A stretch of 55,666 nucleotides of DNA from a virus. The notes below the pieces were generated by a model. The model searched no databases. It saw only the letters and a list, made by a program, of their open reading frames with translations, and had not been told where the DNA came from. Positions 1 through 55,666 of this stretch are shown here, in pieces; the first letter of the stretch is position 1, and every line of letters begins with the position of its first letter. A program made the position numbers and the translations under genes. Location of the stretch: positions 1-55,666 of the IMG/VR virus record IMGVR_UViG_3300018080_000024. One strand, written 5' to 3'.

Positions 1-123
1 CCACTGGACGTCAAGCGGATTCACCAGCGGCCCCGGCGCGACGGTCATGGCGAACTGCGTGGCGGTGCTAGACGAGTCGCACTGGTTCGTCGGCTTTGAG
101 AACGGGGATGTGTACTACACCCG
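1..123. repeat. Terminal direct repeat, left copy (circle closure)
   Basis: These 123 bases are identical to 55544-55666. The reading frame of the tail protein gene continues without a break from the right copy into 124-448. That shows the contig represents a circle, or a circularly permuted genome, of about 55,543 bp. An assembler overlap explains the repeat more simply than a biological terminal repeat of this length. Confidence 0.95.
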
Positions 124-448
124 CAATCAAGGCGCAGCCTGGGCAGAGCGAGCAATCCGCGTTCCCGCTAGCGGCACTCTCGTCACCGTTGACGACATCT
201 ATGCCCTGGACCGCTATGTGCTGTTCCTGGCCTTCGGCTACAGCATCAGCGGCCCGGCGTACTATGCGGGCATTCAGCGGTCGCGCAACGGCGGCATGGA
301 CTGGGACCTGTGGACGACACCGGACGCCCTGGACGACAACAGCTACTACCTCCCGGGCATGTACGTCTGTCACGCCAACCGGGCCCTTGCCGTGGGCAAT
401 ACCGAGACGACCAGCTACATCTTTGAAGTGGTCAACACCGTCGGCTAG
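2..448 (+). CDS. Tail tube protein with Asp-box propeller, C-terminal part
   Basis: This is the 3' end of the gene that starts at 54450, and the frame enters at base 2. The joined protein is 513 residues. This part carries Asp-box (BNR) type motifs: 'TRNQGAAW' and 'SRNGGMDW' follow the pattern S-x-D/N-x-G-x-x-W, with more copies in the right-hand part. Asp-boxes mark blades of beta-propellers, as in sialidases and photosystem II assembly factor-like proteins. The gene stops at 448, just before the tail chaperone and tape measure genes. The propeller is probably displayed on the outside of the tail tube and may bind host surface sugars, which is inference. Confidence 0.8.
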   Translation, partial: HWTSSGFTSGPGATVMANCVAVLDESHWFVGFENGDVYYTRNQGAAWAERAIRVPASGTLVTVDDIYALDRYVLFLAFGYSISGPAYYAGIQRSRNGGMDWDLWTTPDALDDNSYYLPGMYVCHANRALAVGNTETTSYIFEVVNTVG

Positions 449-486
449 ACGCGACGGGTTTGATAGGATGCGCTTCTAACGGCTAC

Positions 487-537
487 AAGGGCCAGCGCAC
501 CGGGGCGCCGCATCCCGCCTAACGGTCGTTGGCCCTT
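487..537 (+). other. Intergenic hairpin after tail tube gene
   Basis: The 118-base gap between the tail tube gene and the chaperone gene holds an 8-bp inverted repeat, AAGGGCCA (487-494) with TGGCCCTT (530-537). No T-run follows, so this is not a good intrinsic terminator. It could set the ratio of tail tube to chaperone mRNA by processing or stability. Confidence 0.35.
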
Positions 538-567
538 GAGCAAACCCCATGAAAGGATGCGAACATC

Positions 568-1311
568 ATGCCGAATCGCCGCGACCTAGAGAAAGAGATT
601 CGCACCAAGCCGGACCGCCTCCTCACGCACAGTGGCCTGGATCTCACGCTCAAGCCCGTGCCGCAGGTGGTCCTCCAAGCGTACCTGCTCAAGGCCGAAT
701 CGGAGGCGCGTGAGGCAGGCTGGGCCATCGATCCGCCGACCTATCAACTGACGGTGGGCGGCCCGCCGGAGTTTTATCAATCGAGGGGACAGCCAGTCCC
801 TGTCGAGGAGTACCCACACGCCTACGATCCCGAAAACGGCGTCAACACGCTCGATGTCGAGGACTCGGAGGAGACGCGGCGCAACTGGGCGGCGTGGCGA
901 GCACACCAGGACGCGCTCAAGCGACTGGAGGCCATCCAAGAGGACCGGGCAACCCTAGCCAATTATGTGTTCGGCGTGGACATCAAGCCCGACCAGATAC
1001 CGGACGAGGATGACCCCGAGTGGGTGAGCCTAGAGGACACGCTCGACATAATCGGCCTAGAGATGCCGGAGAAGCGCCGCGAGCGGCTAGGCTACTGGCT
1101 GCTGTACGGCGGCAAGATCGATCTGTTCGAGTCGCAGCTGATCCTCGCCAAGATTCAGTTCCTGACCATCGCATCGTCCGTGGAGCCGGACGATGTGACC
1201 TCGTTTCTACGACGCGTTACTGCCGCAATGGACCAGCGCGCGAAGGACGCCATGGCAGACGCGATTGCCGGCATCGAGTCGATCGTGGCTGATGCCGATG
1301 AGTCTGATTGA
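568..1311 (+). CDS. Tail assembly chaperone candidate
   Basis: A 247-residue, acidic, mainly helical protein encoded between the tail tube gene and the tape measure gene. In siphoviruses this slot holds the tail assembly chaperones that keep the tape measure soluble. The start ATG follows 'GAAAGGATGCGAACATC'. I recognise no sequence motif. A second small gene overlaps its end in another frame, as expected for the chaperone pair. Position is the main evidence, so the function is an inference. Confidence 0.6.
   Translation: MPNRRDLEKEIRTKPDRLLTHSGLDLTLKPVPQVVLQAYLLKAESEAREAGWAIDPPTYQLTVGGPPEFYQSRGQPVPVEEYPHAYDPENGVNTLDVEDSEETRRNWAAWRAHQDALKRLEAIQEDRATLANYVFGVDIKPDQIPDEDDPEWVSLEDTLDIIGLEMPEKRRERLGYWLLYGGKIDLFESQLILAKIQFLTIASSVEPDDVTSFLRRVTAAMDQRAKDAMADAIAGIESIVADADESD
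774..781 (+). repeat. TTATCAAT directional motif, first copy (family entry)
   Basis: Exact + strand copies read by eye: 774, 2481, 4925, 6423, 9241, 15138, 19391, 21754, 23068, 31323, 35950, 38339 and 45539. Preceding base is A or T in all. I found no copy of the reverse complement ATTGATAA. Near-copies TTATCAA[AG] occur at 29243, 47068, 49947 and 53881. Codon frame varies among copies. Confidence 0.65.
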
Positions 1312-1492
1312 GCTCAACACCATGAAGGCGCGGGGCTATCGTGACCCGCGTGAGTGGTGGGCACTACCGGCCTGGGTGCGAGCGCTGCTGATAGCGCACG
1401 AGCGAGTCCTTGCGGACATGGAGACGTGGGAGACGGAGCAGGCGCGCCGCGACGCCAAGAAAAGCCGCCCGCCGAGCGCGTCCTACTGGTAG
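1298..1492 (+). CDS. Second tail chaperone-like small protein
   Basis: A 64-residue protein starting at an ATG inside the last codons of the preceding gene, in the next frame. The sequence is rich in Trp and Arg ('EWWALPAWVRALL', 'METWETEQARRDAKK'). Second tail chaperones of siphoviruses are often short, overlap the first and are made by frameshifting. Here the shared open stretch runs only from about 1199 to 1311 and I see no slippery heptamer, so translational coupling is the simpler explanation. The start could also be 1265 or 1292. Confidence 0.55.
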   Translation: MSLIELNTMKARGYRDPREWWALPAWVRALLIAHERVLADMETWETEQARRDAKKSRPPSASYW

Positions 1493-1510
1493 CACGATCT
1501 AGGGAGTACC

Positions 1511-4500
1511 GTGGCACTTCAGAAAATCGGCCTCGCAACGGTCCTCGATGACCAGGGCTTTGGGAAGGGCTCCGCGGCCTACAACAAGGCCATAAAGGGC
1601 ATGGAGGAAAACACCGACCGTGCCGCCAAGGGCATCGGGGCGGGGCTCAAGAAGATCGCGCAATTCGCCGCTGGCAACCTCCTTGCGGGCGGCATCCAAG
1701 GCCTCGCGCAGCAGACGATTGAGATGGTGAAGGCGGCGGGGCAGATCCCCGGCGTCGCCGGTGCTTTCGAAGGGTTGGGCGGCTCCATCGAGCGGATGCG
1801 CGAAGCATCACTGGGCATGGTGACCGACATCGAGCTGATGAAGACGTTCAACTCCGCCGCCCAGCTCGTCTCCACCGACTTTGCCCAGAAGCTGCCCGAC
1901 GCCATGTCCATGCTGTCGAAGGTGAGCGCGGCCACCGGCGAGGACATGGGCTTCATGCTCGACTCGCTGGTCAAGGGCGTTGGGCGTCTGAGCCCGATGA
2001 TCCTGGACAACCTCGGGATCCAGGTCAACCTCACCGAAGCCAACGAAGCCTACGCCGCCTCCATCGGCAAGAGCGCCAAGGACCTGACCAAGGCCGAGCA
2101 GCAGACCGCTGTGATGAACATGACCATGGAGAAGCTGGCTATCAACACGGCCTCCATGCCCAGCATCGCCGGTACCGCCGGACAACAGATGGCCAGCTTC
2201 GGCGTCCAGGTCCAGAACCTCCGCAACGACATTGGCGTGGCGCTCCTGCCGGTCATGTCGGCGGTCATGAGCGTTATGGCACAGCTGGCGTCGAAGGTGT
2301 TTCCGCTGCTCGTGAAAGCCGCGCAAGGGCTTTCGTCGGCGCTCATGGCGGTGTGGAATGCTGGCTCACGGTTTGGCGGCCTAGTCGCTGAGATAGGCGG
2401 GTTGCTCCCCGGCTTCGTCAAGGAGTTCGTTGCCCTCAAGGACTCCGGCTTCGATCCGCTGCGCCGGGCGTGGGTCGCGTTTATCAATGTCCTTGGTGGA
2501 GAGCGCTTCTTCCAGCTCAAGGCGCATTTTGACGCGGCGCGCAAGTCAGTCGAGGAGCTGATCAGCAAGGCGCTGAATCCGGTACAGACGGCCTTTGAGC
2601 TCCTCGAGGGCAAGGTGCCAACGCCGGTGCTGTTCCGCCTCGCCCAGGCCGTCTATCGCGTCCGAGACGCATTCATCAATGCGGTGGGCTTCGCCAAGGA
2701 GTTCATAGGCTCGCTCGACATCACCTTGCCGCAGCTCCCGGACCTGAGCACGCTGTTCACGCAAGGCGCGTCAGCGGGTGGCGGCCTCATTGACGCCATC
2801 ATTGGCAGCGACCCGGCGCAGCTGCTCATGGATCGGTTGAGCGGGCTGGCCGAGCCGATCATCACTGCCGTCACCACCACCTTCGAGGAGGTCAAGGCCG
2901 CGCTATCGTCCGGCGATGCGGGCGGCGTCCTGGCCGCGCTCTTTGGTGGGGCGCAGGAAATCGGACCGCTCATCGCCGGACTGAAGCCCAAGCTCATCGG
3001 CGTGGCTTTTGAGCTAGCAGACAGCCTCGCCGTGGCGCTAGCTGAGGCGTTTCCCGACCTGGCCCCGACCATCGAGGAGTTCATACGTCCGGCGCTAGAC
3101 ATCGGCAAGCGCCTCGCCGGACTGTTCTTTGACGCCCAAAAGCTCGTCAAGGGCGCCGTCATGAAGATCGGCGAGAGCATCGGCGGCACGCTGCTCGAGA
3201 GCCTCCCCGACGTCATGAACATTCTCGGGAAACTGGGGACGCTGTTCGAGTCCACCTTCCGCTCCTTGCTCCCCGTCGTCACCACTGCCATCACCACCAT
3301 CGGCAGCATATTCGAGCGCGTGTTCCCCGTCGTTCTCAGCACCGTCCAGCGCGTCATCCCCGTAGTCCAGAGCATCATCGAGAACATGGCCCCCGTCGTG
3401 GTGAAGGCCATCCAGATCGTCGGCAACATCTTTGAGAAGGTCGTGCCCTTCGCCATGGACCTGATTGCTCGCATGGCGGAGTTCATCGGCTCTAAGATGC
3501 CCCAGATCGCAGCCATCATCACTGCGGCGCTCGAAGCCATCAAGATCGTCTTTGATACGGTTTGGCCCGCCGTCCAGGTCATCGTCGAGGTCGCGTGGAC
3601 GGCGATCCAGAGCCTCATCAGCGGCGCTCTCAACATCATCCAGCACATCATCAATACCGTGCTCGCCGTCCTCCAAGGCGATTGGGACGCAGCGTGGCAG
3701 GCGATCAAGCAGGTTCCGGGCGAGGTGCTCACGGCGGTCGCGGGCGTGCTGGGCGGCATCCTGGACGGCATCCTCAAGATATTCGGGACCAACAAAGAGG
3801 ACCTGTGGACGACCATCACCGAGACATGGGAAGGGCTCAAGAGCAAGATCGAGACCAAGGCCGGTGAAATCGTCTCTGCGATCACCACCAAAGTGGCGGA
3901 GTGGACGAAGCCGGTACGGAACCTAATCGCGACGTTCAAAGGGCTAGGCGAGGACATCATGGGCGGCCTGAAGGCGGGACTGGAGGCCGCATGGAGCAAC
4001 GTTGAGCAGGTGTTCACCAAGCTCATTGAGCTCCTCCCCGCGTGGGCACAGAAGTTGCTGAAATCGGAGTCGCCCTCGCAGGTGTTCTGGGACATCGGTG
4101 CGGACATCATGGAGGGGCTCGCCAACGGCATGAGCGACAGCGAGGCTAAGGTCCTCAAGATCATCGCCGATGCCGTTGAGGATTTCATCGAGGCGTTCGA
4201 TCAGTTTGTGCGCACGATTCAGCTAGCCCAAGACATGAGTATCGAGCCGGACAGCTTCTTTTCGTTGCAATGGCTAGAGAACTTCGCCGGGGCCATCACC
4301 TCCATCTTGGAGGAGGTCAAAAACGCCCTCGCGGCCTACAAAGAGGGCGACATCAAGCGCTGGAAGGGCAAGCTCAGTGAGCTCGTTGGCGTGATAGAGG
4401 CGCTGGCAAGCAGCATGGAGGCCATCGCCAAGATCACCGGCAATCTAGACCTCGACGCGAACGTATTCGACGAGGCATTTTTCACTGTCACGCTGTCCGG

Positions 4501-7042
4501 CCTACGCGACGATCTGGCACGTGTGGCTGGCATTCTTGCCGAGCTGACCACCACCGTCACTAACGAAACAGCGAAGGCGCAGGCGGAGTTCTGGGCTGCC
4601 ACAAACGCGCTCGTGACGAACTTTGTCGCCGGTGCCGAGGCATTAAGCCAGCTGGTCAGTCTGGACCTCGGCGTCGAGATGGAGGGCGGCTGGGAGGCAT
4701 TCGAGTCAGCGTTGCTACAGACAAAAGAGGATCTGGAGCGCGTCGCGGGCATGCTAGACGACCTGGCCACTACCACTGACACCAAGGCCACGGCAGCCGC
4801 TGGAGAATGGTACAACGCCATACAGGGCGCGATATCTGGGTTCCTCACAGCATTCGAAGGACTCAAAAGGCTCAGCGAGGTAGCGTGGGTCAGGCCATCG
4901 CAAGTGGAATGGCTCACCATGCAATTATCAATCCGTGCCATGAACCTATATCTAGAGGCCTTGGCTCCACTTTTGGATGCGGGCACAGAGGCGCTGACGG
5001 CCATCGTTACAAATAGTGCGGCATTCTATGGTGCCATCGCAGATGCCGTCTCCGGGTTCATCGCGGCATTTCAAGGGCTCTACAACCTGACCACAGCATC
5101 CTGGATGGGGCCGACACGACTTCAATGGCTCACCATGCAGCTCACGATTCGGGCTATCAAGGTCAATCTAGAGGCGCTCGTCCCGCTTTTGGAGGCCGGG
5201 ACTGAGGCATCGACTACCATCGCCACGACTAGCGGGGCCTTTTACTCTGCTGTTGACCAGGCCATATCCGGCTTCTTGGAAGCTATGGATGAATTGAAGG
5301 CGCTCACTGAAGCCGCTTGGATGGGGCCAACGCGCCTGGAATGGCTCACCATAGAGCTCACGATCCAGGCTATCAAGGTCAATCTAGAGGCGCTCGTCCC
5401 GCTTTTGGAGGCCGGGACTGAGGCGTTGACTACCATCGCCACGACTAGCGGGACATTCTATGGCGCCGTAAGCGGAGTGATAGAGGGGTTCCTCAGCGCG
5501 TTCGCCAATCTGAAGGAGCTTGCGAAGGCGGCCTGGATGGGGCCAACGCGTCTGGAATGGTTCACCATGCAGCTCACAATCCAGGCTATCAAGATCAATC
5601 TAGAGGCGCTCGTGCCGCTATTGGAGGCGGGAACTGAGGAGCTAATCACGCTGGCCACGGCATCGGCCGGATTCTATGACGCGGCCAACGCGGTCATTGG
5701 CGGATTCCTGGCAGCGTTCCAGGCACTCAAAGAGTTCTACTCTACCGATTATGCGCTGCCCAACGTCTTAGAGCGCAGTGGATGGATCGACGACCTGCGA
5801 CTGGCCATCGAAGGACTAGCGACTGGCCTGTCGACACTCAGCCCTGATCTTGACGTCGATGCCGTATCTGCTGCTGCGGAGTTTTATTCCGACGTTCAAA
5901 CCATCATCGGGATCGTCAAGCCCGCCCTTGAGGCGCTGCGCGCTCTGGCTTTGTACGTGCCCTATCTGAGGCTGCCCGAGGCGATGGAAAACTTCAAAAC
6001 CGACTTGACCACGCTGGTGACCAAGCTCAGAGAGGTGGCCGACAGTTTCATGGGTACCGGAGAGGAGCCGACCGGACCGATGGAGGCCTCGGCGGCTATT
6101 GCTACAGCCATCGGGACAATGATCGGGATCGTAAAGCCTGCCATCGACGCCGTGAAAGCGCTGCTTGGGTATACGTCGTCGGTGAATCTACCCCAGGAGC
6201 TAGCTGATTTTGAGGCGGACCTACGGCTAGTGATTGGCAGCATCAAGAGGCTCGCCGACGATTATCGGGACAGCCTGATAAATGCAGAAGCCTTTGCAAC
6301 CACCGCTGGCACGATCATCGGCCTTATCGAGCCTACGTTACAGGCGCTTGCGGCACTAGTCAGTCAGAACAGCGAGGACTACGAGGCCGCTATGGACACG
6401 TTCGAGCGGACCGTCGGCGACATTATCAATACCATCAATCGCGTCCAGGGCGACATGTGGACATACGGCGTGCCACATGCGAAGGCGTTCGAGGCCGCAG
6501 CATTGGCAGTCAAGAATGCCATCGAGAAGGCGCTGAGCTACCTCAACGTGACCTTCGAGCCCTTCTTCACCCGCGGCGCATCCAGCCTAGGGCACCTCAT
6601 CGCGTCACTGGGTGAGCTGGAGGACAAGGGCGGGGGCGCTCTCAAACGATTCCGCAATGGCGCCGTGAGTGATTTCAATGACATCACGACGGCTGTCCGT
6701 GCGCTCATCACCGAGGTCGGAGCGTTGAATAGGGCGCTAGACGACGTTGATGTGCCGCCAGAGCTCGAAGGGCACAGCCCGCCACCGCTCGCTGACTGGA
6801 TGGGCCAAGTGGCGGATCAGGCCGAGAGAGCAGGCTCGGCCATGCGTCGCCTGATGATGCCCCAGCCGATGCTCATCCCCGCCCGAGTCTACAGGGGCGC
6901 AGGCGCTGGCGGGGGAACGACTACGAACAACAATGCGGCGGTGAACATCTACAACCCCTCGATGAGATCCGATGCGGATATGGTGGCGATTGAGTCGCGA
7001 ATCGAGCACACGGTTCTGCGCGCTTTGAGGAGGAAGGTCTGA
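1511..7042 (+). CDS. Tape measure protein
   Basis: At 1843 residues this is by far the longest gene, directly after the chaperones and before the tail tip genes. It starts with GTG after 'AGGGAG'. Residues 1-100 and 560-800 are rich in hydrophobic and small residues with long helical stretches, typical of tape measures that set tail length and pass through the host membrane. Residues about 1096-1406 contain a 72-residue tandem repeat built around 'W.GPTRLEW.T'. From the usual tape-measure scaling of about 0.15 nm per residue, the tail would be near 270-280 nm, which is inference. Confidence 0.93.
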   Translation: MALQKIGLATVLDDQGFGKGSAAYNKAIKGMEENTDRAAKGIGAGLKKIAQFAAGNLLAGGIQGLAQQTIEMVKAAGQIPGVAGAFEGLGGSIERMREASLGMVTDIELMKTFNSAAQLVSTDFAQKLPDAMSMLSKVSAATGEDMGFMLDSLVKGVGRLSPMILDNLGIQVNLTEANEAYAASIGKSAKDLTKAEQQTAVMNMTMEKLAINTASMPSIAGTAGQQMASFGVQVQNLRNDIGVALLPVMSAVMSVMAQLASKVFPLLVKAAQGLSSALMAVWNAGSRFGGLVAEIGGLLPGFVKEFVALKDSGFDPLRRAWVAFINVLGGERFFQLKAHFDAARKSVEELISKALNPVQTAFELLEGKVPTPVLFRLAQAVYRVRDAFINAVGFAKEFIGSLDITLPQLPDLSTLFTQGASAGGGLIDAIIGSDPAQLLMDRLSGLAEPIITAVTTTFEEVKAALSSGDAGGVLAALFGGAQEIGPLIAGLKPKLIGVAFELADSLAVALAEAFPDLAPTIEEFIRPALDIGKRLAGLFFDAQKLVKGAVMKIGESIGGTLLESLPDVMNILGKLGTLFESTFRSLLPVVTTAITTIGSIFERVFPVVLSTVQRVIPVVQSIIENMAPVVVKAIQIVGNIFEKVVPFAMDLIARMAEFIGSKMPQIAAIITAALEAIKIVFDTVWPAVQVIVEVAWTAIQSLISGALNIIQHIINTVLAVLQGDWDAAWQAIKQVPGEVLTAVAGVLGGILDGILKIFGTNKEDLWTTITETWEGLKSKIETKAGEIVSAITTKVAEWTKPVRNLIATFKGLGEDIMGGLKAGLEAAWSNVEQVFTKLIELLPAWAQKLLKSESPSQVFWDIGADIMEGLANGMSDSEAKVLKIIADAVEDFIEAFDQFVRTIQLAQDMSIEPDSFFSLQWLENFAGAITSILEEVKNALAAYKEGDIKRWKGKLSELVGVIEALASSMEAIAKITGNLDLDANVFDEAFFTVTLSGLRDDLARVAGILAELTTTVTNETAKAQAEFWAATNALVTNFVAGAEALSQLVSLDLGVEMEGGWEAFESALLQTKEDLERVAGMLDDLATTTDTKATAAAGEWYNAIQGAISGFLTAFEGLKRLSEVAWVRPSQVEWLTMQLSIRAMNLYLEALAPLLDAGTEALTAIVTNSAAFYGAIADAVSGFIAAFQGLYNLTTASWMGPTRLQWLTMQLTIRAIKVNLEALVPLLEAGTEASTTIATTSGAFYSAVDQAISGFLEAMDELKALTEAAWMGPTRLEWLTIELTIQAIKVNLEALVPLLEAGTEALTTIATTSGTFYGAVSGVIEGFLSAFANLKELAKAAWMGPTRLEWFTMQLTIQAIKINLEALVPLLEAGTEELITLATASAGFYDAANAVIGGFLAAFQALKEFYSTDYALPNVLERSGWIDDLRLAIEGLATGLSTLSPDLDVDAVSAAAEFYSDVQTIIGIVKPALEALRALALYVPYLRLPEAMENFKTDLTTLVTKLREVADSFMGTGEEPTGPMEASAAIATAIGTMIGIVKPAIDAVKALLGYTSSVNLPQELADFEADLRLVIGSIKRLADDYRDSLINAEAFATTAGTIIGLIEPTLQALAALVSQNSEDYEAAMDTFERTVGDIINTINRVQGDMWTYGVPHAKAFEAAALAVKNAIEKALSYLNVTFEPFFTRGASSLGHLIASLGELEDKGGGALKRFRNGAVSDFNDITTAVRALITEVGALNRALDDVDVPPELEGHSPPPLADWMGQVADQAERAGSAMRRLMMPQPMLIPARVYRGAGAGGGTTTNNNAAVNIYNPSMRSDADMVAIESRIEHTVLRALRRKV
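4860..5730 (+). repeat. 216-bp tandem repeats inside tape measure gene
   Basis: The string GG[CT]TCACCAT recurs at 4911, 5127, 5343 and 5559, exactly 216 bp (72 codons) apart, and the flanking DNA is also closely similar. Each unit encodes a Trp-rich turn followed by a long helix with 'NLEALVPLLEAGTE'. Expansion or contraction of this array would change tail length in steps of 72 residues. Confidence 0.9.
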
Positions 7043-9144
7043 TGGCCACACCGTTGCTAACGCTCACGGACGGGACGGTTCGCGTCGACCTGTTGCGGCC
7101 ACCGTTTCACGTTCGGGATGTGTTCCGCCAAGCACGCCCGCTATGGAAAGGCGGCGGAGCGTGGCGCGACTCGCCACTGGCAGACGGGCGATCCCTGGCC
7201 TCGCGACGGCTGACCAATATCACCTTCGAGATTCCGTTCGTACTCAATCGTGGCTGTGACGATAGCCTTTGGGCGGAGTGGGCGGCGTTGTTGGCCTTGT
7301 TGGAGAAGGGTGTCTCCTACTGGACCACGTGGCAGCAAGACGAGCCCGTCTGGTTGGAGCGGCGCTCTGGACGAGAGACAGGGATCGCCTACGCCATCAT
7401 CAAAGGGTTCGCGATCCCAGACGTGGACGATCCGGTCCATCTGTCGCAGACGTTCCGACAGCGGAATATCAGTTCCAGCCTCTATCTTGAGCTTGGAATA
7501 TGGCAGAGCGAACCGCCTGGCGAAGGCCACGCCATCGAGATCAGCAGTCGGTATACCGACCTCGACAGCAACACACAGGGCAGAGCGGCGACGACGTTGC
7601 CCGAGGTGTACGTAGGCAACAAACACGTCATGGCCAGCCTGACTGATATCTACAACTGGACGAGCCCTGGCGGGCCATTCTCAGCTAACCTGCTCGGAGC
7701 AGCGCTGCCCTTCGACATTTTCCCGGGCGGAGCGGCGGGACCGGGTAACGGCGACATCATGTACTTTGGGATCGACACGGTAACCTACGCCGACGCCGGG
7801 CCATTCGACTCGCTCGTGTTCGACATTCTCACTGCCGCCACGTATGGCGCTGGCGATTTCGTCACATGGGAATATTGGAATGGCGCGTGGGTAAATCTAA
7901 CCTCCCTCGACTGGACAGCGCATCCGAATGGGATCCTCGACGTCAGCGGGCCTGATACCCAACCATTCGTTGCTACAGGCACGGGGACAGTGGTTTGGTC
8001 TCCTCCGAGCGACTGGGCGACGGTTGCAGTGAATGGCGTGACCGGATACTGGGTGCGCGCCGTCGTAACAGAAGCTGCGGGTATCACGCGGGCGCAGCAA
8101 CAGAACCGCGATATCTACACCATCGTCAATCCATTTTTTGAGGTGGACGAAGCGCAAATCGACGGCGACTATCCTGCTCTGGCGCAATATATGATGCGAC
8201 CTCGTAGTGACTATTTGTCCAGCCTGGAAGGCTACTTCAATCGCATCATTCTTGGCGGCCGGAAAATGAGCCGAGGGGCCGCGTTCGACGCCTACCTAAA
8301 TCTGAGTGACGTGCAACAGCCGACTGGCCATACGGCCACGCTCAATGGAGCGGGAAGCTGTGCTTGGCAGAGTGACCCGCGAGCGCCTACAGGACGGTGT
8401 ATTCGTTATAATCCTGGCGGGGCAAGTGCTTGGTCCGGTGAATTTGATCATTCTCTGAGCAACGCCTTAGGGCCAGACTATGCCGGGCTTTTTCATGGGT
8501 TCCTACGATATAATCGAGGAGCTGGCGGCGTAAGCAGTGATATTCAGGCGAGGTTTTACACGGCGCTGGGGACCGGCGGATATACATTTTACGACTCCGG
8601 CATCATAGACGTACCCAGCGTAGCGACGTTCGCGGGTTTGCTCGCGTTTGGGCTCCTCGACCTGGGAGTGTTTCGGCTGCCTCCCGGCGCAAGCGTGCCA
8701 CAGGCCGGCCTCACCACGACATATCTGCGAATCGATCTGAAAAGCACAGGCGCGTATACGGCGGACTTTTACGATTTCATTCTCATGCCTGCTGATGAAT
8801 GTTTTATTGATACGCGCGACCCGGTAACATATTTTACTGGGTGCCAGTTCGGACTGACCCTGGGCAGCCTGACCGTACCGCGATCCACGGTAGAGTTGGA
8901 TCAGACCCTAGCATGGGATTCGAGCTCGGGAGCTTTCTACTCGCCCGAGCGGTGGTGGCGTCGATGGCGGGTAGACGCGGCGGTTCCGCTCGTGCTCCAG
9001 ACAGTAGCGGACCAGCGCATCTGGGTCCTGAGTCATAACCTCAATACGGCGGCCTTTACCGACATCCACGCTCCGCCGCACCTGGCCTTGGAGGTGAACG
9101 CAGAGGCCGCGGATCGATACGACGTGGCGCGAGGGAGCCGATAG
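7042..9144 (+). CDS. Distal tail / tail tip protein
   Basis: A 700-residue protein whose ATG shares its first base with the stop of the tape measure gene. The N-terminal 150 residues (aromatic, with a 'GIAYAIIKGFAIPDVDD' segment) fit the slot of a distal tail (Dit-like) domain. The rest is beta-rich with many Gly, Tyr and Asp, like carbohydrate-binding insertions in evolved Dit proteins. No motif proves a catalytic role. It probably forms the hub between tail tube and receptor-binding proteins. Gene order tape measure, Dit, hub supports this. Confidence 0.65.
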   Translation: MATPLLTLTDGTVRVDLLRPPFHVRDVFRQARPLWKGGGAWRDSPLADGRSLASRRLTNITFEIPFVLNRGCDDSLWAEWAALLALLEKGVSYWTTWQQDEPVWLERRSGRETGIAYAIIKGFAIPDVDDPVHLSQTFRQRNISSSLYLELGIWQSEPPGEGHAIEISSRYTDLDSNTQGRAATTLPEVYVGNKHVMASLTDIYNWTSPGGPFSANLLGAALPFDIFPGGAAGPGNGDIMYFGIDTVTYADAGPFDSLVFDILTAATYGAGDFVTWEYWNGAWVNLTSLDWTAHPNGILDVSGPDTQPFVATGTGTVVWSPPSDWATVAVNGVTGYWVRAVVTEAAGITRAQQQNRDIYTIVNPFFEVDEAQIDGDYPALAQYMMRPRSDYLSSLEGYFNRIILGGRKMSRGAAFDAYLNLSDVQQPTGHTATLNGAGSCAWQSDPRAPTGRCIRYNPGGASAWSGEFDHSLSNALGPDYAGLFHGFLRYNRGAGGVSSDIQARFYTALGTGGYTFYDSGIIDVPSVATFAGLLAFGLLDLGVFRLPPGASVPQAGLTTTYLRIDLKSTGAYTADFYDFILMPADECFIDTRDPVTYFTGCQFGLTLGSLTVPRSTVELDQTLAWDSSSGAFYSPERWWRRWRVDAAVPLVLQTVADQRIWVLSHNLNTAAFTDIHAPPHLALEVNAEAADRYDVARGSR

Positions 9145-10352
9145 TGGCAGACCTTTCCACGTTTTGGGACTCGCAAGGCTTGAGCGTCACGCTCTACCGG
9201 CCATCGGTAGCATTGACGCCGGGCAGCCCGAACACGGTCATTATCAATCCGCGGGGCCAGCTGCTCGACGATCAGTTTCAGCAACGCCTAACACTTTGGG
9301 AGCACGAAGCCGCGGCCGTGGGCGGATTCACACATGCTCGCGCTCAGCTAGAAATCCAGCCCACGGAAATGGATTGGTGGTTGCAACGACTACTCGGAGC
9401 TCACGTCGAAGTTACCTCCGGCGCAGGCGAGCGTGTGTGGGAGGGCTTCGTGGATCGCCTAGACGTTGTGGTCGGCGGCGCATCAATCACCTACGGTCCG
9501 CTCTCCGCCATTATGAATCGCATGCGGGTCATCTATCAGCGGATTGACACGAGCACCCAACCGCCAACTGGTTATGAACAAGTTATGACGGACCTGGCTG
9601 AGGACAGTGCAAGCCAGGCGCAATTCGGCATCTGGAAAGGCTACACGACCGGAGGCAAGCTGACGACGGCACTGGCGCAAAATCTACGAGACACAGCTTT
9701 GGCGGAGCTCGCATGGCCAAAGTTCAGCCAGAAGATCACCGTCGGCGAGGCGGGCTCAGGAGCCGTCTCGGTAGCCCTGGAGATGTCTGGCTATTATGCT
9801 TACTTGCTCTATCCGTACGAATCTACCACGACCGGGACACAGAACGTAGATACCAAGATCGCAGCGGTATTGGACGCTGATATCAACGGTTTATTCGCCA
9901 GCACGAACGCGATGCTTGCCACAAACACATTGGCGGTGCCTGCGTATGACCACGAGCGGCGGGCGGCGTGGACGGTGCTCAAGGAACTTGTTGGGTATGG
10001 CGACGCCAGCGCCAACGCCTATACGCTACAGGTGCGTGCGGACCGGCAAGTCATTTATGAGCAAGTATCTGACGCGGTAGCCTATGAATTCCGCATTGCG
10101 GCGGAAGCCCAAGAGGTGTTGACTAGCGATCAGACGCGCGTCGAGCTTTGGCAGGTCCGCCCCGGGCGGTGGATGCGCACGAGCGGGATGTTTGTCGGTC
10201 GGCACGATCTCGGGCCATCGCGCCAAGACGTGCGGTATGTCTACATCGAGGGGCTGACGTTCAGTGCCCCGGATCGGCTCGTGGTAAGTGGCGGCGATGT
10301 CGATACATTGCCTGCGATGCTATCCCGTCTCGGCTTGATCAACGCGAGGTAA
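9144..10352 (+). CDS. Tail hub protein
   Basis: A 402-residue protein with a GTG start overlapping the stop of the previous gene by one base. It follows the Dit-like gene, where siphoviruses encode the central hub (tail-associated, gp27-like). The sequence is beta-rich near the N-terminus ('LQLLGAHVEVTSG'-like hub strands around residue 80) with mixed helices later. No peptidase or lysozyme motif is visible. The assignment rests mostly on order and tight coupling with its neighbours. Confidence 0.55.
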   Translation: MADLSTFWDSQGLSVTLYRPSVALTPGSPNTVIINPRGQLLDDQFQQRLTLWEHEAAAVGGFTHARAQLEIQPTEMDWWLQRLLGAHVEVTSGAGERVWEGFVDRLDVVVGGASITYGPLSAIMNRMRVIYQRIDTSTQPPTGYEQVMTDLAEDSASQAQFGIWKGYTTGGKLTTALAQNLRDTALAELAWPKFSQKITVGEAGSGAVSVALEMSGYYAYLLYPYESTTTGTQNVDTKIAAVLDADINGLFASTNAMLATNTLAVPAYDHERRAAWTVLKELVGYGDASANAYTLQVRADRQVIYEQVSDAVAYEFRIAAEAQEVLTSDQTRVELWQVRPGRWMRTSGMFVGRHDLGPSRQDVRYVYIEGLTFSAPDRLVVSGGDVDTLPAMLSRLGLINAR

Positions 10353-10358
10353 AAGAGT

Positions 10359-11366
10359 ATGCCACAGCCACGGAATGATGAACGAAATACCTTGGTGGGT
10401 GCAGACTTGATGCCCAACCAGTTTGAAATGATGCACGAGCCCATCGGCGATTTTGGTATCTGGAATGGACAGTTTGAAATCGCCCAAGCGCTGAGCCACC
10501 CAGACGGCGTGCCCGAGGGGTGGTACAAAATCTACACCTGGAATGATGCATACGCGACAGTCCAGACCGGCGGCTGGGCCGGAGCCAATTGTATGCGCTG
10601 CGGGAGCACGGTGGCCGGGCACTCGGGGGGGGTCTTGACTAGCTTGCGCTATATCCCCGTCAGCGAGGATCGAGACTATTACGTCGGCGCGGCCATGCGC
10701 GGATCGAATGCAACGGTACAAGGGGGGCTAGCCGTTCGTTGTTACAGCGCCGCCAAAGCGCTGACGGGAACGGTTGGAATCGGCGCATGGGCTCCGGGTG
10801 TAAACTGGGTCCAGCGCCAGTATCGCATAGGCCCAGCAGGGGACGCAGCGTTCCCCGCCAACACGCGCTACTGCCAAGTGGAGCTGCGAGGCAACACAAA
10901 CAGCGAGACGAATCAATACGTCGAGTTTGACGACGTACAGTTCCAGCAGAGCAAGGTCAGCTACTCGCCTCAGATTCACCTCATTCACGATTATGTCAAT
11001 TCCGCAGTCAACTTTACCACAACGGTCAATGCGTGGACACAAGATCCTCAGTCAGTGATGACGCTTACGACGGAAGAGCCCGCGCATATTTGGGTGTGGT
11101 ACACGATTAACCATGTAAATCAGACCCGAGGAGCCATTTTCACGCATCAGTTCCGAATTTTTTGCGACGGCGTAGCTGTACCGATAAACCACTTTTCCGG
11201 TAGCCCCGCTGCAAACCATCTGTTGATCTCTGGTATTAGCTCACGGCTCGGGCCTGTGGCGCGGGGCGCTCATACGATAGACTTTCGTGTGTATGTGCAG
11301 AACAACGTTGACTCCGTAGTTGTTACGAACCGCACGGGATTTTGCTTTTACACCAGACAAAACTAG
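10359..11366 (+). CDS. Tail fibre-like protein with CBM-type N-terminal domain
   Basis: A 335-residue beta-rich protein. Residues about 27-190 read like a CBM4/9-type jelly roll: 'NGQFE' followed by 'PEGWY' near residues 35-56, and 'YVEFDDVQF' near its end, a typical last strand of such domains. The C-terminal 130 residues form another beta domain with 'TRGAIFTHQFRIF'. It is encoded after the tail hub and before the lysis genes, so a receptor- or glycan-binding role at the tail tip is likely. The substrate is unknown. Confidence 0.6.
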   Translation: MPQPRNDERNTLVGADLMPNQFEMMHEPIGDFGIWNGQFEIAQALSHPDGVPEGWYKIYTWNDAYATVQTGGWAGANCMRCGSTVAGHSGGVLTSLRYIPVSEDRDYYVGAAMRGSNATVQGGLAVRCYSAAKALTGTVGIGAWAPGVNWVQRQYRIGPAGDAAFPANTRYCQVELRGNTNSETNQYVEFDDVQFQQSKVSYSPQIHLIHDYVNSAVNFTTTVNAWTQDPQSVMTLTTEEPAHIWVWYTINHVNQTRGAIFTHQFRIFCDGVAVPINHFSGSPAANHLLISGISSRLGPVARGAHTIDFRVYVQNNVDSVVVTNRTGFCFYTRQN

Positions 11367-11374
11367 GAGGGGCG

Positions 11375-11551
11375 ATGAAGCTGCTATTCTCAGTAGCGCT
11401 ACAAACAGACGGTGGGCAGACGCTATACGAAGAAAGCTTGGAGGTAAAGGCTAGCGCCGAGGTGCTCAGGGGGCAGCCCTTGGCGAGCATGGCGCAAGCG
11501 ATTATGAATGCGCTAGTACGACAAGCGGACGCCGCGACGCAGGACGCATAG
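11375..11551 (+). CDS. Small hypothetical protein of the tail-lysis junction
   Basis: A 58-residue protein (starts MKLLFSVALQ) with a strong AGGAGGGG ribosome site 4 bases before ATG 11375. It has a beta strand-like N-terminus and an alpha-helical C-terminus rich in Ala and Gln. No signal peptide or metal motif is seen. It lies between the fibre-like gene and the membrane lysis genes; I do not recognise it. Confidence 0.6.
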   Translation: MKLLFSVALQTDGGQTLYEESLEVKASAEVLRGQPLASMAQAIMNALVRQADAATQDA

Positions 11552-11561
11552 GAGGTGATGT

Positions 11562-11897
11562 ATGGCTATCCCCCCGGCCAACGGAAGCGGCAACGGCATG
11601 GTAACCTGGAAGGAGGTACAACGCTGGCTGACGATCATCGCGCTGGTCGTCACTGTCGTGGGCGCGATGTGGATAGTGCGCGTGGAGATCGCGACGGTCA
11701 AAGCGCAGCAGGATGACATAATCCGTCGTATGGGCGTCTTCGAGCAGCGCCTGGACCGGCTGGACGAGCGTGCTCGCGTGATGGACATAGAGCAGTTGAC
11801 GGCGATCAGCGAAATCCAGGCAGTGGTGGCTCGGATCGAAACGGTGTTAGACAGTGTAGCTGTACGGTGTGAACGGCTAGAAGGAGGGTCTGGATGA
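11562..11897 (+). CDS. Membrane-anchored coiled-coil protein, spanin-like
   Basis: A 111-residue protein with one N-terminal membrane helix (about residues 22-42, 'WLTIIALVVTVVGAMWIV') followed by a long heptad-rich helix to the C-terminus. This N-in, single-TM, coiled-coil layout is that of inner-membrane spanins (Rz) and also of XhlA-like holin partners. It overlaps the start of the holin gene by 4 bases (ATGA), so the two are coupled. Lysis role is inferred from layout and neighbour. Confidence 0.6.
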   Translation: MAIPPANGSGNGMVTWKEVQRWLTIIALVVTVVGAMWIVRVEIATVKAQQDDIIRRMGVFEQRLDRLDERARVMDIEQLTAISEIQAVVARIETVLDSVAVRCERLEGGSG

Positions 11898-12250
11898 ACG
11901 GCATGGAGATGGTCCTACAGTATGTGCTGCTGGTCATCACCGGTGGCGGTGCAGGCAAAGTCGTAGAGTGGCTCATCGAGAAGCTGGACCTGAGCGCGTG
12001 GAGCACCTTGGCGAAGCGCATCTTTGCCCTGGTGGTCTCGGCGATCCTAGGCGTCGGGGCCTGGGCAGTGTTGGCGTTGCTGGGCTTGGCGGCCCGGCTC
12101 GACATCGGCCTCCCGAGCGGCAGCTGGCCACAAACGGGCGAGGAGTGGCTCGTGACCGTGATGATTATCATTGTGACCACCTGGACCTCATCGCAGATGT
12201 TCCACGCGGTCTCGCGGGACGCCAGGACGTCCGCGCTGCGGCGTCCATAG
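11894..12250 (+). CDS. Holin candidate
   Basis: A 118-residue membrane protein with three predicted membrane helices: about residues 6-26, 42-68 and 82-100 ('WLVTVMIIIVTTW'). The C-terminus is short and basic ('SRDARTSALRRP'). This size and topology fit class I holins. It ends the late tail operon and is followed by an intrinsic terminator-like hairpin at 12280. The endolysin is not adjacent; it lies at 17776, beyond a block of early-type cassettes. Confidence 0.65.
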   Translation: MNGMEMVLQYVLLVITGGGAGKVVEWLIEKLDLSAWSTLAKRIFALVVSAILGVGAWAVLALLGLAARLDIGLPSGSWPQTGEEWLVTVMIIIVTTWTSSQMFHAVSRDARTSALRRP

Positions 12251-12279
12251 TGTAGCGGCCCCATCACCCCCATTTCCCC

Positions 12280-12313
12280 CCGCCCCGCCCTCACCGGCGG
12301 GGCGGCTCTCGTT
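12280..12313 (+). terminator. Terminator-like hairpin ending the late tail-lysis operon
   Basis: A 10-bp perfect stem CCGCCCCGCC (12280-12289) with GGCGGGGCGG (12296-12305) and a 6-nt loop, followed by CTCTCGTTGG. The T-tract is weak. The same stem sequence recurs before the cassettes at 19486 and 41528, where it is followed by CGTCTTTGT. Confidence 0.7.
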
Positions 12314-12323
12314 GGGCGGAATC

Positions 12324-12388
12324 TTTACGCAAAATTTACGCAATCTTTACGGATAGCTATAGACGTAGGCGGGAAACTATGCTATAAT
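12324..12388 (+). promoter_or_regulatory. Cassette promoter 1 with three phased TTTACG boxes
   Basis: TTTACG occurs at 12324, 12335 and 12346, exactly 11 bp apart, so all three boxes lie on the same face of the helix. They are followed by -35 TAGACG (12360-12365), a 17-bp spacer and -10 TATAAT (12383-12388). The same arrangement occurs at 14022, 19530 and 41573. The phased boxes are probably an activator or repressor operator, which is inference. Confidence 0.88.
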
Positions 12389-12394
12389 ATCGTC

Positions 12395-12456
12395 GTAAGG
12401 TTAAGGACGGGGCGGCGATAGGGACTGCCCCCAGACACCCGAAGGAGACGAACGAA
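12395..12456 (+). promoter_or_regulatory. Conserved hairpin leader, cassette 1
   Basis: The 5' leader 'GTCGTAAGGTTAAGGACGG' and what follows is shared by all four cassettes. It can fold GGGGCGG (12409-12415) with CTGCCCC (12425-12431) around a 9-nt loop. The other copies change both arms (CCACCCC in two, GGG-AA-CGG with CCGCCCC in one) yet keep most pairs. It ends in GAAGGAGACGAACGAA before the ATG. A possible role is translation control or antitermination. Confidence 0.7.
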
Positions 12457-12756
12457 ATGGCAACCGACTTCCAAAAGATTGTGAAGGCTTTGCTTATAGA
12501 CTCCGACTTACGCATTAGCAAGATCGTTTGCAAGCGAAACGGGACCATTCATGTGATGCGCCGTACTAGCATGGGGACTACGAAGTCACTCAAGTCCTGG
12601 AATACGGATGTGTTCAAAGCCTTGTTCGCTCCTTTGAACGGGGACATTATGATCGACGGATATAACATGGTCAACACTGCAACGCTAGATGGCTACTTGG
12701 TTACCATTGTCGCACCCGCAGCGCCAGTGTATCTGCCATATATGAGAGCGGACTAG
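12457..12756 (+). CDS. Cassette 1 payload, hypothetical 99-residue protein
   Basis: First gene after promoter 1. It is a basic N-terminal half (two Lys/Arg patches, 'KIVCKRNGTIHVMRRTS') and a hydrophobic beta-rich C-terminal half. I recognise no family. Its base composition is less GC-rich than its neighbours, with codons such as TTA, ATA and TTT, which suggests a recent origin elsewhere. It lies upstream of hammerhead 1 and of ArdC, so a host-takeover or anti-defence role is possible but unproven. Confidence 0.65.
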   Translation: MATDFQKIVKALLIDSDLRISKIVCKRNGTIHVMRRTSMGTTKSLKSWNTDVFKALFAPLNGDIMIDGYNMVNTATLDGYLVTIVAPAAPVYLPYMRAD

Positions 12757-12763
12757 CCCAAGC

Positions 12764-12825
12764 ACGCGAAAGCCCGGGGCACACACCCCGGGCTCGCCGG
12801 GAAATCGGCCCGGCCTGATGAGCGG
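12764..12825 (+). ncRNA. Type II hammerhead ribozyme 1
   Basis: All core elements are present in order. Open stem II arm CGC (12765-12767), then GAAA (12768-12771); helix III GCCCGGGG/CCCCGGGC (12772-12779 with 12786-12793); then TC, with predicted cleavage after C12795. Closed stem I is GCCGGG/CCCGGC with loop AAATCGG (12796-12814), then CTGATGA (12815-12821) and the other stem II arm GCG. It lies 7 bases after the stop of the upstream gene and before the ribosome site of the next. Both cleavage products would end in stable hairpins. Confidence 0.9.
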
Positions 12826-12848
12826 AGACAAACACACGGGAGGGCACA

Positions 12849-13058
12849 ATGGAGCGGCTTATGAACGGGCAGGCAGACGCGGTAGCAGTATTGCTCGACA
12901 ATCGCTGGACGATGGACGTATGCTGGAGCCACGAAGATCACTACACGGTTGTGCTCCAAAACGCCTCCCACGTGATCCTGGGCGTGGGCGATACGGTGGC
13001 CGACGCTACAGCAGCCGCAGAGCGCGACGCGCAGCGATGGCTCGACGAGAGGGCATAG
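12849..13058 (+). CDS. Hypothetical small protein downstream of hammerhead 1
   Basis: A 69-residue protein with ATG after GGGAGGGCACA, the same ribosome site that follows hammerhead 3. It has a 'WTMDVCWSHEDHYTVVLQ' beta hairpin and a helical Ala/Asp-rich C-terminus ('ADATAAAERDAQRWLDERA'). This pattern of a strand pair then a helix is common in small phage proteins that bind nucleic acid or other proteins, but I recognise no family. In the next frame, bases 13059-13140 read as helix-like protein without a start codon, which may be an eroded extension. Confidence 0.6.
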   Translation: MERLMNGQADAVAVLLDNRWTMDVCWSHEDHYTVVLQNASHVILGVGDTVADATAAAERDAQRWLDERA

Positions 13059-13197
13059 CAACGAGCTCACCGACGTCCGGCAGATCGTCGCCGCAGTGGA
13101 AACCATCGGACGGGCGCTGGGATTGTCATTGCGTCGGTAATACATTCGCACGGCTGGCGTGCTACCCGGCGCGCCAGCCAACCCTTAGGAGGTCAGC

Positions 13198-14007
13198 ATG
13201 TCCAAGTACACGGTCAAGCAGTTAGCAGATCGCATCGCTGATGGCGCGGAGCAGTTGGTACAGGATGGTGCGTGGGACGAGTACCTGAAATTCATCTCGC
13301 GATTCCCCGGCTACAGCTTCGGGAACCTCATGCTCATCTACACCGCCCGGCCCGATGCATCGCGTGTCGCCGGATACCGCACGTGGCAGAAGATGGGCCG
13401 CCAGGTTCGCAAGGGTGAGAAGGGCATCGCGATCTTGGCCCCGCACCAGTGGAAGCGCAAGGACGAGGATGACGACCAAGACGTCTCGCGGCGGACCGGC
13501 GTCGGATTCCACGTCACCTATGTCCGGGACGTGAGCCAAACCGACGGCGACCCATTGCCTGAGATTGCTCCGCCGTTGAGCGGCGATGACCCCAACGGGA
13601 TCCTGGGCCAGGTCCTAGGTGCCATCAAGCGCCGTGGCCTAGTCGTCGAGTTCACCGACGAGATGGTCGCCGACGGGGCTACGAACGGGCGCACCGTCCG
13701 CCTCCACACGGAGCGGGCCGCAACGCACCAGGTCGCCGTCGCGCTCCATGAACTTGCTCACGTCATCCTCGGCCACACGTCCAATCGTCGTGATGTGCCT
13801 CAGGCAGCGATGGAGTGGGAGGCCGAGTCGGTGTCCTACGTCGTCTGCGAGCGGCTGGGGATAGACTCCTCGACCAACGCGCTGGGCTATGTCCTGTCGT
13901 GGGCACATGGCGATCCCGAGGCGGTCCGTGAATACATCGCCGAGGAGGGCAACCTGATCCTCACCGTCGCCAGTGAGATCGTCGAGGCCGTTGCCGTAAA
14001 CGCCTAA
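13198..14007 (+). CDS. ardC: ArdC-like anti-restriction protein
   Basis: A 269-residue protein with the two ArdC domains. The N-terminal ssDNA-binding domain (residues about 1-100) shows 'GYSFGNLMLIY', 'VAGYRTWQKMGRQVRKGEKGI' and 'ILAP' signatures. The C-terminal metallopeptidase-like domain has HELAHVILGH with the first His near residue 184 and a downstream 'EWEAESVSYVVC' Glu that completes a Zn site. ArdC proteins protect incoming DNA from host restriction. It starts at ATG 13198 after AGGAGGTCAGC and sits between cassettes 1 and 2, so it likely acts early in infection. Confidence 0.88.
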   Translation: MSKYTVKQLADRIADGAEQLVQDGAWDEYLKFISRFPGYSFGNLMLIYTARPDASRVAGYRTWQKMGRQVRKGEKGIAILAPHQWKRKDEDDDQDVSRRTGVGFHVTYVRDVSQTDGDPLPEIAPPLSGDDPNGILGQVLGAIKRRGLVVEFTDEMVADGATNGRTVRLHTERAATHQVAVALHELAHVILGHTSNRRDVPQAAMEWEAESVSYVVCERLGIDSSTNALGYVLSWAHGDPEAVREYIAEEGNLILTVASEIVEAVAVNA

Positions 14008-14021
14008 GTGTCTCGGGAATC

Positions 14022-14086
14022 TTTACGCAAAATTTACGCTATCTTTACGGATAGCTATAGACGTAGGCGGGGAACTATGCTATAAT
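14022..14086 (+). promoter_or_regulatory. Cassette promoter 2 with three phased TTTACG boxes
   Basis: TTTACG boxes at 14022, 14033 and 14044 (11-bp period), -35 TAGACG at 14058-14063, 17-bp spacer, -10 TATAAT at 14081-14086. It is nearly identical to promoter 1 but has no terminator in front, only the remnant TCTCGGGAATC that follows the terminator in cassette 4. Transcription from ArdC may therefore read into it. Confidence 0.88.
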
Positions 14087-14092
14087 ATCGTC

Positions 14093-14153
14093 GTAAGGTT
14101 AAGGACGGGGCGGCGATAGGGACCACCCCCAGACACCCAGAGGAGACAGCAGA
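14093..14153 (+). promoter_or_regulatory. Conserved hairpin leader, cassette 2
   Basis: Same leader as in cassette 1, with the right arm of the hairpin changed to CCACCCC. It ends in CCCAGAGGAGACAGCAGA before ATG 14154, giving a good AGAGGAG ribosome site. Confidence 0.68.
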
Positions 14154-14363
14154 ATGGCCCGCCAGAATTATCCGCCCACCCACGTATACAAATTCGCCGC
14201 GCACATCTGCTTCGCTGATACCCGCGCCGAGGCCGACGCGATCAAAGCCGACGCCGACGCCTACATCAACGCGCAGCGGGCAAACCTGCGCCCCGCGACG
14301 ATCAAGAAGCTGGAGGGCATCATCAGTGACGCGATCCTCGACTGGGAGGATTTCAACAGCTAG
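14154..14363 (+). CDS. Cassette 2 payload, hypothetical 69-residue protein
   Basis: The protein starts 'MARQNYPPTHVYKFAAHICF' and continues as a long Ala/Asp-rich helix with 'ADAIKADADAYINAQRANLRP'. It has no similarity by eye to the other cassette payloads. The stop codon TAG (14361-14363) is directly followed by hammerhead 2. Function unknown; its position in the cassette series next to ArdC suggests an early host-interaction protein. Confidence 0.65.
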   Translation: MARQNYPPTHVYKFAAHICFADTRAEADAIKADADAYINAQRANLRPATIKKLEGIISDAILDWEDFNS

Positions 14364-14428
14364 TACGCGAAAGCCCGGGGCGCTTGCCCCGGGCTCGCCG
14401 GGAAATCGGCCCGGCCTGATGAGCGGAG
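14364..14428 (+). ncRNA. Type II hammerhead ribozyme 2
   Basis: CGC-GAAA at 14366-14372, helix III GCCCGGGGC/GCCCCGGGC (14373-14381 with 14386-14394, loop GCTT), TC at 14395-14396 with predicted cleavage after 14396. Stem I is GCCGGG/CCCGGC with loop AAATCGG, then CTGATGA at 14416-14422 and closing arm GCG. The downstream mRNA starts with stem I and carries GGAAAAAGGAGGAAG before ATG 14445. Confidence 0.9.
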
Positions 14429-14444
14429 AGGAAAAAGGAGGAAG

Positions 14445-14771
14445 ATGACCAAGCGATGGAGTTGGGCTTACGCCACAGTGCTGTCGCCAGCGGCCAAGGC
14501 CGCTGGTGCGCACATGGCAGAGCGCGGCCGAGTGCGATTCCCCCGCACGAAATGCCAGATTGCCTGGCTGAACGACGCGGCAGGCTACCCGCGAAACGTT
14601 ATCGCCGTGCTGGCGAGTGACGAAGAGTGGGAAACGTCGGTGGAGGTCCGAGACCATGACCGTGTCGTTACCTGTGCGTTCGCGGATGGGGACGACGTAA
14701 TCATCCATGCACACGGAACGGCTGCGGTCGACTCCGTGAGCGTCCCGCGCGGGTGGACGCTGGTTGGCTAG
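14445..14771 (+). CDS. Hypothetical 108-residue protein between hammerheads 2 and 3
   Basis: A beta-rich small protein ('RNVIAVLASDEEWETSVEVRDHDRVVTCAFADGDDVIIHAH') with a basic N-terminus. No family recognised. It is bracketed by two self-cleaving ribozymes, so its mRNA should be released as a monocistronic fragment with a hairpin at each end. The ribosome site AGGAGGAAG is strong. Confidence 0.65.
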   Translation: MTKRWSWAYATVLSPAAKAAGAHMAERGRVRFPRTKCQIAWLNDAAGYPRNVIAVLASDEEWETSVEVRDHDRVVTCAFADGDDVIIHAHGTAAVDSVSVPRGWTLVG

Positions 14772-14778
14772 AGGCGGC

Positions 14779-14840
14779 ACGCGAAACCTAGCGGATAACC
14801 GCTAGGTCGCCGGGAAATCGGCCCGGCCTGATGAGTGGAG
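14779..14840 (+). ncRNA. Type II hammerhead ribozyme 3 (covarying helix III)
   Basis: CGC-GAAA at 14780-14786, then helix III CCTAGCGG/CCGCTAGG (14787-14794 with 14799-14806, loop ATAA), which differs completely from the other copies but pairs perfectly. TC with predicted cleavage after 14808, stem I GCCGGG/CCCGGC, CTGATGA at 14828-14834, and stem II arm GTG pairing with CGC through one G-U. This covariation is the best sequence proof that the family is a real structured ribozyme. Confidence 0.93.
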
Positions 14841-14863
14841 ACAAACACACGGGAGGGCACACA

Positions 14864-15085
14864 ATGAACGAGTCATACGAGCTCTTTGTAGATCGTAGCG
14901 CAGATCCGGCGGACATCGCGGCTATGACCCAAGACGAAATCGAGAACGACATCGAGGCCATGGTCCGCGAGGGGTGCCTGGACAACGAGCCAGACGCGAC
15001 CGAGGCAGAGATCGGCCAAGCACGCGAGTTTGCAGCAGCAGAGATTCTGTCTGAGGCGAAACGTCTGGCGGGCATCGAGGACTAG
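14864..15085 (+). CDS. Acidic hypothetical protein, 73 residues
   Basis: ATG 14864 follows GGGAGGGCACACA, nearly the same ribosome site as at 12849. The protein is strongly acidic and helical ('MTQDEIENDIEAMVREGCLDNEPDATEAEIGQ'). Small acidic phage proteins are often DNA mimics or inhibitors, but nothing here proves this. It directly follows hammerhead 3. An earlier in-frame ATG at 14831 lies within the ribozyme core and is not a plausible start. Confidence 0.6.
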   Translation: MNESYELFVDRSADPADIAAMTQDEIENDIEAMVREGCLDNEPDATEAEIGQAREFAAAEILSEAKRLAGIED

Positions 15086-15090
15086 CCACA

Positions 15091-15134
15091 CTCGTGAGAA
15101 CCGGGCTACCTGTCCGGCGGCCCGGTCCGACGAG
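15091..15134 (+). other. Two-part intergenic hairpin
   Basis: Outer stem CTCGT/ACGAG (15091-15095 with 15130-15134), asymmetric internal loop GAGA/CCG, inner stem ACCGGGC/GCCCGGT (15100-15106 with 15120-15126). It occupies the same place between stop codon and ribosome site that hammerheads occupy in neighbouring gaps, but lacks CTGATGA. It may be a processing or stability element; I cannot match it to a known ribozyme class. Confidence 0.55.
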
Positions 15135-15137
15135 CGA

Positions 15138-15145
15138 TTATCAAT
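15138..15145 (+). repeat. TTATCAAT motif, intergenic copy
   Basis: An exact copy of the dispersed directional octamer, in context GATTATCAATCACTGGAGGG, immediately upstream of a ribosome site. TTATCACT occurs at the matching place before the next two genes (15503 and 15765). Confidence 0.6.
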
Positions 15146-15158
15146 CACTGGAGGGACG

Positions 15159-15464
15159 ATGAACAGAGCACAAGACCTGCGAGACCTGAAGGCCGCCGCG
15201 GACTTTGAGCTTGTCTGCGCCGAGGCCGGCGTGAGGATCGGATATTGTGTGCTGCGCGAGGACTTGGGCGTGTTGACCGCAGGGTCCAAAGTGGCGATCA
15301 TAGACTTCTACGCCGAGGGCATCACGTTCACGCCGGAGGATTGGCAGGGTCCGTTGCCCCACCTGGACGACCCCGAGGACATCGGGAACACGACCTGGGT
15401 GGACCAATACGGACACCAAGGCGTTATTATGGGGTTCTTGCCGCGGTTATTGGATACGTACTAG
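15159..15464 (+). CDS. Hypothetical 101-residue protein
   Basis: ATG 15159 follows TGGAGGGACG. N-terminal helix ('RAQDLRDLKAAADFELVCAEAG') is followed by a beta domain with 'VLTAGSKVAIIDFYAEGITF', like a small barrel. No family recognised. It sits in the run of small early genes separated by hairpins. Confidence 0.6.
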   Translation: MNRAQDLRDLKAAADFELVCAEAGVRIGYCVLREDLGVLTAGSKVAIIDFYAEGITFTPEDWQGPLPHLDDPEDIGNTTWVDQYGHQGVIMGFLPRLLDTY

Positions 15465-15476
15465 CCGCCACCACGA

Positions 15477-15499
15477 GCGCCGGGACTGCCAACCGGCGC
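15477..15499 (+). other. Hairpin with 9-nt loop GACTGCCAA (copy A)
   Basis: Perfect 7-bp stem GCGCCGG/CCGGCGC with loop GACTGCCAA. An identical element is at 20289-20311, and its exact reverse complement is at 15738-15760. Because of this the loop can pair base for base with the loop of the element 240 bases downstream. It lies between the stop of one small gene and the ribosome site of the next. Confidence 0.8.
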
Positions 15500-15522
15500 G
15501 ACTTTATCACTGGAGGGATGAA

Positions 15523-15723
15523 ATGGAGACCAAGTACCCGAATGTCACAGTCCGGTTGGTGGGGGAGGACGGGAATGCATTTGCCATCCTGGGCCGGGTT
15601 ACAAAGGCTATGCAGCGGGAGGGCGTATCGAAGGCCGAGCGCGACGCGTACATGGCGGAGGCTACGGCTGGCAGTTACGAAGAGCTGATTGCCACCACGA
15701 TGCGTTGGGTGAACGTCAGGTAG
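15523..15723 (+). CDS. Small conserved-looking hypothetical protein
   Basis: A 66-residue protein ('VTVRLVGEDGNAFAILGRV' then a helical 'KAMQREGVSKAERDAYMAEA'). Proteins with this strand-strand-helix pattern and an 'AFAILG' core are found in many phage and bacterial genomes, as far as I recall without assigned function. ATG follows ACTGGAGGGATGAA. Flanked on both sides by the complementary-loop hairpins. Confidence 0.7.
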   Translation: METKYPNVTVRLVGEDGNAFAILGRVTKAMQREGVSKAERDAYMAEATAGSYEELIATTMRWVNVR

Positions 15724-15733
15724 CGGAATCTAT

Positions 15734-15764
15734 AGTGGCGCCGGTTGGCAGTCCCGGCGCCACT
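15734..15764 (+). other. Hairpin with complementary loop TTGGCAGTC (copy B, inverted)
   Basis: An 11-bp stem AGTGGCGCCGG/CCGGCGCCACT with loop TTGGCAGTC. Positions 15738-15760 are the exact reverse complement of the element at 15477-15499. The two loops can form a 9-bp kissing interaction, or the two hairpins can pair along their whole length around the 66-residue gene between them. ACTTTATCACTGG follows both. Confidence 0.8.
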
Positions 15765-15791
15765 TTATCACTGGACGAGGAAGGGACACCG

Positions 15792-16178
15792 ATGACGAAA
15801 CAGGCACGGCTACCGCTAGGCCCCGGCAAAGAGCCTACCCTGCCGGTCCGCCAATATACTGCCATGGCCGAGGAGTACCCAGACGCGATCTTGCTCATGC
15901 GCCTCGGGGACTTCTACGAGGTCATTGGGTGCAACGCCATCACCGTTGCAGAGCTGTGTGACGGGGTGCTGACATTGCGCCCAGATGGGAGCGTGGACAA
16001 GAGCAGCGTGCGCGGGCGGCGGGCTATGGTCGGAATCCCGGCAGCGGAGTTGGACCAGGCAGTGAGGCGGCTCGTGCGCTGCGGCTTCAAGGTCGCCATC
16101 GCCGAGCAGGTTGGGCGGCTACCTCGCGGCCAGATTGCCCGGCGCGTCGCACGGGTTCATCGTTGTGACGAGCAGTGA
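15792..16178 (+). CDS. Stand-alone MutS domain I (mismatch-recognition) protein
   Basis: A 128-residue protein that aligns by eye with MutS domain I: 'VRQYTAMAEEYPDAILLMRLGDFYE', 'CDGVLTLR', 'MVGIPAAELDQAVRRLVRCGFKVAIAEQVG'. The Phe-x-Glu motif that inserts at the mismatch is present as F41-Y-E43. The clamp, lever and ATPase domains are absent. It could bind mismatched or branched phage DNA, or act as a dominant-negative partner of host MutS; both are inference. ATG 15792 follows GAGGAAGGGACACCG. Confidence 0.82.
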   Translation: MTKQARLPLGPGKEPTLPVRQYTAMAEEYPDAILLMRLGDFYEVIGCNAITVAELCDGVLTLRPDGSVDKSSVRGRRAMVGIPAAELDQAVRRLVRCGFKVAIAEQVGRLPRGQIARRVARVHRCDEQ

Positions 16179-16198
16179 CGAGAAACGGAGGTAGAGCG

Positions 16199-16447
16199 AT
16201 GACTTGCGAATGCTGTGACGGGTACGGATACGAGGACTATCCCTGCGAGACCATGGTGCCGGATGGAGACACCATGATCGCCATAGAGGGCATGGAGCGT
16301 GTCGAGTGTCCCGAGTGTGTCGGGCGCGATATCTGCCCGCAGTGTGGTTCGCCGGAGGGACTGGATGGCGTCGGTGACGACTATTGGTGTCGTGAGTGTG
16401 GCTGGGCCAGGAACTGGGAGACGGCGCCCGAGCACTTGGCCTTATGA
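16199..16447 (+). CDS. Multi-CxxC zinc-ribbon small protein
   Basis: An 82-residue protein with CECC (3-6), CPEC, CPQC and CREC pairs, like the DnaJ-type or double zinc-ribbon folds. ATG 16199 follows GGAGGTAGAGCG. Likely a structural zinc protein binding nucleic acid or a host protein. No enzyme motif is seen. Confidence 0.65.
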   Translation: MTCECCDGYGYEDYPCETMVPDGDTMIAIEGMERVECPECVGRDICPQCGSPEGLDGVGDDYWCRECGWARNWETAPEHLAL

Positions 16448-16465
16448 GCAGAGGAGGGGCATAGC

Positions 16466-16867
16466 ATGAGGATACTGGAAGCAGCGCGAGTATTGGGCTT
16501 GTCGCCAGACCGGGTGCGCCGGTATATCCGTGACGGATACATCGAGGCGGATCACGGCGACAACGAGTGGAACCTGGACGTGAGCGCCGAGGAGCTGGAC
16601 CGGTTCTTGCGAGACGTGGTGCCTGTGATGCGCCACAAGGAGCCCGTCGAGGTTCCTGAGACGCCGACGGTATGGCGGGTGAACGAGGTCGGGGAGCTAT
16701 ACGACGTGGAGCCCGCGACGGTGCGCAAGTGGATCTATGACGGTGTCCTGCCGGCGCGCAAGGTTGGGTCGGAATGGAGCATCCGTCGTAAGGACCTGAT
16801 AAGGTTTCGCCCGCGTCGCCGTGGGCGGCCCTTTGCCTACGGAGTGAAGGAGGGAGAGTCACTGTGA
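16466..16867 (+). CDS. Tandem MerR/excisionase-type HTH protein
   Basis: A 133-residue protein with two helix-turn-helix units of the excisionase (HTH_17) type. The first is 'EAARVLGLSPDRVRRYIRDGYIEADHGDNEW' (residues 5-36), the second 'EVGELYDVEPATVRKWIYDGVLPARKVGSEWSIRR' (residues 73-108). A basic tail 'RFRPRRRGRPF' follows. Such proteins bind DNA as small architectural or regulatory factors. With no integrase in the genome it is more likely a transcription regulator, perhaps of the TTTACG boxes, which is inference. Confidence 0.75.
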   Translation: MRILEAARVLGLSPDRVRRYIRDGYIEADHGDNEWNLDVSAEELDRFLRDVVPVMRHKEPVEVPETPTVWRVNEVGELYDVEPATVRKWIYDGVLPARKVGSEWSIRRKDLIRFRPRRRGRPFAYGVKEGESL

Positions 16868-17013
16868 AGCTCGTTGAGCTCTATCGTCGGGAGCGCTGGG
16901 TCGCCTACGCGGTAGCCGCCGCCGTCACCATTGGCGCTGGCCTGATCGTTCGCCATCCCATCGCGACCATCGTATTGTCAATCACGATCCTAGCAGGTTT
17001 GGAGGAGAGATGA
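16864..17013 (+). CDS. Small membrane protein
   Basis: A 49-residue protein from GTG 16864, overlapping the previous stop by 4 bases (GTGA) and the next ATG by 4 bases (ATGA). Two short hydrophobic helices ('YAVAAAVTIGAGLIV' and 'IATIVLSITILAGL') are separated by 'RHP'. Could be a second holin, an antiholin or a superinfection protein. The tight coupling on both sides makes it a real gene. Confidence 0.65.
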   Translation: MKLVELYRRERWVAYAVAAAVTIGAGLIVRHPIATIVLSITILAGLEER

Positions 17014-17765
17014 AACTGAGAGATTGGCCGGGAGACATCCCGTTCCGCATGATCCCGGAGCTCACCGATGCCGAACATGGCTGGTGGGCGTGTGAAGGCG
17101 GACTGTTCGTCGATGAGCCAGACGGGAGCCTGGATGACGAGGGCTTGTGGGAGGCATTCGAGCGATATGCAGATCGCCTCCAAGCCGTGAGCCGGGCCCT
17201 GCCCTGGGTGCTGGGCGACTTTTTCAATCTGGCCGAGACACGCTGGGGCGAGTCCTATGCGCAGCTAGCCGAGGCTACGGGCTACCACGAGACGACGCTC
17301 TACAACGCCAAGTGGGTGTGCTCTCGCGTGCCCATGGAGATCCGGTTCCACGCGCCGTCGTTCAGTCACGCCCAGGCCGTCGCGCCGTTGCCGGACGTGG
17401 AGATGCGCGAGGCCTACCTGCGCATGGCCGAGGACAACGGCTGGACCCGCGATGACCTCCGGCTAGCAGTGCGGGCGATCCTCAACGAGGCGACGCCGAA
17501 GTGGTCCGAGGAAGGCCCAGATGCCCACGATGGCGAGATAGTGCCCGTGGCGGCCATCCACAACCTGCCCGACGTGCGCCGGTCCTTGACGGCCTATCGG
17601 TCACAGTTTGAGCGACTGATCTTTGCGCTGGAGGACATGGTCGAGCTCGAGCTTGCCGATGACGTCCGTGATCTATGGGGCGCGCTGAATCGGCTGGTCG
17701 GGCGAGTAGACGCGATGCTTGAGGCCATGGACGCCGTTGAGAGCGGCCAGGCCTACCCAGACTAG
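17010..17765 (+). CDS. ParB/HTH-like regulatory or replication-associated protein
   Basis: A 251-residue protein. The middle section 'WVLGDFFNLAETRWGESYAQLAEATGYHETTLYNAKWVCSRV' contains an HTH, and 'SFSHAQAVAPLPDVEMREAYLRMAEDNGWTRDDLRLAVR' follows a pattern seen in phage and plasmid DNA-binding proteins related to ParB HTH domains. The C-terminal 70 residues form a helical, probably dimerising, segment. It likely binds specific DNA sites. It could be the reader of a dispersed motif such as TTATCAAT, which is speculation. Confidence 0.6.
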   Translation: MKLRDWPGDIPFRMIPELTDAEHGWWACEGGLFVDEPDGSLDDEGLWEAFERYADRLQAVSRALPWVLGDFFNLAETRWGESYAQLAEATGYHETTLYNAKWVCSRVPMEIRFHAPSFSHAQAVAPLPDVEMREAYLRMAEDNGWTRDDLRLAVRAILNEATPKWSEEGPDAHDGEIVPVAAIHNLPDVRRSLTAYRSQFERLIFALEDMVELELADDVRDLWGALNRLVGRVDAMLEAMDAVESGQAYPD

Positions 17766-17775
17766 GAGGACACGC

Positions 17776-19473
17776 ATGAGCAGCATCATCGGGCTCCACA
17801 TCGAGCGACCGGACCGCCCTGACTGGCTCCTCGACGTCTTGCGCCAGGCGGGTCCGGCCATGCCCTACCAAACCTGGATCGTCCACGGCGGCGAGACGCT
17901 GCCGCGATATGAAGGGCAGACCAATATCGCCCGTCCGTGGATAGGTGGCGACACCGTGGAGCATCACCTGATCCGACAAGGACGGGCCGGGGGCGTCGCC
18001 TACGCCGAGCGCGTCCTGGACATCGCCCGAACCGTGGGCGAGGCCGACTATTGGCTCGGCCCCAATGAGCCGCCGGTGGAGATGCCAGAGCACCGACAGA
18101 ACCTCGTGTCGTTCTACCTTGGCTTCGCGGACAAGCTCCACTCCGCAGGCATCGAGATCGGCGGCCCGTGCGATGGCGTGGGGCGGATAGGGTCCGGCGA
18201 TCCCTACCTGGACGCCACATACCCGGACTGGCGAGATCGTGTCGGGGAGGCGGCGTTGGACCTGAAATCACTCTATGCCGTCGTGGACATCATCATGACC
18301 CACGCCTACCTCAAGCGCGCCGGGGCGGACTATGAGGAGGTGGACGGCTGGCTCCAGCGGAGCAAGTTCATCGTGACGGCGATCCCTGCGCTGTCACATC
18401 TGCCGTGGGTCGCAACGGAGACCGGCCTAGACATCGGCGGTGGCCTGAATGATGGCTGGCTCGGGCCCGGAGGCCCCGACCCGCTACGCTACATCGAGAT
18501 CATCCGCGACATCAACTGGCTGCTTCCAGAGTGGTTCGTGGGCGCGTGCCTGTTCGGATGCCTCCCCTACCAGCGGTGGGCGAAATGGGAGCTGTCGGAG
18601 GAGTTCTGCCGGCGCTATCTCCTGCCCTTCGTGGCGACAAACCCTCTGCGCCAAGGGTCCCCCGCTCCAACGGATCCGGTGATCCAGCACGAGCCCTTCG
18701 CGCTGGAGGATTGGCACGATGACCACAAAGGGCCGATGAATGTCCGTGAGTTCGCCATGTGGCTCAAGACGGTCGAGCCTGTAGCGCCGGTCCGCGAGCT
18801 ATGGCTACACCATACGGCGACGGAGGCTGTGCCGTGGAGCCGCGATACGATTTTCAATGTGCGAGACTACTATAACAGGCTGCTGTGGACTGACGCCGCT
18901 GGCCGCCAGCACCGAGGTTGGACGGCGGGACCGCACCTGTTCATCGGCGACGAGGGCATCTGGCCCTTCAGTCTCATGGACCGGGCCGGAGTTCACGCCA
19001 GGGGCCACAACACCGACGAGGCACGGGGAATCGAGATGATCGGCACGTTTGACGACGCCCCGCCATCACCGGACACGTGGCGTAACACAATGGCCGCGCT
19101 GGCCGTGATGTGTAACGTCTGGGGCCTGGATCCTGAAGAGGCGATCCACTTTCACCGCGACGACTCCGATAAGACGTGCCCGGGGAAGGCGGTCCACAAG
19201 CTCGACGTCATTTATGCGGTACGTGAGATCATGCGTGATGACCCGCTAGTCGGAGGCATGTCTCTTCCGACGCCGACGACAGAGGGCATGACGACGGTCC
19301 ACGAGCGTGTTCGAGCCGTCCGCTGGTACCTCGAGGAGCTAGTCCGTTGGCAGGAGCGGCTGCTGGAGCATCCGTCCAATAGCGATGACATTATCAATCG
19401 CCAGCGGGCCTACGTGCTACACCTCATCGACATCGCCTATCTGCTGGAGGATGATACGCGGGAGGAGGCGTAA
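17776..19473 (+). CDS. Endolysin: glycosidase-like TIM barrel plus amidase
   Basis: A 565-residue protein from ATG 17776 after AGGAGGACACGC. Residues about 1-300 read as a clan GH-A-type barrel: 'LGPNEP' puts a catalytic acid at E98 and 'VATETG' the nucleophile at E215. Residues 340-475 form an Amidase_2 domain: LHHTAT (H345-H346), 'GPHLFIGDEGIWP', 'HFHRDDSDKTCPG' (His near 458-460 and Cys) give the Zn site. A helical tail follows. The enzyme should cut both glycan and peptide-stem bonds of peptidoglycan. No signal peptide; export depends on the holin. It lies 5.5 kb from the holin. Confidence 0.82.
   Translation: MSSIIGLHIERPDRPDWLLDVLRQAGPAMPYQTWIVHGGETLPRYEGQTNIARPWIGGDTVEHHLIRQGRAGGVAYAERVLDIARTVGEADYWLGPNEPPVEMPEHRQNLVSFYLGFADKLHSAGIEIGGPCDGVGRIGSGDPYLDATYPDWRDRVGEAALDLKSLYAVVDIIMTHAYLKRAGADYEEVDGWLQRSKFIVTAIPALSHLPWVATETGLDIGGGLNDGWLGPGGPDPLRYIEIIRDINWLLPEWFVGACLFGCLPYQRWAKWELSEEFCRRYLLPFVATNPLRQGSPAPTDPVIQHEPFALEDWHDDHKGPMNVREFAMWLKTVEPVAPVRELWLHHTATEAVPWSRDTIFNVRDYYNRLLWTDAAGRQHRGWTAGPHLFIGDEGIWPFSLMDRAGVHARGHNTDEARGIEMIGTFDDAPPSPDTWRNTMAALAVMCNVWGLDPEEAIHFHRDDSDKTCPGKAVHKLDVIYAVREIMRDDPLVGGMSLPTPTTEGMTTVHERVRAVRWYLEELVRWQERLLEHPSNSDDIINRQRAYVLHLIDIAYLLEDDTREEA
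19391..19398 (+). repeat. TTATCAAT motif, coding copy in endolysin gene
   Basis: Exact copy of the directional octamer, here read as ATT-ATC-AAT (Ile-Ile-Asn). Other copies are read in the other two frames, so the conservation is of DNA or RNA and not of protein. Confidence 0.6.
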
Positions 19474-19485
19474 ATCCCTAAGTGC

Positions 19486-19520
19486 CCGCCCCGCCATCAC
19501 CGGCGGGGCGGCGTCTTTGT
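19486..19520 (+). terminator. Intrinsic terminator after endolysin gene
   Basis: Stem CCGCCCCGCC (19486-19495) with GGCGGGGCGG (19502-19511), loop ATCACC, then CGTCTTTGTC. The same stem occurs at 12280 and a shorter version at 41528. It separates endolysin transcription from cassette 3. Confidence 0.82.
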
Positions 19521-19529
19521 CCCGGGGAA

Positions 19530-19594
19530 TTTACGCAATCTTTACGGATAACCCACAGTTGGTGGTAGACTGAATCCTGATTATATGCTATAAT
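19530..19594 (+). promoter_or_regulatory. Cassette promoter 3 with two TTTACG boxes and diverged spacer
   Basis: TTTACG at 19530 and 19541 (11 bp), -35 TAGACT at 19566-19571, 17-bp spacer, -10 TATAAT at 19589-19594. The spacer sequence (GAATCCTGATTATATGC) and the stretch before the -35 differ from the other copies, while -35, -10 and their distance are kept. That is good evidence for a functional sigma70-type promoter. Confidence 0.9.
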
Positions 19595-19600
19595 ATCGTC

Positions 19601-19660
19601 GTAAGGTTAAGGACGGGGCGGCGATAGGGACCACCCCCAGACACCCAGAGGAGACGACAG
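19601..19660 (+). promoter_or_regulatory. Conserved hairpin leader, cassette 3
   Basis: Same leader as cassette 2, with GGGGCGG and CCACCCC arms, ending in CCCAGAGGAGACGACAG before ATG 19661. Confidence 0.68.
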
Positions 19661-19858
19661 ATGGCAGACACGATGGCAATGGCGGTCAAAGATTTGGACG
19701 CGCGGTTAGCGGTAGCATGCAACAAGGCACCGAAGATGGATTTGGACGGAAGCCGCTATGACTGCTTCGCCCCAACGCTAGACTGGGTTGCGAGACAATA
19801 TGGGGTGAACGCTGGAGACCTGTATCTCGCATTTTGCGACACCTACGCCAACGACTAG
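19661..19858 (+). CDS. Cassette 3 payload, hypothetical 65-residue protein
   Basis: A small protein ('MADTMAMAVKDLDARLAVACNK' then 'DCFAPTLDWVARQYGVNAGDLYLAFCDTYAND') that appears all-helical with three Cys. No similarity by eye to the other payloads. The stop is followed by hammerhead 4 after 4 bases. Unknown function. Confidence 0.65.
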   Translation: MADTMAMAVKDLDARLAVACNKAPKMDLDGSRYDCFAPTLDWVARQYGVNAGDLYLAFCDTYAND

Positions 19859-19862
19859 CTAG

Positions 19863-19927
19863 TACGCGAAAGCCCGGGGCAAGCGCCCCGGGCTCGCCGG
19901 GAAATCGGCCCGGCCTGATGAGCGGAG
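19863..19927 (+). ncRNA. Type II hammerhead ribozyme 4
   Basis: CGC-GAAA at 19865-19871, helix III GCCCGGGGC/GCCCCGGGC with loop AAGC, TC with predicted cleavage after 19895, stem I GCCGGG/CCCGGC with loop AAATCGG, CTGATGA at 19915-19921, arm GCG. After it comes ACACCCGAAGGAGACGAACG, the same string that ends the leader of cassette 1, which shows parts being exchanged between elements. Confidence 0.9.
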
Positions 19928-19950
19928 AACACCCGAAGGAGACGAACGAA

Positions 19951-20280
19951 ATGCATTGGTATCAGCACACAGTCGACAGCCTGAGACGCGACATCGAGAC
20001 CAACCTGGACACCGCCGCCAAGGTCTGCCGTATGATCGAGGTCAACCAGACCCGCGACGAGCGCCGCACCGCCACCACCATCCACGACAACGACCAGGGC
20101 TTCAGCCAGGCCGACGCCCCGTACCTCCAGCCGATAGCGGACAAGCTGTGGACGGGGATGGACCCGCGAGACTTGGCCGGGCAGGAAAAGGTGATTCTCA
20201 AAGCGTACACCGCCAAGTACGCGGCGCAGTACCTGGAGTTCAGCCGCTACTACTACCGGCTCAACAACCCGATTTGCTAG
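19951..20280 (+). CDS. Hypothetical helical protein, 109 residues
   Basis: ATG 19951 follows GAAGGAGACGAACGAA. Mostly helical ('LRRDIETNLDTAAKVCRMIEVNQTRDERRT', 'YLEFSRYYYRLNNPIC') with many charged residues. No family recognised. First gene of the mRNA released by hammerhead 4. Confidence 0.62.
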   Translation: MHWYQHTVDSLRRDIETNLDTAAKVCRMIEVNQTRDERRTATTIHDNDQGFSQADAPYLQPIADKLWTGMDPRDLAGQEKVILKAYTAKYAAQYLEFSRYYYRLNNPIC

Positions 20281-20288
20281 CATGACCA

Positions 20289-20311
20289 GCGCCGGGACTG
20301 CCAACCGGCGC
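20289..20311 (+). other. Hairpin with 9-nt loop GACTGCCAA (copy C)
   Basis: Identical over 23 bases to the element at 15477 (stem GCGCCGG/CCGGCGC, loop GACTGCCAA), and therefore complementary to the loop of the hairpin at 15734. It lies between a stop codon and the ribosome site of the zinc-ribbon gene at 20340. Confidence 0.8.
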
Positions 20312-20339
20312 ACTCACCCAATCAGACGAGGAGGCAACG

Positions 20340-20801
20340 ATGAACACCTATGCGATGTATCACAAGGCGGACACCGAGGACCTGCGAGTGCCCGAAGGCC
20401 AGGAGTGCCCCACGTGCGGGATCAGCCTGGCCGACGATCTAGAATGGACCGACCACAACACGGTCATCTGTGCCGGTTGCGGCACGGAGTACACGCCCGA
20501 GGCCGTACCGCCGCGAGGCATCAAGGCGCAAGAGGCCGCCTACGAGGCGCTGGACAAGATGGAGCGGTGGGGCGAGGCCGCCCTAGTACACTATGATGAT
20601 GGGAGCTTCGACGCCGTGCCCGCCGCGTACCTGACCGACGTCTCATGGTCGGGCAAGGGCCACGTGGACGGCTACGTCATCGTGTACGATCTAGTCGGCC
20701 TCAGCTGCGATGAGCGGAACTGGGGCGCGCTGTTCGAAATGGAGCGCCAATGGGCGGCTCGGCGTCTGGTAGAGCGGTGCTTGCGCTCAGCGATACACTA
20801 G
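20340..20801 (+). CDS. Zinc-ribbon protein, 153 residues
   Basis: N-terminal zinc ribbon with CPTC (about residues 23-26) and CAGC (about 43-46). It is followed by a helix and a beta domain with 'AALVHYDDGSFDAVPAAYLTDVSWSGKGHVDGYVIVYDL'. The ribosome site is GAGGAGGCAACG. Unknown function; last gene of the early small-gene region, directly before a terminator. Confidence 0.62.
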   Translation: MNTYAMYHKADTEDLRVPEGQECPTCGISLADDLEWTDHNTVICAGCGTEYTPEAVPPRGIKAQEAAYEALDKMERWGEAALVHYDDGSFDAVPAAYLTDVSWSGKGHVDGYVIVYDLVGLSCDERNWGALFEMERQWAARRLVERCLRSAIH

Positions 20802-20824
20802 GAAGCGAGACGTGAAGCGTGTAG

Positions 20825-20875
20825 GCTCCCGGGTCGCCTCGCTCAGAAAGAGGTGGCCCGGGGGGCTTTACGTTT
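20825..20875 (+). terminator. Intrinsic terminator before replication operon
   Basis: A long stem GCTCCCGGGTCGCCTC (20825-20840) with GAGGTGGCCCGGGGGGC (20850-20866), one bulge and three G-U pairs, then TTTACGTTT. The T-tract overlaps the -35 box of the next promoter. Confidence 0.78.
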
Positions 20876-20895
20876 GCGCGAAAATCGTATATAAT
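20867..20895 (+). promoter_or_regulatory. Promoter of the replication operon
   Basis: -35 TTTACG (20867-20872), 17-bp spacer, -10 TATAAT (20890-20895). The hexamer TTTACG here serves as the -35 itself, while in the cassettes the same hexamer forms upstream boxes. Start of transcription is expected near 20902. Confidence 0.85.
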
Positions 20896-20901
20896 AGAAG
20901 C

Positions 20902-21085
20902 GTCAGATCGGCCTGGGCACCCGGTCGCACCAGGACACAAGAGGCGAATCAAACACAGTGGAAGCTCCGGCTTTGAGCAAGGCGGCGAAAGCCGCTCGCC
21001 CGCGGCTAGGCCTTTGTTCCGCTGTGTTGTGGCCAGCCCGCCGCCTTGCTGAGAGTCGGAGTTTTGCTTTGGGAGGATCGCGACG
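20902..21085 (+). ncRNA. Structured leader of replication operon, possible attenuator or pseudoknot
   Basis: A leader of about 185 nt with no credible gene. Segment a, CACAGTGGAA (20954-20963), pairs with a', TTCCGCTGTG (21017-21026). A 22-nt segment b (20965-20986) pairs with b' (21040-21061) with only three non-Watson-Crick positions. The order a-b-a'-b' is a pseudoknot topology, or two alternative folds. Stem b-b' is followed by TTTTGCTTT, which would make it a terminator. Inside, GCGGC-GAAA-GCCGC forms a GNRA hairpin. I cannot match it to a known riboswitch. Confidence 0.65.
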
Positions 21086-21457
21086 ATGACGGACGCGAGT
21101 GAGCGCACTATACCGTTCCTGCCTGTGTGTGGCCGGATCGCAGGACGGGCGGCCAACGGGCTCTTTCTGTCGCAGTTCGTGTACTGGACCACGCACTACA
21201 AGACGGACGACGGCTGGATTTTCAAAACGCAGGCCGAATGGGAGGAAGAGACCACACTCACGGTCAACGAGCAAAACACAGCCCGCCGCGAGCTCAAGCG
21301 GCTGGGGGTTCTAGAGGAGCGCCGGGCAGGAGTCCCGGCGCGTTTGTATTATAGGCTGGACCGCGATCGGCTCGCGGAGCTGATCCGCCAAGATCAAGCG
21401 GAGCGCGAGCGACGGCTGGCCTGTGGTCGCTGCGAGGAGGCGTCGGATGCTGAGTGA
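21086..21457 (+). CDS. Replisome-organiser-like winged-helix protein
   Basis: A 123-residue protein with the pattern seen in N-terminal domains of phage replication proteins: 'GRAANGLFLSQFVYWTTHYKTDDGWIFKTQAEWEEETTLTVNEQNTARRELKRLGVLEERRAGVPARLYYRLD'. This is a winged helix with 'DGWI.KT..EW'. It starts at ATG 21086 after GGGAGGATCGCGACG and overlaps the next gene. Likely binds the origin together with the next protein. The C-terminus ends with a CGRC pair. Confidence 0.72.
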   Translation: MTDASERTIPFLPVCGRIAGRAANGLFLSQFVYWTTHYKTDDGWIFKTQAEWEEETTLTVNEQNTARRELKRLGVLEERRAGVPARLYYRLDRDRLAELIRQDQAERERRLACGRCEEASDAE

Positions 21458-22322
21458 AGGCTCCACCAAGCTCCTACAGACCTGGACCTTTGCGCAGCTC
21501 CCCGCTGCTGCCATCGTGGACCCCGAGCTGTCGTCGAGCGGGTTGCGCCTGCTCGCCTATATGTGCTGGAGACGGGGCCAGGATGGGACCATGTGGGCGT
21601 CCGTCGGGAGCATGGCCCAGGACCTCTCCGTGACGGATCAGAGCATTAGGAATTGGGGCCGCGAGCTCGTGGCGCGCGGCTACCTAGAAATTGATGCGCG
21701 CGAAGGACAGACGAATATCTATCGGCTCACGCGACGAGCAGCGGTTGGGAACATTATCAATGAGGGCGCCGCGGGGGGTACAACGTCGTTGGCCGAAGGG
21801 GGTCAAAAACTTTTGAAGGGGGGGGTCAAAGAATCTTTGGAGGGGGGGTCAAAAACTTTTGAGGCAAACGATATGCAAAGAACGACATGCAATAACGAAA
21901 CCTCCCCTACGGGGGCTACGCCCGAGCCTTCTGAGAGCATGATCGTACCTCAGAGCTACGACGCGTGGTGTGACGCGCTTGCGCAGACCAAGAACCCGTG
22001 CGCGGTGATGAAGTACATGATCGAGAGCCTGTACCCAGGCCGAGCTCCTCCGGACTATTCACGTATTGGCGGGGCGATGCGGACGACGGGCTCATGGCGC
22101 AACCTAGCGATGCGGGTATGGACGCTGGCAGCGCGACCGCCAGCGGGGGAGCTACTGGACTATATCCAGGCGGAGGTGTCACGCGCGCGTGAGGATCGGC
22201 GCAAAGGGCGGCGCAAGGGCGGCAATGGATCCGCCCCGGACCCGACGGACCTCAACAACCCGGACGTGTTGGCGGCTGCTATGAAGCGGTCAAAGGAGGC
22301 GGCGCATCAGCAAACGGCTTGA
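21447..22322 (+). CDS. Replication initiator (lambda O-like role) with internal iterons
   Basis: A 291-residue protein from ATG 21447, overlapping the previous stop. Residues 25-95 form a winged helix ('SSSGLRLLAYMCWRRGQDGTMWASVGSMAQDLSVTDQSIRNWGRELVARGYLEI'). A low-complexity linker (residues about 115-145) is encoded by three DNA iterons at 21803-21862. The C-terminal half has a helical domain and a basic tail 'RREDRRKGRRKGGNG'-like patch. A helicase loader gene follows, the order of lambda O and P. Origin binding is inferred. Confidence 0.72.
   Translation: MLSEGSTKLLQTWTFAQLPAAAIVDPELSSSGLRLLAYMCWRRGQDGTMWASVGSMAQDLSVTDQSIRNWGRELVARGYLEIDAREGQTNIYRLTRRAAVGNIINEGAAGGTTSLAEGGQKLLKGGVKESLEGGSKTFEANDMQRTTCNNETSPTGATPEPSESMIVPQSYDAWCDALAQTKNPCAVMKYMIESLYPGRAPPDYSRIGGAMRTTGSWRNLAMRVWTLAARPPAGELLDYIQAEVSRAREDRRKGRRKGGNGSAPDPTDLNNPDVLAAAMKRSKEAAHQQTA
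21799..21865 (+). repeat. Three 23-bp iterons, candidate replication origin
   Basis: Palindromic cores TCAAAAACTTTTGA (21803), TCAAAGAATCTTTGGA (21826) and TCAAAAACTTTTGA (21849) are spaced exactly 23 bp apart and separated by G-tracts. Because 23 is not a multiple of 3, each copy is read in a different frame ('QKLLKG', 'VKESLE', 'SKTFEA'), so DNA rather than protein is conserved. Lambda also has its origin iterons inside the initiator gene. Confidence 0.8.
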
Positions 22323-22403
22323 GCGTAGGCGACGCCTGCGCCGGACGGTCCGCCGGAGGGCCAGGGATCGCGACAAGGTGTACCGACACCCGAGGAGACG
22401 ATC

Positions 22404-23234
22404 ATGACCGACACTGCGCATAGCTATCGAGGACAACCGCCATGGTGGTCCGCTGCCGTGGCCTGGAGCCAAGAGAACATACGGAACTGTTCATGCGGCG
22501 TGAATGCGGACGGGACGCCGCGAGGGTTTGTGCGGGGCCGGTTTGAGGCCGGCCATCAACTGTTCGGCAAGAGCATCCCGTGTGTGTGTGCTCTAGATCG
22601 TTTTGCGCGATCCAAGGCCGAACGCCTGCGAGCGCTGAGCGGCATGAGCATCAGCGATTTCAACGCCTATCGGTTCACGACGTTTGGCCGCGACCAGGCC
22701 ATCAACGGAACCAGGCTCGCCGACGCCGACTTCCGGGCGCATCTGGACCACGTGGTGGAGCGGTGTATGGCCTACGCCCAGCGCCCCACCGATGGGTTCA
22801 TGATCCTCGTGGGGCCATACGGCGCAGGGAAAACGCACTTGGCCAAGGCCATCGTCAACGCGTGGATGGGCGGCGGCGGCGAGGTATACTTCAGCACCGT
22901 CCCGGACCTGTTGGACACCCTGCGCGAGGGCTACGACGTCGAGCGTGGCGGCGTGGCGCCGAGCTTCGAGCAGCGGCTAGAGTGGTTTCGCACCGTGGCG
23001 CTCTTGGTCCTGGACGATCTAGGCGCGCACCGGGCGACAGACTGGGCGGCTGAGAAACTTTTTCAGATTATCAATGACCGCTATGAGGCGCGCCGGGCGA
23101 CCGTCATCACCAGCAACCAGGACGTCCGCGAGAGCAGCGGGGGCATCGAGCCGCGCATTGCCTCGCGGCTGGCCGATGCGCGTCACGACTATCTAGTGTT
23201 GCCATGCGGAGACTATCGGAGGGGGGTGCGATGA
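22404..23234 (+). CDS. DnaC-like AAA+ helicase loader
   Basis: A 276-residue protein with Walker A 'GPYGAGKTHLA' (near residue 137), Walker B 'LLVLDDLGAH' (near 197), sensor 'VITSNQ' and an arginine finger region 'RIASRLADAR'. The N-terminal 70 residues have CSCG and CVC cysteines that may hold zinc. It loads the host replicative helicase onto the phage origin. It follows the initiator gene and is preceded by CACCCGAGGAGACGATC. Confidence 0.88.
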   Translation: MTDTAHSYRGQPPWWSAAVAWSQENIRNCSCGVNADGTPRGFVRGRFEAGHQLFGKSIPCVCALDRFARSKAERLRALSGMSISDFNAYRFTTFGRDQAINGTRLADADFRAHLDHVVERCMAYAQRPTDGFMILVGPYGAGKTHLAKAIVNAWMGGGGEVYFSTVPDLLDTLREGYDVERGGVAPSFEQRLEWFRTVALLVLDDLGAHRATDWAAEKLFQIINDRYEARRATVITSNQDVRESSGGIEPRIASRLADARHDYLVLPCGDYRRGVR

Positions 23235-23410
23235 TGGCCGGGGGAGCAGAAATCTGGATGACGCCGGATGACGTGCGGGGCCACGGCACGACGATAACTC
23301 CACGGATAATGGTGCGGCACACGTGGCGTTTGCGGCTGGGGCTGTGGATCATAGCGTTTGGATGTTGGCTGGCGGGGATCGAGTTTGAGCCCGGGGGTGA
23401 CGATGACTGA
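23231..23410 (+). CDS. Small membrane protein
   Basis: A 59-residue protein from ATG 23231, overlapping the loader stop by 4 bases. It has one hydrophobic helix ('LRLGLWIIAFGCWLAGI') and an acidic C-terminus. The upstream GGAGGGGGG is a strong ribosome site. Unknown function. Confidence 0.55.
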   Translation: MMAGGAEIWMTPDDVRGHGTTITPRIMVRHTWRLRLGLWIIAFGCWLAGIEFEPGGDDD

Positions 23411-23501
23411 GCGAAAGTGGAGGCCTGAATGGGTGCGCCGCACCATCCGACAAGGGCGGGTCAAAGTGCTACACGACTGGTTCTACCCGGACCCGCGCTG
23501 A
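23403..23501 (+). CDS. Tiny basic protein, 32 residues
   Basis: ATG 23403 overlaps the end of the previous gene; the product 'MTERKWRPEWVRRTIRQGRV' plus 12 residues is Arg/Trp-rich. It ends directly at the ATG of the next tiny gene. Tight packing supports translation, but short length limits certainty. Confidence 0.45.
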   Translation: MTERKWRPEWVRRTIRQGRVKVLHDWFYPDPR

Positions 23502-23603
23502 ATGGAATACGACGGGCGCTTGGACGGGCAAGAGTGGCTGTTTGGCCTGTACTGGCGCGACGGACAGCGGGAGCCGTGCGGCGACTACAGGAGGGCGCGA
23601 TGA
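23502..23603 (+). CDS. Tiny protein, 33 residues
   Basis: ATG 23502 follows the preceding stop with no gap and its own stop overlaps the next ATG (ATGA at 23600). Product is aromatic and acidic ('MEYDGRLDGQEWLFGLYWRD'). The AGGAGGGCGCG near its end is the ribosome site of the next gene. Unknown function. Confidence 0.45.
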   Translation: MEYDGRLDGQEWLFGLYWRDGQREPCGDYRRAR

Positions 23604-24439
23604 AGGTCAGCAAGATCAGGTGGACAGATTATAGCGGCGGCGTGCTGAACTTTGCCTCGGGATGTACGCCGGTGAGTGAAGGGTGCGCCAACTGTTACGC
23701 CAAGGCCATTGCCGACCGGTGGGGCCGGTCCTTTGAGCCGACATGGGACAGGGCCAAGCTGAGCAAGCTGGCCACGTTGCGCTTCGCCGAGTACAGCCCC
23801 AAGCGCGGCGCGCCGCACCGCCCAATGGCGTTTGTGTGCGACACCGGCGACCTGTTTCACGAGGACATACCCGATAAGGTGATTGGTGATTTTGTCGATG
23901 TGTGTTGTGCCCGCGATGACGTGATTTGGCAGGTGCTCACTAAACGTCCGCGGCGGATGCATAGCCTATTCAATCGATGGTTTGAGTGGGAACCCGCCCC
24001 AGAAAACATCTGGCTAGGCGTCAGCGTCGAGAATCAGCGTGCTGCTGAGGAGCGTGTCCCCGTTTTGCTAAGGGTGAATGCGGCGCTGCGATTTGTCAGC
24101 GTCGAGCCGATGCTAGAGCAGATAGACTTGGAACGGTATCTTGTGGGCTGGCATGAAGACGTCGAGCCCCGTGTTGTAGGTGAGTGCGGCGGCGAGCTGA
24201 TCGTCGTGCCTCAGCAAATACAGGTACAGGACCCGTCCCTCGCTTGGGTGATCTGCGGCGGCGAAAGCGGGCCGAATCGCAGGCCCTTCGATATTGCATG
24301 GGCCCTGAGGCTGTATGAGCAGTCTCGTGACCATGGCGTACCGTTCTTTTTCAAGCAGGGCTCGAACCGCTTTCCGGGTCGCGATGATCGGTTGCCGGAG
24401 GGTGGAGAGGTCAAGGAATGGCCAGACTGGGAGGGGTGA
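23600..24439 (+). CDS. DUF5131 (phage Gp37/Gp68) radical-SAM-like protein
   Basis: A 279-residue protein with the family's cysteine cluster C-x3-S-x-GC-x2-CYA (residues about 20-33, 'GCTPVSEGCANCYA'). It also has 'WTDYSGG' at the start, 'LTKRPRRM' in the middle and the C-terminal 'VICGGESGPNRRPFD' and 'PFFFKQGS'. The family is common in phages and is predicted to bind an Fe-S cluster. The usual partner gene tcmP is not seen here. Substrate is not known. Confidence 0.85.
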   Translation: MKVSKIRWTDYSGGVLNFASGCTPVSEGCANCYAKAIADRWGRSFEPTWDRAKLSKLATLRFAEYSPKRGAPHRPMAFVCDTGDLFHEDIPDKVIGDFVDVCCARDDVIWQVLTKRPRRMHSLFNRWFEWEPAPENIWLGVSVENQRAAEERVPVLLRVNAALRFVSVEPMLEQIDLERYLVGWHEDVEPRVVGECGGELIVVPQQIQVQDPSLAWVICGGESGPNRRPFDIAWALRLYEQSRDHGVPFFFKQGSNRFPGRDDRLPEGGEVKEWPDWEG

Positions 24440-24588
24440 TGGACGATGCCGTGGCGTTCGTGTGCCGTCTGGCTGAGGACTTAAGACGCAAAGGAAAGGA
24501 GGCGGAGGATCGACGCCGGGCCATTCGCGAGGATGCGCAAAAGCGACGGGGTGATCAGACGCCAAGGGTTGAAGCACAGGAGGAATGA
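24439..24588 (+). CDS. Small charged helical protein, 49 residues
   Basis: ATG 24439 overlaps the stop of the previous gene (TGATG). The product is one long Arg/Glu-rich helix ('AEDLRRKGKEAEDRRRAIRE'). Unknown function; could be a DNA-associated or scaffolding helix. The stop overlaps an ATG for a 19-codon frame that I do not count as a gene. Confidence 0.5.
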   Translation: MDDAVAFVCRLAEDLRRKGKEAEDRRRAIREDAQKRRGDQTPRVEAQEE

Positions 24589-24702
24589 TGGGCGTCATGT
24601 ATCCTACTGATCGCCGTTCCTGCGGGCCGAGAGTTTGGGTTGTATAAGCGGAAGCTGTGAAAGGCCGGGGCTACCGATTTTGCATGGAGAGGAGAAAAAA
24701 AG

Positions 24703-24945
24703 ATGGCAGCAGGGATGTGGAAGTGTAGCGAGTGCGGCGCAAAAGACGCCGAAATTTCGCGGCTGCTCACCGAGCTGCGGCGGCTGTGCTACCTGGTGCG
24801 GATGATGGAGACGATAGATGCCTCAACGTTTTCAGACTGCCCGTACTGCGGTGCAGAGCTGATTGTTGATGAGCCGCACTCTCCCGACTGTTTGTGGATT
24901 GAAGCAAACAGGCTTCTGGATGATGTGGAGGCGGACGATGAGTGA
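24703..24945 (+). CDS. Zinc-finger paralog A
   Basis: An 80-residue protein with CSEC (8-11), CPYC and a C-terminal 'HSPDCLWIEANRLLDD'. The same C-terminal motif (CxxC, then H-x3-4-C-LW-x-A-x2-LLD) occurs in the genes at 25107 and 25404. Upstream, GGGGCTACCGATTTTGCATGG and GAGAGGAG repeat almost exactly before 25107, so the leader was duplicated with the gene. Confidence 0.62.
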   Translation: MAAGMWKCSECGAKDAEISRLLTELRRLCYLVRMMETIDASTFSDCPYCGAELIVDEPHSPDCLWIEANRLLDDVEADDE

Positions 24946-25064
24946 GGGCGGGCGTGCCCCGGCTGCTCGCCGAGGTGCGGCGGCTGCGTGCAAGAACAAA
25001 GCGGCTGGAGCAGAAAGCGCGAGGGCTGCTGTCGTGCTGGCGTCATGATCTTGGCCCAGAGTGA
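24942..25064 (+). pseudogene. Fragment of a zinc-finger paralog
   Basis: GTG 24942 overlaps the previous stop. The 40-residue reading frame 'VPRLLAEVRRLRARTKRL' matches the helix in paralogs A ('LLTELRRLCYLVR') and C ('LAAEVERLHDLVRR') but lacks the cysteine ends. It looks like the remains of a fourth copy from tandem duplication. It may still be translated. Confidence 0.45.
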
Positions 25065-25106
25065 AATAGGCCCGGGCTACCGACTTTTCATGGAGAGGAG
25101 AGAGGG

Positions 25107-25400
25107 ATGGCATTGCACGGTAGTTGCGGTAGGCGTATCAGACCCGAGGAAGCGAGCCGCATGACAGCAGAATTCGAGGCGGCGGAACGCGCAACGCTGG
25201 AGAGGGAACGGCAAAAAGTTTATGAAGCGAAAAATGACCGCTTGCGTGATCTAGTGCGACGATTTGCGCGTTACGGTCCATGGACCACACCGGTACACGA
25301 CACGTTCTGCCGATACTGTAGCGCATCTTTTGGTGAGGAGCATGACGAGAATTGCCTATGGTTGAATGCGCTAGCGCTTTTGGATGAGGCGGAGGACTAG
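25107..25400 (+). CDS. Zinc-finger paralog B
   Basis: A 97-residue protein: a long charged helix followed by 'DTFCRYCSASFGEEHDENCLWLNALALLDEAED'. The C-terminal unit matches paralogs A and C. ATG follows GGAGAGGAGAGAGGG. Probably a small zinc protein; role unknown. Confidence 0.62.
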   Translation: MALHGSCGRRIRPEEASRMTAEFEAAERATLERERQKVYEAKNDRLRDLVRRFARYGPWTTPVHDTFCRYCSASFGEEHDENCLWLNALALLDEAED

Positions 25401-25403
25401 GAG

Positions 25404-25748
25404 ATGAGGTCGATGTTGGGGATCAGGTGTGTGCGATGCGGCGTGTTTGAGCTCGTCTCAAGCCCGCCCAAAGGGGCCAATCGCAAATGGTGGATCAATC
25501 ATCAGCTATCCCGTCGCGGGTGGAAACTGTCGCCTTCGCGAGAGTATCTCTGTGTCAAGGCGCGAGAGGATGTACCCGCCCTGGCCGCTGAGGTGGAGCG
25601 CCTGCATGATCTGGTGCGGCGGCTGTTCGAGACGGGCGCGTGCAAACACCTAGGCTCGGGCGAAATCCCGGCGCGGTGTGACCTGTACACAACGGATGAT
25701 TGCCCGTGGTGCGAGGCGAGCGAGTTGCTGGATGAGGCGGAGGGCTAG
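25404..25748 (+). CDS. Zinc-finger paralog C
   Basis: A 114-residue protein with an extra N-terminal CVRC (near residues 9-12) and a segment 'GANRKWWINHQLSRRGWKL', then the shared helix and a C-terminal 'CPWCEASELLDEAEG'. The shared ending with A and B shows tandem duplication. The His of the shared motif is replaced in part by 'YTTDDC'. Confidence 0.6.
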   Translation: MRSMLGIRCVRCGVFELVSSPPKGANRKWWINHQLSRRGWKLSPSREYLCVKAREDVPALAAEVERLHDLVRRLFETGACKHLGSGEIPARCDLYTTDDCPWCEASELLDEAEG

Positions 25749-25751
25749 GCA

Positions 25752-26348
25752 ATGCTGTACGCATTTGATTCGAGAGCGGCGGCGGCCATCGACAACACGC
25801 GGCCTGGCGATGCCCCTGGGCCGCTGGACGCAGAGCAGCCCTACTGGGCGGCTTGGGCGATTCCAGTGGTACCAATCATGGCAGGGCCGGTGCCGGTAGC
25901 CGGGGAGCGTGTCGTGCCCGTCTATCCCCACGTGATGCTCACGCCCCAAGAGTGCTTGATCCCCGACGCGGGCATCCTCATCCACCGTGACGACGGGCGT
26001 TCCAACGTCACGCCTGAGGACATCATCGAGCGGCTACACGAGGGTGCTGGACCGTTCCCGCTGCGGCCACCGATAGATCAACCGTCGTGGGCGCAGCTGT
26101 GGATATACGAGGTCCGTTGGGTCCAGCGCATGCGCCTCCACGACCTCGAGGTGGGGATGATCCGTGAGATGGGCGTCTATATCCCGGCCAACGTCGAGGA
26201 GCTCGCCCGTGAGGAGGATACGTCCGTGCTCGCGTGGACCAAGGCCAAGATGGCGCGCACCTGGGACAAGATGCTTGGCAACTACGACGCTGGCTCCTGG
26301 GACGACAACCCGCAGCTATACGTGGCACGCATGAAACGACTCACCTGA
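25752..26348 (+). CDS. Hypothetical 198-residue protein
   Basis: N-terminal 'DAEQPYWAAWAIPVVPIMAGPVPVAGERVVPVYPHVMLTP' is a Pro/Val-rich beta segment; the C-terminal half is helical. I do not recognise a family. It is last in the replication operon before the promoter at 26355. Confidence 0.6.
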   Translation: MLYAFDSRAAAAIDNTRPGDAPGPLDAEQPYWAAWAIPVVPIMAGPVPVAGERVVPVYPHVMLTPQECLIPDAGILIHRDDGRSNVTPEDIIERLHEGAGPFPLRPPIDQPSWAQLWIYEVRWVQRMRLHDLEVGMIREMGVYIPANVEELAREEDTSVLAWTKAKMARTWDKMLGNYDAGSWDDNPQLYVARMKRLT

Positions 26349-26354
26349 AAAGGC

Positions 26355-26383
26355 TTTACTTTTTCAAAGAGGTATTATATAAT
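26355..26383 (+). promoter_or_regulatory. Promoter of the recombination operon
   Basis: -35 TTTACT (26355-26360), 17-bp spacer, -10 TATAAT (26378-26383). It closely resembles the promoter at 20867 (TTTACG, 17, TATAAT). A 120-base leader follows; it contains AAGGAGGAG before GTG 26420 and a possible 23-codon leader peptide ending at 26491. Confidence 0.82.
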
Positions 26384-26509
26384 AGGTATGTAGGCTTTAC
26401 CGGCGAAGGCAAGGAGGAGGTGGGCCATGTGATCCCCAAGGACGGCTGCGAACGGGAGCGCCTCGATGAGGGCGGGGCGCTTCACCCTTAGACACCCATG
26501 GAGGCTATG

Positions 26510-26974
26510 ATGAGCGAAGACGGCGAACGATACGAAGTGGATCAAGAGACTGGCGAGGTACTGGAGGAACCACACGATGAACCCGAGATGGCCGACCGGC
26601 GGCTCCGCGTGCGATTGGTGTCGTACCGGCGCACCATCAATCTCGGCGACTATGAATCCGTCCAGTTGGAGGAGAGCGTCATTGTCCGGGCGGAAGGGCT
26701 CGAAACGGTGGAGCAAGCGATAGCGCTGGAGCAGGCCGCGTGGGACAAGGTGCGCGGCGACGTCCGCGAGCAGGCCACGGCGATCCTGGAGTGGCGACGC
26801 AAGCGCCGCGAGAACGCGCTCCGTGTTCAGCTAGCGAATCTGCCTCGGCATGTGAAGGCGGCGGCGCTCGACCTTGTGCGCGACTGGATCGACGAATTCG
26901 CAGATGTTCCAGAGACCGAGGACGTCCGGCGGGCGCTAGGCGCGGACGTGGCGCAGGAGGCGAGCAATGACTAG
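26510..26974 (+). CDS. Hypothetical recombination-operon protein, 154 residues
   Basis: Start ATG 26510 is 5 bases after GGAGG (ATG 26498 and 26507 are alternatives). Acidic N-terminus ('YEVDQETGEVLEEPHDEPEM') then a beta segment 'LVSYRRTINLGDYESVQLEESVIVRAEG' and a helical basic C-terminus. The beta segment resembles phage proteins encoded near single-strand annealing or RDF genes, but I know no function. First gene after the promoter at 26355. Confidence 0.62.
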   Translation: MSEDGERYEVDQETGEVLEEPHDEPEMADRRLRVRLVSYRRTINLGDYESVQLEESVIVRAEGLETVEQAIALEQAAWDKVRGDVREQATAILEWRRKRRENALRVQLANLPRHVKAAALDLVRDWIDEFADVPETEDVRRALGADVAQEASND

Positions 26975-27485
26975 ACCAGTCATGGACTACCTGGGCAAGT
27001 GGGTCGCGATGGTGGATGGCCCGGTCACTGGCGAGACGGGACGGGTCATGTCCATCAAGAGCGAAGGGCCTCCGGCGAAGCCCCACGTGAGTGTGTTTGT
27101 GAAATCGCCGACGGCGCAATGGTGGGGACCCCTGAGCTTCCTGCGCCTCGCCCCAGAGGCCATCCCCGAAACGGTGCTATGGGATACGGTGAACCAGCAT
27201 GGAGGCGTCGACGAGTTGACCACAGTGCGCAAGCCGTACGTGATGACGCGCCTGTCTGCGACGCTCCCCGATTATGCCGGGGAGCCGGTCGTGATCGAAG
27301 GCGTCGGATTTGCCAAGTGGAACCCAAACGACAGAGGAGACCCGGCCTGGGACTGGAAAGAAGGGCGCGGACGGATTATCGCGCATCAGCGAGCTAGACT
27401 CGATATGCTGCGGCACCTGCGGCATGCGGTAGGATCGTGGCGAGTACCACTACATCCCAGGGCGATGGAAGAGCAGAATGACTGA
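26967..27485 (+). CDS. Hypothetical 172-residue protein
   Basis: Overlaps the upstream stop by 8 bases and the next start by 8 bases. The N-terminal 60 residues read like an SH3-type barrel ('LGKWVAMVDGPVTGETGRVMSIK'). The rest is mixed with many Trp and Pro. Unknown function; tightly coupled to its neighbours. Confidence 0.6.
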   Translation: MTRPVMDYLGKWVAMVDGPVTGETGRVMSIKSEGPPAKPHVSVFVKSPTAQWWGPLSFLRLAPEAIPETVLWDTVNQHGGVDELTTVRKPYVMTRLSATLPDYAGEPVVIEGVGFAKWNPNDRGDPAWDWKEGRGRIIAHQRARLDMLRHLRHAVGSWRVPLHPRAMEEQND

Positions 27486-27921
27486 GCAGCAGGACTATCT
27501 AAGCAAAATGGTGACGGCGGCCTTGGCGCTAGCGGAGGCCGAGACGACCTTGGGCATCCTGGAGGCGGACCGGCTCTATGCGGCGCATGAGGTATCACTG
27601 GCGGAAAGCGCCCTCGCCTACATCAAGGCGGACGTGCTCTATGAGGCCTACGAAGTGGGGGGCCTGGACGGCGGAAATGCGCAGACGCGCAGCATTGCCG
27701 CTGATGCCGCAGTGGAGACCAATGCGCGGTACATTGACGCGATGGCCGCGCTTCAGGCGGCTCGGCGACACTTAGCGTGTGCGGAGAAGGCGGCGGTGAT
27801 AAACAAGGGCGTGCGGAATGCCCGAGCCGCCGAACTTCGAGCCTATCAGACGGCGGTGAACGCGCTGGCGAACGTGATGCAAGCGGAAGCAGAGGAGGAT
27901 ACATGCCTGTTGGAGGGATAG
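27478..27921 (+). CDS. Alanine-rich coiled-coil protein
   Basis: A 147-residue, Ala/Glu-rich, nearly all-helical protein ('ALALAEAETTLGILEADRLYAAHEVSLAESALAY'). It probably forms a long coiled coil. Overlaps the next gene by 19 bases. Unknown function. Confidence 0.6.
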   Translation: MTEQQDYLSKMVTAALALAEAETTLGILEADRLYAAHEVSLAESALAYIKADVLYEAYEVGGLDGGNAQTRSIAADAAVETNARYIDAMAALQAARRHLACAEKAAVINKGVRNARAAELRAYQTAVNALANVMQAEAEEDTCLLEG

Positions 27922-29225
27922 TCAACGACGTTCGGCGCGGATGGCGCGTGCTGGGGCGCGTCAAAAAGGGCGCACCCAAAGGTCAAGGGCTCCACAACCG
28001 CAACTATTTCAGACTCGACACCAATGATGAGGATCTGCTTCACGCCTGGGCGGATGTCTATGGCGCGGAGCCACGCTCGCTGGACGTCACGCTGCCATAT
28101 GACCTACTGCGCGACAACTGGGATCAGTGGCTAGAGCTGTGGGGGGCCGGGGGCACGCTCAAGGTGCGATGTAACGGCACCGACTGGGTACAGTGGCGGG
28201 ACTCCCAGGGGGTTCTCCACAACGATCCTCGCCCTTGCCCGTGGTGTAGCGGGGAGCGAGCCAACGATCCCAACCAGCACCAACTCGTGGGGCGTCTGTT
28301 TGTGATGTCCCCGCCACTGCTGGAGCGAGGCTTCAGCGGCGTGCTGATGCTCGTCACCGGATCGTGGAATGACTGCCGCAACATCGAGCGCACCCTGCGC
28401 ACGGTGGACGACATCGTGGACGGAGAGCTTGGCGGCGTGCCGATGGTGTTGAGCCGGTCCTGCGAAAAGATCACGATGACCCGCGACGGCAAGCGCGTCC
28501 GCCGCGATGACTGGCTGGTGCGGCTAGACCCCAATGCCCAGTGGCTCCAGCGGCGCATGGAGCTCCAGCGGCTCCGAGCTATTGAGTCTCGTCCCCGCGC
28601 AACGGCGGCGGCGGGCGTGGCTCCGACGGGGGCCGATAGCAGTGACGACCAGATCCCCTTTGATGAGCCGCCTGTCGCTGAGGATGACTGGGACGGGCCT
28701 AACGGACCGTATGATGAGCCGCCTCCAGACGATGATGAAGGTGAGCCTATCTCGACGGGGCCGACGGACGCACAACAGGCCAGGGACAACGCCCCGCCAG
28801 CGTCAACGAGAGGCCGAGGCAATCCGTTGTACAAAGGAGACACCTCACCGCCCTCGCCTGGCGTGCGGTCACCGGAGACGGTTCAGAAGGAGCTCAAGGC
28901 GCAAGCCTGGGACCTGGACCACAAGGGCGTCGTGTTATCCGGCCAGCAGCGCGGCGCTATGGTCGGAGCCCTCAACACTCTTTTTCAAACTGAAGGGGCG
29001 AGCGCGGAGCGCATCGCGCAAGGGCGGCACCTTGTCCAGGACTATGTGTTCGGAAAGCCCAAATCAGAGGACCTGACGCCCGGTGAGGTGCTGTCGCTGC
29101 TGTGGTGGGCGCAGACCCGTACCGATGATGGAGGATACGCGCCGAGCCCCCAGGCGATGAAAGAGGCGCAGGTCATCGAGAAGGAAGCCCTCGCCGCTGG
29201 GGGCCAGGACGAAATCCCATGGTGA
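27903..29225 (+). CDS. RDF/Gp3-like protein with acidic C-terminal tail
   Basis: A 440-residue protein from ATG 27903 after GAGGAGGATAC. Residues 8-100 follow the pattern of phiC31 Gp3-type proteins: 'GWRVLGRVKKGAPKGQGL', 'YFRLDT', 'HAWADVYG', 'WDQWLELWGAGGTLKVRCNG'. A CPWC zinc pair is near residue 108. A long acidic Pro-rich linker leads to a helical domain and a terminal 'DEIPW' that resembles the protein-binding tail of SSB. In phiC31 Gp3 steers the serine integrase; no integrase exists here, so another DNA-recombination role is more likely. Confidence 0.62.
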   Translation: MPVGGIVNDVRRGWRVLGRVKKGAPKGQGLHNRNYFRLDTNDEDLLHAWADVYGAEPRSLDVTLPYDLLRDNWDQWLELWGAGGTLKVRCNGTDWVQWRDSQGVLHNDPRPCPWCSGERANDPNQHQLVGRLFVMSPPLLERGFSGVLMLVTGSWNDCRNIERTLRTVDDIVDGELGGVPMVLSRSCEKITMTRDGKRVRRDDWLVRLDPNAQWLQRRMELQRLRAIESRPRATAAAGVAPTGADSSDDQIPFDEPPVAEDDWDGPNGPYDEPPPDDDEGEPISTGPTDAQQARDNAPPASTRGRGNPLYKGDTSPPSPGVRSPETVQKELKAQAWDLDHKGVVLSGQQRGAMVGALNTLFQTEGASAERIAQGRHLVQDYVFGKPKSEDLTPGEVLSLLWWAQTRTDDGGYAPSPQAMKEAQVIEKEALAAGGQDEIPW

Positions 29226-29728
29226 AGGAGACACCGACCGCGATTATCAAGCGGTTGCGCAGAAACGCGCTGCTGAGTCAGTCGACCCTGGGGGAGGCCT
29301 TTGGCCTTTCCCCGGGAGGCATCGCCAGGATCGAAAGTGGGAGCCTGCCGTTGTCCAGGGCGAGGCGGGCAAACTTTGAGGCGTACCTCGTGCCGCGCTG
29401 GAGGGTGATGAGCGACATGCTGGACCCGGAGGGCGTGCTAGACGTGCGACAGCTGCGCATCGCGCATCGTGTCCTATCCGCCGTGCTAGCTATCGTCGCG
29501 GAGTCTGCTGATGGCGTGACCTCCGTCGATGAGCTGGCTGTCATGATCGGAAGTGGGCCCATGGCGACGCGCAACGCGCTCGATCATCTAGTCCGTGTAG
29601 GACTGGCCGAGGCCGTGTACAGCAAACAGGGCGTGGTGGTGGACGAGACGTCCGCCGGGCTGCGCTATAGAAGGGCGTGTGATGCCAAGACGTGGCTGCT
29701 AGAGAAGAGACAAGAAGGAGGGTTCTGA
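29219..29728 (+). CDS. XRE-type HTH regulator
   Basis: A 169-residue protein. Residues 8-55 form a Cro/CI-type HTH ('RLRRNALLSQSTLGEAFGLSPGGIARIESG'). The C-terminal half resembles a winged helix ('VTSVDELAVMIGSGPMATRNALDHLVRVGLAEAV'). Probably a transcription regulator of phage genes. Overlaps the RDF-like gene by 7 bases. Confidence 0.75.
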   Translation: MVKETPTAIIKRLRRNALLSQSTLGEAFGLSPGGIARIESGSLPLSRARRANFEAYLVPRWRVMSDMLDPEGVLDVRQLRIAHRVLSAVLAIVAESADGVTSVDELAVMIGSGPMATRNALDHLVRVGLAEAVYSKQGVVVDETSAGLRYRRACDAKTWLLEKRQEGGF

Positions 29729-29953
29729 ATGGCACAACGAGCGGCATTGATGGCGTTGGCAGGAACGGCAACTGGACTGGTCATAGGACTAGCCGCGCTA
29801 GGCGTGGTGCTGATGGTCTATGCGCGCAAGCAAGCGGTTTCTGAGTCGCCCGCCGACCGAACTATGCGGAAGGCCATGGACACCGGACTCGTATTGCTGG
29901 CGATCCTCTTTGGCGTGTTCGGGGCGATATTGGGAACGGTGACATATGGGTGA
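29729..29953 (+). CDS. Two-helix membrane protein
   Basis: A 74-residue protein with two membrane helices (about residues 6-28 and 49-70, 'GLVLLAILFGVFGAILG') and a short positively charged loop. Could be a superinfection-exclusion or holin-type protein. It begins directly after the stop of the HTH gene. Confidence 0.6.
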   Translation: MAQRAALMALAGTATGLVIGLAALGVVLMVYARKQAVSESPADRTMRKAMDTGLVLLAILFGVFGAILGTVTYG

Positions 29954-30041
29954 GCCAGTAGACTGAGCGCGATACGCGCACGAGCGGGCGCGGCGATATC
30001 AGAGCGTCGAGATGTATATGAACCTGTTGGGAGAGGACTAG
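29946..30041 (+). pseudogene. Mini-gene interrupted by in-frame TGA
   Basis: ATG 29946 reads MGEPVD, then TGA (29964-29966), then an open frame 'ARYAHERARRYQSVEMYMNL' plus four residues to TAG 30041. The second part is protein-like and has no own start before ATG 29997. It is either a nonsense-mutated mini-gene or a rare readthrough. TGA is a normal stop elsewhere in this genome, so recoding is unlikely. Confidence 0.35.
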
Positions 30042-30044
30042 GCG

Positions 30045-30371
30045 ATGAGGTCTGAACTTGAGCTTTGGTTCGCAGCCCAACTGCGAGATGCTGGGCTTAC
30101 AGAGGGAATGGAGGAGGAGTATGAATTTGAGCCAGGACGACGGTGGCGACTCGACTTTGCTTGGCCGGGGCAGCTCGTCGCCGTTGAAATCGAGGGCGGT
30201 GTGTGGAGCCGAGGGCGACACACTCGGGGAAGCGGATTCATTGGCGATTGTGAAAAGTACAACACCGCCGTCTTTCGTCGCCGTTGGGATACCATGTACG
30301 ATGCGCCATACGCCTGGGCGGACAACCCACTCGTAGTAGTAACTAGATTCAGAGTGATCGAGCATGGTTAG
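30045..30371 (+). CDS. PD-(D/E)XK endonuclease, Vsr/DUF559-like
   Basis: A 108-residue protein with the motif 'RRWRLDFAWPGQLVAVEIEGG' (D near residue 38, E-x-E near 49) followed by 'GRHTRGSGFIGDCEKYN', the typical core of small phage Vsr-like nucleases. It may nick or resolve branched phage DNA, or degrade host DNA. Overlaps the next nuclease gene by 8 bases. Confidence 0.8.
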   Translation: MRSELELWFAAQLRDAGLTEGMEEEYEFEPGRRWRLDFAWPGQLVAVEIEGGVWSRGRHTRGSGFIGDCEKYNTAVFRRRWDTMYDAPYAWADNPLVVVTRFRVIEHG

Positions 30372-30693
30372 ACCCAAGCATACTCGCAGGGATATGAATC
30401 ATGCGCGCATAGTCCAGGAATTGCGCGATCTTGGTGCTTATGTGGCGGACTGTGCGGATGTTGGAGGAGAGGTGCCAGACCTATTCGTTTGTTGGAGGGG
30501 CATATGCCGCCCCGTGGAGGTGAAGCAACGAGGGAAAGAACGCGATCTGACGGAGGGCGAGGCCAACTGTAAATGGCGGACTGCACGAGCGCATACGCCA
30601 CTGTTGGTAGTAACGTGTATCGAAGACGTATTGAATGCGTGGGCGAAGCTAATGAAGGAGGGAAGACAACCATGCGACGACGAGAGTTTCTGA
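30364..30693 (+). CDS. VRR-NUC/Holliday-resolvase-like nuclease
   Basis: A 109-residue protein with 'IVQELRDLGAYVADCADVGGEVPDLFVCWRGICRPVEVKQRGKE'. The PDL and EVK residues form the PD-(D/E)XK site. Similar short proteins act as Holliday-junction resolvases in phages. Encoded back to back with another PD-(D/E)XK nuclease; the C-terminal 22 bases overlap the next gene's start. Confidence 0.75.
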   Translation: MVRPKHTRRDMNHARIVQELRDLGAYVADCADVGGEVPDLFVCWRGICRPVEVKQRGKERDLTEGEANCKWRTARAHTPLLVVTCIEDVLNAWAKLMKEGRQPCDDESF

Positions 30694-31307
30694 CAGGCGG
30701 TACGGGGCTGTTGGCGCTCCTGATGGCCGACAAGCTGGCCCGACTTGATATGGGGCGAGCGCAGCCGCATCGGAAGCCGGAGTTCCCGTCCTGGGAGTGG
30801 GAAGGATTAACTGATACGGCTAGGCCGGGAGAGTTTTCGGGCGAGATGCCAATCAAGAACTTTGCCGAGTGCCCCGTTGTATTGGTCACCCCGCTTAACA
30901 AGCTAGCTGTGCAGATAGTGCGGGAGCCGGAGAATCAGCCTAATCAGTATGGGATAGTACCTGCGCCGTGCATATATGATCAGCTGACGGTGTGGCGCAA
31001 GATTGAGATAGGGGCGAGGGTGGCAAACGACATCGTTGCTAACAATCCGCTGCTAGTGCATCGAGATTGGGCGTGGAGCGGAAGCGGAGCCCCATTTCTT
31101 TTCGTAGTTACGCCTCGCACTGGGGCCCAAACGATGGAGCTAATAGCGCGCCAGATTGTGGACGAATTATGGCGGGAAGGATGGCTAACAGATGAGGAGG
31201 CAGTGAGCGGGTTGCGTAAAGCGGGAGTATTGGGCACTGGGGGCATCGGCGATCTAGGAGGCCGTTCAGATATACAGTTTGATAGTATGAGGGTTGAAAA
31301 GGAGTGA
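30672..31307 (+). CDS. Exported-looking protein with twin-arginine signal
   Basis: A 211-residue protein starting 'MRRREFLTGGTGLLALLM', which matches the RRxFL twin-arginine pattern and a hydrophobic stretch. The rest is soluble with no recognised motif. If the signal works, the protein would be exported folded during infection, unusual for a phage. Start at ATG 30672 after GGAGGGAAGACAACC. Confidence 0.58.
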   Translation: MRRREFLTGGTGLLALLMADKLARLDMGRAQPHRKPEFPSWEWEGLTDTARPGEFSGEMPIKNFAECPVVLVTPLNKLAVQIVREPENQPNQYGIVPAPCIYDQLTVWRKIEIGARVANDIVANNPLLVHRDWAWSGSGAPFLFVVTPRTGAQTMELIARQIVDELWREGWLTDEEAVSGLRKAGVLGTGGIGDLGGRSDIQFDSMRVEKE

Positions 31308-31311
31308 CGAA

Positions 31312-31674
31312 ATGGGGCGTTATTATCAATCAAGAACGTGGATTCTAATCTTGTTAGTCGTGTCGTTGCTAGGACTGTGCTTGCTGATTGGCAAACGAGC
31401 GATGACCGTGGCTGCTACGTCTCGGGGCGTAGTATACGCTTACCCTTTGCCCGAACCGACGCCGACGCCCGGCCTTGCGCCCTATCCTGCGCCCGGGACG
31501 GTAAGGGTGCGATGGATCGTGGAGGGCGACGTGCCCGTCGCAGACGCGGCGGTGCTGGTGCCGGCCTATCGGGTGTATTGTCAAACCGGCGGGCGAGAAT
31601 ACGTGCTACGGCTAGTGCGAGCAAGGGGGACGGACACCGAGCACGAGGCCGTCTACACGCTCAAGTCGCGGTGA
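31312..31674 (+). CDS. Membrane-anchored protein with Pro/Thr linker
   Basis: A 120-residue protein with a signal anchor (residues about 10-28, 'ILILLVVSLLGLCLLIG'). Next come the linker 'YPLPEPTPTPGLAPYPAPG' and a beta-rich C-terminal domain of about 60 residues. PTPTPG linkers are frequent in Chloroflexota secreted proteins, a hint at the host. Likely a periplasmic or surface-facing domain. Start ATG 31312 after AAAGGAGTGACGA. Confidence 0.6.
   Translation: MGRYYQSRTWILILLVVSLLGLCLLIGKRAMTVAATSRGVVYAYPLPEPTPTPGLAPYPAPGTVRVRWIVEGDVPVADAAVLVPAYRVYCQTGGREYVLRLVRARGTDTEHEAVYTLKSR
31323..31330 (+). repeat. TTATCAAT motif, coding copy (second frame)
   Basis: Exact copy read as T-ATT-ATC-AA shifted to TAT-TAT-CAA-TCA (Tyr-Tyr-Gln-Ser), a different codon frame from the copy at 19391. 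This shows the octamer is not kept for its amino acids. Confidence 0.55.
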
Positions 31675-31681
31675 TCCGATC

Positions 31682-32299
31682 ATGGCAAACGCTGATTCGG
31701 TAACCGATGACGAAGCGGCTCTGATGGTGCGGCTCTATGAGCAACAGAACTCCATGTCGGCGATCGGTCGGCTGCTAGGCCGGTCGCCGAACACCGTCAC
31801 ACGGTGGCTGAGGCGCAAGGGCGTGACGCTTCGCAGCAGCGGAGAGCAGCGCCACATCGACATCGCCACGGGCGTCTATACTCCAAGGCGCACCGAGTTC
31901 ACCGACGTCGAGCAAGAGGCGCTGGAGCGGATGTACCTGACGGAGAAACGCGACATGCGCTACTGCGCCCGCAAGCTCGGCGTGAGCGAGACGGTCATCA
32001 AGAAGTACGTCTACAAGCATTGGCCCGAAGAGGTGCGCGACAGCGGCCTCCAGCAGCGGATCAACGCGGAACGCAGGCGGAACGGGGATGATGAGGCCGA
32101 GCTTGCCACGGACAAGATGTGCGACCTGTGTGGTATCCTCATCGGCGAGGACGGCGACGACGTTCACCCCAATAGCCCGCCTTGGGCCACCCGCTGCTGG
32201 GCGTGTCGAGCGCAGTGGGGCAACGCGCCCGCCGAAGTAATAGAGGACATGCGCCTCCACAAGTATGAAGAGTGGGCGCGCCTCGCGGAACAGGCTTGA
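31682..32299 (+). CDS. HTH and zinc-finger regulator
   Basis: A 205-residue protein. Residues 20-50 are a homeodomain-like HTH ('SMSAIGRLLGRSPNTVTRWLRRKGV'), residues 75-115 a second helical unit ('RYCARKLGVSETVIKKYVYKHW'), and residues 140-180 a treble-clef-like zinc site with CDLC and CWAC. It is reminiscent of terminase-small or transposase-type DNA binders. It could be the true small terminase; the gene at 33088 is the other candidate. Confidence 0.68.
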   Translation: MANADSVTDDEAALMVRLYEQQNSMSAIGRLLGRSPNTVTRWLRRKGVTLRSSGEQRHIDIATGVYTPRRTEFTDVEQEALERMYLTEKRDMRYCARKLGVSETVIKKYVYKHWPEEVRDSGLQQRINAERRRNGDDEAELATDKMCDLCGILIGEDGDDVHPNSPPWATRCWACRAQWGNAPAEVIEDMRLHKYEEWARLAEQA

Positions 32300-32311
32300 G
32301 GCGCATAGGGG

Positions 32312-32340
32312 TTGACACTTATTATGCCATGTGGTATAGT
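32312..32340 (+). promoter_or_regulatory. Strong consensus sigma70-type promoter
   Basis: -35 TTGACA (32312-32317), 17-bp spacer, -10 TATAGT (32335-32340). This is the best match to the bacterial consensus in the window. It drives the ribbon-helix-helix gene, which has its own terminator. Confidence 0.92.
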
Positions 32341-32368
32341 GAGTCATCGAAACGCTGGCTCACCCGGG

Positions 32369-32419
32369 CAGCGCCGTCCCGGGCTCGATCACAGGCCATC
32401 ATCGCAAGGGACGGCGCGC
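32369..32419 (+). other. Inverted repeat in leader of RHH gene
   Basis: GCGCCGTCCC (near 32371-32380) and GGGACGGCGC (near 32408-32417) form a 10-bp inverted repeat around a loop of about 27 bases, just before the ribosome site GGAGGGAG. It may be an operator for the encoded repressor or an RNA stem that controls its translation. Confidence 0.55.
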
Positions 32420-32432
32420 GGAGGGAGTGGCA

Positions 32433-32615
32433 GTGACAGAAAGCGGACACGTGAGGCGCAGTGTCTATGTAGACCCGCGAGATTGGAAGCGCCTCAAGAT
32501 TGCATTGTTACAACGGGGCCTGACGCTCAGTGAGTGGTGCCGGAGCCGAGTGGCCCAGGACCTCGACGCGATGACTGACAACGGACATGATCGTGACGAC
32601 GGAGCGGACGCATGA
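32433..32615 (+). CDS. Ribbon-helix-helix-like small repressor
   Basis: A 60-residue protein: a basic strand 'VRRSVYVDPRDWKRLKIALLQRGLTLSEWCRSRVAQDLDAM' fits the ribbon-helix-helix fold (Arc/CopG). GTG 32433 is 8 bases after GGAGG; GTG 32427 is an alternative. It is alone between a strong promoter and a terminator, so it likely represses its own and other promoters. Confidence 0.7.
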   Translation: MTESGHVRRSVYVDPRDWKRLKIALLQRGLTLSEWCRSRVAQDLDAMTDNGHDRDDGADA

Positions 32616-32641
32616 GCAGGGGGCGTCCGCTCCGTCTTTGT
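32601..32641 (+). terminator. Intrinsic terminator of the RHH unit
   Basis: Stem GGAGCGGACGC (32601-32611) with GCGTCCGCTCC (32623-32633), 11-nt loop, then GTCTTTGTGGG. The tail is like that of the other phage terminators (CGTCTTTGT). The left arm overlaps the last codons of the gene. Confidence 0.85.
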
Positions 32642-32686
32642 GGGTACAGGCGGCGAATGCTCACGCGGGCGTGAGAATGGAGGGCA

Positions 32687-32881
32687 ATGGCCGTGGAGCC
32701 TATTCCGGACTATATTGTGACCCGAGACATCCAAGGGTGCGCGTCGTGTGGAGCAGACCATGAGCGCGTGACGTTCCGACTCTGCGGTGAGAGCCAGAGC
32801 GGGTTTCTGTACGTGAGCGAGTGCCCCGTGAGCGGGATGACGCTCTACATGATGTTCGAGGGAGGCGGCGAGGATGAATAG
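32687..32881 (+). CDS. Small CxxC protein
   Basis: A 64-residue protein with CASC and a second Cys pair ('CGESQSGFLYVSEC'), probably a small zinc ribbon. ATG after GGAGGGCA. Overlaps the next (broken) gene by 8 bases. Unknown function. Confidence 0.55.
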   Translation: MAVEPIPDYIVTRDIQGCASCGADHERVTFRLCGESQSGFLYVSECPVSGMTLYMMFEGGGEDE

Positions 32882-33046
32882 GCGACGGTTTCTGGAGTTC
32901 GTACGTGATGGGGCGGTGGCGGCTATGCGATCTTCGACAACTTGGGCATTCAGATACCCATCGAGGAACTGGCAACACGATGCGGGCAAAGCGCTCGTGA
33001 GGGAATAGTGCGTCGCATGATAGAAAGCTTGCGCCGCAAGGCATAG
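32874..33046 (+). pseudogene. Frameshifted small gene
   Basis: ATG 32874 reads 'MNRRRFLEFVRDGAVAAM'. One base out of step, the protein-like frame 'GGGYAIFDNLGIQIPIEELA' and on to 'ESLRRKA' ends at TAG 33046 but has no start of its own. One extra G in the GGGG run at about 32910 would join them into one 57-residue protein. It is a natural frameshift or an assembly error in a homopolymer. Confidence 0.5.
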
Positions 33047-33087
33047 GAGTGCCAGGTGAACATAATGTCACGAGCAGGGACCCGGGC

Positions 33088-33690
33088 ATGACGACTAGCG
33101 GACTGGGGCGCTCCAACGCCTATCATCGATGGAGCATGGGCGCAACGGGGCTGCGCAAGCGGCGCGTGGCGACCCTTGTGGCTCGCGGCTATGATCCCTA
33201 TGAGATCGTCCAGCAGATGGGGACGCCGATGATGCCCGACCCGGCGATGCCTGGCGGCGAGCGGCCCAACCCGATGTACACCGTAAACCCCACGACCGGG
33301 GATGCCTATAGCGACTCTACCATCCGCCGTGACGTGGAAGAGATCATGGCCGCGTACAGCCAGTTCAACAGCGAGCGGATCGCCGAGGAGCGCGGGCGGC
33401 TAGTCCATGAGGTGGATGAGATTCGCCGGGGACTTTGGGCGCGCACCGGGACAAGTGGCCTGGAAGCCTACGAGCTACTGATGGAGGCGGTTCGGCTCAC
33501 GGCCAACCTCGCTGGAGCCAATATGCCCCTCGAGGTGCGCAGCCAGAACATCAACGTATCGGTGGCGGACCTGGCCGAGCTCTCCAATGAAGCGCTGGAG
33601 CGGATCGCCAACGGGGAGCCGGTGGAGGTGGTGCTCAGAGAGTGTCGGGACGGCTTAAATGTCGTGGAGGATATGGATGACCAACGATAG
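33088..33690 (+). CDS. Terminase small subunit candidate
   Basis: A 200-residue protein. The N-terminal part 'GLRKRRVATLVARGYDPYEIVQQM' looks like the HTH start of small terminases, and a long helical C-terminal part follows. It is three genes upstream of the large terminase. ATG 33088 overlaps the stop of an 8-codon reading frame (ATG 33065, after AGGAG), so it may be translated by re-initiation. GTG 33049 is an in-frame alternative. Confidence 0.6.
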   Translation: MTTSGLGRSNAYHRWSMGATGLRKRRVATLVARGYDPYEIVQQMGTPMMPDPAMPGGERPNPMYTVNPTTGDAYSDSTIRRDVEEIMAAYSQFNSERIAEERGRLVHEVDEIRRGLWARTGTSGLEAYELLMEAVRLTANLAGANMPLEVRSQNINVSVADLAELSNEALERIANGEPVEVVLRECRDGLNVVEDMDDQR

Positions 33691-34189
33691 CATCAAGGAC
33701 CTGCGGCCGGACCCGCAGAACGCTCGGCAGCACAACCCTCGGAACCTGGCGATGATCGAGGATTCACTGCGCCGCGTCGGGGCCGCACGCTCCGTTGTCA
33801 TAGACGACGACAACATCATCTTGGCGGGGAATGGCGTGGTGGCCGCAGCCGAGGCCGCCGGGATTGAACGCATACGGGTTATAGAGACGGATGGGGACGA
33901 GATCATAGCTGTGCGGCGGTCCGGACTCACCGACGAGCAAAAGCGCCTCCTGGCGTACTATGACAACCGCACCGCTGAGCTCGCCACTTGGAGCGCGGAG
34001 CAGGTGGTGGCGGACCTTGACGCCGGGCTGTCGCTGGAGGGCATGTTCTACGAGGACGAGTTGGCCACGATTCTAGGGAATGCGGCCGATGACCTAGCTA
34101 GTGTTGAGTTCCGCGAATATGATGAATCGGTGGCCGATGAGGTAGAGTATCTGACGTGCCCGGAGTGTGGACACCGATGGCCGAAATAG
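33677..34189 (+). CDS. ParB/Srx-like nuclease-domain protein
   Basis: A 170-residue protein from ATG 33677 (GGAGG six bases upstream). It has the ParB-like domain signature: 'DLRPDPQNARQHNPRNLAMIEDSLRRVGAARSVVIDDDNIILAGNGVVAAAEAAGI'. The C-terminus ends with a CPECGHRW zinc half-site. In phages such proteins are commonly linked to DNA methyltransferases, as here with the next gene, and may guide or regulate DNA modification. Confidence 0.82.
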   Translation: MTNDSIKDLRPDPQNARQHNPRNLAMIEDSLRRVGAARSVVIDDDNIILAGNGVVAAAEAAGIERIRVIETDGDEIIAVRRSGLTDEQKRLLAYYDNRTAELATWSAEQVVADLDAGLSLEGMFYEDELATILGNAADDLASVEFREYDESVADEVEYLTCPECGHRWPK

Positions 34190-35685
34190 ACTTGCATCCG
34201 GCGGCGGAGAGTAGGGCTATCAGCATAAGCACGGCATTGAATATTCCCGCGAACATGGGAACGCTAGAATATCGACGCAGCTATAAGGCAGGCGGTCAAG
34301 TAGAGGTAGCTCAATCGGGGTGTGATAGACCATCGCTTACAATCACCAAGGCGAGAAACTTTAGCGGCAAGCGATATGGAGACAAGGTCGCTAGTCTGGA
34401 CAAGCCTATCGGCACAATTACAAGGTTAAGCAGATGGTTTCTTACAGAACAGGAAGAGTTTAGCCTTGATGCGTATAAGCGATTGGCAAGCTATCCGGAC
34501 AGGTTTCAATTTATAGGGGAGAGCAGCGGCAAGTCACGCATCGGCAACAGCGTCCCACCTTTGTTCATGCGTGCCATAGCGGCAAGAATCAGCGAGAGGC
34601 TTTTTGGCAAGATGACATGGAAGCCAGAATACACGGGCGACTATCCGGCGCTTCTTGACGAAGCGTGGCAGCAGCACCTCGCGCCGCGAGAGCCAGACGC
34701 GCCGACGGTTATCAGCACCTTTGCGGGGTGCGGCGGTTCGTCGCTGGGCTATAGCATGGCCGGATACCGCGAGCTGTTGGCCGTCGAATGGGACGACAAT
34801 GCCGGGGCGACGTTCAAGCTCAACTTTCCCGGCGTGCCGGTGTATCACGGTGACATAGCCAAACTGAGCGTTGAACAGTGCCTAGAGATGGCGCAGATAG
34901 AACCGGGCGAGCTGGACGTGCTAGACGGTTCGCCGCCATGCCAAGGCTTCAGCACGGCGGGCAAGCGCGACATGGACGACGATCGCAACCAGCTATTCCG
35001 CGAGTACGCGCGCCTCTTGCGCGGGCTGAGGCCCAGGGCGTTTGTCATGGAGAACGTAAGCGGGCTAGTCAAGGGCAAGATGAAACTGATATTCGCCGAG
35101 ATCATGCGCGAGCTGAAGGCTAGCGGCTACAAGGTGTCATGCCGCCTGATGAATGCCATGTATTTCCATGTGCCGCAAAGCCGACAACGGCTGATCTTTA
35201 TCGGCGTGCGTGATGATCTGGCGGCAGAGCCGGGGCATCCGGGGGCGGGGGCAAAGCCGATCATAGTGAGGTGTGCGCTCAAAGGGTTGAATCAAACCAA
35301 AAAGAATGCGGCGCTAGGGCATTGCTGGATTGACGCGAAGCCCGGGAGCAAAACCGCAATGGCATTAGCGCAAACGCCAGAAGGGGCGCGGTTGCGCGGG
35401 TTTGCAATGGCGCGGCGTTTAGCGTGGGGACAGGTGGCGGGCACCATTCAGACCGGCGGGTGTGCTCCTGGCTATCCCGGTTCTTCTTGGCCATCCCATC
35501 CTACAGAGCCGCGAGGGATAAGCACGAGAGAGGCAGCCCGCCTAGCGTCATACCCGGATGCGTTTGAGTTTCGTGACTGGCGCGATGGGGCCAAGCGCAT
35601 CGGCAATAGCGTCCCGCCGCTTTTCATGCGGGCCATAGCGCAGCATGTGCGCAATGAGGTTTTGAACGCACACCGTGAACACTAA
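34177..35685 (+). CDS. Cytosine-C5 DNA methyltransferase with duplicated C-terminal lobe
   Basis: A 502-residue protein. The catalytic region has motif I 'FAGCGGSSLGYS' (near 182), motif IV 'SPPCQGFS' with catalytic C255, motif VI 'VMENVSGL' and motif VIII 'QSRQRLIFIG'. The target-recognition lobe and motifs IX-X end with 'RIGNSVPPLFMRAIAQ' (near 475). The same ending, 'RIGNSVPPLFMRAIAA', plus 'YPDRFQFIGES' occurs at residues about 104-137, before motif I. So a second copy of the C-terminal lobe is fused to the N-terminus. It methylates phage DNA against host restriction. Confidence 0.88.
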   Translation: MAEIDLHPAAESRAISISTALNIPANMGTLEYRRSYKAGGQVEVAQSGCDRPSLTITKARNFSGKRYGDKVASLDKPIGTITRLSRWFLTEQEEFSLDAYKRLASYPDRFQFIGESSGKSRIGNSVPPLFMRAIAARISERLFGKMTWKPEYTGDYPALLDEAWQQHLAPREPDAPTVISTFAGCGGSSLGYSMAGYRELLAVEWDDNAGATFKLNFPGVPVYHGDIAKLSVEQCLEMAQIEPGELDVLDGSPPCQGFSTAGKRDMDDDRNQLFREYARLLRGLRPRAFVMENVSGLVKGKMKLIFAEIMRELKASGYKVSCRLMNAMYFHVPQSRQRLIFIGVRDDLAAEPGHPGAGAKPIIVRCALKGLNQTKKNAALGHCWIDAKPGSKTAMALAQTPEGARLRGFAMARRLAWGQVAGTIQTGGCAPGYPGSSWPSHPTEPRGISTREAARLASYPDAFEFRDWRDGAKRIGNSVPPLFMRAIAQHVRNEVLNAHREH

Positions 35686-35770
35686 GCACCGCTCTCACCA
35701 GGCGATCATCGACCTGCGCCGTGTGCGCGTGGCGCGCAGCTGGTGTTTGCGGAAAGAGGGGGAATCCGTC

Positions 35771-37357
35771 ATGACGGTATCGGCCCCTGAGACGCTCGCA
35801 AAGGCGATCCTCGCTCGACGCAAGAAGGCGGGGCAATACGTCCTGCCGTCGGAACGCTACCGCGAGTTTGGGCGACGCTATTACAACCGTCGGGCCGACT
35901 TCATGCGCGACATCATCCGCTGGCCCAAGCCGACGGAGCAGTGGGCGGATTATCAATTGGATCTAGCGGCGACGCTGGACCACGAGGACTGGCTCGCCGC
36001 TCGCGGGTCACGAGGGCTAGGCAAGACGGCGGTGGAGGCGGCGCTGGTACACCACTTTGCGCTCACTCGTGACGCCCTAGAGCTCGACTGGAAGGGCATC
36101 ACCACCGCCTCCATCGGCCAGCAGCTCACGCTCTACCTATGGCCCGAGATTCACAAGCAAGCACGGATGATTGATTGGCGTAAGGTAGGACGGGAGCCAT
36201 ACCGAGACCGGGGCTCTCACATCGAGCTGATGAAGACCCAGCTGCGCCTCCGAACGGGCCAGTGGGCGTCAGTGATCAGTCCGGACGCAGACCGGCAAGA
36301 AGGCGCTCACGCCGACGAGATGATGCTCATATTCACCGAGGCCAAGATCATCCCGGCGGGCGTCTGGGACAGCGCCGAGGGCTACTTCTCTACCGATGGC
36401 GTAGGCAAGTGGATCGCCTTCAGCACACCTAGCGGCGGCTCCGGACGCTTCTATGAGATATTCCAACGACGGCCTGGACTCCAGCGCTGGGCCACGCGGC
36501 GGATCACGCTACATGAGGCTATTGCCGCTGGCCGGGTCAGTGCGGAGTGGGCCGAGAACCTACGCCTGCGGCTGGGCGAGGACCATCCCTTGTACCAGGC
36601 GCAGGTGCTCGGCGAGTTCGCGTCCGACGAGGAGGATGGGGTCATCCCGCTCATGTGGGTAGAGCAGGCCATCGAGCGGAACGATAGCAAGGACCCGGAG
36701 TCGCCGGTGGTCGCGCTGGCCTTTGACGTCGGCGGCGGCAAGGCCGGGAACGACGCCAGCACCATCGCCATGCTTACGGCGGACCGGCGGGTGCTACCGC
36801 TTGTCAAGATCGAGGCAGCCCACGATCCGTCGGTGGCGACCATGGAGCTGGTTGGGATCGTGGCCGGGCTGATCCGCAAACATCAAGCGACCTTGCGGCA
36901 CGCCAACGGCGACATCAACGGGATAGGGGCAGGCGTCGTTCACCGGCTCCGTGAGATGGGCTTTCGCGTCTTTGGCTTCAACGCCGCCGCTCGCACGGAC
37001 CGCATAGATGATGCTGGTATGCTCGGGTTCGCCAACGTGCGCGCCGGGGCGTGGTGGGCGACGCGAGAGCTTCTAGACCCACAGCAAGGCGCAAAGGTGG
37101 GGTTGCCCGATGATGACGACCTGAAGGCAGATCTAGTGTCCACGCGGCTGAAGCGTATCACCTCGGCGAGCCGTCGAGTCATGGAGGACAAGGATGCGAT
37201 CCGCAAGCGCATTGGACGATCCCCGGATGCCGGTGACGCCGTTGTCCAGGTACTCACGGGGGTGCTGTTTGAAGAGGAGGCTATGGCCGGACAGAACGCT
37301 GGGCCGGTAGAGATATACCGGCGAGGGCTGGAGCGCGGGCCTAGCCGTGGATACTGA
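35771..37357 (+). CDS. terL: Terminase large subunit
   Basis: A 528-residue protein with an ATPase Walker A 'RGSRGLGKT' (near 77), Walker B-type 'EMMLIFTE' (near 183), a 'STPSGG' coupling motif, and an RNase H-like nuclease with acidic residues in 'LAFDVGGG' (near 317), 'DINGIGAG' and 'SPDAGDAVV'. It packages DNA into the prohead and cuts the concatemer. ATG 35771 is preceded by GAGGGGGAATCCGTC; an in-frame GTG at 35675 overlaps the methyltransferase stop and would add 32 residues. Confidence 0.9.
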   Translation: MTVSAPETLAKAILARRKKAGQYVLPSERYREFGRRYYNRRADFMRDIIRWPKPTEQWADYQLDLAATLDHEDWLAARGSRGLGKTAVEAALVHHFALTRDALELDWKGITTASIGQQLTLYLWPEIHKQARMIDWRKVGREPYRDRGSHIELMKTQLRLRTGQWASVISPDADRQEGAHADEMMLIFTEAKIIPAGVWDSAEGYFSTDGVGKWIAFSTPSGGSGRFYEIFQRRPGLQRWATRRITLHEAIAAGRVSAEWAENLRLRLGEDHPLYQAQVLGEFASDEEDGVIPLMWVEQAIERNDSKDPESPVVALAFDVGGGKAGNDASTIAMLTADRRVLPLVKIEAAHDPSVATMELVGIVAGLIRKHQATLRHANGDINGIGAGVVHRLREMGFRVFGFNAAARTDRIDDAGMLGFANVRAGAWWATRELLDPQQGAKVGLPDDDDLKADLVSTRLKRITSASRRVMEDKDAIRKRIGRSPDAGDAVVQVLTGVLFEEEAMAGQNAGPVEIYRRGLERGPSRGY

Positions 37358-37411
37358 GAACGTGGGCGACGCGGAGCATGATTGTGTGGAGTTGGAGGCG
37401 GGGGTGGCGGA

Positions 37412-38164
37412 GTGAGGGCGGAGATGGTGTGCGGCGACTGTCTGGATCTGATGCGGGACATGTCCGATGGGTCGGTGGATGCCGTGATCGCCGATCCGCC
37501 GTATGGGATCGGTTTCCAGTATAGCCAGCACGATGATACTCCGGACGGATACGGCGAATGGTTGTGGAAGTGCATAGAATTGGCAGAGAGCAAGTGCAAG
37601 CCAGGCTCACCGGTTTTCGTTTGGCAGGCCATGCCAAACGTACGGCTTTTGGCCGCATGGTTCCCGCGCAAATGGCGACTGTTCGCGGCCTGCAAAAACT
37701 TTGTACAGATGCGGCCAACGGTCATGCAATATGCTTTTGACCCGGTCGTGGTCTGGTGGACTGCGGGAGATACATACAGCGCAGGGACGCTGAGCCGCGA
37801 CTGGCATATCGGGAACACGGCCAACACCATCAACCGTGGCGCGGGCAATGCCGGAGGCCATCCGTGCGCTAGGCCGCTAGGGCAGGTTACACACATCGTG
37901 AACCAGTGGGTTCGGCCAGGCGGCACGGTGCTCGATCCATTCATGGGCTCCGGCACCACCGGCGTCGCCTGCGTGCAGACCGGGCGCTCATTCGTCGGCA
38001 TGGAGATTGACCCGGCCTACTTTGAGATTGCCCAGCGTCGCATCGCCAAGGCGCAGATGCAACCGCTACTAACCGGCATCACCGACCCGAAAGAGCTGCG
38101 CAAGGCAGCGGGGCGTCTGGAGTCGCTGCCACTGCTAGAGATGATGGAGGCGAATGAGACATGA
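37412..38164 (+). CDS. Beta-class amino-DNA methyltransferase
   Basis: A 250-residue protein with motif IV 'DPPYGIG' near residue 29 and motif I 'DPFMGSGTT' near residue 170, the order of beta-class enzymes. DPPY suggests adenine-N6 as target, though N4-cytosine cannot be excluded. The start is uncertain: GTG 37412 or ATG 37424. A second modification enzyme next to the terminase suggests heavily modified phage DNA. The stop overlaps the next ATG (ATGA). Confidence 0.85.
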   Translation: MRAEMVCGDCLDLMRDMSDGSVDAVIADPPYGIGFQYSQHDDTPDGYGEWLWKCIELAESKCKPGSPVFVWQAMPNVRLLAAWFPRKWRLFAACKNFVQMRPTVMQYAFDPVVVWWTAGDTYSAGTLSRDWHIGNTANTINRGAGNAGGHPCARPLGQVTHIVNQWVRPGGTVLDPFMGSGTTGVACVQTGRSFVGMEIDPAYFEIAQRRIAKAQMQPLLTGITDPKELRKAAGRLESLPLLEMMEANET

Positions 38165-38334
38165 AGACCTGTTGGCTCGTATCGCTGACGACGCTGTTGG
38201 TGGCGGCGTTGCTTGTCTGGGCAGTAGCGACAGAGCGGTTGAGCCCTCCGCCGATTCCTATCACGCCGGTCCCCACGGCGTATCCGCAACCCATACGGAC
38301 CGCCACGCCGGGAGTCGTGACGCCGTATCCGTAG
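38161..38334 (+). CDS. Small membrane-anchored Pro-rich protein
   Basis: A 57-residue protein: hydrophobic 'WLVSLTTLLVAALLVWAVA' then 'ERLSPPPIPITPVPTAYPQP' and a Pro-rich tail. Overlaps the previous stop by 4 bases. It resembles the anchor and linker of the protein at 31312 without its C-terminal domain. It might be a signal-anchored peptide on the host membrane; an outer spanin is also possible, although there is no clear lipobox. Confidence 0.6.
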   Translation: MKTCWLVSLTTLLVAALLVWAVATERLSPPPIPITPVPTAYPQPIRTATPGVVTPYP

Positions 38335-38338
38335 GCGA

Positions 38339-38346
38339 TTATCAAT
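38339..38346 (+). repeat. TTATCAAT motif upstream of portal gene
   Basis: Exact copy in context GGCGATTATCAATCAGGAGG, directly before the portal ribosome site, matching the context at 15138. Confidence 0.6.
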
Positions 38347-38359
38347 CAGGAGGTGAGGC

Positions 38360-40168
38360 ATGGCGTCCATACTGAGCAAGGCGTGGGACCGGGTAAGCGG
38401 CAACAAAGGGCTGCGCGATGAGCTAGGCGAGGCGATCCGCATTGCTGAGGCCCAGCGCGACTTCTACCGTGACCTCCAGAGTGCCTACCCGATGTCGTTG
38501 GTGCCTGGCGAGATGCGGGACCGGCTGACGGAGATGCGCGAGACCGGGACGCTGGCCCAACGCCTGCGGTACCAAAGCGACGAGTGGGAGGTGGTGGCGT
38601 CGTTGGGCGGGTCCCCTCTGAATATGCACGAGCGCCTCAAGCTAGTGCGCCTGTGCCGCGTCCTGTACGCCAAGTGCGGCAATGCTCGCGGAACGATCCG
38701 CACCTGGACCAACTTCGGCTTCGGCCACGAGCTCGATGTCACGGCCCATGACGTGCGGCTGGCTCAGGAACGGGCGGCAGCGAGAACGCGAGCCATGTGG
38801 CGGGGCGCGGGACTATCCGAGGCCAGCACGACCACGCGCAAGCGGATCGTTGAGGCCGAAGCTGACGCAGATCCGGTATCCGCCTGGTGGGGCGAGTTCT
38901 GGGGGGCGACGCGAAACCGTCCGTGGCTGGGCTCGCATCGGCGATACCTCCTGAGCGACAAGCTCCTGACCGACGGGGAGTATTGGCTCATCGTCTTCAC
39001 CAACAAGGCCACCGGGCGCTCTACGTTGCGGCTCGTGCCGTGTGACGAGATCACGGAGATCGTCACCTCACCGGACGACCCGGACATGGGCCTGTGGTAC
39101 AAACGCGAGTACACTGACACGAACAATGTCCGCCAGTGCGTCTACTATCGCGACTGGAAGGTGCCACCACCGGACGTTGACGAGGAGTCGCCGCTATTGG
39201 TGGTGGAGGCAGACGACGCCCTGCCCAGTGATGCAGTGCGGGCGGACCTCCAGAATCCTGACGTTGACGTTTGCGCGATACATGTGGCCTATGAGATCGT
39301 GGAGGGACGCGGGAGCCCGCTGCTATCGTCGAGCGTGTACTGGCTCATTCAGTACGAGGACTTCGCCCAAGACCTCATGTCGCTGGCGGCAGCCAACGCC
39401 ACCTATGCGCGGTGGCTCCAGCACAAGGGCGGATCGCGAGCGACAGGGGCACTTCAACAGCTTCTCAACAGTAGCCTCGTCGCAGGTGGAGCGTCGGGCA
39501 CGGGCGAGACCAACCCGCGGCCTATCGCTGGATCCACGGCCATCAGCAATGAGGCCGTGGATATGCGCGAGGCCCCCATCAGCCGGGCAGCGTCGGAGGC
39601 GACGTCAACACGCGACATGGCAGCAGCGATGGCCGCGTTCGGGGCTGGGCTGTTCCCGCACTGGTGGGGCCTCGGTGACGCCTACCGTCTTGCGACGGCG
39701 ACGGCGATGGAGGTGCCGCTGCTGCGCAACTTCGAGCGGTACCAAGCTTTCTGGCGATCCGTGTTCACCGACTTGGTCAACGTCGTGCTGGATCAGGCCG
39801 CGCGGTACGGTGGCCTCGACAGCCCCCAGGACAGCCGAGACGTGGACACCTCGATGCGCGCTTTGCTGGACACTGACCTCGGGCAGTTCGCATCAGCCAT
39901 CCAAGCCTTCGCCGACTATCTGCCCGAGGACATGATCCGCAGGCTGGCGCTCCAGGCGCTCAACGTCCCGAACGCCGAGGACATACTGGAGCAAGTAGAC
40001 GTTGATGCCGCCACGCAGGACCAAGCAGCGGAACGGTTGGCCACGGCGATCCACGATGCAACTCACATGCTGGAGGACCTAGCGAATGAGACCAACGGTG
40101 ACGATGATCGTGAAGCTGTCAAGATGGTTGCGGCGGCCCTCCGACGGTATAGCGGAGAGCACGACTGA
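38360..40168 (+). CDS. Portal protein
   Basis: A 602-residue protein directly downstream of the packaging genes. It shows portal-like features: 'RLVRLCRVLYAKCGNARGTIRTWTNFGFG' entry region, a stem-like 'YWLIQYEDFAQDLMSLAAANATYARWLQHKGG', and a helical C-terminal wing. The size fits SPP1/HK97-type portals. It forms the ring through which DNA enters. The ribosome site is CAGGAGGTGAGGC. Confidence 0.85.
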   Translation: MASILSKAWDRVSGNKGLRDELGEAIRIAEAQRDFYRDLQSAYPMSLVPGEMRDRLTEMRETGTLAQRLRYQSDEWEVVASLGGSPLNMHERLKLVRLCRVLYAKCGNARGTIRTWTNFGFGHELDVTAHDVRLAQERAAARTRAMWRGAGLSEASTTTRKRIVEAEADADPVSAWWGEFWGATRNRPWLGSHRRYLLSDKLLTDGEYWLIVFTNKATGRSTLRLVPCDEITEIVTSPDDPDMGLWYKREYTDTNNVRQCVYYRDWKVPPPDVDEESPLLVVEADDALPSDAVRADLQNPDVDVCAIHVAYEIVEGRGSPLLSSSVYWLIQYEDFAQDLMSLAAANATYARWLQHKGGSRATGALQQLLNSSLVAGGASGTGETNPRPIAGSTAISNEAVDMREAPISRAASEATSTRDMAAAMAAFGAGLFPHWWGLGDAYRLATATAMEVPLLRNFERYQAFWRSVFTDLVNVVLDQAARYGGLDSPQDSRDVDTSMRALLDTDLGQFASAIQAFADYLPEDMIRRLALQALNVPNAEDILEQVDVDAATQDQAAERLATAIHDATHMLEDLANETNGDDDREAVKMVAAALRRYSGEHD

Positions 40169-40880
40169 GCCGACCGCGACGGATGCGCTGCGCCACGCCG
40201 CCCGCTACGGAGAGCTACTGCGCTGGAGCCTGCGCGAGGCAGTGGGCGACACCGCCTTCGGCAACTATGCGCGCCGCACCAAGGAGGAGTACTGCGAGCG
40301 CCTCCAGAAGGCCTTCCGCGAGGGCTGGTACGGGTTCGATGACATCAGTGTGTTCATCGATGAGGTAGAGCGCATGGCGGGCGCGTTCCTGTACGCCGCG
40401 TTCCTCCAGGGCTTTGAGGCCGAGGGTATCAAGCCTGACGAGCTTACCGTCACCGAGCTCGCTATCATCGAGCAGTACCTGGCTGAGCAGATTGCACACC
40501 TTCCAGCAACAGCCGCCTGGCTGGAGGCCGGCCAGGTCCAGTACTTCAACCGGGATGGGCCACAAGGCGGACACTCGCGAACCGCCGTGGATGCGCGGTC
40601 ACAGATGTGGTGTAACCGATGGAACGACGCGCTCAACCAAGGCCGGTTGCTAGGGGCCAAGGACCAAAAGCTCATGTGGCACCTTGGCCCCACCGAGCAC
40701 TGCTCGGACTGCCTCAGCTATGATGGGCGGGTGTACCGAGCGAGCACCTGGGCACGCTGGGACATTCGGCCTCAGCATTCTAGCCTGGCCTGTCACGGGT
40801 ACAATTGTCAATGTCGGTTGGTATCCACCGACTCCCCCATAACACCCGGACGACCACCTAAGATGACGGGAGGAGCATGA
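40086..40880 (+). CDS. MuF-like head morphogenesis protein
   Basis: A 264-residue protein overlapping the portal gene by 83 bases; ATG 40086 lies 8 bases after GGAGGA. The C-terminal part has the MuF/minor head signature: 'MWHLGPTEHCSDCLSYDGRVYRASTWARW' and 'ACHGYNCQCRLV'. Such proteins sit inside the head near the portal and may be ejected. No toxin domain is fused to it here. Confidence 0.82.
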   Translation: MRPTVTMIVKLSRWLRRPSDGIAESTTEPTATDALRHAARYGELLRWSLREAVGDTAFGNYARRTKEEYCERLQKAFREGWYGFDDISVFIDEVERMAGAFLYAAFLQGFEAEGIKPDELTVTELAIIEQYLAEQIAHLPATAAWLEAGQVQYFNRDGPQGGHSRTAVDARSQMWCNRWNDALNQGRLLGAKDQKLMWHLGPTEHCSDCLSYDGRVYRASTWARWDIRPQHSSLACHGYNCQCRLVSTDSPITPGRPPKMTGGA

Positions 40881-41278
40881 TGAGAGCGTTGAGTGGGTTG
40901 AGCGCCGTGCTAGGCCGTTCCACCAAAACGGCGCAGAGCGGGGCTACAGCGACGGCGGCCCAGAAAGCCGCAGCCCTTCAGAAGGAGCGCACGGACCGGG
41001 TGCTGGCTCTACTCGATGCGGTCAAGGGGAGCTCTAGTCCAGACGACCTCCACCGCGTAGGGGTCCTGGCGGCGAACGACGAGGCATACGACAACCTCAA
41101 AGCGGCTGCGGCCACGTTGGGGCTGATTTTACGGGACGCGATCCCGCCCCAACTCCGGACCTTGCGCGAGGCGATGGACGGATTGGTCGACATCTTCGGT
41201 AGCCTACTCACGGTAGCCTATGCTGCTGGCGCGATACGAGCATCACGACGACGCTCCACGAAACGGAGGCGGCGATGA
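40877..41278 (+). CDS. Hypothetical head-region protein, 133 residues
   Basis: Ala-rich helical protein with a basic C-terminus ('RASRRRSTKRRRR'), which could bind packaged DNA. ATG 40877 after GGAGGAGC overlaps the previous stop by 4 bases. A hydrophobic stretch 'LVDIFGSLLTVAYAAGAI' near residues 103-120 may insert in membrane. Unknown function; might be an ejected internal protein. Confidence 0.6.
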   Translation: MMRALSGLSAVLGRSTKTAQSGATATAAQKAAALQKERTDRVLALLDAVKGSSSPDDLHRVGVLAANDEAYDNLKAAAATLGLILRDAIPPQLRTLREAMDGLVDIFGSLLTVAYAAGAIRASRRRSTKRRRR

Positions 41279-41508
41279 GCGCAGTGAGCGAGGCCATAGC
41301 CCGGCGCATCGACCAGTTCGTCTGGGACCGCTGTCAAGGACCCGGGGCCAAGGTGATCGAGCTCCGCGTGCTGGTCGTCGGGGGCTCAGTGTACAAGTGG
41401 CGGCACCCTGAGCGACGGTCGTGGGAGCCCAGTGGTTACGATGCGTCGCAGACTGAGGCGGTCATAGATGATGAGCACGCAGTCTTGCTCCTTACAACGG
41501 CTCCATAG
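41275..41508 (+). CDS. Hypothetical 77-residue protein before the late cassette
   Basis: Overlaps the previous stop by 4 bases. It has 'VIELRVLVVGGSVYKWRHP' beta and mixed C-terminal sequence. Last gene before cassette 4. Unknown function. Confidence 0.58.
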   Translation: MSAVSEAIARRIDQFVWDRCQGPGAKVIELRVLVVGGSVYKWRHPERRSWEPSGYDASQTEAVIDDEHAVLLLTTAP

Positions 41509-41526
41509 TACGTACTCAGTACGTAC
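41508..41526. promoter_or_regulatory. Doubled GTACGTAC palindrome
   Basis: GTACGTAC-TCA-GTACGTAC, a perfect palindrome present twice, just after a stop codon and before the cassette terminator. It may be a dimeric protein site, a recombination relic at the insertion point of the cassette, or part of a hairpin. Confidence 0.45.
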
Positions 41527-41527
41527 A

Positions 41528-41563
41528 CCGCCCCGTTCTCACCGGCGGGGCGGCGTCTTTGTT
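41528..41563 (+). terminator. Intrinsic terminator upstream of cassette 4
   Basis: Stem CCGCCCCG (41528-41535) with CGGGGCGG (41546-41553), then CGTCTTTGTTT. It shields cassette 4 from late transcription of the portal operon, or is opened by late antitermination. Confidence 0.82.
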
Positions 41564-41572
41564 TCGGGAATC

Positions 41573-41637
41573 TTTACGCAAAATTTACGCAATCTTTACG
41601 GATAGCTATAGACGTAGGTGGGAAACTATGCTATAAT
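41573..41637 (+). promoter_or_regulatory. Cassette promoter 4 with three phased TTTACG boxes
   Basis: TTTACG at 41573, 41584 and 41595, -35 TAGACG (41609-41614), 17-bp spacer, -10 TATAAT (41632-41637). Almost identical to promoters 1 and 2, although it lies in the head-gene operon about 27 kb away. Confidence 0.9.
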
Positions 41638-41643
41638 ATCGTC

Positions 41644-41704
41644 GTAAGGTTAAGGACGGGAACGGGGATAAGGACCGCCCCCAGACACGCAGAGGAGACG
41701 AACA
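41644..41704 (+). promoter_or_regulatory. Conserved hairpin leader, cassette 4
   Basis: Leader homologous to the others, but the hairpin arms differ (GGG-AA-CGG with CCGCCCC), keeping two helical segments. Ends with CAGAGGAGACGAACA before ATG 41705. Confidence 0.66.
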
Positions 41705-42010
41705 ATGAGCGCAGCATACTTTGAGACACTCAGCGAAGGTAAGACGCTCAAGCAAGCATTCGATGCTGCAACGAGCAAGGCCAAGATGTTGTACGGGGCA
41801 GGTGGGTACACTGGGACGGTTGCCGAGAAGCGCACGGTTGTTGAGATCACCGAATATAAAGGGCGCGCAGAGAGCACCGCCCGCACGTTCGCTCGCAAGC
41901 TCATCGCCGACGACGACTCTCGAGTAGACGATAAGTGGGGCCCGGCGGGCGCGATTTGTTACAGCAAGAGCAAGGGCAAGTGGCTAATCTTTGGATGGGC
42001 TAGTTCGTAG
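41705..42010 (+). CDS. Cassette 4 payload, moron-like hypothetical protein
   Basis: A 101-residue protein ('YFETLSEGKTLKQAFDAATSKAKML' then 'VAEKRTVVEITEYKGRAESTARTFARKLIADDDSRVDDKWGPAGAICY'). No similarity by eye to other payloads. It is framed by its own promoter and by terminators on both sides, inside the late operon: the defining layout of a moron. Likely expressed independently of late genes. Confidence 0.7.
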   Translation: MSAAYFETLSEGKTLKQAFDAATSKAKMLYGAGGYTGTVAEKRTVVEITEYKGRAESTARTFARKLIADDDSRVDDKWGPAGAICYSKSKGKWLIFGWASS

Positions 42011-42029
42011 TGCTGACCCGAGAAAACGA

Positions 42030-42059
42030 GAAGCCGCCTTCGGGCGGCTTCTTTGCTTG
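42030..42059 (+). terminator. Strong intrinsic terminator after cassette 4
   Basis: Stem GAAGCCGCC (42030-42038), loop TTCG, GGCGGCTTC (42043-42051), then TTTGCTTG. A UUCG tetraloop hairpin with T-tract. Confidence 0.92.
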
Positions 42060-42064
42060 AGTGC

Positions 42065-42093
42065 TTGCGTTCCGCCAAACAATCTGGTATACT
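42065..42093 (+). promoter_or_regulatory. Promoter for surface-protein genes
   Basis: -35 TTGCGT (42065-42070), 17-bp spacer, -10 TATACT (42088-42093). It restarts transcription after the terminator at 42030. A leader of about 180 bases follows, with two hairpins. Confidence 0.68.
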
Positions 42094-42149
42094 GGAGACG
42101 TCATCGAGAAGCGTCCCACACTGCTTCATCGTGACCTCCAAGGGTGGCC

Positions 42150-42173
42150 CCGCCAACCGGCGGGGCGGACAAT
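42150..42173 (+). other. Leader hairpin
   Basis: GCCCCGCC and GGCGGGGC form an 8-bp stem with loop AACC within the leader of the surface-protein operon, without a T-tract. The stem sequence resembles the cassette terminators. Confidence 0.5.
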
Positions 42174-42219
42174 ATCAAGGCCGAACGCCTCGCGACTGAC
42201 TATAGAGTGTCTGGGTAGG

Positions 42220-42256
42220 AATAGCCCAGGGCGTCTAGTGGACGCCCTGGGCTATT
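42220..42256 (+). other. Long perfect hairpin before gene 42275
   Basis: A 16-bp perfect inverted repeat, AATAGCCCAGGGCGTC (42220-42235) and its complement (42241-42256), loop TAGTG, followed by GTGTTGTTGG. It could act as a weak terminator, an RNase III-type processing site or a 5' stabiliser for the following mRNA. Confidence 0.7.
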
Positions 42257-42274
42257 GTGTTGTTGGAGGGGAGC

Positions 42275-42733
42275 ATGCCGCTACACGTCGGTGTTCCGTA
42301 TCAGCAGGTGCTCAGGGCGTCCGCAGCTTTGCCTGCTGCGGGCGCGTGGGATGCGACGCCGACGGAGGTATTCGTCAGTGGAGCCGCCCACCTCACATTC
42401 CACCTCGCCTACACTCGCGGCGCTGCTGGCGGCGCGTTTGATTTTCAATGCTGGTACAGCCCGTACAGCGTAGCAGCGAACGTTCCGACTGGTGCGGAAG
42501 AGTGGCTGGCCATGGCGCTCTATGCGCCAGGCCTGGTCGCCGCAGGTGTCGACTCTCAAAGCCGTGAACAGCGCGAGTATGTGACGTATCAGGCCACCGC
42601 CGCACCTGTTGAGGCTATCGAGTTCGGCCCTGTCAATGTGGGAGGGACCGTAGAGCGAGTGCGGGTCCGAGCACGTGAGAGCGGCGCGGTCGGCAATCCG
42701 GGAACGCTACAGATCGAGCTGACGGCGAGGTAG
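42275..42733 (+). CDS. Structural beta-sandwich-like protein
   Basis: A 152-residue protein starting at ATG 42275 after GGAGGGGAGC. Beta-rich with 'VFVSGAAHLTFHLAYTRGAAGGAFDFQCWYSP' and 'GTLQIELTAR' at the end. No family recognised. With the next three genes it forms a block of surface or fibre-like proteins placed between portal and capsid genes. Confidence 0.6.
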   Translation: MPLHVGVPYQQVLRASAALPAAGAWDATPTEVFVSGAAHLTFHLAYTRGAAGGAFDFQCWYSPYSVAANVPTGAEEWLAMALYAPGLVAAGVDSQSREQREYVTYQATAAPVEAIEFGPVNVGGTVERVRVRARESGAVGNPGTLQIELTAR

Positions 42734-42742
42734 GAGACGGGC

Positions 42743-43363
42743 ATGCTTCAACCAACAAACCGTGCTGATCGCGAAATCACTGAGACTTTGGATGCGGACA
42801 TTAACCTCGCTGAGGTATCGGGCGCGGCTATCGGCGCGGCCAACCCGGTACCTGCTGCGCCCATCGTAGCTGGAGCCGCGGTCTCCTCCACCAACCGTTT
42901 TCCCGTGACGTCCACGGGCAGCAGCGTTACCGTCTCACAGACGCCGACGATCACCGCTGGCGCGTACGCTGCCGGGAAAGCCGTGGGCGGCAAGCTCACC
43001 TTTGCGAACATGGCGCGGGAGGCGGGCGGCGTCGTCACCCTCCAGAGCGTGACGATCCTGGACAAGGCAGCGCAGTCGGCGCACTTGGTCCTGGTGCTGT
43101 TTGACCGCGACTTCACGGCGACAGCTGATAACGCAGCGTTTGACCCGAGCGATGCGGACCTTGCGCACGTCGTGGCCATTGTCCCTGTGTTCACCTCGGA
43201 CTATCAAGAGTTCGCCGACAACGCCGCGGCCACGGCGAGCAATTTGGGCATCGTCGTCACGCTCAATGGTACGTCGCTATACGGGCAGATGATGTGCGTT
43301 GGCGCACCGACGTATGTCTCGACCAGCGATCTGACCGTCATCGTCAGCGGCTATCAGGACTAG
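42743..43363 (+). CDS. Structural protein, capsid- or fibre-associated
   Basis: A 206-residue beta-rich protein ('GKAVGGKLTFANMAREAGGVVTLQSVTILDKAAQSAHLVLVLFDRDF'). This pattern is seen in phage structural proteins of unknown position. ATG follows TAGGAGACGGGC. No enzymatic motif. Confidence 0.6.
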   Translation: MLQPTNRADREITETLDADINLAEVSGAAIGAANPVPAAPIVAGAAVSSTNRFPVTSTGSSVTVSQTPTITAGAYAAGKAVGGKLTFANMAREAGGVVTLQSVTILDKAAQSAHLVLVLFDRDFTATADNAAFDPSDADLAHVVAIVPVFTSDYQEFADNAAATASNLGIVVTLNGTSLYGQMMCVGAPTYVSTSDLTVIVSGYQD

Positions 43364-43367
43364 CGCC

Positions 43368-44402
43368 ATGCTGAGACACAGAGGCGGATACGCGTCAAAC
43401 GCAAACAAGCTCCGTCTGACCGCGACGACGGCAGGCGCAGGCCAGACGGTGACGCTACAACGGATCACCCACTCTCGTCCGTCAACAGTCCAGTGGGGCG
43501 ACGGGGCCGTCGACAGTCACGGCGCGGACTATACGGGGCCCTGGACGCACACGTATACCGATGCGGGGACGTACGAGGTCTGTGTCCACCATGCGGACCG
43601 GATCACCGGCGTGGACCTGCGCGACAGCAAGATCAGCGGACTCAACACCGTGCAGCTGCGGCGGTCGGTACTAACGCGGTTCTGGGCCACTGGTCTAGAC
43701 GCAACTACGGCCAATGTCATCAGGTCCGCCGACATGATCAACTGGCGACCGACGCTCTGGTATCTGTATTCGATGCCCGCGGGGGCGTACGACATCGACT
43801 CCGCGCACATGGTCGACTGGCGACCGACGCTCTGGTCTCTGCGCTCGATGCCCGCAGGGACGTACGACATCGACTCCGCGCACATGGTCGACTGGCGACC
43901 GTTGAGCTGGTATCTGTTTTTGATGCCCGCAGGGACGTACGACATCGACTCCGCCGACATGGTCGACTGGCGACCGACGAATTGGCGGTTGTACTCGATG
44001 CCCGCAGGGACGTACGACATCGACTCCGCCGACATGGTCGACTGGCGACCGCTGTACTTGTGGCTGTACTCGATGCCCGCGGCAGGATCGTCCTACGCGT
44101 TTGCGGCGACGTGCATGCGCAACTGGACGGGGGCGGAACTTATCTACTGCCAAGACCTCGGGCTGCTACAGGCCACGGTGGACGCGATTATCGCCGACGT
44201 CTGGGTGGGGCGCGCGGGGTATACGTACGCCACGCCAGAGCTCAATGTGGGCGGCACCAACGCGACGCCGACGGGCGTGTATCAGGACGGCTACCCGCTG
44301 CCGCTCACGGCGCTAGAGGCTGTGCACGATCTTGTCAACGACGACGATGCGGCGGGGATCAATACATGGTCGGTGACCTGGAATGGCGGTAGCGCACCAT
44401 GA
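43368..44402 (+). CDS. Repeat-containing surface protein, variable 25-residue modules
   Basis: A 344-residue protein. Residues about 35-75 look like a PKD-type Ig domain ('VQWGDGAVDSH', 'HTYTDAGTYEV'). Residues about 118-245 hold five 25-residue modules 'DWRP-(7 variable)-MPAGTYDIDSADMV'. The C-terminal 90 residues form another domain. Such BspA/LRR-like modules usually bind ligands. The protein is a good receptor-binding or decoration candidate. Confidence 0.68.
   Translation: MLRHRGGYASNANKLRLTATTAGAGQTVTLQRITHSRPSTVQWGDGAVDSHGADYTGPWTHTYTDAGTYEVCVHHADRITGVDLRDSKISGLNTVQLRRSVLTRFWATGLDATTANVIRSADMINWRPTLWYLYSMPAGAYDIDSAHMVDWRPTLWSLRSMPAGTYDIDSAHMVDWRPLSWYLFLMPAGTYDIDSADMVDWRPTNWRLYSMPAGTYDIDSADMVDWRPLYLWLYSMPAAGSSYAFAATCMRNWTGAELIYCQDLGLLQATVDAIIADVWVGRAGYTYATPELNVGGTNATPTGVYQDGYPLPLTALEAVHDLVNDDDAAGINTWSVTWNGGSAP
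43740..44085 (+). repeat. 75-bp repeats with a 21-bp hypervariable window
   Basis: CATGGTCGACTGGCGACC recurs at 43808, 43883, 43958 and 44033, exactly 75 bp apart, with a first, slightly different unit at 43733. About 54 bp per unit are nearly identical, while 21 bp after GACTGGCGACCG differ: TLWYLYS, TLWSLRS, LSWYLFL, TNWRLYS, LYLWLYS. The flanks being conserved even at silent sites points to gene conversion or recent expansion with selection on the window. Confidence 0.9.
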
Positions 44403-45172
44403 GAATCAAGACGACGGCTCGCCCGCGGCTGTACACGCTGCTACACGACGGCGAGGTGGTGACTAGCGGCGTGCTACACGCTGGCGACTATATGGCCACC
44501 AGCCTGGACGCGGTACACGCCGAGGACGAGGGCGAGTATCTGGCGTCGCTGGCGCCGGTGCGCGCTGCGTTCCCACCGCTGCCAGACTCTGGTCGCGTCG
44601 AGGCCAACGTCATCTACCAACACGGTGACCAGGTGGTCATGGTCAGACAGCCGCATGATCGCGGCGTGTACGGCGATGATCCGAGCTCGTATCCGACACT
44701 GTGGCTGGTGTACCGTGAGGACGCCGCCGATGTGCTACCGTGGATCGCTGGCGAGCAGGTGTGGCGCGGTACGCGGCGCGTGTACGACGACGTGACCTAC
44801 GAGGCCGTCCAGGACCACGTGACCCAGAGCGATTGGACGCCGCCTGCTACGCTGCTCACGCTGTGGTCGGTGGTTGACGATGAGGAGCCGCCGGACGAGC
44901 CGCAGCCGTGGGCGCCTAAGGTGTATGCGCTGGACGATTTGGCGACACACCTGGGGCGCGTGTGGCTATCCCTGATGAACGGGAACGGCTACGAGCCGTC
45001 CAAGGCGGGCACGTGGCGTGATCAAAGCGATCCACCGATGTGGGTAGCGCCGTCTGGGGCTATCGGCGTGTGGAACGAGGGCGATGTGGCGACCCACGGC
45101 GGCCAAACTTGGCGGAGCGAGATTGACAACAACGTCTGGGCTCCGGGCGAGTATGGTTGGGCGGCAATATAG
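44399..45172 (+). CDS. Carbohydrate-binding (CBM5/12-like) surface protein
   Basis: A 257-residue protein. The C-terminal part holds three repeats of a chitin-binding-type pattern, the clearest being 'IGVWNEGDVATHGGQTWRSEIDNNVWAPGEYGW', typical for CBM5/12 modules; others are 'TYEAVQDHVTQSDWTPP' and 'LGRVWLSLMNGNGYEPSKAGTW'. The N-terminal 90 residues are a different beta domain. It may bind polysaccharide on the host or in the environment. ATG overlaps the previous stop by 4 bases. Confidence 0.72.
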   Translation: MRIKTTARPRLYTLLHDGEVVTSGVLHAGDYMATSLDAVHAEDEGEYLASLAPVRAAFPPLPDSGRVEANVIYQHGDQVVMVRQPHDRGVYGDDPSSYPTLWLVYREDAADVLPWIAGEQVWRGTRRVYDDVTYEAVQDHVTQSDWTPPATLLTLWSVVDDEEPPDEPQPWAPKVYALDDLATHLGRVWLSLMNGNGYEPSKAGTWRDQSDPPMWVAPSGAIGVWNEGDVATHGGQTWRSEIDNNVWAPGEYGWAAI

Positions 45173-45175
45173 GCT

Positions 45176-46192
45176 ATGCCCTATGATGGGAAGGACGATC
45201 CCGGGCTGCCGGATCGCGTGAAGGCGTGGTCTGAGGATCGACGCATCACCTGGGTGCGAGCGTGGAACCGCAGCTTTTCGGCTTGTCGGCGCGACGGCGG
45301 GGACAACAGTGAGTGTGAGGGGGAGGCGTTCCGTATCGCCTACACCGCAGCGAACGCGCAAACACGTGAGGCAGTGGTCGAGCTAGAGTGGATCGACGCT
45401 CTCACAGAAGGCGGCCCAGGCTCCGGCAACTGGGGGCACAAAGGGATCAAGGGGCGGCGGGGCGGGAGCGCGCCTAGGGGCGGCGGAGGGGTTGCCGGAC
45501 AGTATCTGCGAGCCAACTATATCGGCGCCGAGCCGCCTTTATCAATGTGCGGGCTAGACAAGTTCGCGGGCGAGGTCGACCCATTCAACCCAACTCACTC
45601 GGAAGACCTTGTGCTGAAGGAGATTCTCCACGCGCAAGGATTCGATGGTCTCCCACAGGTTGTCGATGAGTTGGCGGTTCCAGAGGGTGGCGTAGAGCTT
45701 TGGCGCGGAGTCGCGACGGGGGAACAGGCGGAACAGTTTCGTAGCGGCGATCTCTATTCAGGACGAGGTGGTGGCGGATCAGGCACTTATACGACGACCG
45801 ATCAAGGATACGCACAGAACTACTCCGGTGGGACACCTGATGCTGTGGTTCACATGGCCTTGCGGCCAGGAGCTAAGACAATCACGAATGACGAGCTCAG
45901 AGAGATACGCGCTCAGTATAAGGAGCGGCTCGCTGGGCGTCCGAGCCCGGAGGAGCAGAAACAGCTATTCACGCAATATAGACGGGCGCAGCGAGAGGGG
46001 CGCCAGGCCGATGCCGACGAGTATATGAAACGTCTTGATGGGAGCCCGCATCCGCAACGCGAACAGCTGGAGCGGGCATACGCGGACCCTGGGAGGCTCG
46101 CCGCCGCGATGGGCTATGACGCCATCGATCAAGGCTTTGACGTCTATTTGATCCTGAATAGGACCGCACTGATCGTCGAGGCGGGGCAATGA
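45176..46192 (+). CDS. Head protein with ChaB-like and ADP-ribosyltransferase-like domains
   Basis: A 338-residue protein. Residues 8-65 follow the ChaB-like pattern ('LPDRVKAWSEDRRITWVRAWNRSF'). Residues 78-105 carry 'GGPGSGNWGHKGIKGRRGGS', a motif common in phage head-assembly proteins. Residues 165-330 resemble ADP-ribosyltransferases: 'VELWRGVATGEQAEQF', 'GSGTYTTTDQGYAQNYSGG', 'VVHMALRPGAKTI'. If active it may be ejected and modify host proteins. The catalytic Glu is not certain. Confidence 0.7.
   Translation: MPYDGKDDPGLPDRVKAWSEDRRITWVRAWNRSFSACRRDGGDNSECEGEAFRIAYTAANAQTREAVVELEWIDALTEGGPGSGNWGHKGIKGRRGGSAPRGGGGVAGQYLRANYIGAEPPLSMCGLDKFAGEVDPFNPTHSEDLVLKEILHAQGFDGLPQVVDELAVPEGGVELWRGVATGEQAEQFRSGDLYSGRGGGGSGTYTTTDQGYAQNYSGGTPDAVVHMALRPGAKTITNDELREIRAQYKERLAGRPSPEEQKQLFTQYRRAQREGRQADADEYMKRLDGSPHPQREQLERAYADPGRLAAAMGYDAIDQGFDVYLILNRTALIVEAGQ
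45539..45546 (+). repeat. TTATCAAT motif, coding copy (third frame)
   Basis: Exact copy read as TTA-TCA-ATG (Leu-Ser-Met), a third codon frame. It uses the rare Leu codon TTA in this GC-rich genome. Confidence 0.55.
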
Positions 46193-46470
46193 TCACTCCA
46201 GCGCTCAGTCGGCGGCTTGCTGTAGTGCGTCCTTTCGCTCCGTTTGAACAGATGGATGACCGTGAATGGGAGCGCTTCCTTACCCGCGCTCAGACAGCCG
46301 AAAGATTCGAGGCGCTGCGTGACGAGGATCAAGGGGCGGTGATTCGAGCGGAAGCGCAGATGCCCGCCATTCTCAGGACGCGATGGAAGAGGATCGAGCA
46401 AGAGCGGAAGCCCCAATTCACAGTGGTCGAGATCGAGTGGCCCCGTGATGACGGGCCCGCGGCCGAGTAG
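46189..46470 (+). CDS. Hypothetical 93-residue head-region protein
   Basis: Overlaps the previous stop by 4 bases. Helical, charged protein ('FEQMDDREWERFLTRAQTAERFEALRDEDQ'). No family recognised. It may be an accessory of the ART-like protein (for example an inhibitor), given tight coupling; this is inference. Confidence 0.58.
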   Translation: MITPALSRRLAVVRPFAPFEQMDDREWERFLTRAQTAERFEALRDEDQGAVIRAEAQMPAILRTRWKRIEQERKPQFTVVEIEWPRDDGPAAE

Positions 46471-46478
46471 GAGGTCAT

Positions 46479-47852
46479 ATGGCAAGCAACCTGTACCTGC
46501 GGATCGATGACCAGCGAGTTGCTATGCAAGAGCTCGTTGACACCTGGCGTGAGGTCCACGATGTCCAGGAGGCGGCGACGGTCAAGGCCCAGGCGCAGGC
46601 GCTCATGCGCCAACTGACCTCGTTCCTCAAGGACCGCACGATCCCTGAGGCGCTGCGCAAGGAAGTCGAGGACGTGCGCGTGGCCTTGCGGCGCAAGTGG
46701 GAAGACCTCGAGGCGGAAGCCTCGGCTGGCGTAGAGGAGCCGAGCGAGGAAGGCCCGGGCGTGCCGTACACGGACCTGCCTTGGATGAGTGCGGAGACCG
46801 CTGAGGCCGCCGGGCCCGTGACTTTTGCTGAATCGGCGTCGGCGCGGATCGTGGACGTGGACTTGGGCGAGGCGGCCCCCGGCGACGATGAGCCGCTGGT
46901 GTACGTGGACTTTGTAGTCATCGAGCCAGGCTGGGGCAACACCCGCGACAACAACTACTACTCGCCCGAGATGGTGCGGGAGTATGCACACAAGTTCCAG
47001 GGTGCGAAGATGTACCCGACAGAGCACGACTCTCGGGCCAAGACCGTCGAGCGCGAGTGGGCAGAGATTATCAAATGCCCTGTGGACTTTACGGAGACGG
47101 GCGCCCCTATCGGGCGTGCCGCCGTCTACAACAAGGACATGGCGTACAGTGTGCGCCAACGCGCCAAGGCCGGGCGGCTCGAATCGCTCCAGTGCTCGAT
47201 CCACGCGGTAGGCGACGTGGAGCGGGGCTACAAAGCGGGCGGGCGCTCGGGCAACAAGGTCAAGAGCATCAAGCACGTCGAGTCGGTGGACCTCGTGTCG
47301 CGCGCTGGGGCAGGTGGGCGGGCGGTGGCGATGTTCCAGGAGGATTCAGGAGGGATTATCATGAGCGATGCTGAGCGAGTGACTGAGAACGATGAGCCGG
47401 TTGTGGAGATACAGGAGATACATGAAGCCGAGGCCGCCGCGACGCCTACCGAAGCGGCAGAGACGTCGGTGACGGAGGATCAGCCGACGGAGGTGCTGAC
47501 CGCATCGGACATCGTGACCGCGCTCACGGAAGCCAGCCTGCCAAACGCAGCGATGGTCGCCTTGTCCAAGCGGACGTATGATACGCGGGAGGAGCTCGAC
47601 GCGGCCATCGCGGAAACCCAAACCATCATCGACGCGGTGGTGGCGGAGGCCAGCGTTGCGTCGGGCAAAGGTCCTGCTAAGGCCCAAGCGCCAGAGGCCA
47701 ACAAGTGGCGCCGGTTCAGCGAAGGTTCAGCGGCCTTCGGGCTGGGCACCGCAACGCCGCCAGATCAGAAAGGCGCGACAGGCACACTGAACGTCGCCGA
47801 GGACCACGGCAAGAACGTGGACGCAATCTTTGAGAAGTGGGGCACCGCCTAG
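46479..47852 (+). CDS. Prohead protease fused to scaffold
   Basis: A 457-residue protein located before the decoration and major capsid genes. The middle part (about residues 130-285) has protease-like motifs: 'YYSPEMVREYAHKFQGAKMYPTEHDSR' with a His near 188 and 'LESLQCSIHAVGDV' with a Ser near 241. The C-terminal 160 residues are acidic and helical, like a scaffold, and end with 'DAIFEKWGTA'. It trims and shapes the prohead. An internal start at 47361 would give the scaffold alone. Confidence 0.75.
   Translation: MASNLYLRIDDQRVAMQELVDTWREVHDVQEAATVKAQAQALMRQLTSFLKDRTIPEALRKEVEDVRVALRRKWEDLEAEASAGVEEPSEEGPGVPYTDLPWMSAETAEAAGPVTFAESASARIVDVDLGEAAPGDDEPLVYVDFVVIEPGWGNTRDNNYYSPEMVREYAHKFQGAKMYPTEHDSRAKTVEREWAEIIKCPVDFTETGAPIGRAAVYNKDMAYSVRQRAKAGRLESLQCSIHAVGDVERGYKAGGRSGNKVKSIKHVESVDLVSRAGAGGRAVAMFQEDSGGIIMSDAERVTENDEPVVEIQEIHEAEAAATPTEAAETSVTEDQPTEVLTASDIVTALTEASLPNAAMVALSKRTYDTREELDAAIAETQTIIDAVVAEASVASGKGPAKAQAPEANKWRRFSEGSAAFGLGTATPPDQKGATGTLNVAEDHGKNVDAIFEKWGTA
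47361..47852 (+). CDS. Nested scaffold protein from internal start
   Basis: ATG 47361 inside the protease gene, same frame, is preceded by AGGAGGG six bases upstream. It would make a 163-residue acidic helical protein starting 'MSDAERVTENDEPVVEIQEI'. Lambda C/Nu3 and other phages use the same in-frame nested arrangement. The internal ribosome site is the evidence. Confidence 0.68.
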   Translation: MSDAERVTENDEPVVEIQEIHEAEAAATPTEAAETSVTEDQPTEVLTASDIVTALTEASLPNAAMVALSKRTYDTREELDAAIAETQTIIDAVVAEASVASGKGPAKAQAPEANKWRRFSEGSAAFGLGTATPPDQKGATGTLNVAEDHGKNVDAIFEKWGTA

Positions 47853-47897
47853 GCTGCGCCCCGACCATACGCCTAGACGGCAGCAAGGAGTCAAACG

Positions 47898-48467
47898 ATG
47901 ACCACTGAATTCAGCAGCGGATCGGACTGGGAGCAGAGCAGCGGCCCGCTCATTGAGCGTAACGCGCTAGAGGCAGACTGCTGGCCCAACAGCAACGATG
48001 TCGCAGGGAAAGATGATCTTGCGCCAGGACTCCATCCCATCCAGGCCATCGGCCCCAAGGCGGATCGGCCAGAATTGGTGTGTGGGGTGCTGGTGAGCTA
48101 CAACGCGACGCTGGACCGCGGCGTGCTCAACATCGCACCGGGGTTTATCAGTCGGCACTATATCGCCAACGTGCTTACCTACAATGCCGGCACCCCGAAC
48201 ACATGGAGTGGTACGCTGACGGCAGGACAGGTCGTGTACGTCGACGACTCGGATGACTTGGCCGCAGGGGTGACTCTGAGCCTGTCGCCATTGAATGACG
48301 CGGGCGCAGCCAACCCGATTGCAGGTGTTGTGTGGCGTTGTCAAGATGAAGAGCCGGACGCGGACATCGGCGGGGCCAATACGGACCCTTACCCGCGCTC
48401 GTTCACTGGCAACGACGCGACATACTACCTCGAGGCGTGTGTCATGCTGTGGCCCGCCGCCAGCTAG
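47898..48467 (+). CDS. Head decoration protein
   Basis: A 189-residue beta-rich protein between protease/scaffold and major capsid, the usual place of a lambda D-type decoration protein. It has 'LIERNALEADCWPNSNDVAGKDDLAPGLHPIQAIGPKADRPELVCGVLVSYN' and ends 'YYLEACVMLWPAAS'. Size is larger than lambda D. It likely stabilises the expanded capsid. Confidence 0.68.
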   Translation: MTTEFSSGSDWEQSSGPLIERNALEADCWPNSNDVAGKDDLAPGLHPIQAIGPKADRPELVCGVLVSYNATLDRGVLNIAPGFISRHYIANVLTYNAGTPNTWSGTLTAGQVVYVDDSDDLAAGVTLSLSPLNDAGAANPIAGVVWRCQDEEPDADIGGANTDPYPRSFTGNDATYYLEACVMLWPAAS

Positions 48468-48536
48468 ACTAGGCCGCCGCTAGAGGTCGTGACGTACTAT
48501 GCGCACGGCACAGAGCGGGGCAGACAAGGAGACATC

Positions 48537-49679
48537 ATGCGACACATCGTAGGCACTATGATGGACCTGGCGACCCTTCGCCTAGAAGAGAGCGGCCAGC
48601 CCCAACGGATCAGCGAGGTCCGGGATATGTTCGGCGCATTCGACTTGGCGCTGAACGGCGTGCGCACGGTAGGCCGCGGCTATGAGGGGCCCGAGAGCCT
48701 CATCACCGAGGTTATGACCACCGCCGACTTCACCTATGCCCTGGGCGAGTTCGTCCAGCGGCAGATCATCCCGGGGTATCAGCAGAAGCGGTTTGAGTTC
48801 GAGCCGCTCATCAAAGAGGATCGCCTCCCGAACTACATGGTGGCGACTCGGTACCAGCGCCGGAGCGAACTCGACGACCTCGAGTACGTGGGCGAAAAGG
48901 GCGAGGCGCGTCCGGGCAGTGTAAACGACGCGACGCCGCGTGAGTATCAGGTGTACGACTGGCAGAAGCAGTTCGACTTCGACTTCCACGCGCTCGTGAA
49001 CGATGACCTGGGCTACTTCCAAGACCAAGGCCGGATGATGGGGCGCAGCGCCCGACGGACGCTCGAAAAGTTTGTCAGCCGCATGTACACCAACGCCACC
49101 AGCATCGCCAGACTCACTGGCCTGGGAGCGCTCTACTCGCAGACCGGACGCCTCACGTCAACGCGCATCAGCGAGGCCCGCATGGCCTTCGCACAGCGCA
49201 CCGACGCCCGGGGCGAGCCGATCATGGTTTCGCTGCGCTACCTGGTCCACCACACGGGGCTCATTGATCAGGTGCGGGTCATCCGCGCCAGCCAGCTCAT
49301 CCCCGAGCTCGCGACCAATGCGGCCAACGTGATCAGCGGCGACTTCACGCCCATCGAGGACCCGTACATGGCGGGGACCGCGCCAAACCTCCCATGGTAC
49401 TGCTTCTCGAATTGGCAAGAGGACAACGTGGTGCCGCTGGTGCTGGCTCGGCTACAGATGCTCCCGGCCCCGCAGCTGATCCGCAAGCGCAGCGACATGG
49501 AGACGTTCACCAGCTTCCAGGCTGGCGGGTCGCCGCTGTCGCCGATGCTGGGCGACTTTGCGACGGGCAACGTGGTCGTCAAGGTTTGGGACGTCTGGGG
49601 CACCTACATGGACACGGTGACTGAGGGCAATCTGTTTGACTTCCGTGGCGCGTACTACAGCGCCGGGACCGCTCCATAG
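48537..49679 (+). CDS. Major capsid protein
   Basis: A 380-residue protein from ATG 48537 after AAGGAGACATC. It follows protease and decoration genes. Features such as 'TTADFTYALGEFVQRQIIPGYQQKRFEFEPLIKEDRLPNYMVATRYQ' near residues 60-110 and a long helix 'ARRTLEKFVSRMYTNATSI' fit HK97-fold capsid proteins of the Mu gpT-like type. It forms the shell. The in-frame start at 48489 lacks a ribosome site. Confidence 0.82.
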   Translation: MRHIVGTMMDLATLRLEESGQPQRISEVRDMFGAFDLALNGVRTVGRGYEGPESLITEVMTTADFTYALGEFVQRQIIPGYQQKRFEFEPLIKEDRLPNYMVATRYQRRSELDDLEYVGEKGEARPGSVNDATPREYQVYDWQKQFDFDFHALVNDDLGYFQDQGRMMGRSARRTLEKFVSRMYTNATSIARLTGLGALYSQTGRLTSTRISEARMAFAQRTDARGEPIMVSLRYLVHHTGLIDQVRVIRASQLIPELATNAANVISGDFTPIEDPYMAGTAPNLPWYCFSNWQEDNVVPLVLARLQMLPAPQLIRKRSDMETFTSFQAGGSPLSPMLGDFATGNVVVKVWDVWGTYMDTVTEGNLFDFRGAYYSAGTAP

Positions 49680-49713
49680 ACTGAGGCAACTATACGACAC
49701 GGAGGATGCGATC

Positions 49714-50031
49714 ATGAGGAGACGGACAACGGTGGCAGCGAATCGGCGGCCAGACTACATCGAGCGTGGAAGCGACCAGCACGCGGGACTCCTCGGCCTG
49801 CGCAAGGCGACGGAGGACGACGGCGATCTAGTCTATGAGGGCTGGACGCTCCAGGACCCTAACATGCTCGGACCGACAGCGACTGAGCGAGCGATCAGGA
49901 CGGTGCTGAGGCAGAAGGTGACGGAGCTCAAGCAGCCGATGCCGGATTATCAAAGCGATGATCCGACAGCGCCGTTCTACGCCCCGCCGATGATGCTGCC
50001 ACCGAAGATAAGGGCGCAGCAGGAGGCGTGA
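49714..50031 (+). CDS. Small head protein, 105 residues
   Basis: ATG 49714 is preceded by GGAGGATGCGATC. Basic N-terminus ('RRRTTVAANRRPDYIERG') and a Pro/Met-rich C-terminus. Unknown; position after the capsid gene suggests a head-completion or minor head role. Confidence 0.58.
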   Translation: MRRRTTVAANRRPDYIERGSDQHAGLLGLRKATEDDGDLVYEGWTLQDPNMLGPTATERAIRTVLRQKVTELKQPMPDYQSDDPTAPFYAPPMMLPPKIRAQQEA

Positions 50032-50032
50032 C

Positions 50033-51028
50033 ATGAATGTGATGGCTGAGCAGATGGTCGGGCGCCCGACGATCATGCAGCGCGAGCCGCAGTTCTTTGG
50101 CGGGCAGTTCGGGGTGAAGGGCTCCGACAGCCCCCTAGGATGGCGCACCCATCCTGATGCGGTCATACTGTACGTGGACAGCGGGCATCCCAACGCCCTG
50201 GACACCAACGACGGTACGGACCCGACGGCGCCCTTGGCGACCGTCCAGGCCGCCGTCAACTCAAGCCTCCTCACGCCCTACAGCGAAATCAGGGTGAGCG
50301 GTGAGGTGGCCGAGGACGTCGTCACGCCGGACTATGCGACAGGCCCGAACTATGTCTGGATCCGCGGCAACGGCATCAGTCGCTACAGTCCGGCATGGAG
50401 CGGCGACGATGCGGACACGGCCAGCCTAGACATGCGAGCCGTTGGCTGGCGTGTGAGCGGCTTTCGCTTCTATGGCAAGACAGGGGCGTCCTGCCTCGTG
50501 TTGCGCCACACGGATAGCGGGGCCAACGACATCGCCATCCGGACGGTCGTCCACGACTGCTACTTTGACGGGCTGACCACGGGGCTGCGCGGCATCGAGT
50601 CGCACGGCTGCTATGACGTCTGGGTCGTCAACTGCACGTTTGCCCTGTTCAACAACGTGGGCAACACTGCGTTTTGCATGGAGACCACCACGACCCCGCT
50701 GGCGATTCCGTACCGCAACTACATCCTCGGCTGCTACTTCCACGACTCGGACAACGGCGTGGAGTGGAGCATGAATGGCAGCTTCATCCTCGGTTGCCTC
50801 TTCCAGCCTACGGGCTACGCCTATGCTATGATCCAGGTGCTCAACACCTCGACGGTGGCGAACCCTGGTGATGACAACATCGTGGCGGAGAACGTGTTCC
50901 CGGGCGACTATAGCATTGCGGGCGGCTATCGCCCCGGCGCTGCTGATGCCTGGCTGGGCAACTGGGCCGACGATACGGCGGAGGCTGAGGTCGGGGACAA
51001 CGGCATCACCATCGCCCGACCAACGTAG
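50033..51028 (+). CDS. Beta-helix surface protein 1
   Basis: A 331-residue protein whose middle part repeats short strands with turns ('VVHDCYFDGLTTGLRGIESHGCYDVWVVNCTFALFNN', 'YILGCYFHDSDNGVEWSMNGSFILGCLF'), typical for right-handed parallel beta-helices. The N-terminal 50 residues match those of the gene at 51360 ('LYVD...GTDPTAPLATVQAA'). Such folds occur in phage tailspikes and head fibres. No catalytic residues can be assigned. Confidence 0.75.
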   Translation: MNVMAEQMVGRPTIMQREPQFFGGQFGVKGSDSPLGWRTHPDAVILYVDSGHPNALDTNDGTDPTAPLATVQAAVNSSLLTPYSEIRVSGEVAEDVVTPDYATGPNYVWIRGNGISRYSPAWSGDDADTASLDMRAVGWRVSGFRFYGKTGASCLVLRHTDSGANDIAIRTVVHDCYFDGLTTGLRGIESHGCYDVWVVNCTFALFNNVGNTAFCMETTTTPLAIPYRNYILGCYFHDSDNGVEWSMNGSFILGCLFQPTGYAYAMIQVLNTSTVANPGDDNIVAENVFPGDYSIAGGYRPGAADAWLGNWADDTAEAEVGDNGITIARPT

Positions 51029-51036
51029 GAGGACAC

Positions 51037-51330
51037 ATGCCTGAGTATGGCCGATTCGAGAAAGTAGAGACACTCCTTGAGCGTGTTGAGGAGGACATGC
51101 GCGCAGCCATTGCCAACGGTGATGGTGACGCCATGGGCGCTATCCGGCGAGAGAAATCGGCGGCGATCCGACGCATCTTGGCCCCCGTCATCGAGACCCA
51201 GGAGGGCTGCTCCAATATGGCTGAGCTTTGCGCCGTCATGAAGGAATGTTCGGCTGCGGAGCGGGCGGTCCTGACGCCGTTCACTAAGGTGGCGACAGAC
51301 CGCATCATCCGAGAGACCGCCGGGGTGTAA
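51037..51330 (+). CDS. Hypothetical 97-residue protein between beta-helix genes
   Basis: A helical protein ('FEKVETLLERVEEDMRAAIANGDGDAMGAIRREKSAAIRRILAPVI') after AGGAGGACAC. Could be an assembly chaperone for the beta-helix proteins, because it sits exactly between them; this is inference. Confidence 0.58.
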   Translation: MPEYGRFEKVETLLERVEEDMRAAIANGDGDAMGAIRREKSAAIRRILAPVIETQEGCSNMAELCAVMKECSAAERAVLTPFTKVATDRIIRETAGV

Positions 51331-51359
51331 GGGGACGCATCGGGCGATAGGAGATCACT

Positions 51360-52343
51360 ATGCCAGCAACTGATGTTCGTGTCCCATCCTGGTCGCTCCA
51401 GAGGCTCAAGCCCTGGTACCCATCGCAATATGGGGTACCGGGGACGGACCTGACGACTGGGCTCCGGCGCTACCCAGACTCCAAGGTGCTCTATGTGGAC
51501 CCCAACGCGACCGGGGTGACGGACCAACGCGACGGGACGGACCCCGATGCTCCGCTAGCGACTGTGGCGGCGGCTATCACCAAGTGCCGCTCGTGGCATG
51601 GCGACATTATCATTGTCCGTCACATGGACGCGTGGCAGTACGCGCCGCAGACGGAGACGCCCATCCAGGAGAGCGTGACCGTGGACAAGCACGGGATCGC
51701 CATCCTGGGCGTCTCGCCGGGGTCGCCGCTAGGCCCTGTCTGGCAACCCGGTGGAGCTGGCGAGACGGCCATCACCGTTGCTGCCCTAGACGTGCGCATC
51801 GCCGGATTCTGTTTCGGGGCTCCTCTCGGGGGCAACGCGATCTATTCCGAGTGGGACGGGGCGACGCTGTGGGGCGAGAACCTGGTCATTGAGGATTGCT
51901 TCTTTGACGACGAAGTGGACATCGCCATTCAGCTCGAATACTCGTGGAACTGCTGGATCAGGCGCTGTGTGTTCCAAGAGTGCGATGCGTACGGCATCTA
52001 CATCGACCCAGCAGGGAGCGGCATAGACTATCTCCACGTCAGCGACTGCGAGTTCCGTGACGTGGGGACAAGTGCCATCTCGGGTCGGGTGCTAGACAGC
52101 AGCGAGATACTGCGCTGCCGAGTGTGGAACAGCAATGCCTACGGCGCGGCGGCAGCGACTGACGAAGGGTTTGATCTGGCGGGAGGAGACGAAAACATCA
52201 TCGCCGACTGCTGGTTTTCATGCCTGCTACCTGTTCCGGCCAACGGCGACTGGGATGATCTCAACAGCGACGGTGCGCCCGCGACGAGTGCCTGGATCGG
52301 CAATTACTGTATGGACGGGCTCGCTGTCACGAATCCAACGTAG
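51360..52343 (+). CDS. Beta-helix surface protein 2 (paralog)
   Basis: A 327-residue paralog of the protein at 50033: both have 'GWRT/GLRR-P-D-LYVD' starts, 'GTDPDAPLATV' and 'TPT/NPT' ends. The beta-helix part 'NLVIEDCFFDDEVDIAIQLEYSWNCWIRRCVFQECDAYGIYI' is diverged. The two genes probably arose by duplication and may form different head or tail spikes. Confidence 0.75.
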   Translation: MPATDVRVPSWSLQRLKPWYPSQYGVPGTDLTTGLRRYPDSKVLYVDPNATGVTDQRDGTDPDAPLATVAAAITKCRSWHGDIIIVRHMDAWQYAPQTETPIQESVTVDKHGIAILGVSPGSPLGPVWQPGGAGETAITVAALDVRIAGFCFGAPLGGNAIYSEWDGATLWGENLVIEDCFFDDEVDIAIQLEYSWNCWIRRCVFQECDAYGIYIDPAGSGIDYLHVSDCEFRDVGTSAISGRVLDSSEILRCRVWNSNAYGAAAATDEGFDLAGGDENIIADCWFSCLLPVPANGDWDDLNSDGAPATSAWIGNYCMDGLAVTNPT

Positions 52344-52351
52344 GAGGTGCT

Positions 52352-52546
52352 ATGGCTGCTCAGGAGGACAAGCTGGTGCATCTTGGCGCGTCAGCAGAGA
52401 CGGCTGCGGCGTTGGTCGCGGCGGGATTGGGCCTTCCGGCGGATATCGCCAACGCATCGGAGGAAACGCTGGAGACGGTCCTCGGCGAGGAGTGGGCGAG
52501 CCTCATCGACTCGCGTATCTCACGCTCGCGTGAGGATCAGGAGTAG
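52352..52546 (+). CDS. Small helical head-tail region protein
   Basis: A 64-residue Ala-rich helical protein with 'ETAAALVAAGLGLPADIANASEETLETVLGEEW', which looks like a HeH or Rho-N-type helix-turn-helix unit seen near phage connectors. ATG 52352 follows TAGGAGGTGCT. Probably a small head or connector protein. Confidence 0.6.
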   Translation: MAAQEDKLVHLGASAETAAALVAAGLGLPADIANASEETLETVLGEEWASLIDSRISRSREDQE

Positions 52547-52551
52547 AGCGG

Positions 52552-53205
52552 ATGAGTTGTACTGGCCGCTTCGCTGAGGCCTACGACTATGTGCGCTTCG
52601 GCTGCCTGGACCATGACCTTGTGGTCGGGTTTGATGATGGCGGCGGCGTCGCTGTGGCAACGCTCCAGGACCTTGCGCAGGACTTTGTAGCGCTGGGGAC
52701 TGAGGTGGGAATGCCGGTCAAAAACGCCACGACTGGTACGCTCGGCAAGGTCACCAACGTCGCGACGAACGTGCTCACGACGAACATCACGTGGAGCGAC
52801 GGTGACGAGTACCGGCTGCTGATCATGGACGTAGAGCTGGTCGCCATTGTCGAGGAGGAGCTGGACCGGGCCGCTGGCGACATCCACGAGGCCATGATGG
52901 CGGCCAACGCCTGCGACTGTACGCTCAGCGCGAGTTCACGGACCTACCTCAACAAGCTCAACGTCATCGACGCGGCGATCTGGCACAACTGCCCGTGTGA
53001 GAATCCGAACCTAAGCGACGAGCGCAAGACGCAGCTGAGCATGTGGATCACCGAGCGACTCACGGCTATTGCGGACGGACGCGTGGAGCTCTGCCAAGGG
53101 CACACCGGTACCTTGTGGCCATCGTTCGGAGCAGCGCAGCAGGTCCATACCGTCTGGGACGCCGAAAAGATCATCTATGACGCCGAACTGAGGGAGTCGG
53201 GATAG
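52552..53205 (+). CDS. Head-tail connector candidate
   Basis: A 217-residue protein with an N-terminal beta part and helical C-terminal part. The C-terminal part contains 'ACDCTL', 'NCPCENPNLSDERKTQLSMWITERLTAIADGRVELCQG', similar in layout to phage head-tail adaptor proteins that contain a DUF4054-like helical bundle. Position between capsid and tail tube genes supports a connector role. Confidence 0.58.
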   Translation: MSCTGRFAEAYDYVRFGCLDHDLVVGFDDGGGVAVATLQDLAQDFVALGTEVGMPVKNATTGTLGKVTNVATNVLTTNITWSDGDEYRLLIMDVELVAIVEEELDRAAGDIHEAMMAANACDCTLSASSRTYLNKLNVIDAAIWHNCPCENPNLSDERKTQLSMWITERLTAIADGRVELCQGHTGTLWPSFGAAQQVHTVWDAEKIIYDAELRESG

Positions 53206-53261
53206 TGGGTTGAGGCGGTTCACGGCGGCGCAGTAGCGGCGCAACGACTCCCCGGCCTGTC

Positions 53262-53465
53262 GTGTTTGGCGAGGTCGGGACGGTGCTGGCGAGATACCAA
53301 GGTGCCCGAGGCGGCAAATTTCGCGGCTCGGTGACCTGTCAGTGGTATCCGGTGCGCCCAGGAGGTCTTGTGGTGCTAGACGCCCGAGACGTGCCTGTGA
53401 TCATGGCCGCCAAGGACGAGGATGGGCGACCATACTTTGAGGCGGGAGGAGTGCCGCGTGGCTAG
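53262..53465 (+). CDS. Small head-closure candidate
   Basis: A 67-residue beta-rich protein from GTG 53262; it has no clear ribosome site, so the start is unsure. Pattern 'VTCQWYPVRPGGLVVLDARDVPVIMAAKDEDGRPYF' fits a small beta barrel. Overlaps the next start by 8 bases. Confidence 0.5.
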   Translation: MFGEVGTVLARYQGARGGKFRGSVTCQWYPVRPGGLVVLDARDVPVIMAAKDEDGRPYFEAGGVPRG

Positions 53466-53988
53466 GCCGCTTTGTAAGGCGATCAAACCGCCCAAGCTCA
53501 ACATGGACGCGGTGCGCCTGGAATTGCTGAACGAGCTGCGCAAGGAGGCCCGGCGGATCGTTCGCGAGGACCTCAACGCCACGGTCCGCACGTGGGACAC
53601 CGAGGTGGAGTTTTCATTCAGCATCAGCCTACGCCAGCCGGGGCCGCAGGTGGATTTTTTCACCGACAATCAGGTTTGGAACTGGGTCAACGAAGGGACC
53701 CGCCCGCACGACATCTGGGCGGGCTACTACACCGGGAAATCGAACAAGCGCACGCTGGCCTTTCCGTCCGCGTTCAGCCCCAAGACGCGACCGGGAAAGC
53801 TCGCGTCAGGTACGGGGCGCAGCGGCGGCCCCACAGTCTACACGCCGCACGTCCGGCACCCAGGCACTAAGGCGCGGAACTTTATCAAAGCCATCGTCAA
53901 GAAGCGGCAGAAACTGTTCAAACGTGCGATGGAAAAGGCTATGGTTCGTGGGGCGAAGAAGAGCGGTCACTATGCGGGCCGCAGCTAG
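53458..53988 (+). CDS. HK97 gp10-like tail-completion protein
   Basis: A 176-residue protein from GTG 53458 after GGAGGAGTGCCGC. It has a helical N-terminus, 'QVWNWVNEGTRPHDI' and a C-terminal helix 'ARNFIKAIVKKRQKLFKRAMEKAM' as in gp10-like head-tail joining proteins, where 'WV..GT..H' is a usual core pattern. It joins the tail to the head. Confidence 0.7.
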   Translation: MARPLCKAIKPPKLNMDAVRLELLNELRKEARRIVREDLNATVRTWDTEVEFSFSISLRQPGPQVDFFTDNQVWNWVNEGTRPHDIWAGYYTGKSNKRTLAFPSAFSPKTRPGKLASGTGRSGGPTVYTPHVRHPGTKARNFIKAIVKKRQKLFKRAMEKAMVRGAKKSGHYAGRS

Positions 53989-53995
53989 GAGGGAT

Positions 53996-54448
53996 ATGAG
54001 TGACGAGCTAGAGAGGATCGAGGACGGGGAGCAGCCTGAGCCAGAGCCACCCGAGCCCGTCACGCCGCCTCTCCAGATGATCTCGGTGCGCGTGATAGAC
54101 CGGGCCGGTACCAGCGCCCAAGGCGCAGCGTTGGTCGAGTACGGGTCCTGGGCGAAAGGGACCGTCGAGCGCTGCTACGTCCCGCGTGATGCGCTAGAGC
54201 GCGACGGTGAGGCGGTCGCGGTACGTGAGGACATTCTGGATGCGGGACCGCCCTATGGCATCCCATGGCATCGCTTCGCCAAGATCAAGGTCAGTGCTGA
54301 TGATGTTGAGCTCGAGCTACGGAAGCGCGGTGTGTGGAGGCTGGAGGACGCCACTGACGGCAATAAGGTCATGGCCGCCGTCCTAGCCGCTATCAAGCCT
54401 GCCGTCCACGAGATGATGAGGGCGGCGCAAGAGTGGATGGAGGAATGA
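53996..54448 (+). CDS. Tail terminator / joining protein candidate
   Basis: A 150-residue protein from ATG 53996 after TAGGAGGGAT. It starts with an acidic Pro-rich segment ('EDGEQPEPEPPEPVTPP') and continues with a beta-rich core and a helical end. It stops two bases before the tail tube gene. The place fits a tail terminator, but no motif proves it. Confidence 0.52.
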   Translation: MSDELERIEDGEQPEPEPPEPVTPPLQMISVRVIDRAGTSAQGAALVEYGSWAKGTVERCYVPRDALERDGEAVAVREDILDAGPPYGIPWHRFAKIKVSADDVELELRKRGVWRLEDATDGNKVMAAVLAAIKPAVHEMMRAAQEWMEE

Positions 54449-54449
54449 G

Positions 54450-55666
54450 ATGACGGACCGACGACAGAATCAAACCGTCAAGGACGAATGGACCACGGTA
54501 TGGATTCAGCCCGATGGCCCCAACACCACCGTGTACCGGCTAGGCTGTGCGAACATCGACAGCGTGACCGATCCGCGAGGCTCGGTGGAGCGGACCAACT
54601 GCTACAACCCGGTCACCGGCAAGTACGAGGTGACCTCACGGCGCATCCAAGCGCCGGACGCCCCGACGCTGAGCGTCGAGGAGTTGACGCCAAAGATCCA
54701 GTCGTACATGGAGCGCGTCGTGGAGCGCGGGTGTCCGGCGGGGTTGTATGTGAACTTCACAAACTGCCCGCCCCGCGACACGTTCAACCACTATGACCGA
54801 TCCGAGGTGTACGAGGACTCCATCGCGACGCAGATCACGCTCAATCAGATCAGCAACCGCGAGTCAGGCCAGGACGTGATGGACAGTGTGGACTGGGACC
54901 TGTTCAAGCGACTGGCGATCTTTGAGCTCGGCAAGTATCGTCGCACCACCTCTAACGCGGACCCGCTTCGAGACATTGCCGGGTGCGGTGACGACGTTTG
55001 CGGGGACGGCTGCGGAGCGGCAGAGGAGCACTGTGACAACCTCTGGGCAGTCGGCAACGCCGATGGCGTCGGTGGTAACGCGCCGGTACTCTACTCTACC
55101 GACGGCGGCATCACCTGGGCGCAGACAGCGGCAGATCCGTTTGCAGCCGACGAGGACATCAACTCCGTCGTGTGCTTCCCCATCTCCGAGGGCACCTGGC
55201 GCGTCGTGGTCATGCGCGGCACCACGGATGCCGCGAACCCTGGCGAAGTGGCCTACAGTGACGATGGTGGCGCGACCTGGACCACGGCCAACCTCGGCGC
55301 GGTCAACGCCAACTTTGGCCTCCACAGTGGTGGCCTTTGTAACGTCGGCAAAGAGGTTTGGGCCGTTGACGATCAGGGCGACATCTACTACAGCAGCGAC
55401 GGGGCCGAGACATTCGCCGATCAGGTGAGCGGCAATGCAGTCGCGCTCCGTTACATCCGCATGATCGACCGCAAGGTTGGCGTCGCGGTGGGCGGGGCCA
55501 CTGGCGCGAGTCAGGTGTGCCTCTACACCGTCGACGGCGGCCTCCACTGGACGTCAAGCGGATTCACCAGCGGCCCCGGCGCGACGGTCATGGCGAACTG
55601 CGTGGCGGTGCTAGACGAGTCGCACTGGTTCGTCGGCTTTGAGAACGGGGATGTGTACTACACCCG
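54450..55666 (+). CDS. Tail tube protein fused to Asp-box beta-propeller (continues at 2-448)
   Basis: N-terminal and middle part of a 513-residue protein whose 3' end lies at the left edge of the window. Residues 1-170 fit a tail tube protein by size and by position before chaperones and tape measure. A Cys-rich hinge ('CGDDVCGDGCGAAEEHC', near residues 180-200) leads into a propeller with Asp-box motifs STDGGITW, SDDGGATW, SSDGAETF and TVDGGLHW in this part. If all copies in the tail carry it, the tube surface is covered by propellers. Confidence 0.78.
   Translation, partial: MTDRRQNQTVKDEWTTVWIQPDGPNTTVYRLGCANIDSVTDPRGSVERTNCYNPVTGKYEVTSRRIQAPDAPTLSVEELTPKIQSYMERVVERGCPAGLYVNFTNCPPRDTFNHYDRSEVYEDSIATQITLNQISNRESGQDVMDSVDWDLFKRLAIFELGKYRRTTSNADPLRDIAGCGDDVCGDGCGAAEEHCDNLWAVGNADGVGGNAPVLYSTDGGITWAQTAADPFAADEDINSVVCFPISEGTWRVVVMRGTTDAANPGEVAYSDDGGATWTTANLGAVNANFGLHSGGLCNVGKEVWAVDDQGDIYYSSDGAETFADQVSGNAVALRYIRMIDRKVGVAVGGATGASQVCLYTVDGGLHWTSSGFTSGPGATVMANCVAVLDESHWFVGFENGDVYYT
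55544..55666. repeat. Terminal direct repeat, right copy
   Basis: Exact copy of 1-123. See the left copy; the tail gene reads through this repeat in frame, so the two ends belong together. Confidence 0.95.

Follow-up and report, generated by a model that had tools for sequence, protein, structure and literature searches.

Gene organization of the locus

The window, by which we mean the whole stretch of 55,666 nucleotides analysed here, carries a replication initiator gene with a helicase-loader gene behind it and a second, shorter wHTH gene directly in front (Table 1). The initiator product, 291 amino acids long, matches the HTH_36 family (PF13730) with an E-value of 1.6e-7 and 31.5 bits against a curated cut-off of 25. 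It also matches two PHROG families of replication initiation (phrog_270, 4.4e-9; phrog_428, 1.1e-6) and the O-like phrog_391 (6.5e-5), in agreement with the role given to it in the initial annotation. Membership in the Pfam family Phage_rep_O is ruled out: the product has its match to HTH_36 instead and none to PF04492, which lambda O matches at 5.7e-36. In the structural model the wHTH is followed by a disordered segment at residues 97-170 (low confidence, mean pLDDT 44). No near relatives of the protein were found in IMG/VR and INPHARED, so that conservation of the repeats described below is not traceable within a lineage.

Table 1. Positions and properties of the features at the initiator locus
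Feature	Position	Strand	Description
Promoter-like site TTTACG-17-TATAAT	20867..20895	+	consensus match only; upstream of the wHTH-wHTH-loader run
Second short O-like wHTH gene, 123 aa	21086..21457	+	phrog_9773 replication initiation O-like, 1.3e-33
Replication initiator gene	21447..22322	+	wHTH at residues about 27-95, iteron-encoded linker about 117-140, helical C-terminal part
Iteron 1	21798..21816	+	GGGGG TCAAAA-AC-TTTTGA
Iteron 2	21821..21841	+	GGGGG T CAAAGA-A-TCTTTG GA; diverged, dyad symmetry kept
Iteron 3	21844..21862	+	GGGGG TCAAAA-AC-TTTTGA; same sequence as iteron 1
Candidate unwinding element	21863..21904	+	AT 0.57-0.60 vs 0.38 for the gene; AACGAYATGCAA direct repeats
Helicase-loader gene, DnaC/IstB-type AAA+	22404..23234	+	Walker A GPYGAGKT; PF01695 1e-18; phrog_50 DnaC-like loader 4e-38

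The proposed identity of the loader gene is likewise borne out by its domain and PHROG matches, and its product also matches PDB chains of DnaC, IstB and DnaI; close relatives of this loader were absent from IMG/VR. The 23429 protein has one relative (38%), in a record without an HTH_36 gene.

The short upstream gene overlaps the start of the initiator gene by 11 nt. Its homologues, such as those of Vibrio phage X29 and Acinetobacter phage TCUAN1, are full initiators; in these two phages the homologue adjoins a DnaC- or DnaB-type gene. The repeat test was negative for iterons within the upstream gene itself. The initiator slot of the window thus holds two wHTH genes, the first of which is truncated where its relatives have iterons. 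Such a tandem of an O-like wHTH and an HTH_36 initiator possibly reflects initiator replacement or the presence of a second regulator. Neither this gene nor the stretch of AT-rich repeats that follows the iterons figured in the initial annotation.

The record ends in an exact 123-bp terminal direct repeat (1-123 and 55544-55666), because of which it is probably a complete circular map of about 55,543 bp. It has no close relatives, and its terminase shares about 40% identity with terminases from Actinoplanes and Streptomyces phages. Away from the initiator locus, a near-identical module of roughly 130 bp occurs four times (12319-12450, 14018-14150, 19526-19660 and 41569-41700), each with TATGCTATAATATCGTCGTAAGGTTAAGGACGGGGCGGCGATAGGGAC preceded by two to three tandem copies of an 11-bp TTTACGC repeat; together they look like the promoters of a phage-wide regulon with an activator acting on the 11-bp direct repeats. 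The antirestriction gene (phrog_7245, 13198-14007) is flanked by two such modules, the one at 12319 upstream and the one at 14018 close behind it. Longer tandem repeats are found in two other reading frames: a 75-bp unit in 4.7 copies (43725-44080), in frame within the ORF at 43368-44402, and a 216-bp unit in 2.5 copies (5100-5639) within the tape-measure gene (1511-7042).

Dyad repeats within the initiator gene

The array of three dyad repeats spans 21798-21866, with a spacing of 23 and 23 bp. It starts at nt 352 of the initiator gene, 112 nt past the end of the HTH, a distance that mostly amounts to 60-175 nt in relatives. Iterons 1 and 3 are identical across 19 nt, and iteron 2 is a 6+6 dyad in which both arms have been altered together. 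The initial annotation had described three palindromic TCAAA...TTTGA cores placed 23 bp apart; the spacing and the dyad symmetry hold for all three copies, but that core is present only in copies 1 and 3. The G-tracts reported around the cores are real: GGGGG heads each iteron, and three G-runs of 5-8 flank the cores. As had also been noted, one DNA word is read in three frames, GGGGTCAAA falling in codon frames 1, 0 and 2 to give GGQKLLK, GGVKESLE and GGSKTFE in the order of the iterons.

With the protein held fixed, none of 1000 synonymous resamplings reached the observed three-copy phased score of 30 (maximum 26), nor did any of 1000 within-gene codon permutations (maximum 27), and no second site in the 55.7-kb window scores 30 at lags of 15-30 bp. 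A coarser statistic that only counts copies is borderline for the window gene alone (p about 0.06) and gives p 0.017 for lambda O. The claim that selection at the iterons acts on DNA rather than on codons is supported, because the array exceeds these synonymous-codon controls and because the spacings of such arrays, here and elsewhere, are often not multiples of three. The stretch of protein encoded by the repeats is predicted by a low-confidence single-sequence model to be a disordered linker, which would explain the tolerance of three reading frames.

AT-rich flank and GC skew

Immediately 3' of the array, AACGAYATGCAA occurs twice, 14 bp apart (21867 and 21881), with a partial third copy at 21894. 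This repeat is not significant in the window gene alone (p 0.18) and is significant for the class of genes described below. Within 20-25 kb, the 40-mer with the highest AT content starts at 21849 and so overlaps iteron 3 and the stretch beyond.

A minimum of cumulative GC skew had been expected near 21.8 kb. The raw curve has no minimum there; after linear detrending a minimum appears at 20,543, on a broad trough of 15-23 kb, and the range of the detrended curve is 601 vs 290 for permuted blocks (0/2000). The skew is thus compatible with the origin model without being precise, and as ambiguous, weak evidence it is only loosely supportive.

In-gene arrays in other initiator genes

We drew an iteron-blind sample, chosen by the HTH_36 domain only, of 89 initiator-size genes from about 500 Pseudomonadota and Bacillota genomes. 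A gene was counted as positive if it contained at least three in-gene repeats with p <= 0.05 against synonymous permutation (40 permutations); this per-gene threshold is uncorrected, so the false-positive rate is set by the control ORFs. Repeats were significant in 28 of the 89 HTH_36 genes vs 2 of 110 neighbouring ORFs (Fisher 1.9e-9), the 28 being not all independent, with some close relatives among them (e.g. L125, L171, L172), and a few (e.g. L201, L209, L221) being unlike phased dyad arrays. About two thirds of the 89 genes had no significant array by the same test, and none was found in TP901-1 Rep, whose HTH_36 match lies just under the cut-off.

Array spacing falls within 20-25 bp in 62 of 90 cases, with a peak at 21-24 bp, and 25 of these 62 spacings are not divisible by three. 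In unrelated HTH_36 and O-like initiator genes, dyad arrays spaced at 21-24 bp lie straight after the wHTH; among the O-like genes, that of CF63a has six copies at exactly 23 bp and TCUAN1 five at exactly 22 bp. The sequences of the iterons vary by lineage (e.g. GTGAATCTCCTGCACC, GTAGGTTCACACAGAACCTAC, GTGTCCGGAAATCGGACAC), and relatives retain the dyads and their spacing while the G content of the flanks varies. The DNA 3' of the arrays is AT-rich for its gene (mean percentile 0.956 vs 0.851 for random anchors, 0/300) and contains more 10-17-bp direct repeats than synonymous shuffles do (8.92 vs 7.32, sd 0.14). Among these repeats GAACC- and AATACC-like types are frequent, and the O-like family has CAGAGATTAC-like ones: the O-like genes of X29, TCUAN1, sal3 and CF63a (L231-L234) share conserved repeats of this type, 10-14 bp long, after their iterons, though the iterons differ. 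We searched open-licence papers for an account of in-gene iterons as a property common to HTH_36 initiators and found none.

Two scans that used only the DNA pattern of GGGGTCAAA-type arrays yielded 24 viral loci, and in 8 of them the array lies inside an initiator-type wHTH gene: five pass the HTH_36 cut-off (L002, L008, L010, L011, L018), two are sub-threshold (L024, L025) and one is O-like by eye (L020). An iteron finder allowing two mismatches added spurious copies, and the counts were made without it. The sharing of GGGGTCAAA with other viral initiators is no evidence of kinship or of common descent of recognition, because HTH similarity is low (0.10-0.24 in the pairs listed) and the loci were picked for the motif. 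Across 29 HTH-iteron pairs, similar iterons occur mainly among closely related HTHs, and a recognition code of wider reach was not detected: the correlation over all pairs (r 0.31) vanishes below 50% HTH similarity.

In bacterial genomes, GGGGTCAAA arrays could not be retained as initiator genes, since by eye, among the matches listed, they are mostly simple tandem repeats and apparent insertion-sequence ends. Several loci (L028, L035, L036, L042, L047, L048, L081 and others) have GGGGTCAAA arrays, spaced at about 20-30 bp, that lie at contig ends or are present in many copies and look like insertion-sequence ends, possibly of the IS21 family. That family pairs IstA with the AAA+ protein IstB, which is akin to the loader of the window.

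Interpretation and alternative explanations

What could be the function of a repeat array hidden in the coding sequence of an initiator? The wHTH, the dyad iterons and their phasing, the selection at the DNA level, the AT-rich flank, the neighbouring loader and a layout common to lambda and many unrelated initiator genes can all be read in the sequence. They lead us to consider it probable, with good confidence, that the locus is a lambda-type replication origin embedded in the initiator gene and bound by that gene's own wHTH. The initiator would use its N-terminal wHTH to bind, probably as a dimer, the three dyad iterons in its own gene, with one dimer for every two helical turns of the array. 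The resulting nucleoprotein complex would strain the adjacent AT-rich repeats and promote their opening, after which the AAA+ loader from the next gene would deliver a host DnaB-type helicase to the opened stretch. Transcription running rightward from the promoter-like site would cross the iterons, as that from lambda pR does. We also infer that the initiator, rather than the upstream O-like protein, is the likely binder and that the array probably serves as the main origin.

The main binder of the dyads might instead be the O-like wHTH protein encoded upstream, acting as initiator or as competing regulator, with the product of the longer gene in another role. Of the two proteins, the upstream one matches an O-like family more strongly, and its homologues occupy the initiator position ahead of a DnaC- or DnaB-type gene and have 22-23-bp in-gene arrays. 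It lacks a linker, a C-terminal part and an array of its own, however, and elsewhere the arrays sit in the gene encoding the wHTH directly 5' of them, as is the case for the longer gene; we consider such a division of roles unlikely. Since a wHTH protein could, by binding dyad repeats, repress transcription across the gene, and a promoter-like site is present upstream, one might also take the repeats for operator sites of autoregulation, copy number or incompatibility and not for the origin itself. This seems to us decidedly unlikely, as the repeats are found some 350 nt past the start of the gene, next to AT-rich repeats and a loader gene, which is the position of the origin in lambda and SPP1 (PMC5043065, PMC6316719).

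Neutral tandem duplication could also have produced a low-complexity Gly/Lys linker with no function at the DNA level. The predicted disorder of the encoded stretch fits this idea, as does the identity of copies 1 and 3, which recent duplication or conversion would be expected to leave. Yet the 23-bp unit breaks the frame, the synonymous controls stand at 0/1000, copy 2 has diverged with compensating arms, and the same position and spacing recur in unrelated genes against 2/110 controls, all of which makes a purely neutral origin very improbable. It is more improbable still that a G-quadruplex formed by the three runs of 5-8 G around the cores, and not the dyads, is the functional element: its loops would be about 15 nt long, relatives keep the dyads and spacing with a variable G content in the flanks, and the z-score of the single-strand fold is only -1.2.

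An embedded origin bound by its own initiator would mean that the likely origin of a phage without close relatives is placed to within about 110 bp, which makes a minimal replicon testable. The wider frequency of the in-gene layout is a more useful result than the single locus. A phased array in about a third of the sampled HTH_36 initiator-size genes vs 2% of their neighbours provides a simple sequence rule for finding phage and prophage origins, and the survey supplies many natural pairs of a DNA-binding domain and a target site. We tentatively suggest, as a conjecture slightly more likely to fail than to hold, that self-addressed in-gene origins are a common and under-described default of HTH_36 and O-like phage initiators across phyla. 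These origins would combine fast-diverging dyad iterons of 21-24 bp with slower-changing AT-rich direct repeats of 10-17 bp (GAACC-, AATACC- or CAGAGATTAC-like), the latter maybe read in single-stranded form by a second factor, and initiator sets such as the tandem wHTH pair may arise by one unit invading another.

Comparison with known systems

As a positive control, we applied the same script to the lambda O gene. Lambda O dimers bind iterons that are inverted repeats of 19 bp and adjoin a 40-bp A+T-rich opening region (PMC5043065; PMC7466680). The annotated iterons of the lambda record are spaced 20/24/23 bp from nt 349 of O, the 40 nt after them have an AT content of 0.78 vs 0.52, and P is next. 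The likeness to the lambda origin drawn in the initial annotation is thus well founded: the window has phased in-gene dyads about two helical turns apart, an adjoining A+T-rich region of about 40 bp and an adjacent loader gene, and the dyads of both phages follow an N-terminal DNA-binding domain at almost the same point of initiators of similar length (299 aa in lambda O). The two systems differ in that O belongs to Phage_rep_O and the window initiator to HTH_36, in the sequence and number of the iterons (four in lambda, three in the window), and in the loader, which is of the AAA+ DnaC/IstB type in the window whereas lambda P is of another kind. The window also has G-tract flanks and a weaker AT-richness.

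In SPP1, the direct repeats of oriL that gp38 binds lie inside gene 38 and next to the DUE (PMC6316719). By this published description, SPP1 oriL (gene 38, gp38/gp39) resembles the window in having origin repeats in the initiator gene, an AT-rich DUE and a loader gene.

The HTH_36 initiator genes of Pseudomonadota and Bacillota, which probably belong to prophages, share with the window the wHTH, the 21-24-bp dyad arrays and the AT-rich repeats, but their iteron sequences vary from lineage to lineage and none of them is a close relative of the window gene. The O-like initiators of phrog_9773 (Vibrio phage X29, Acinetobacter TCUAN1, Pseudomonas CF63a) likewise have in-gene repeats after the wHTH, in arrays of 22-23 bp in TCUAN1, CF63a and sal3, together with AT-rich CAGAGATTAC-like repeats; they differ from the window initiator in wHTH family and in iterons, and the window retains a truncated member of their family upstream. 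The arrangement is not unique, because about one in three of the comparable genes from two bacterial phyla has the same hidden layout; the locus adds a further case to a known arrangement and does not represent a new kind of system.
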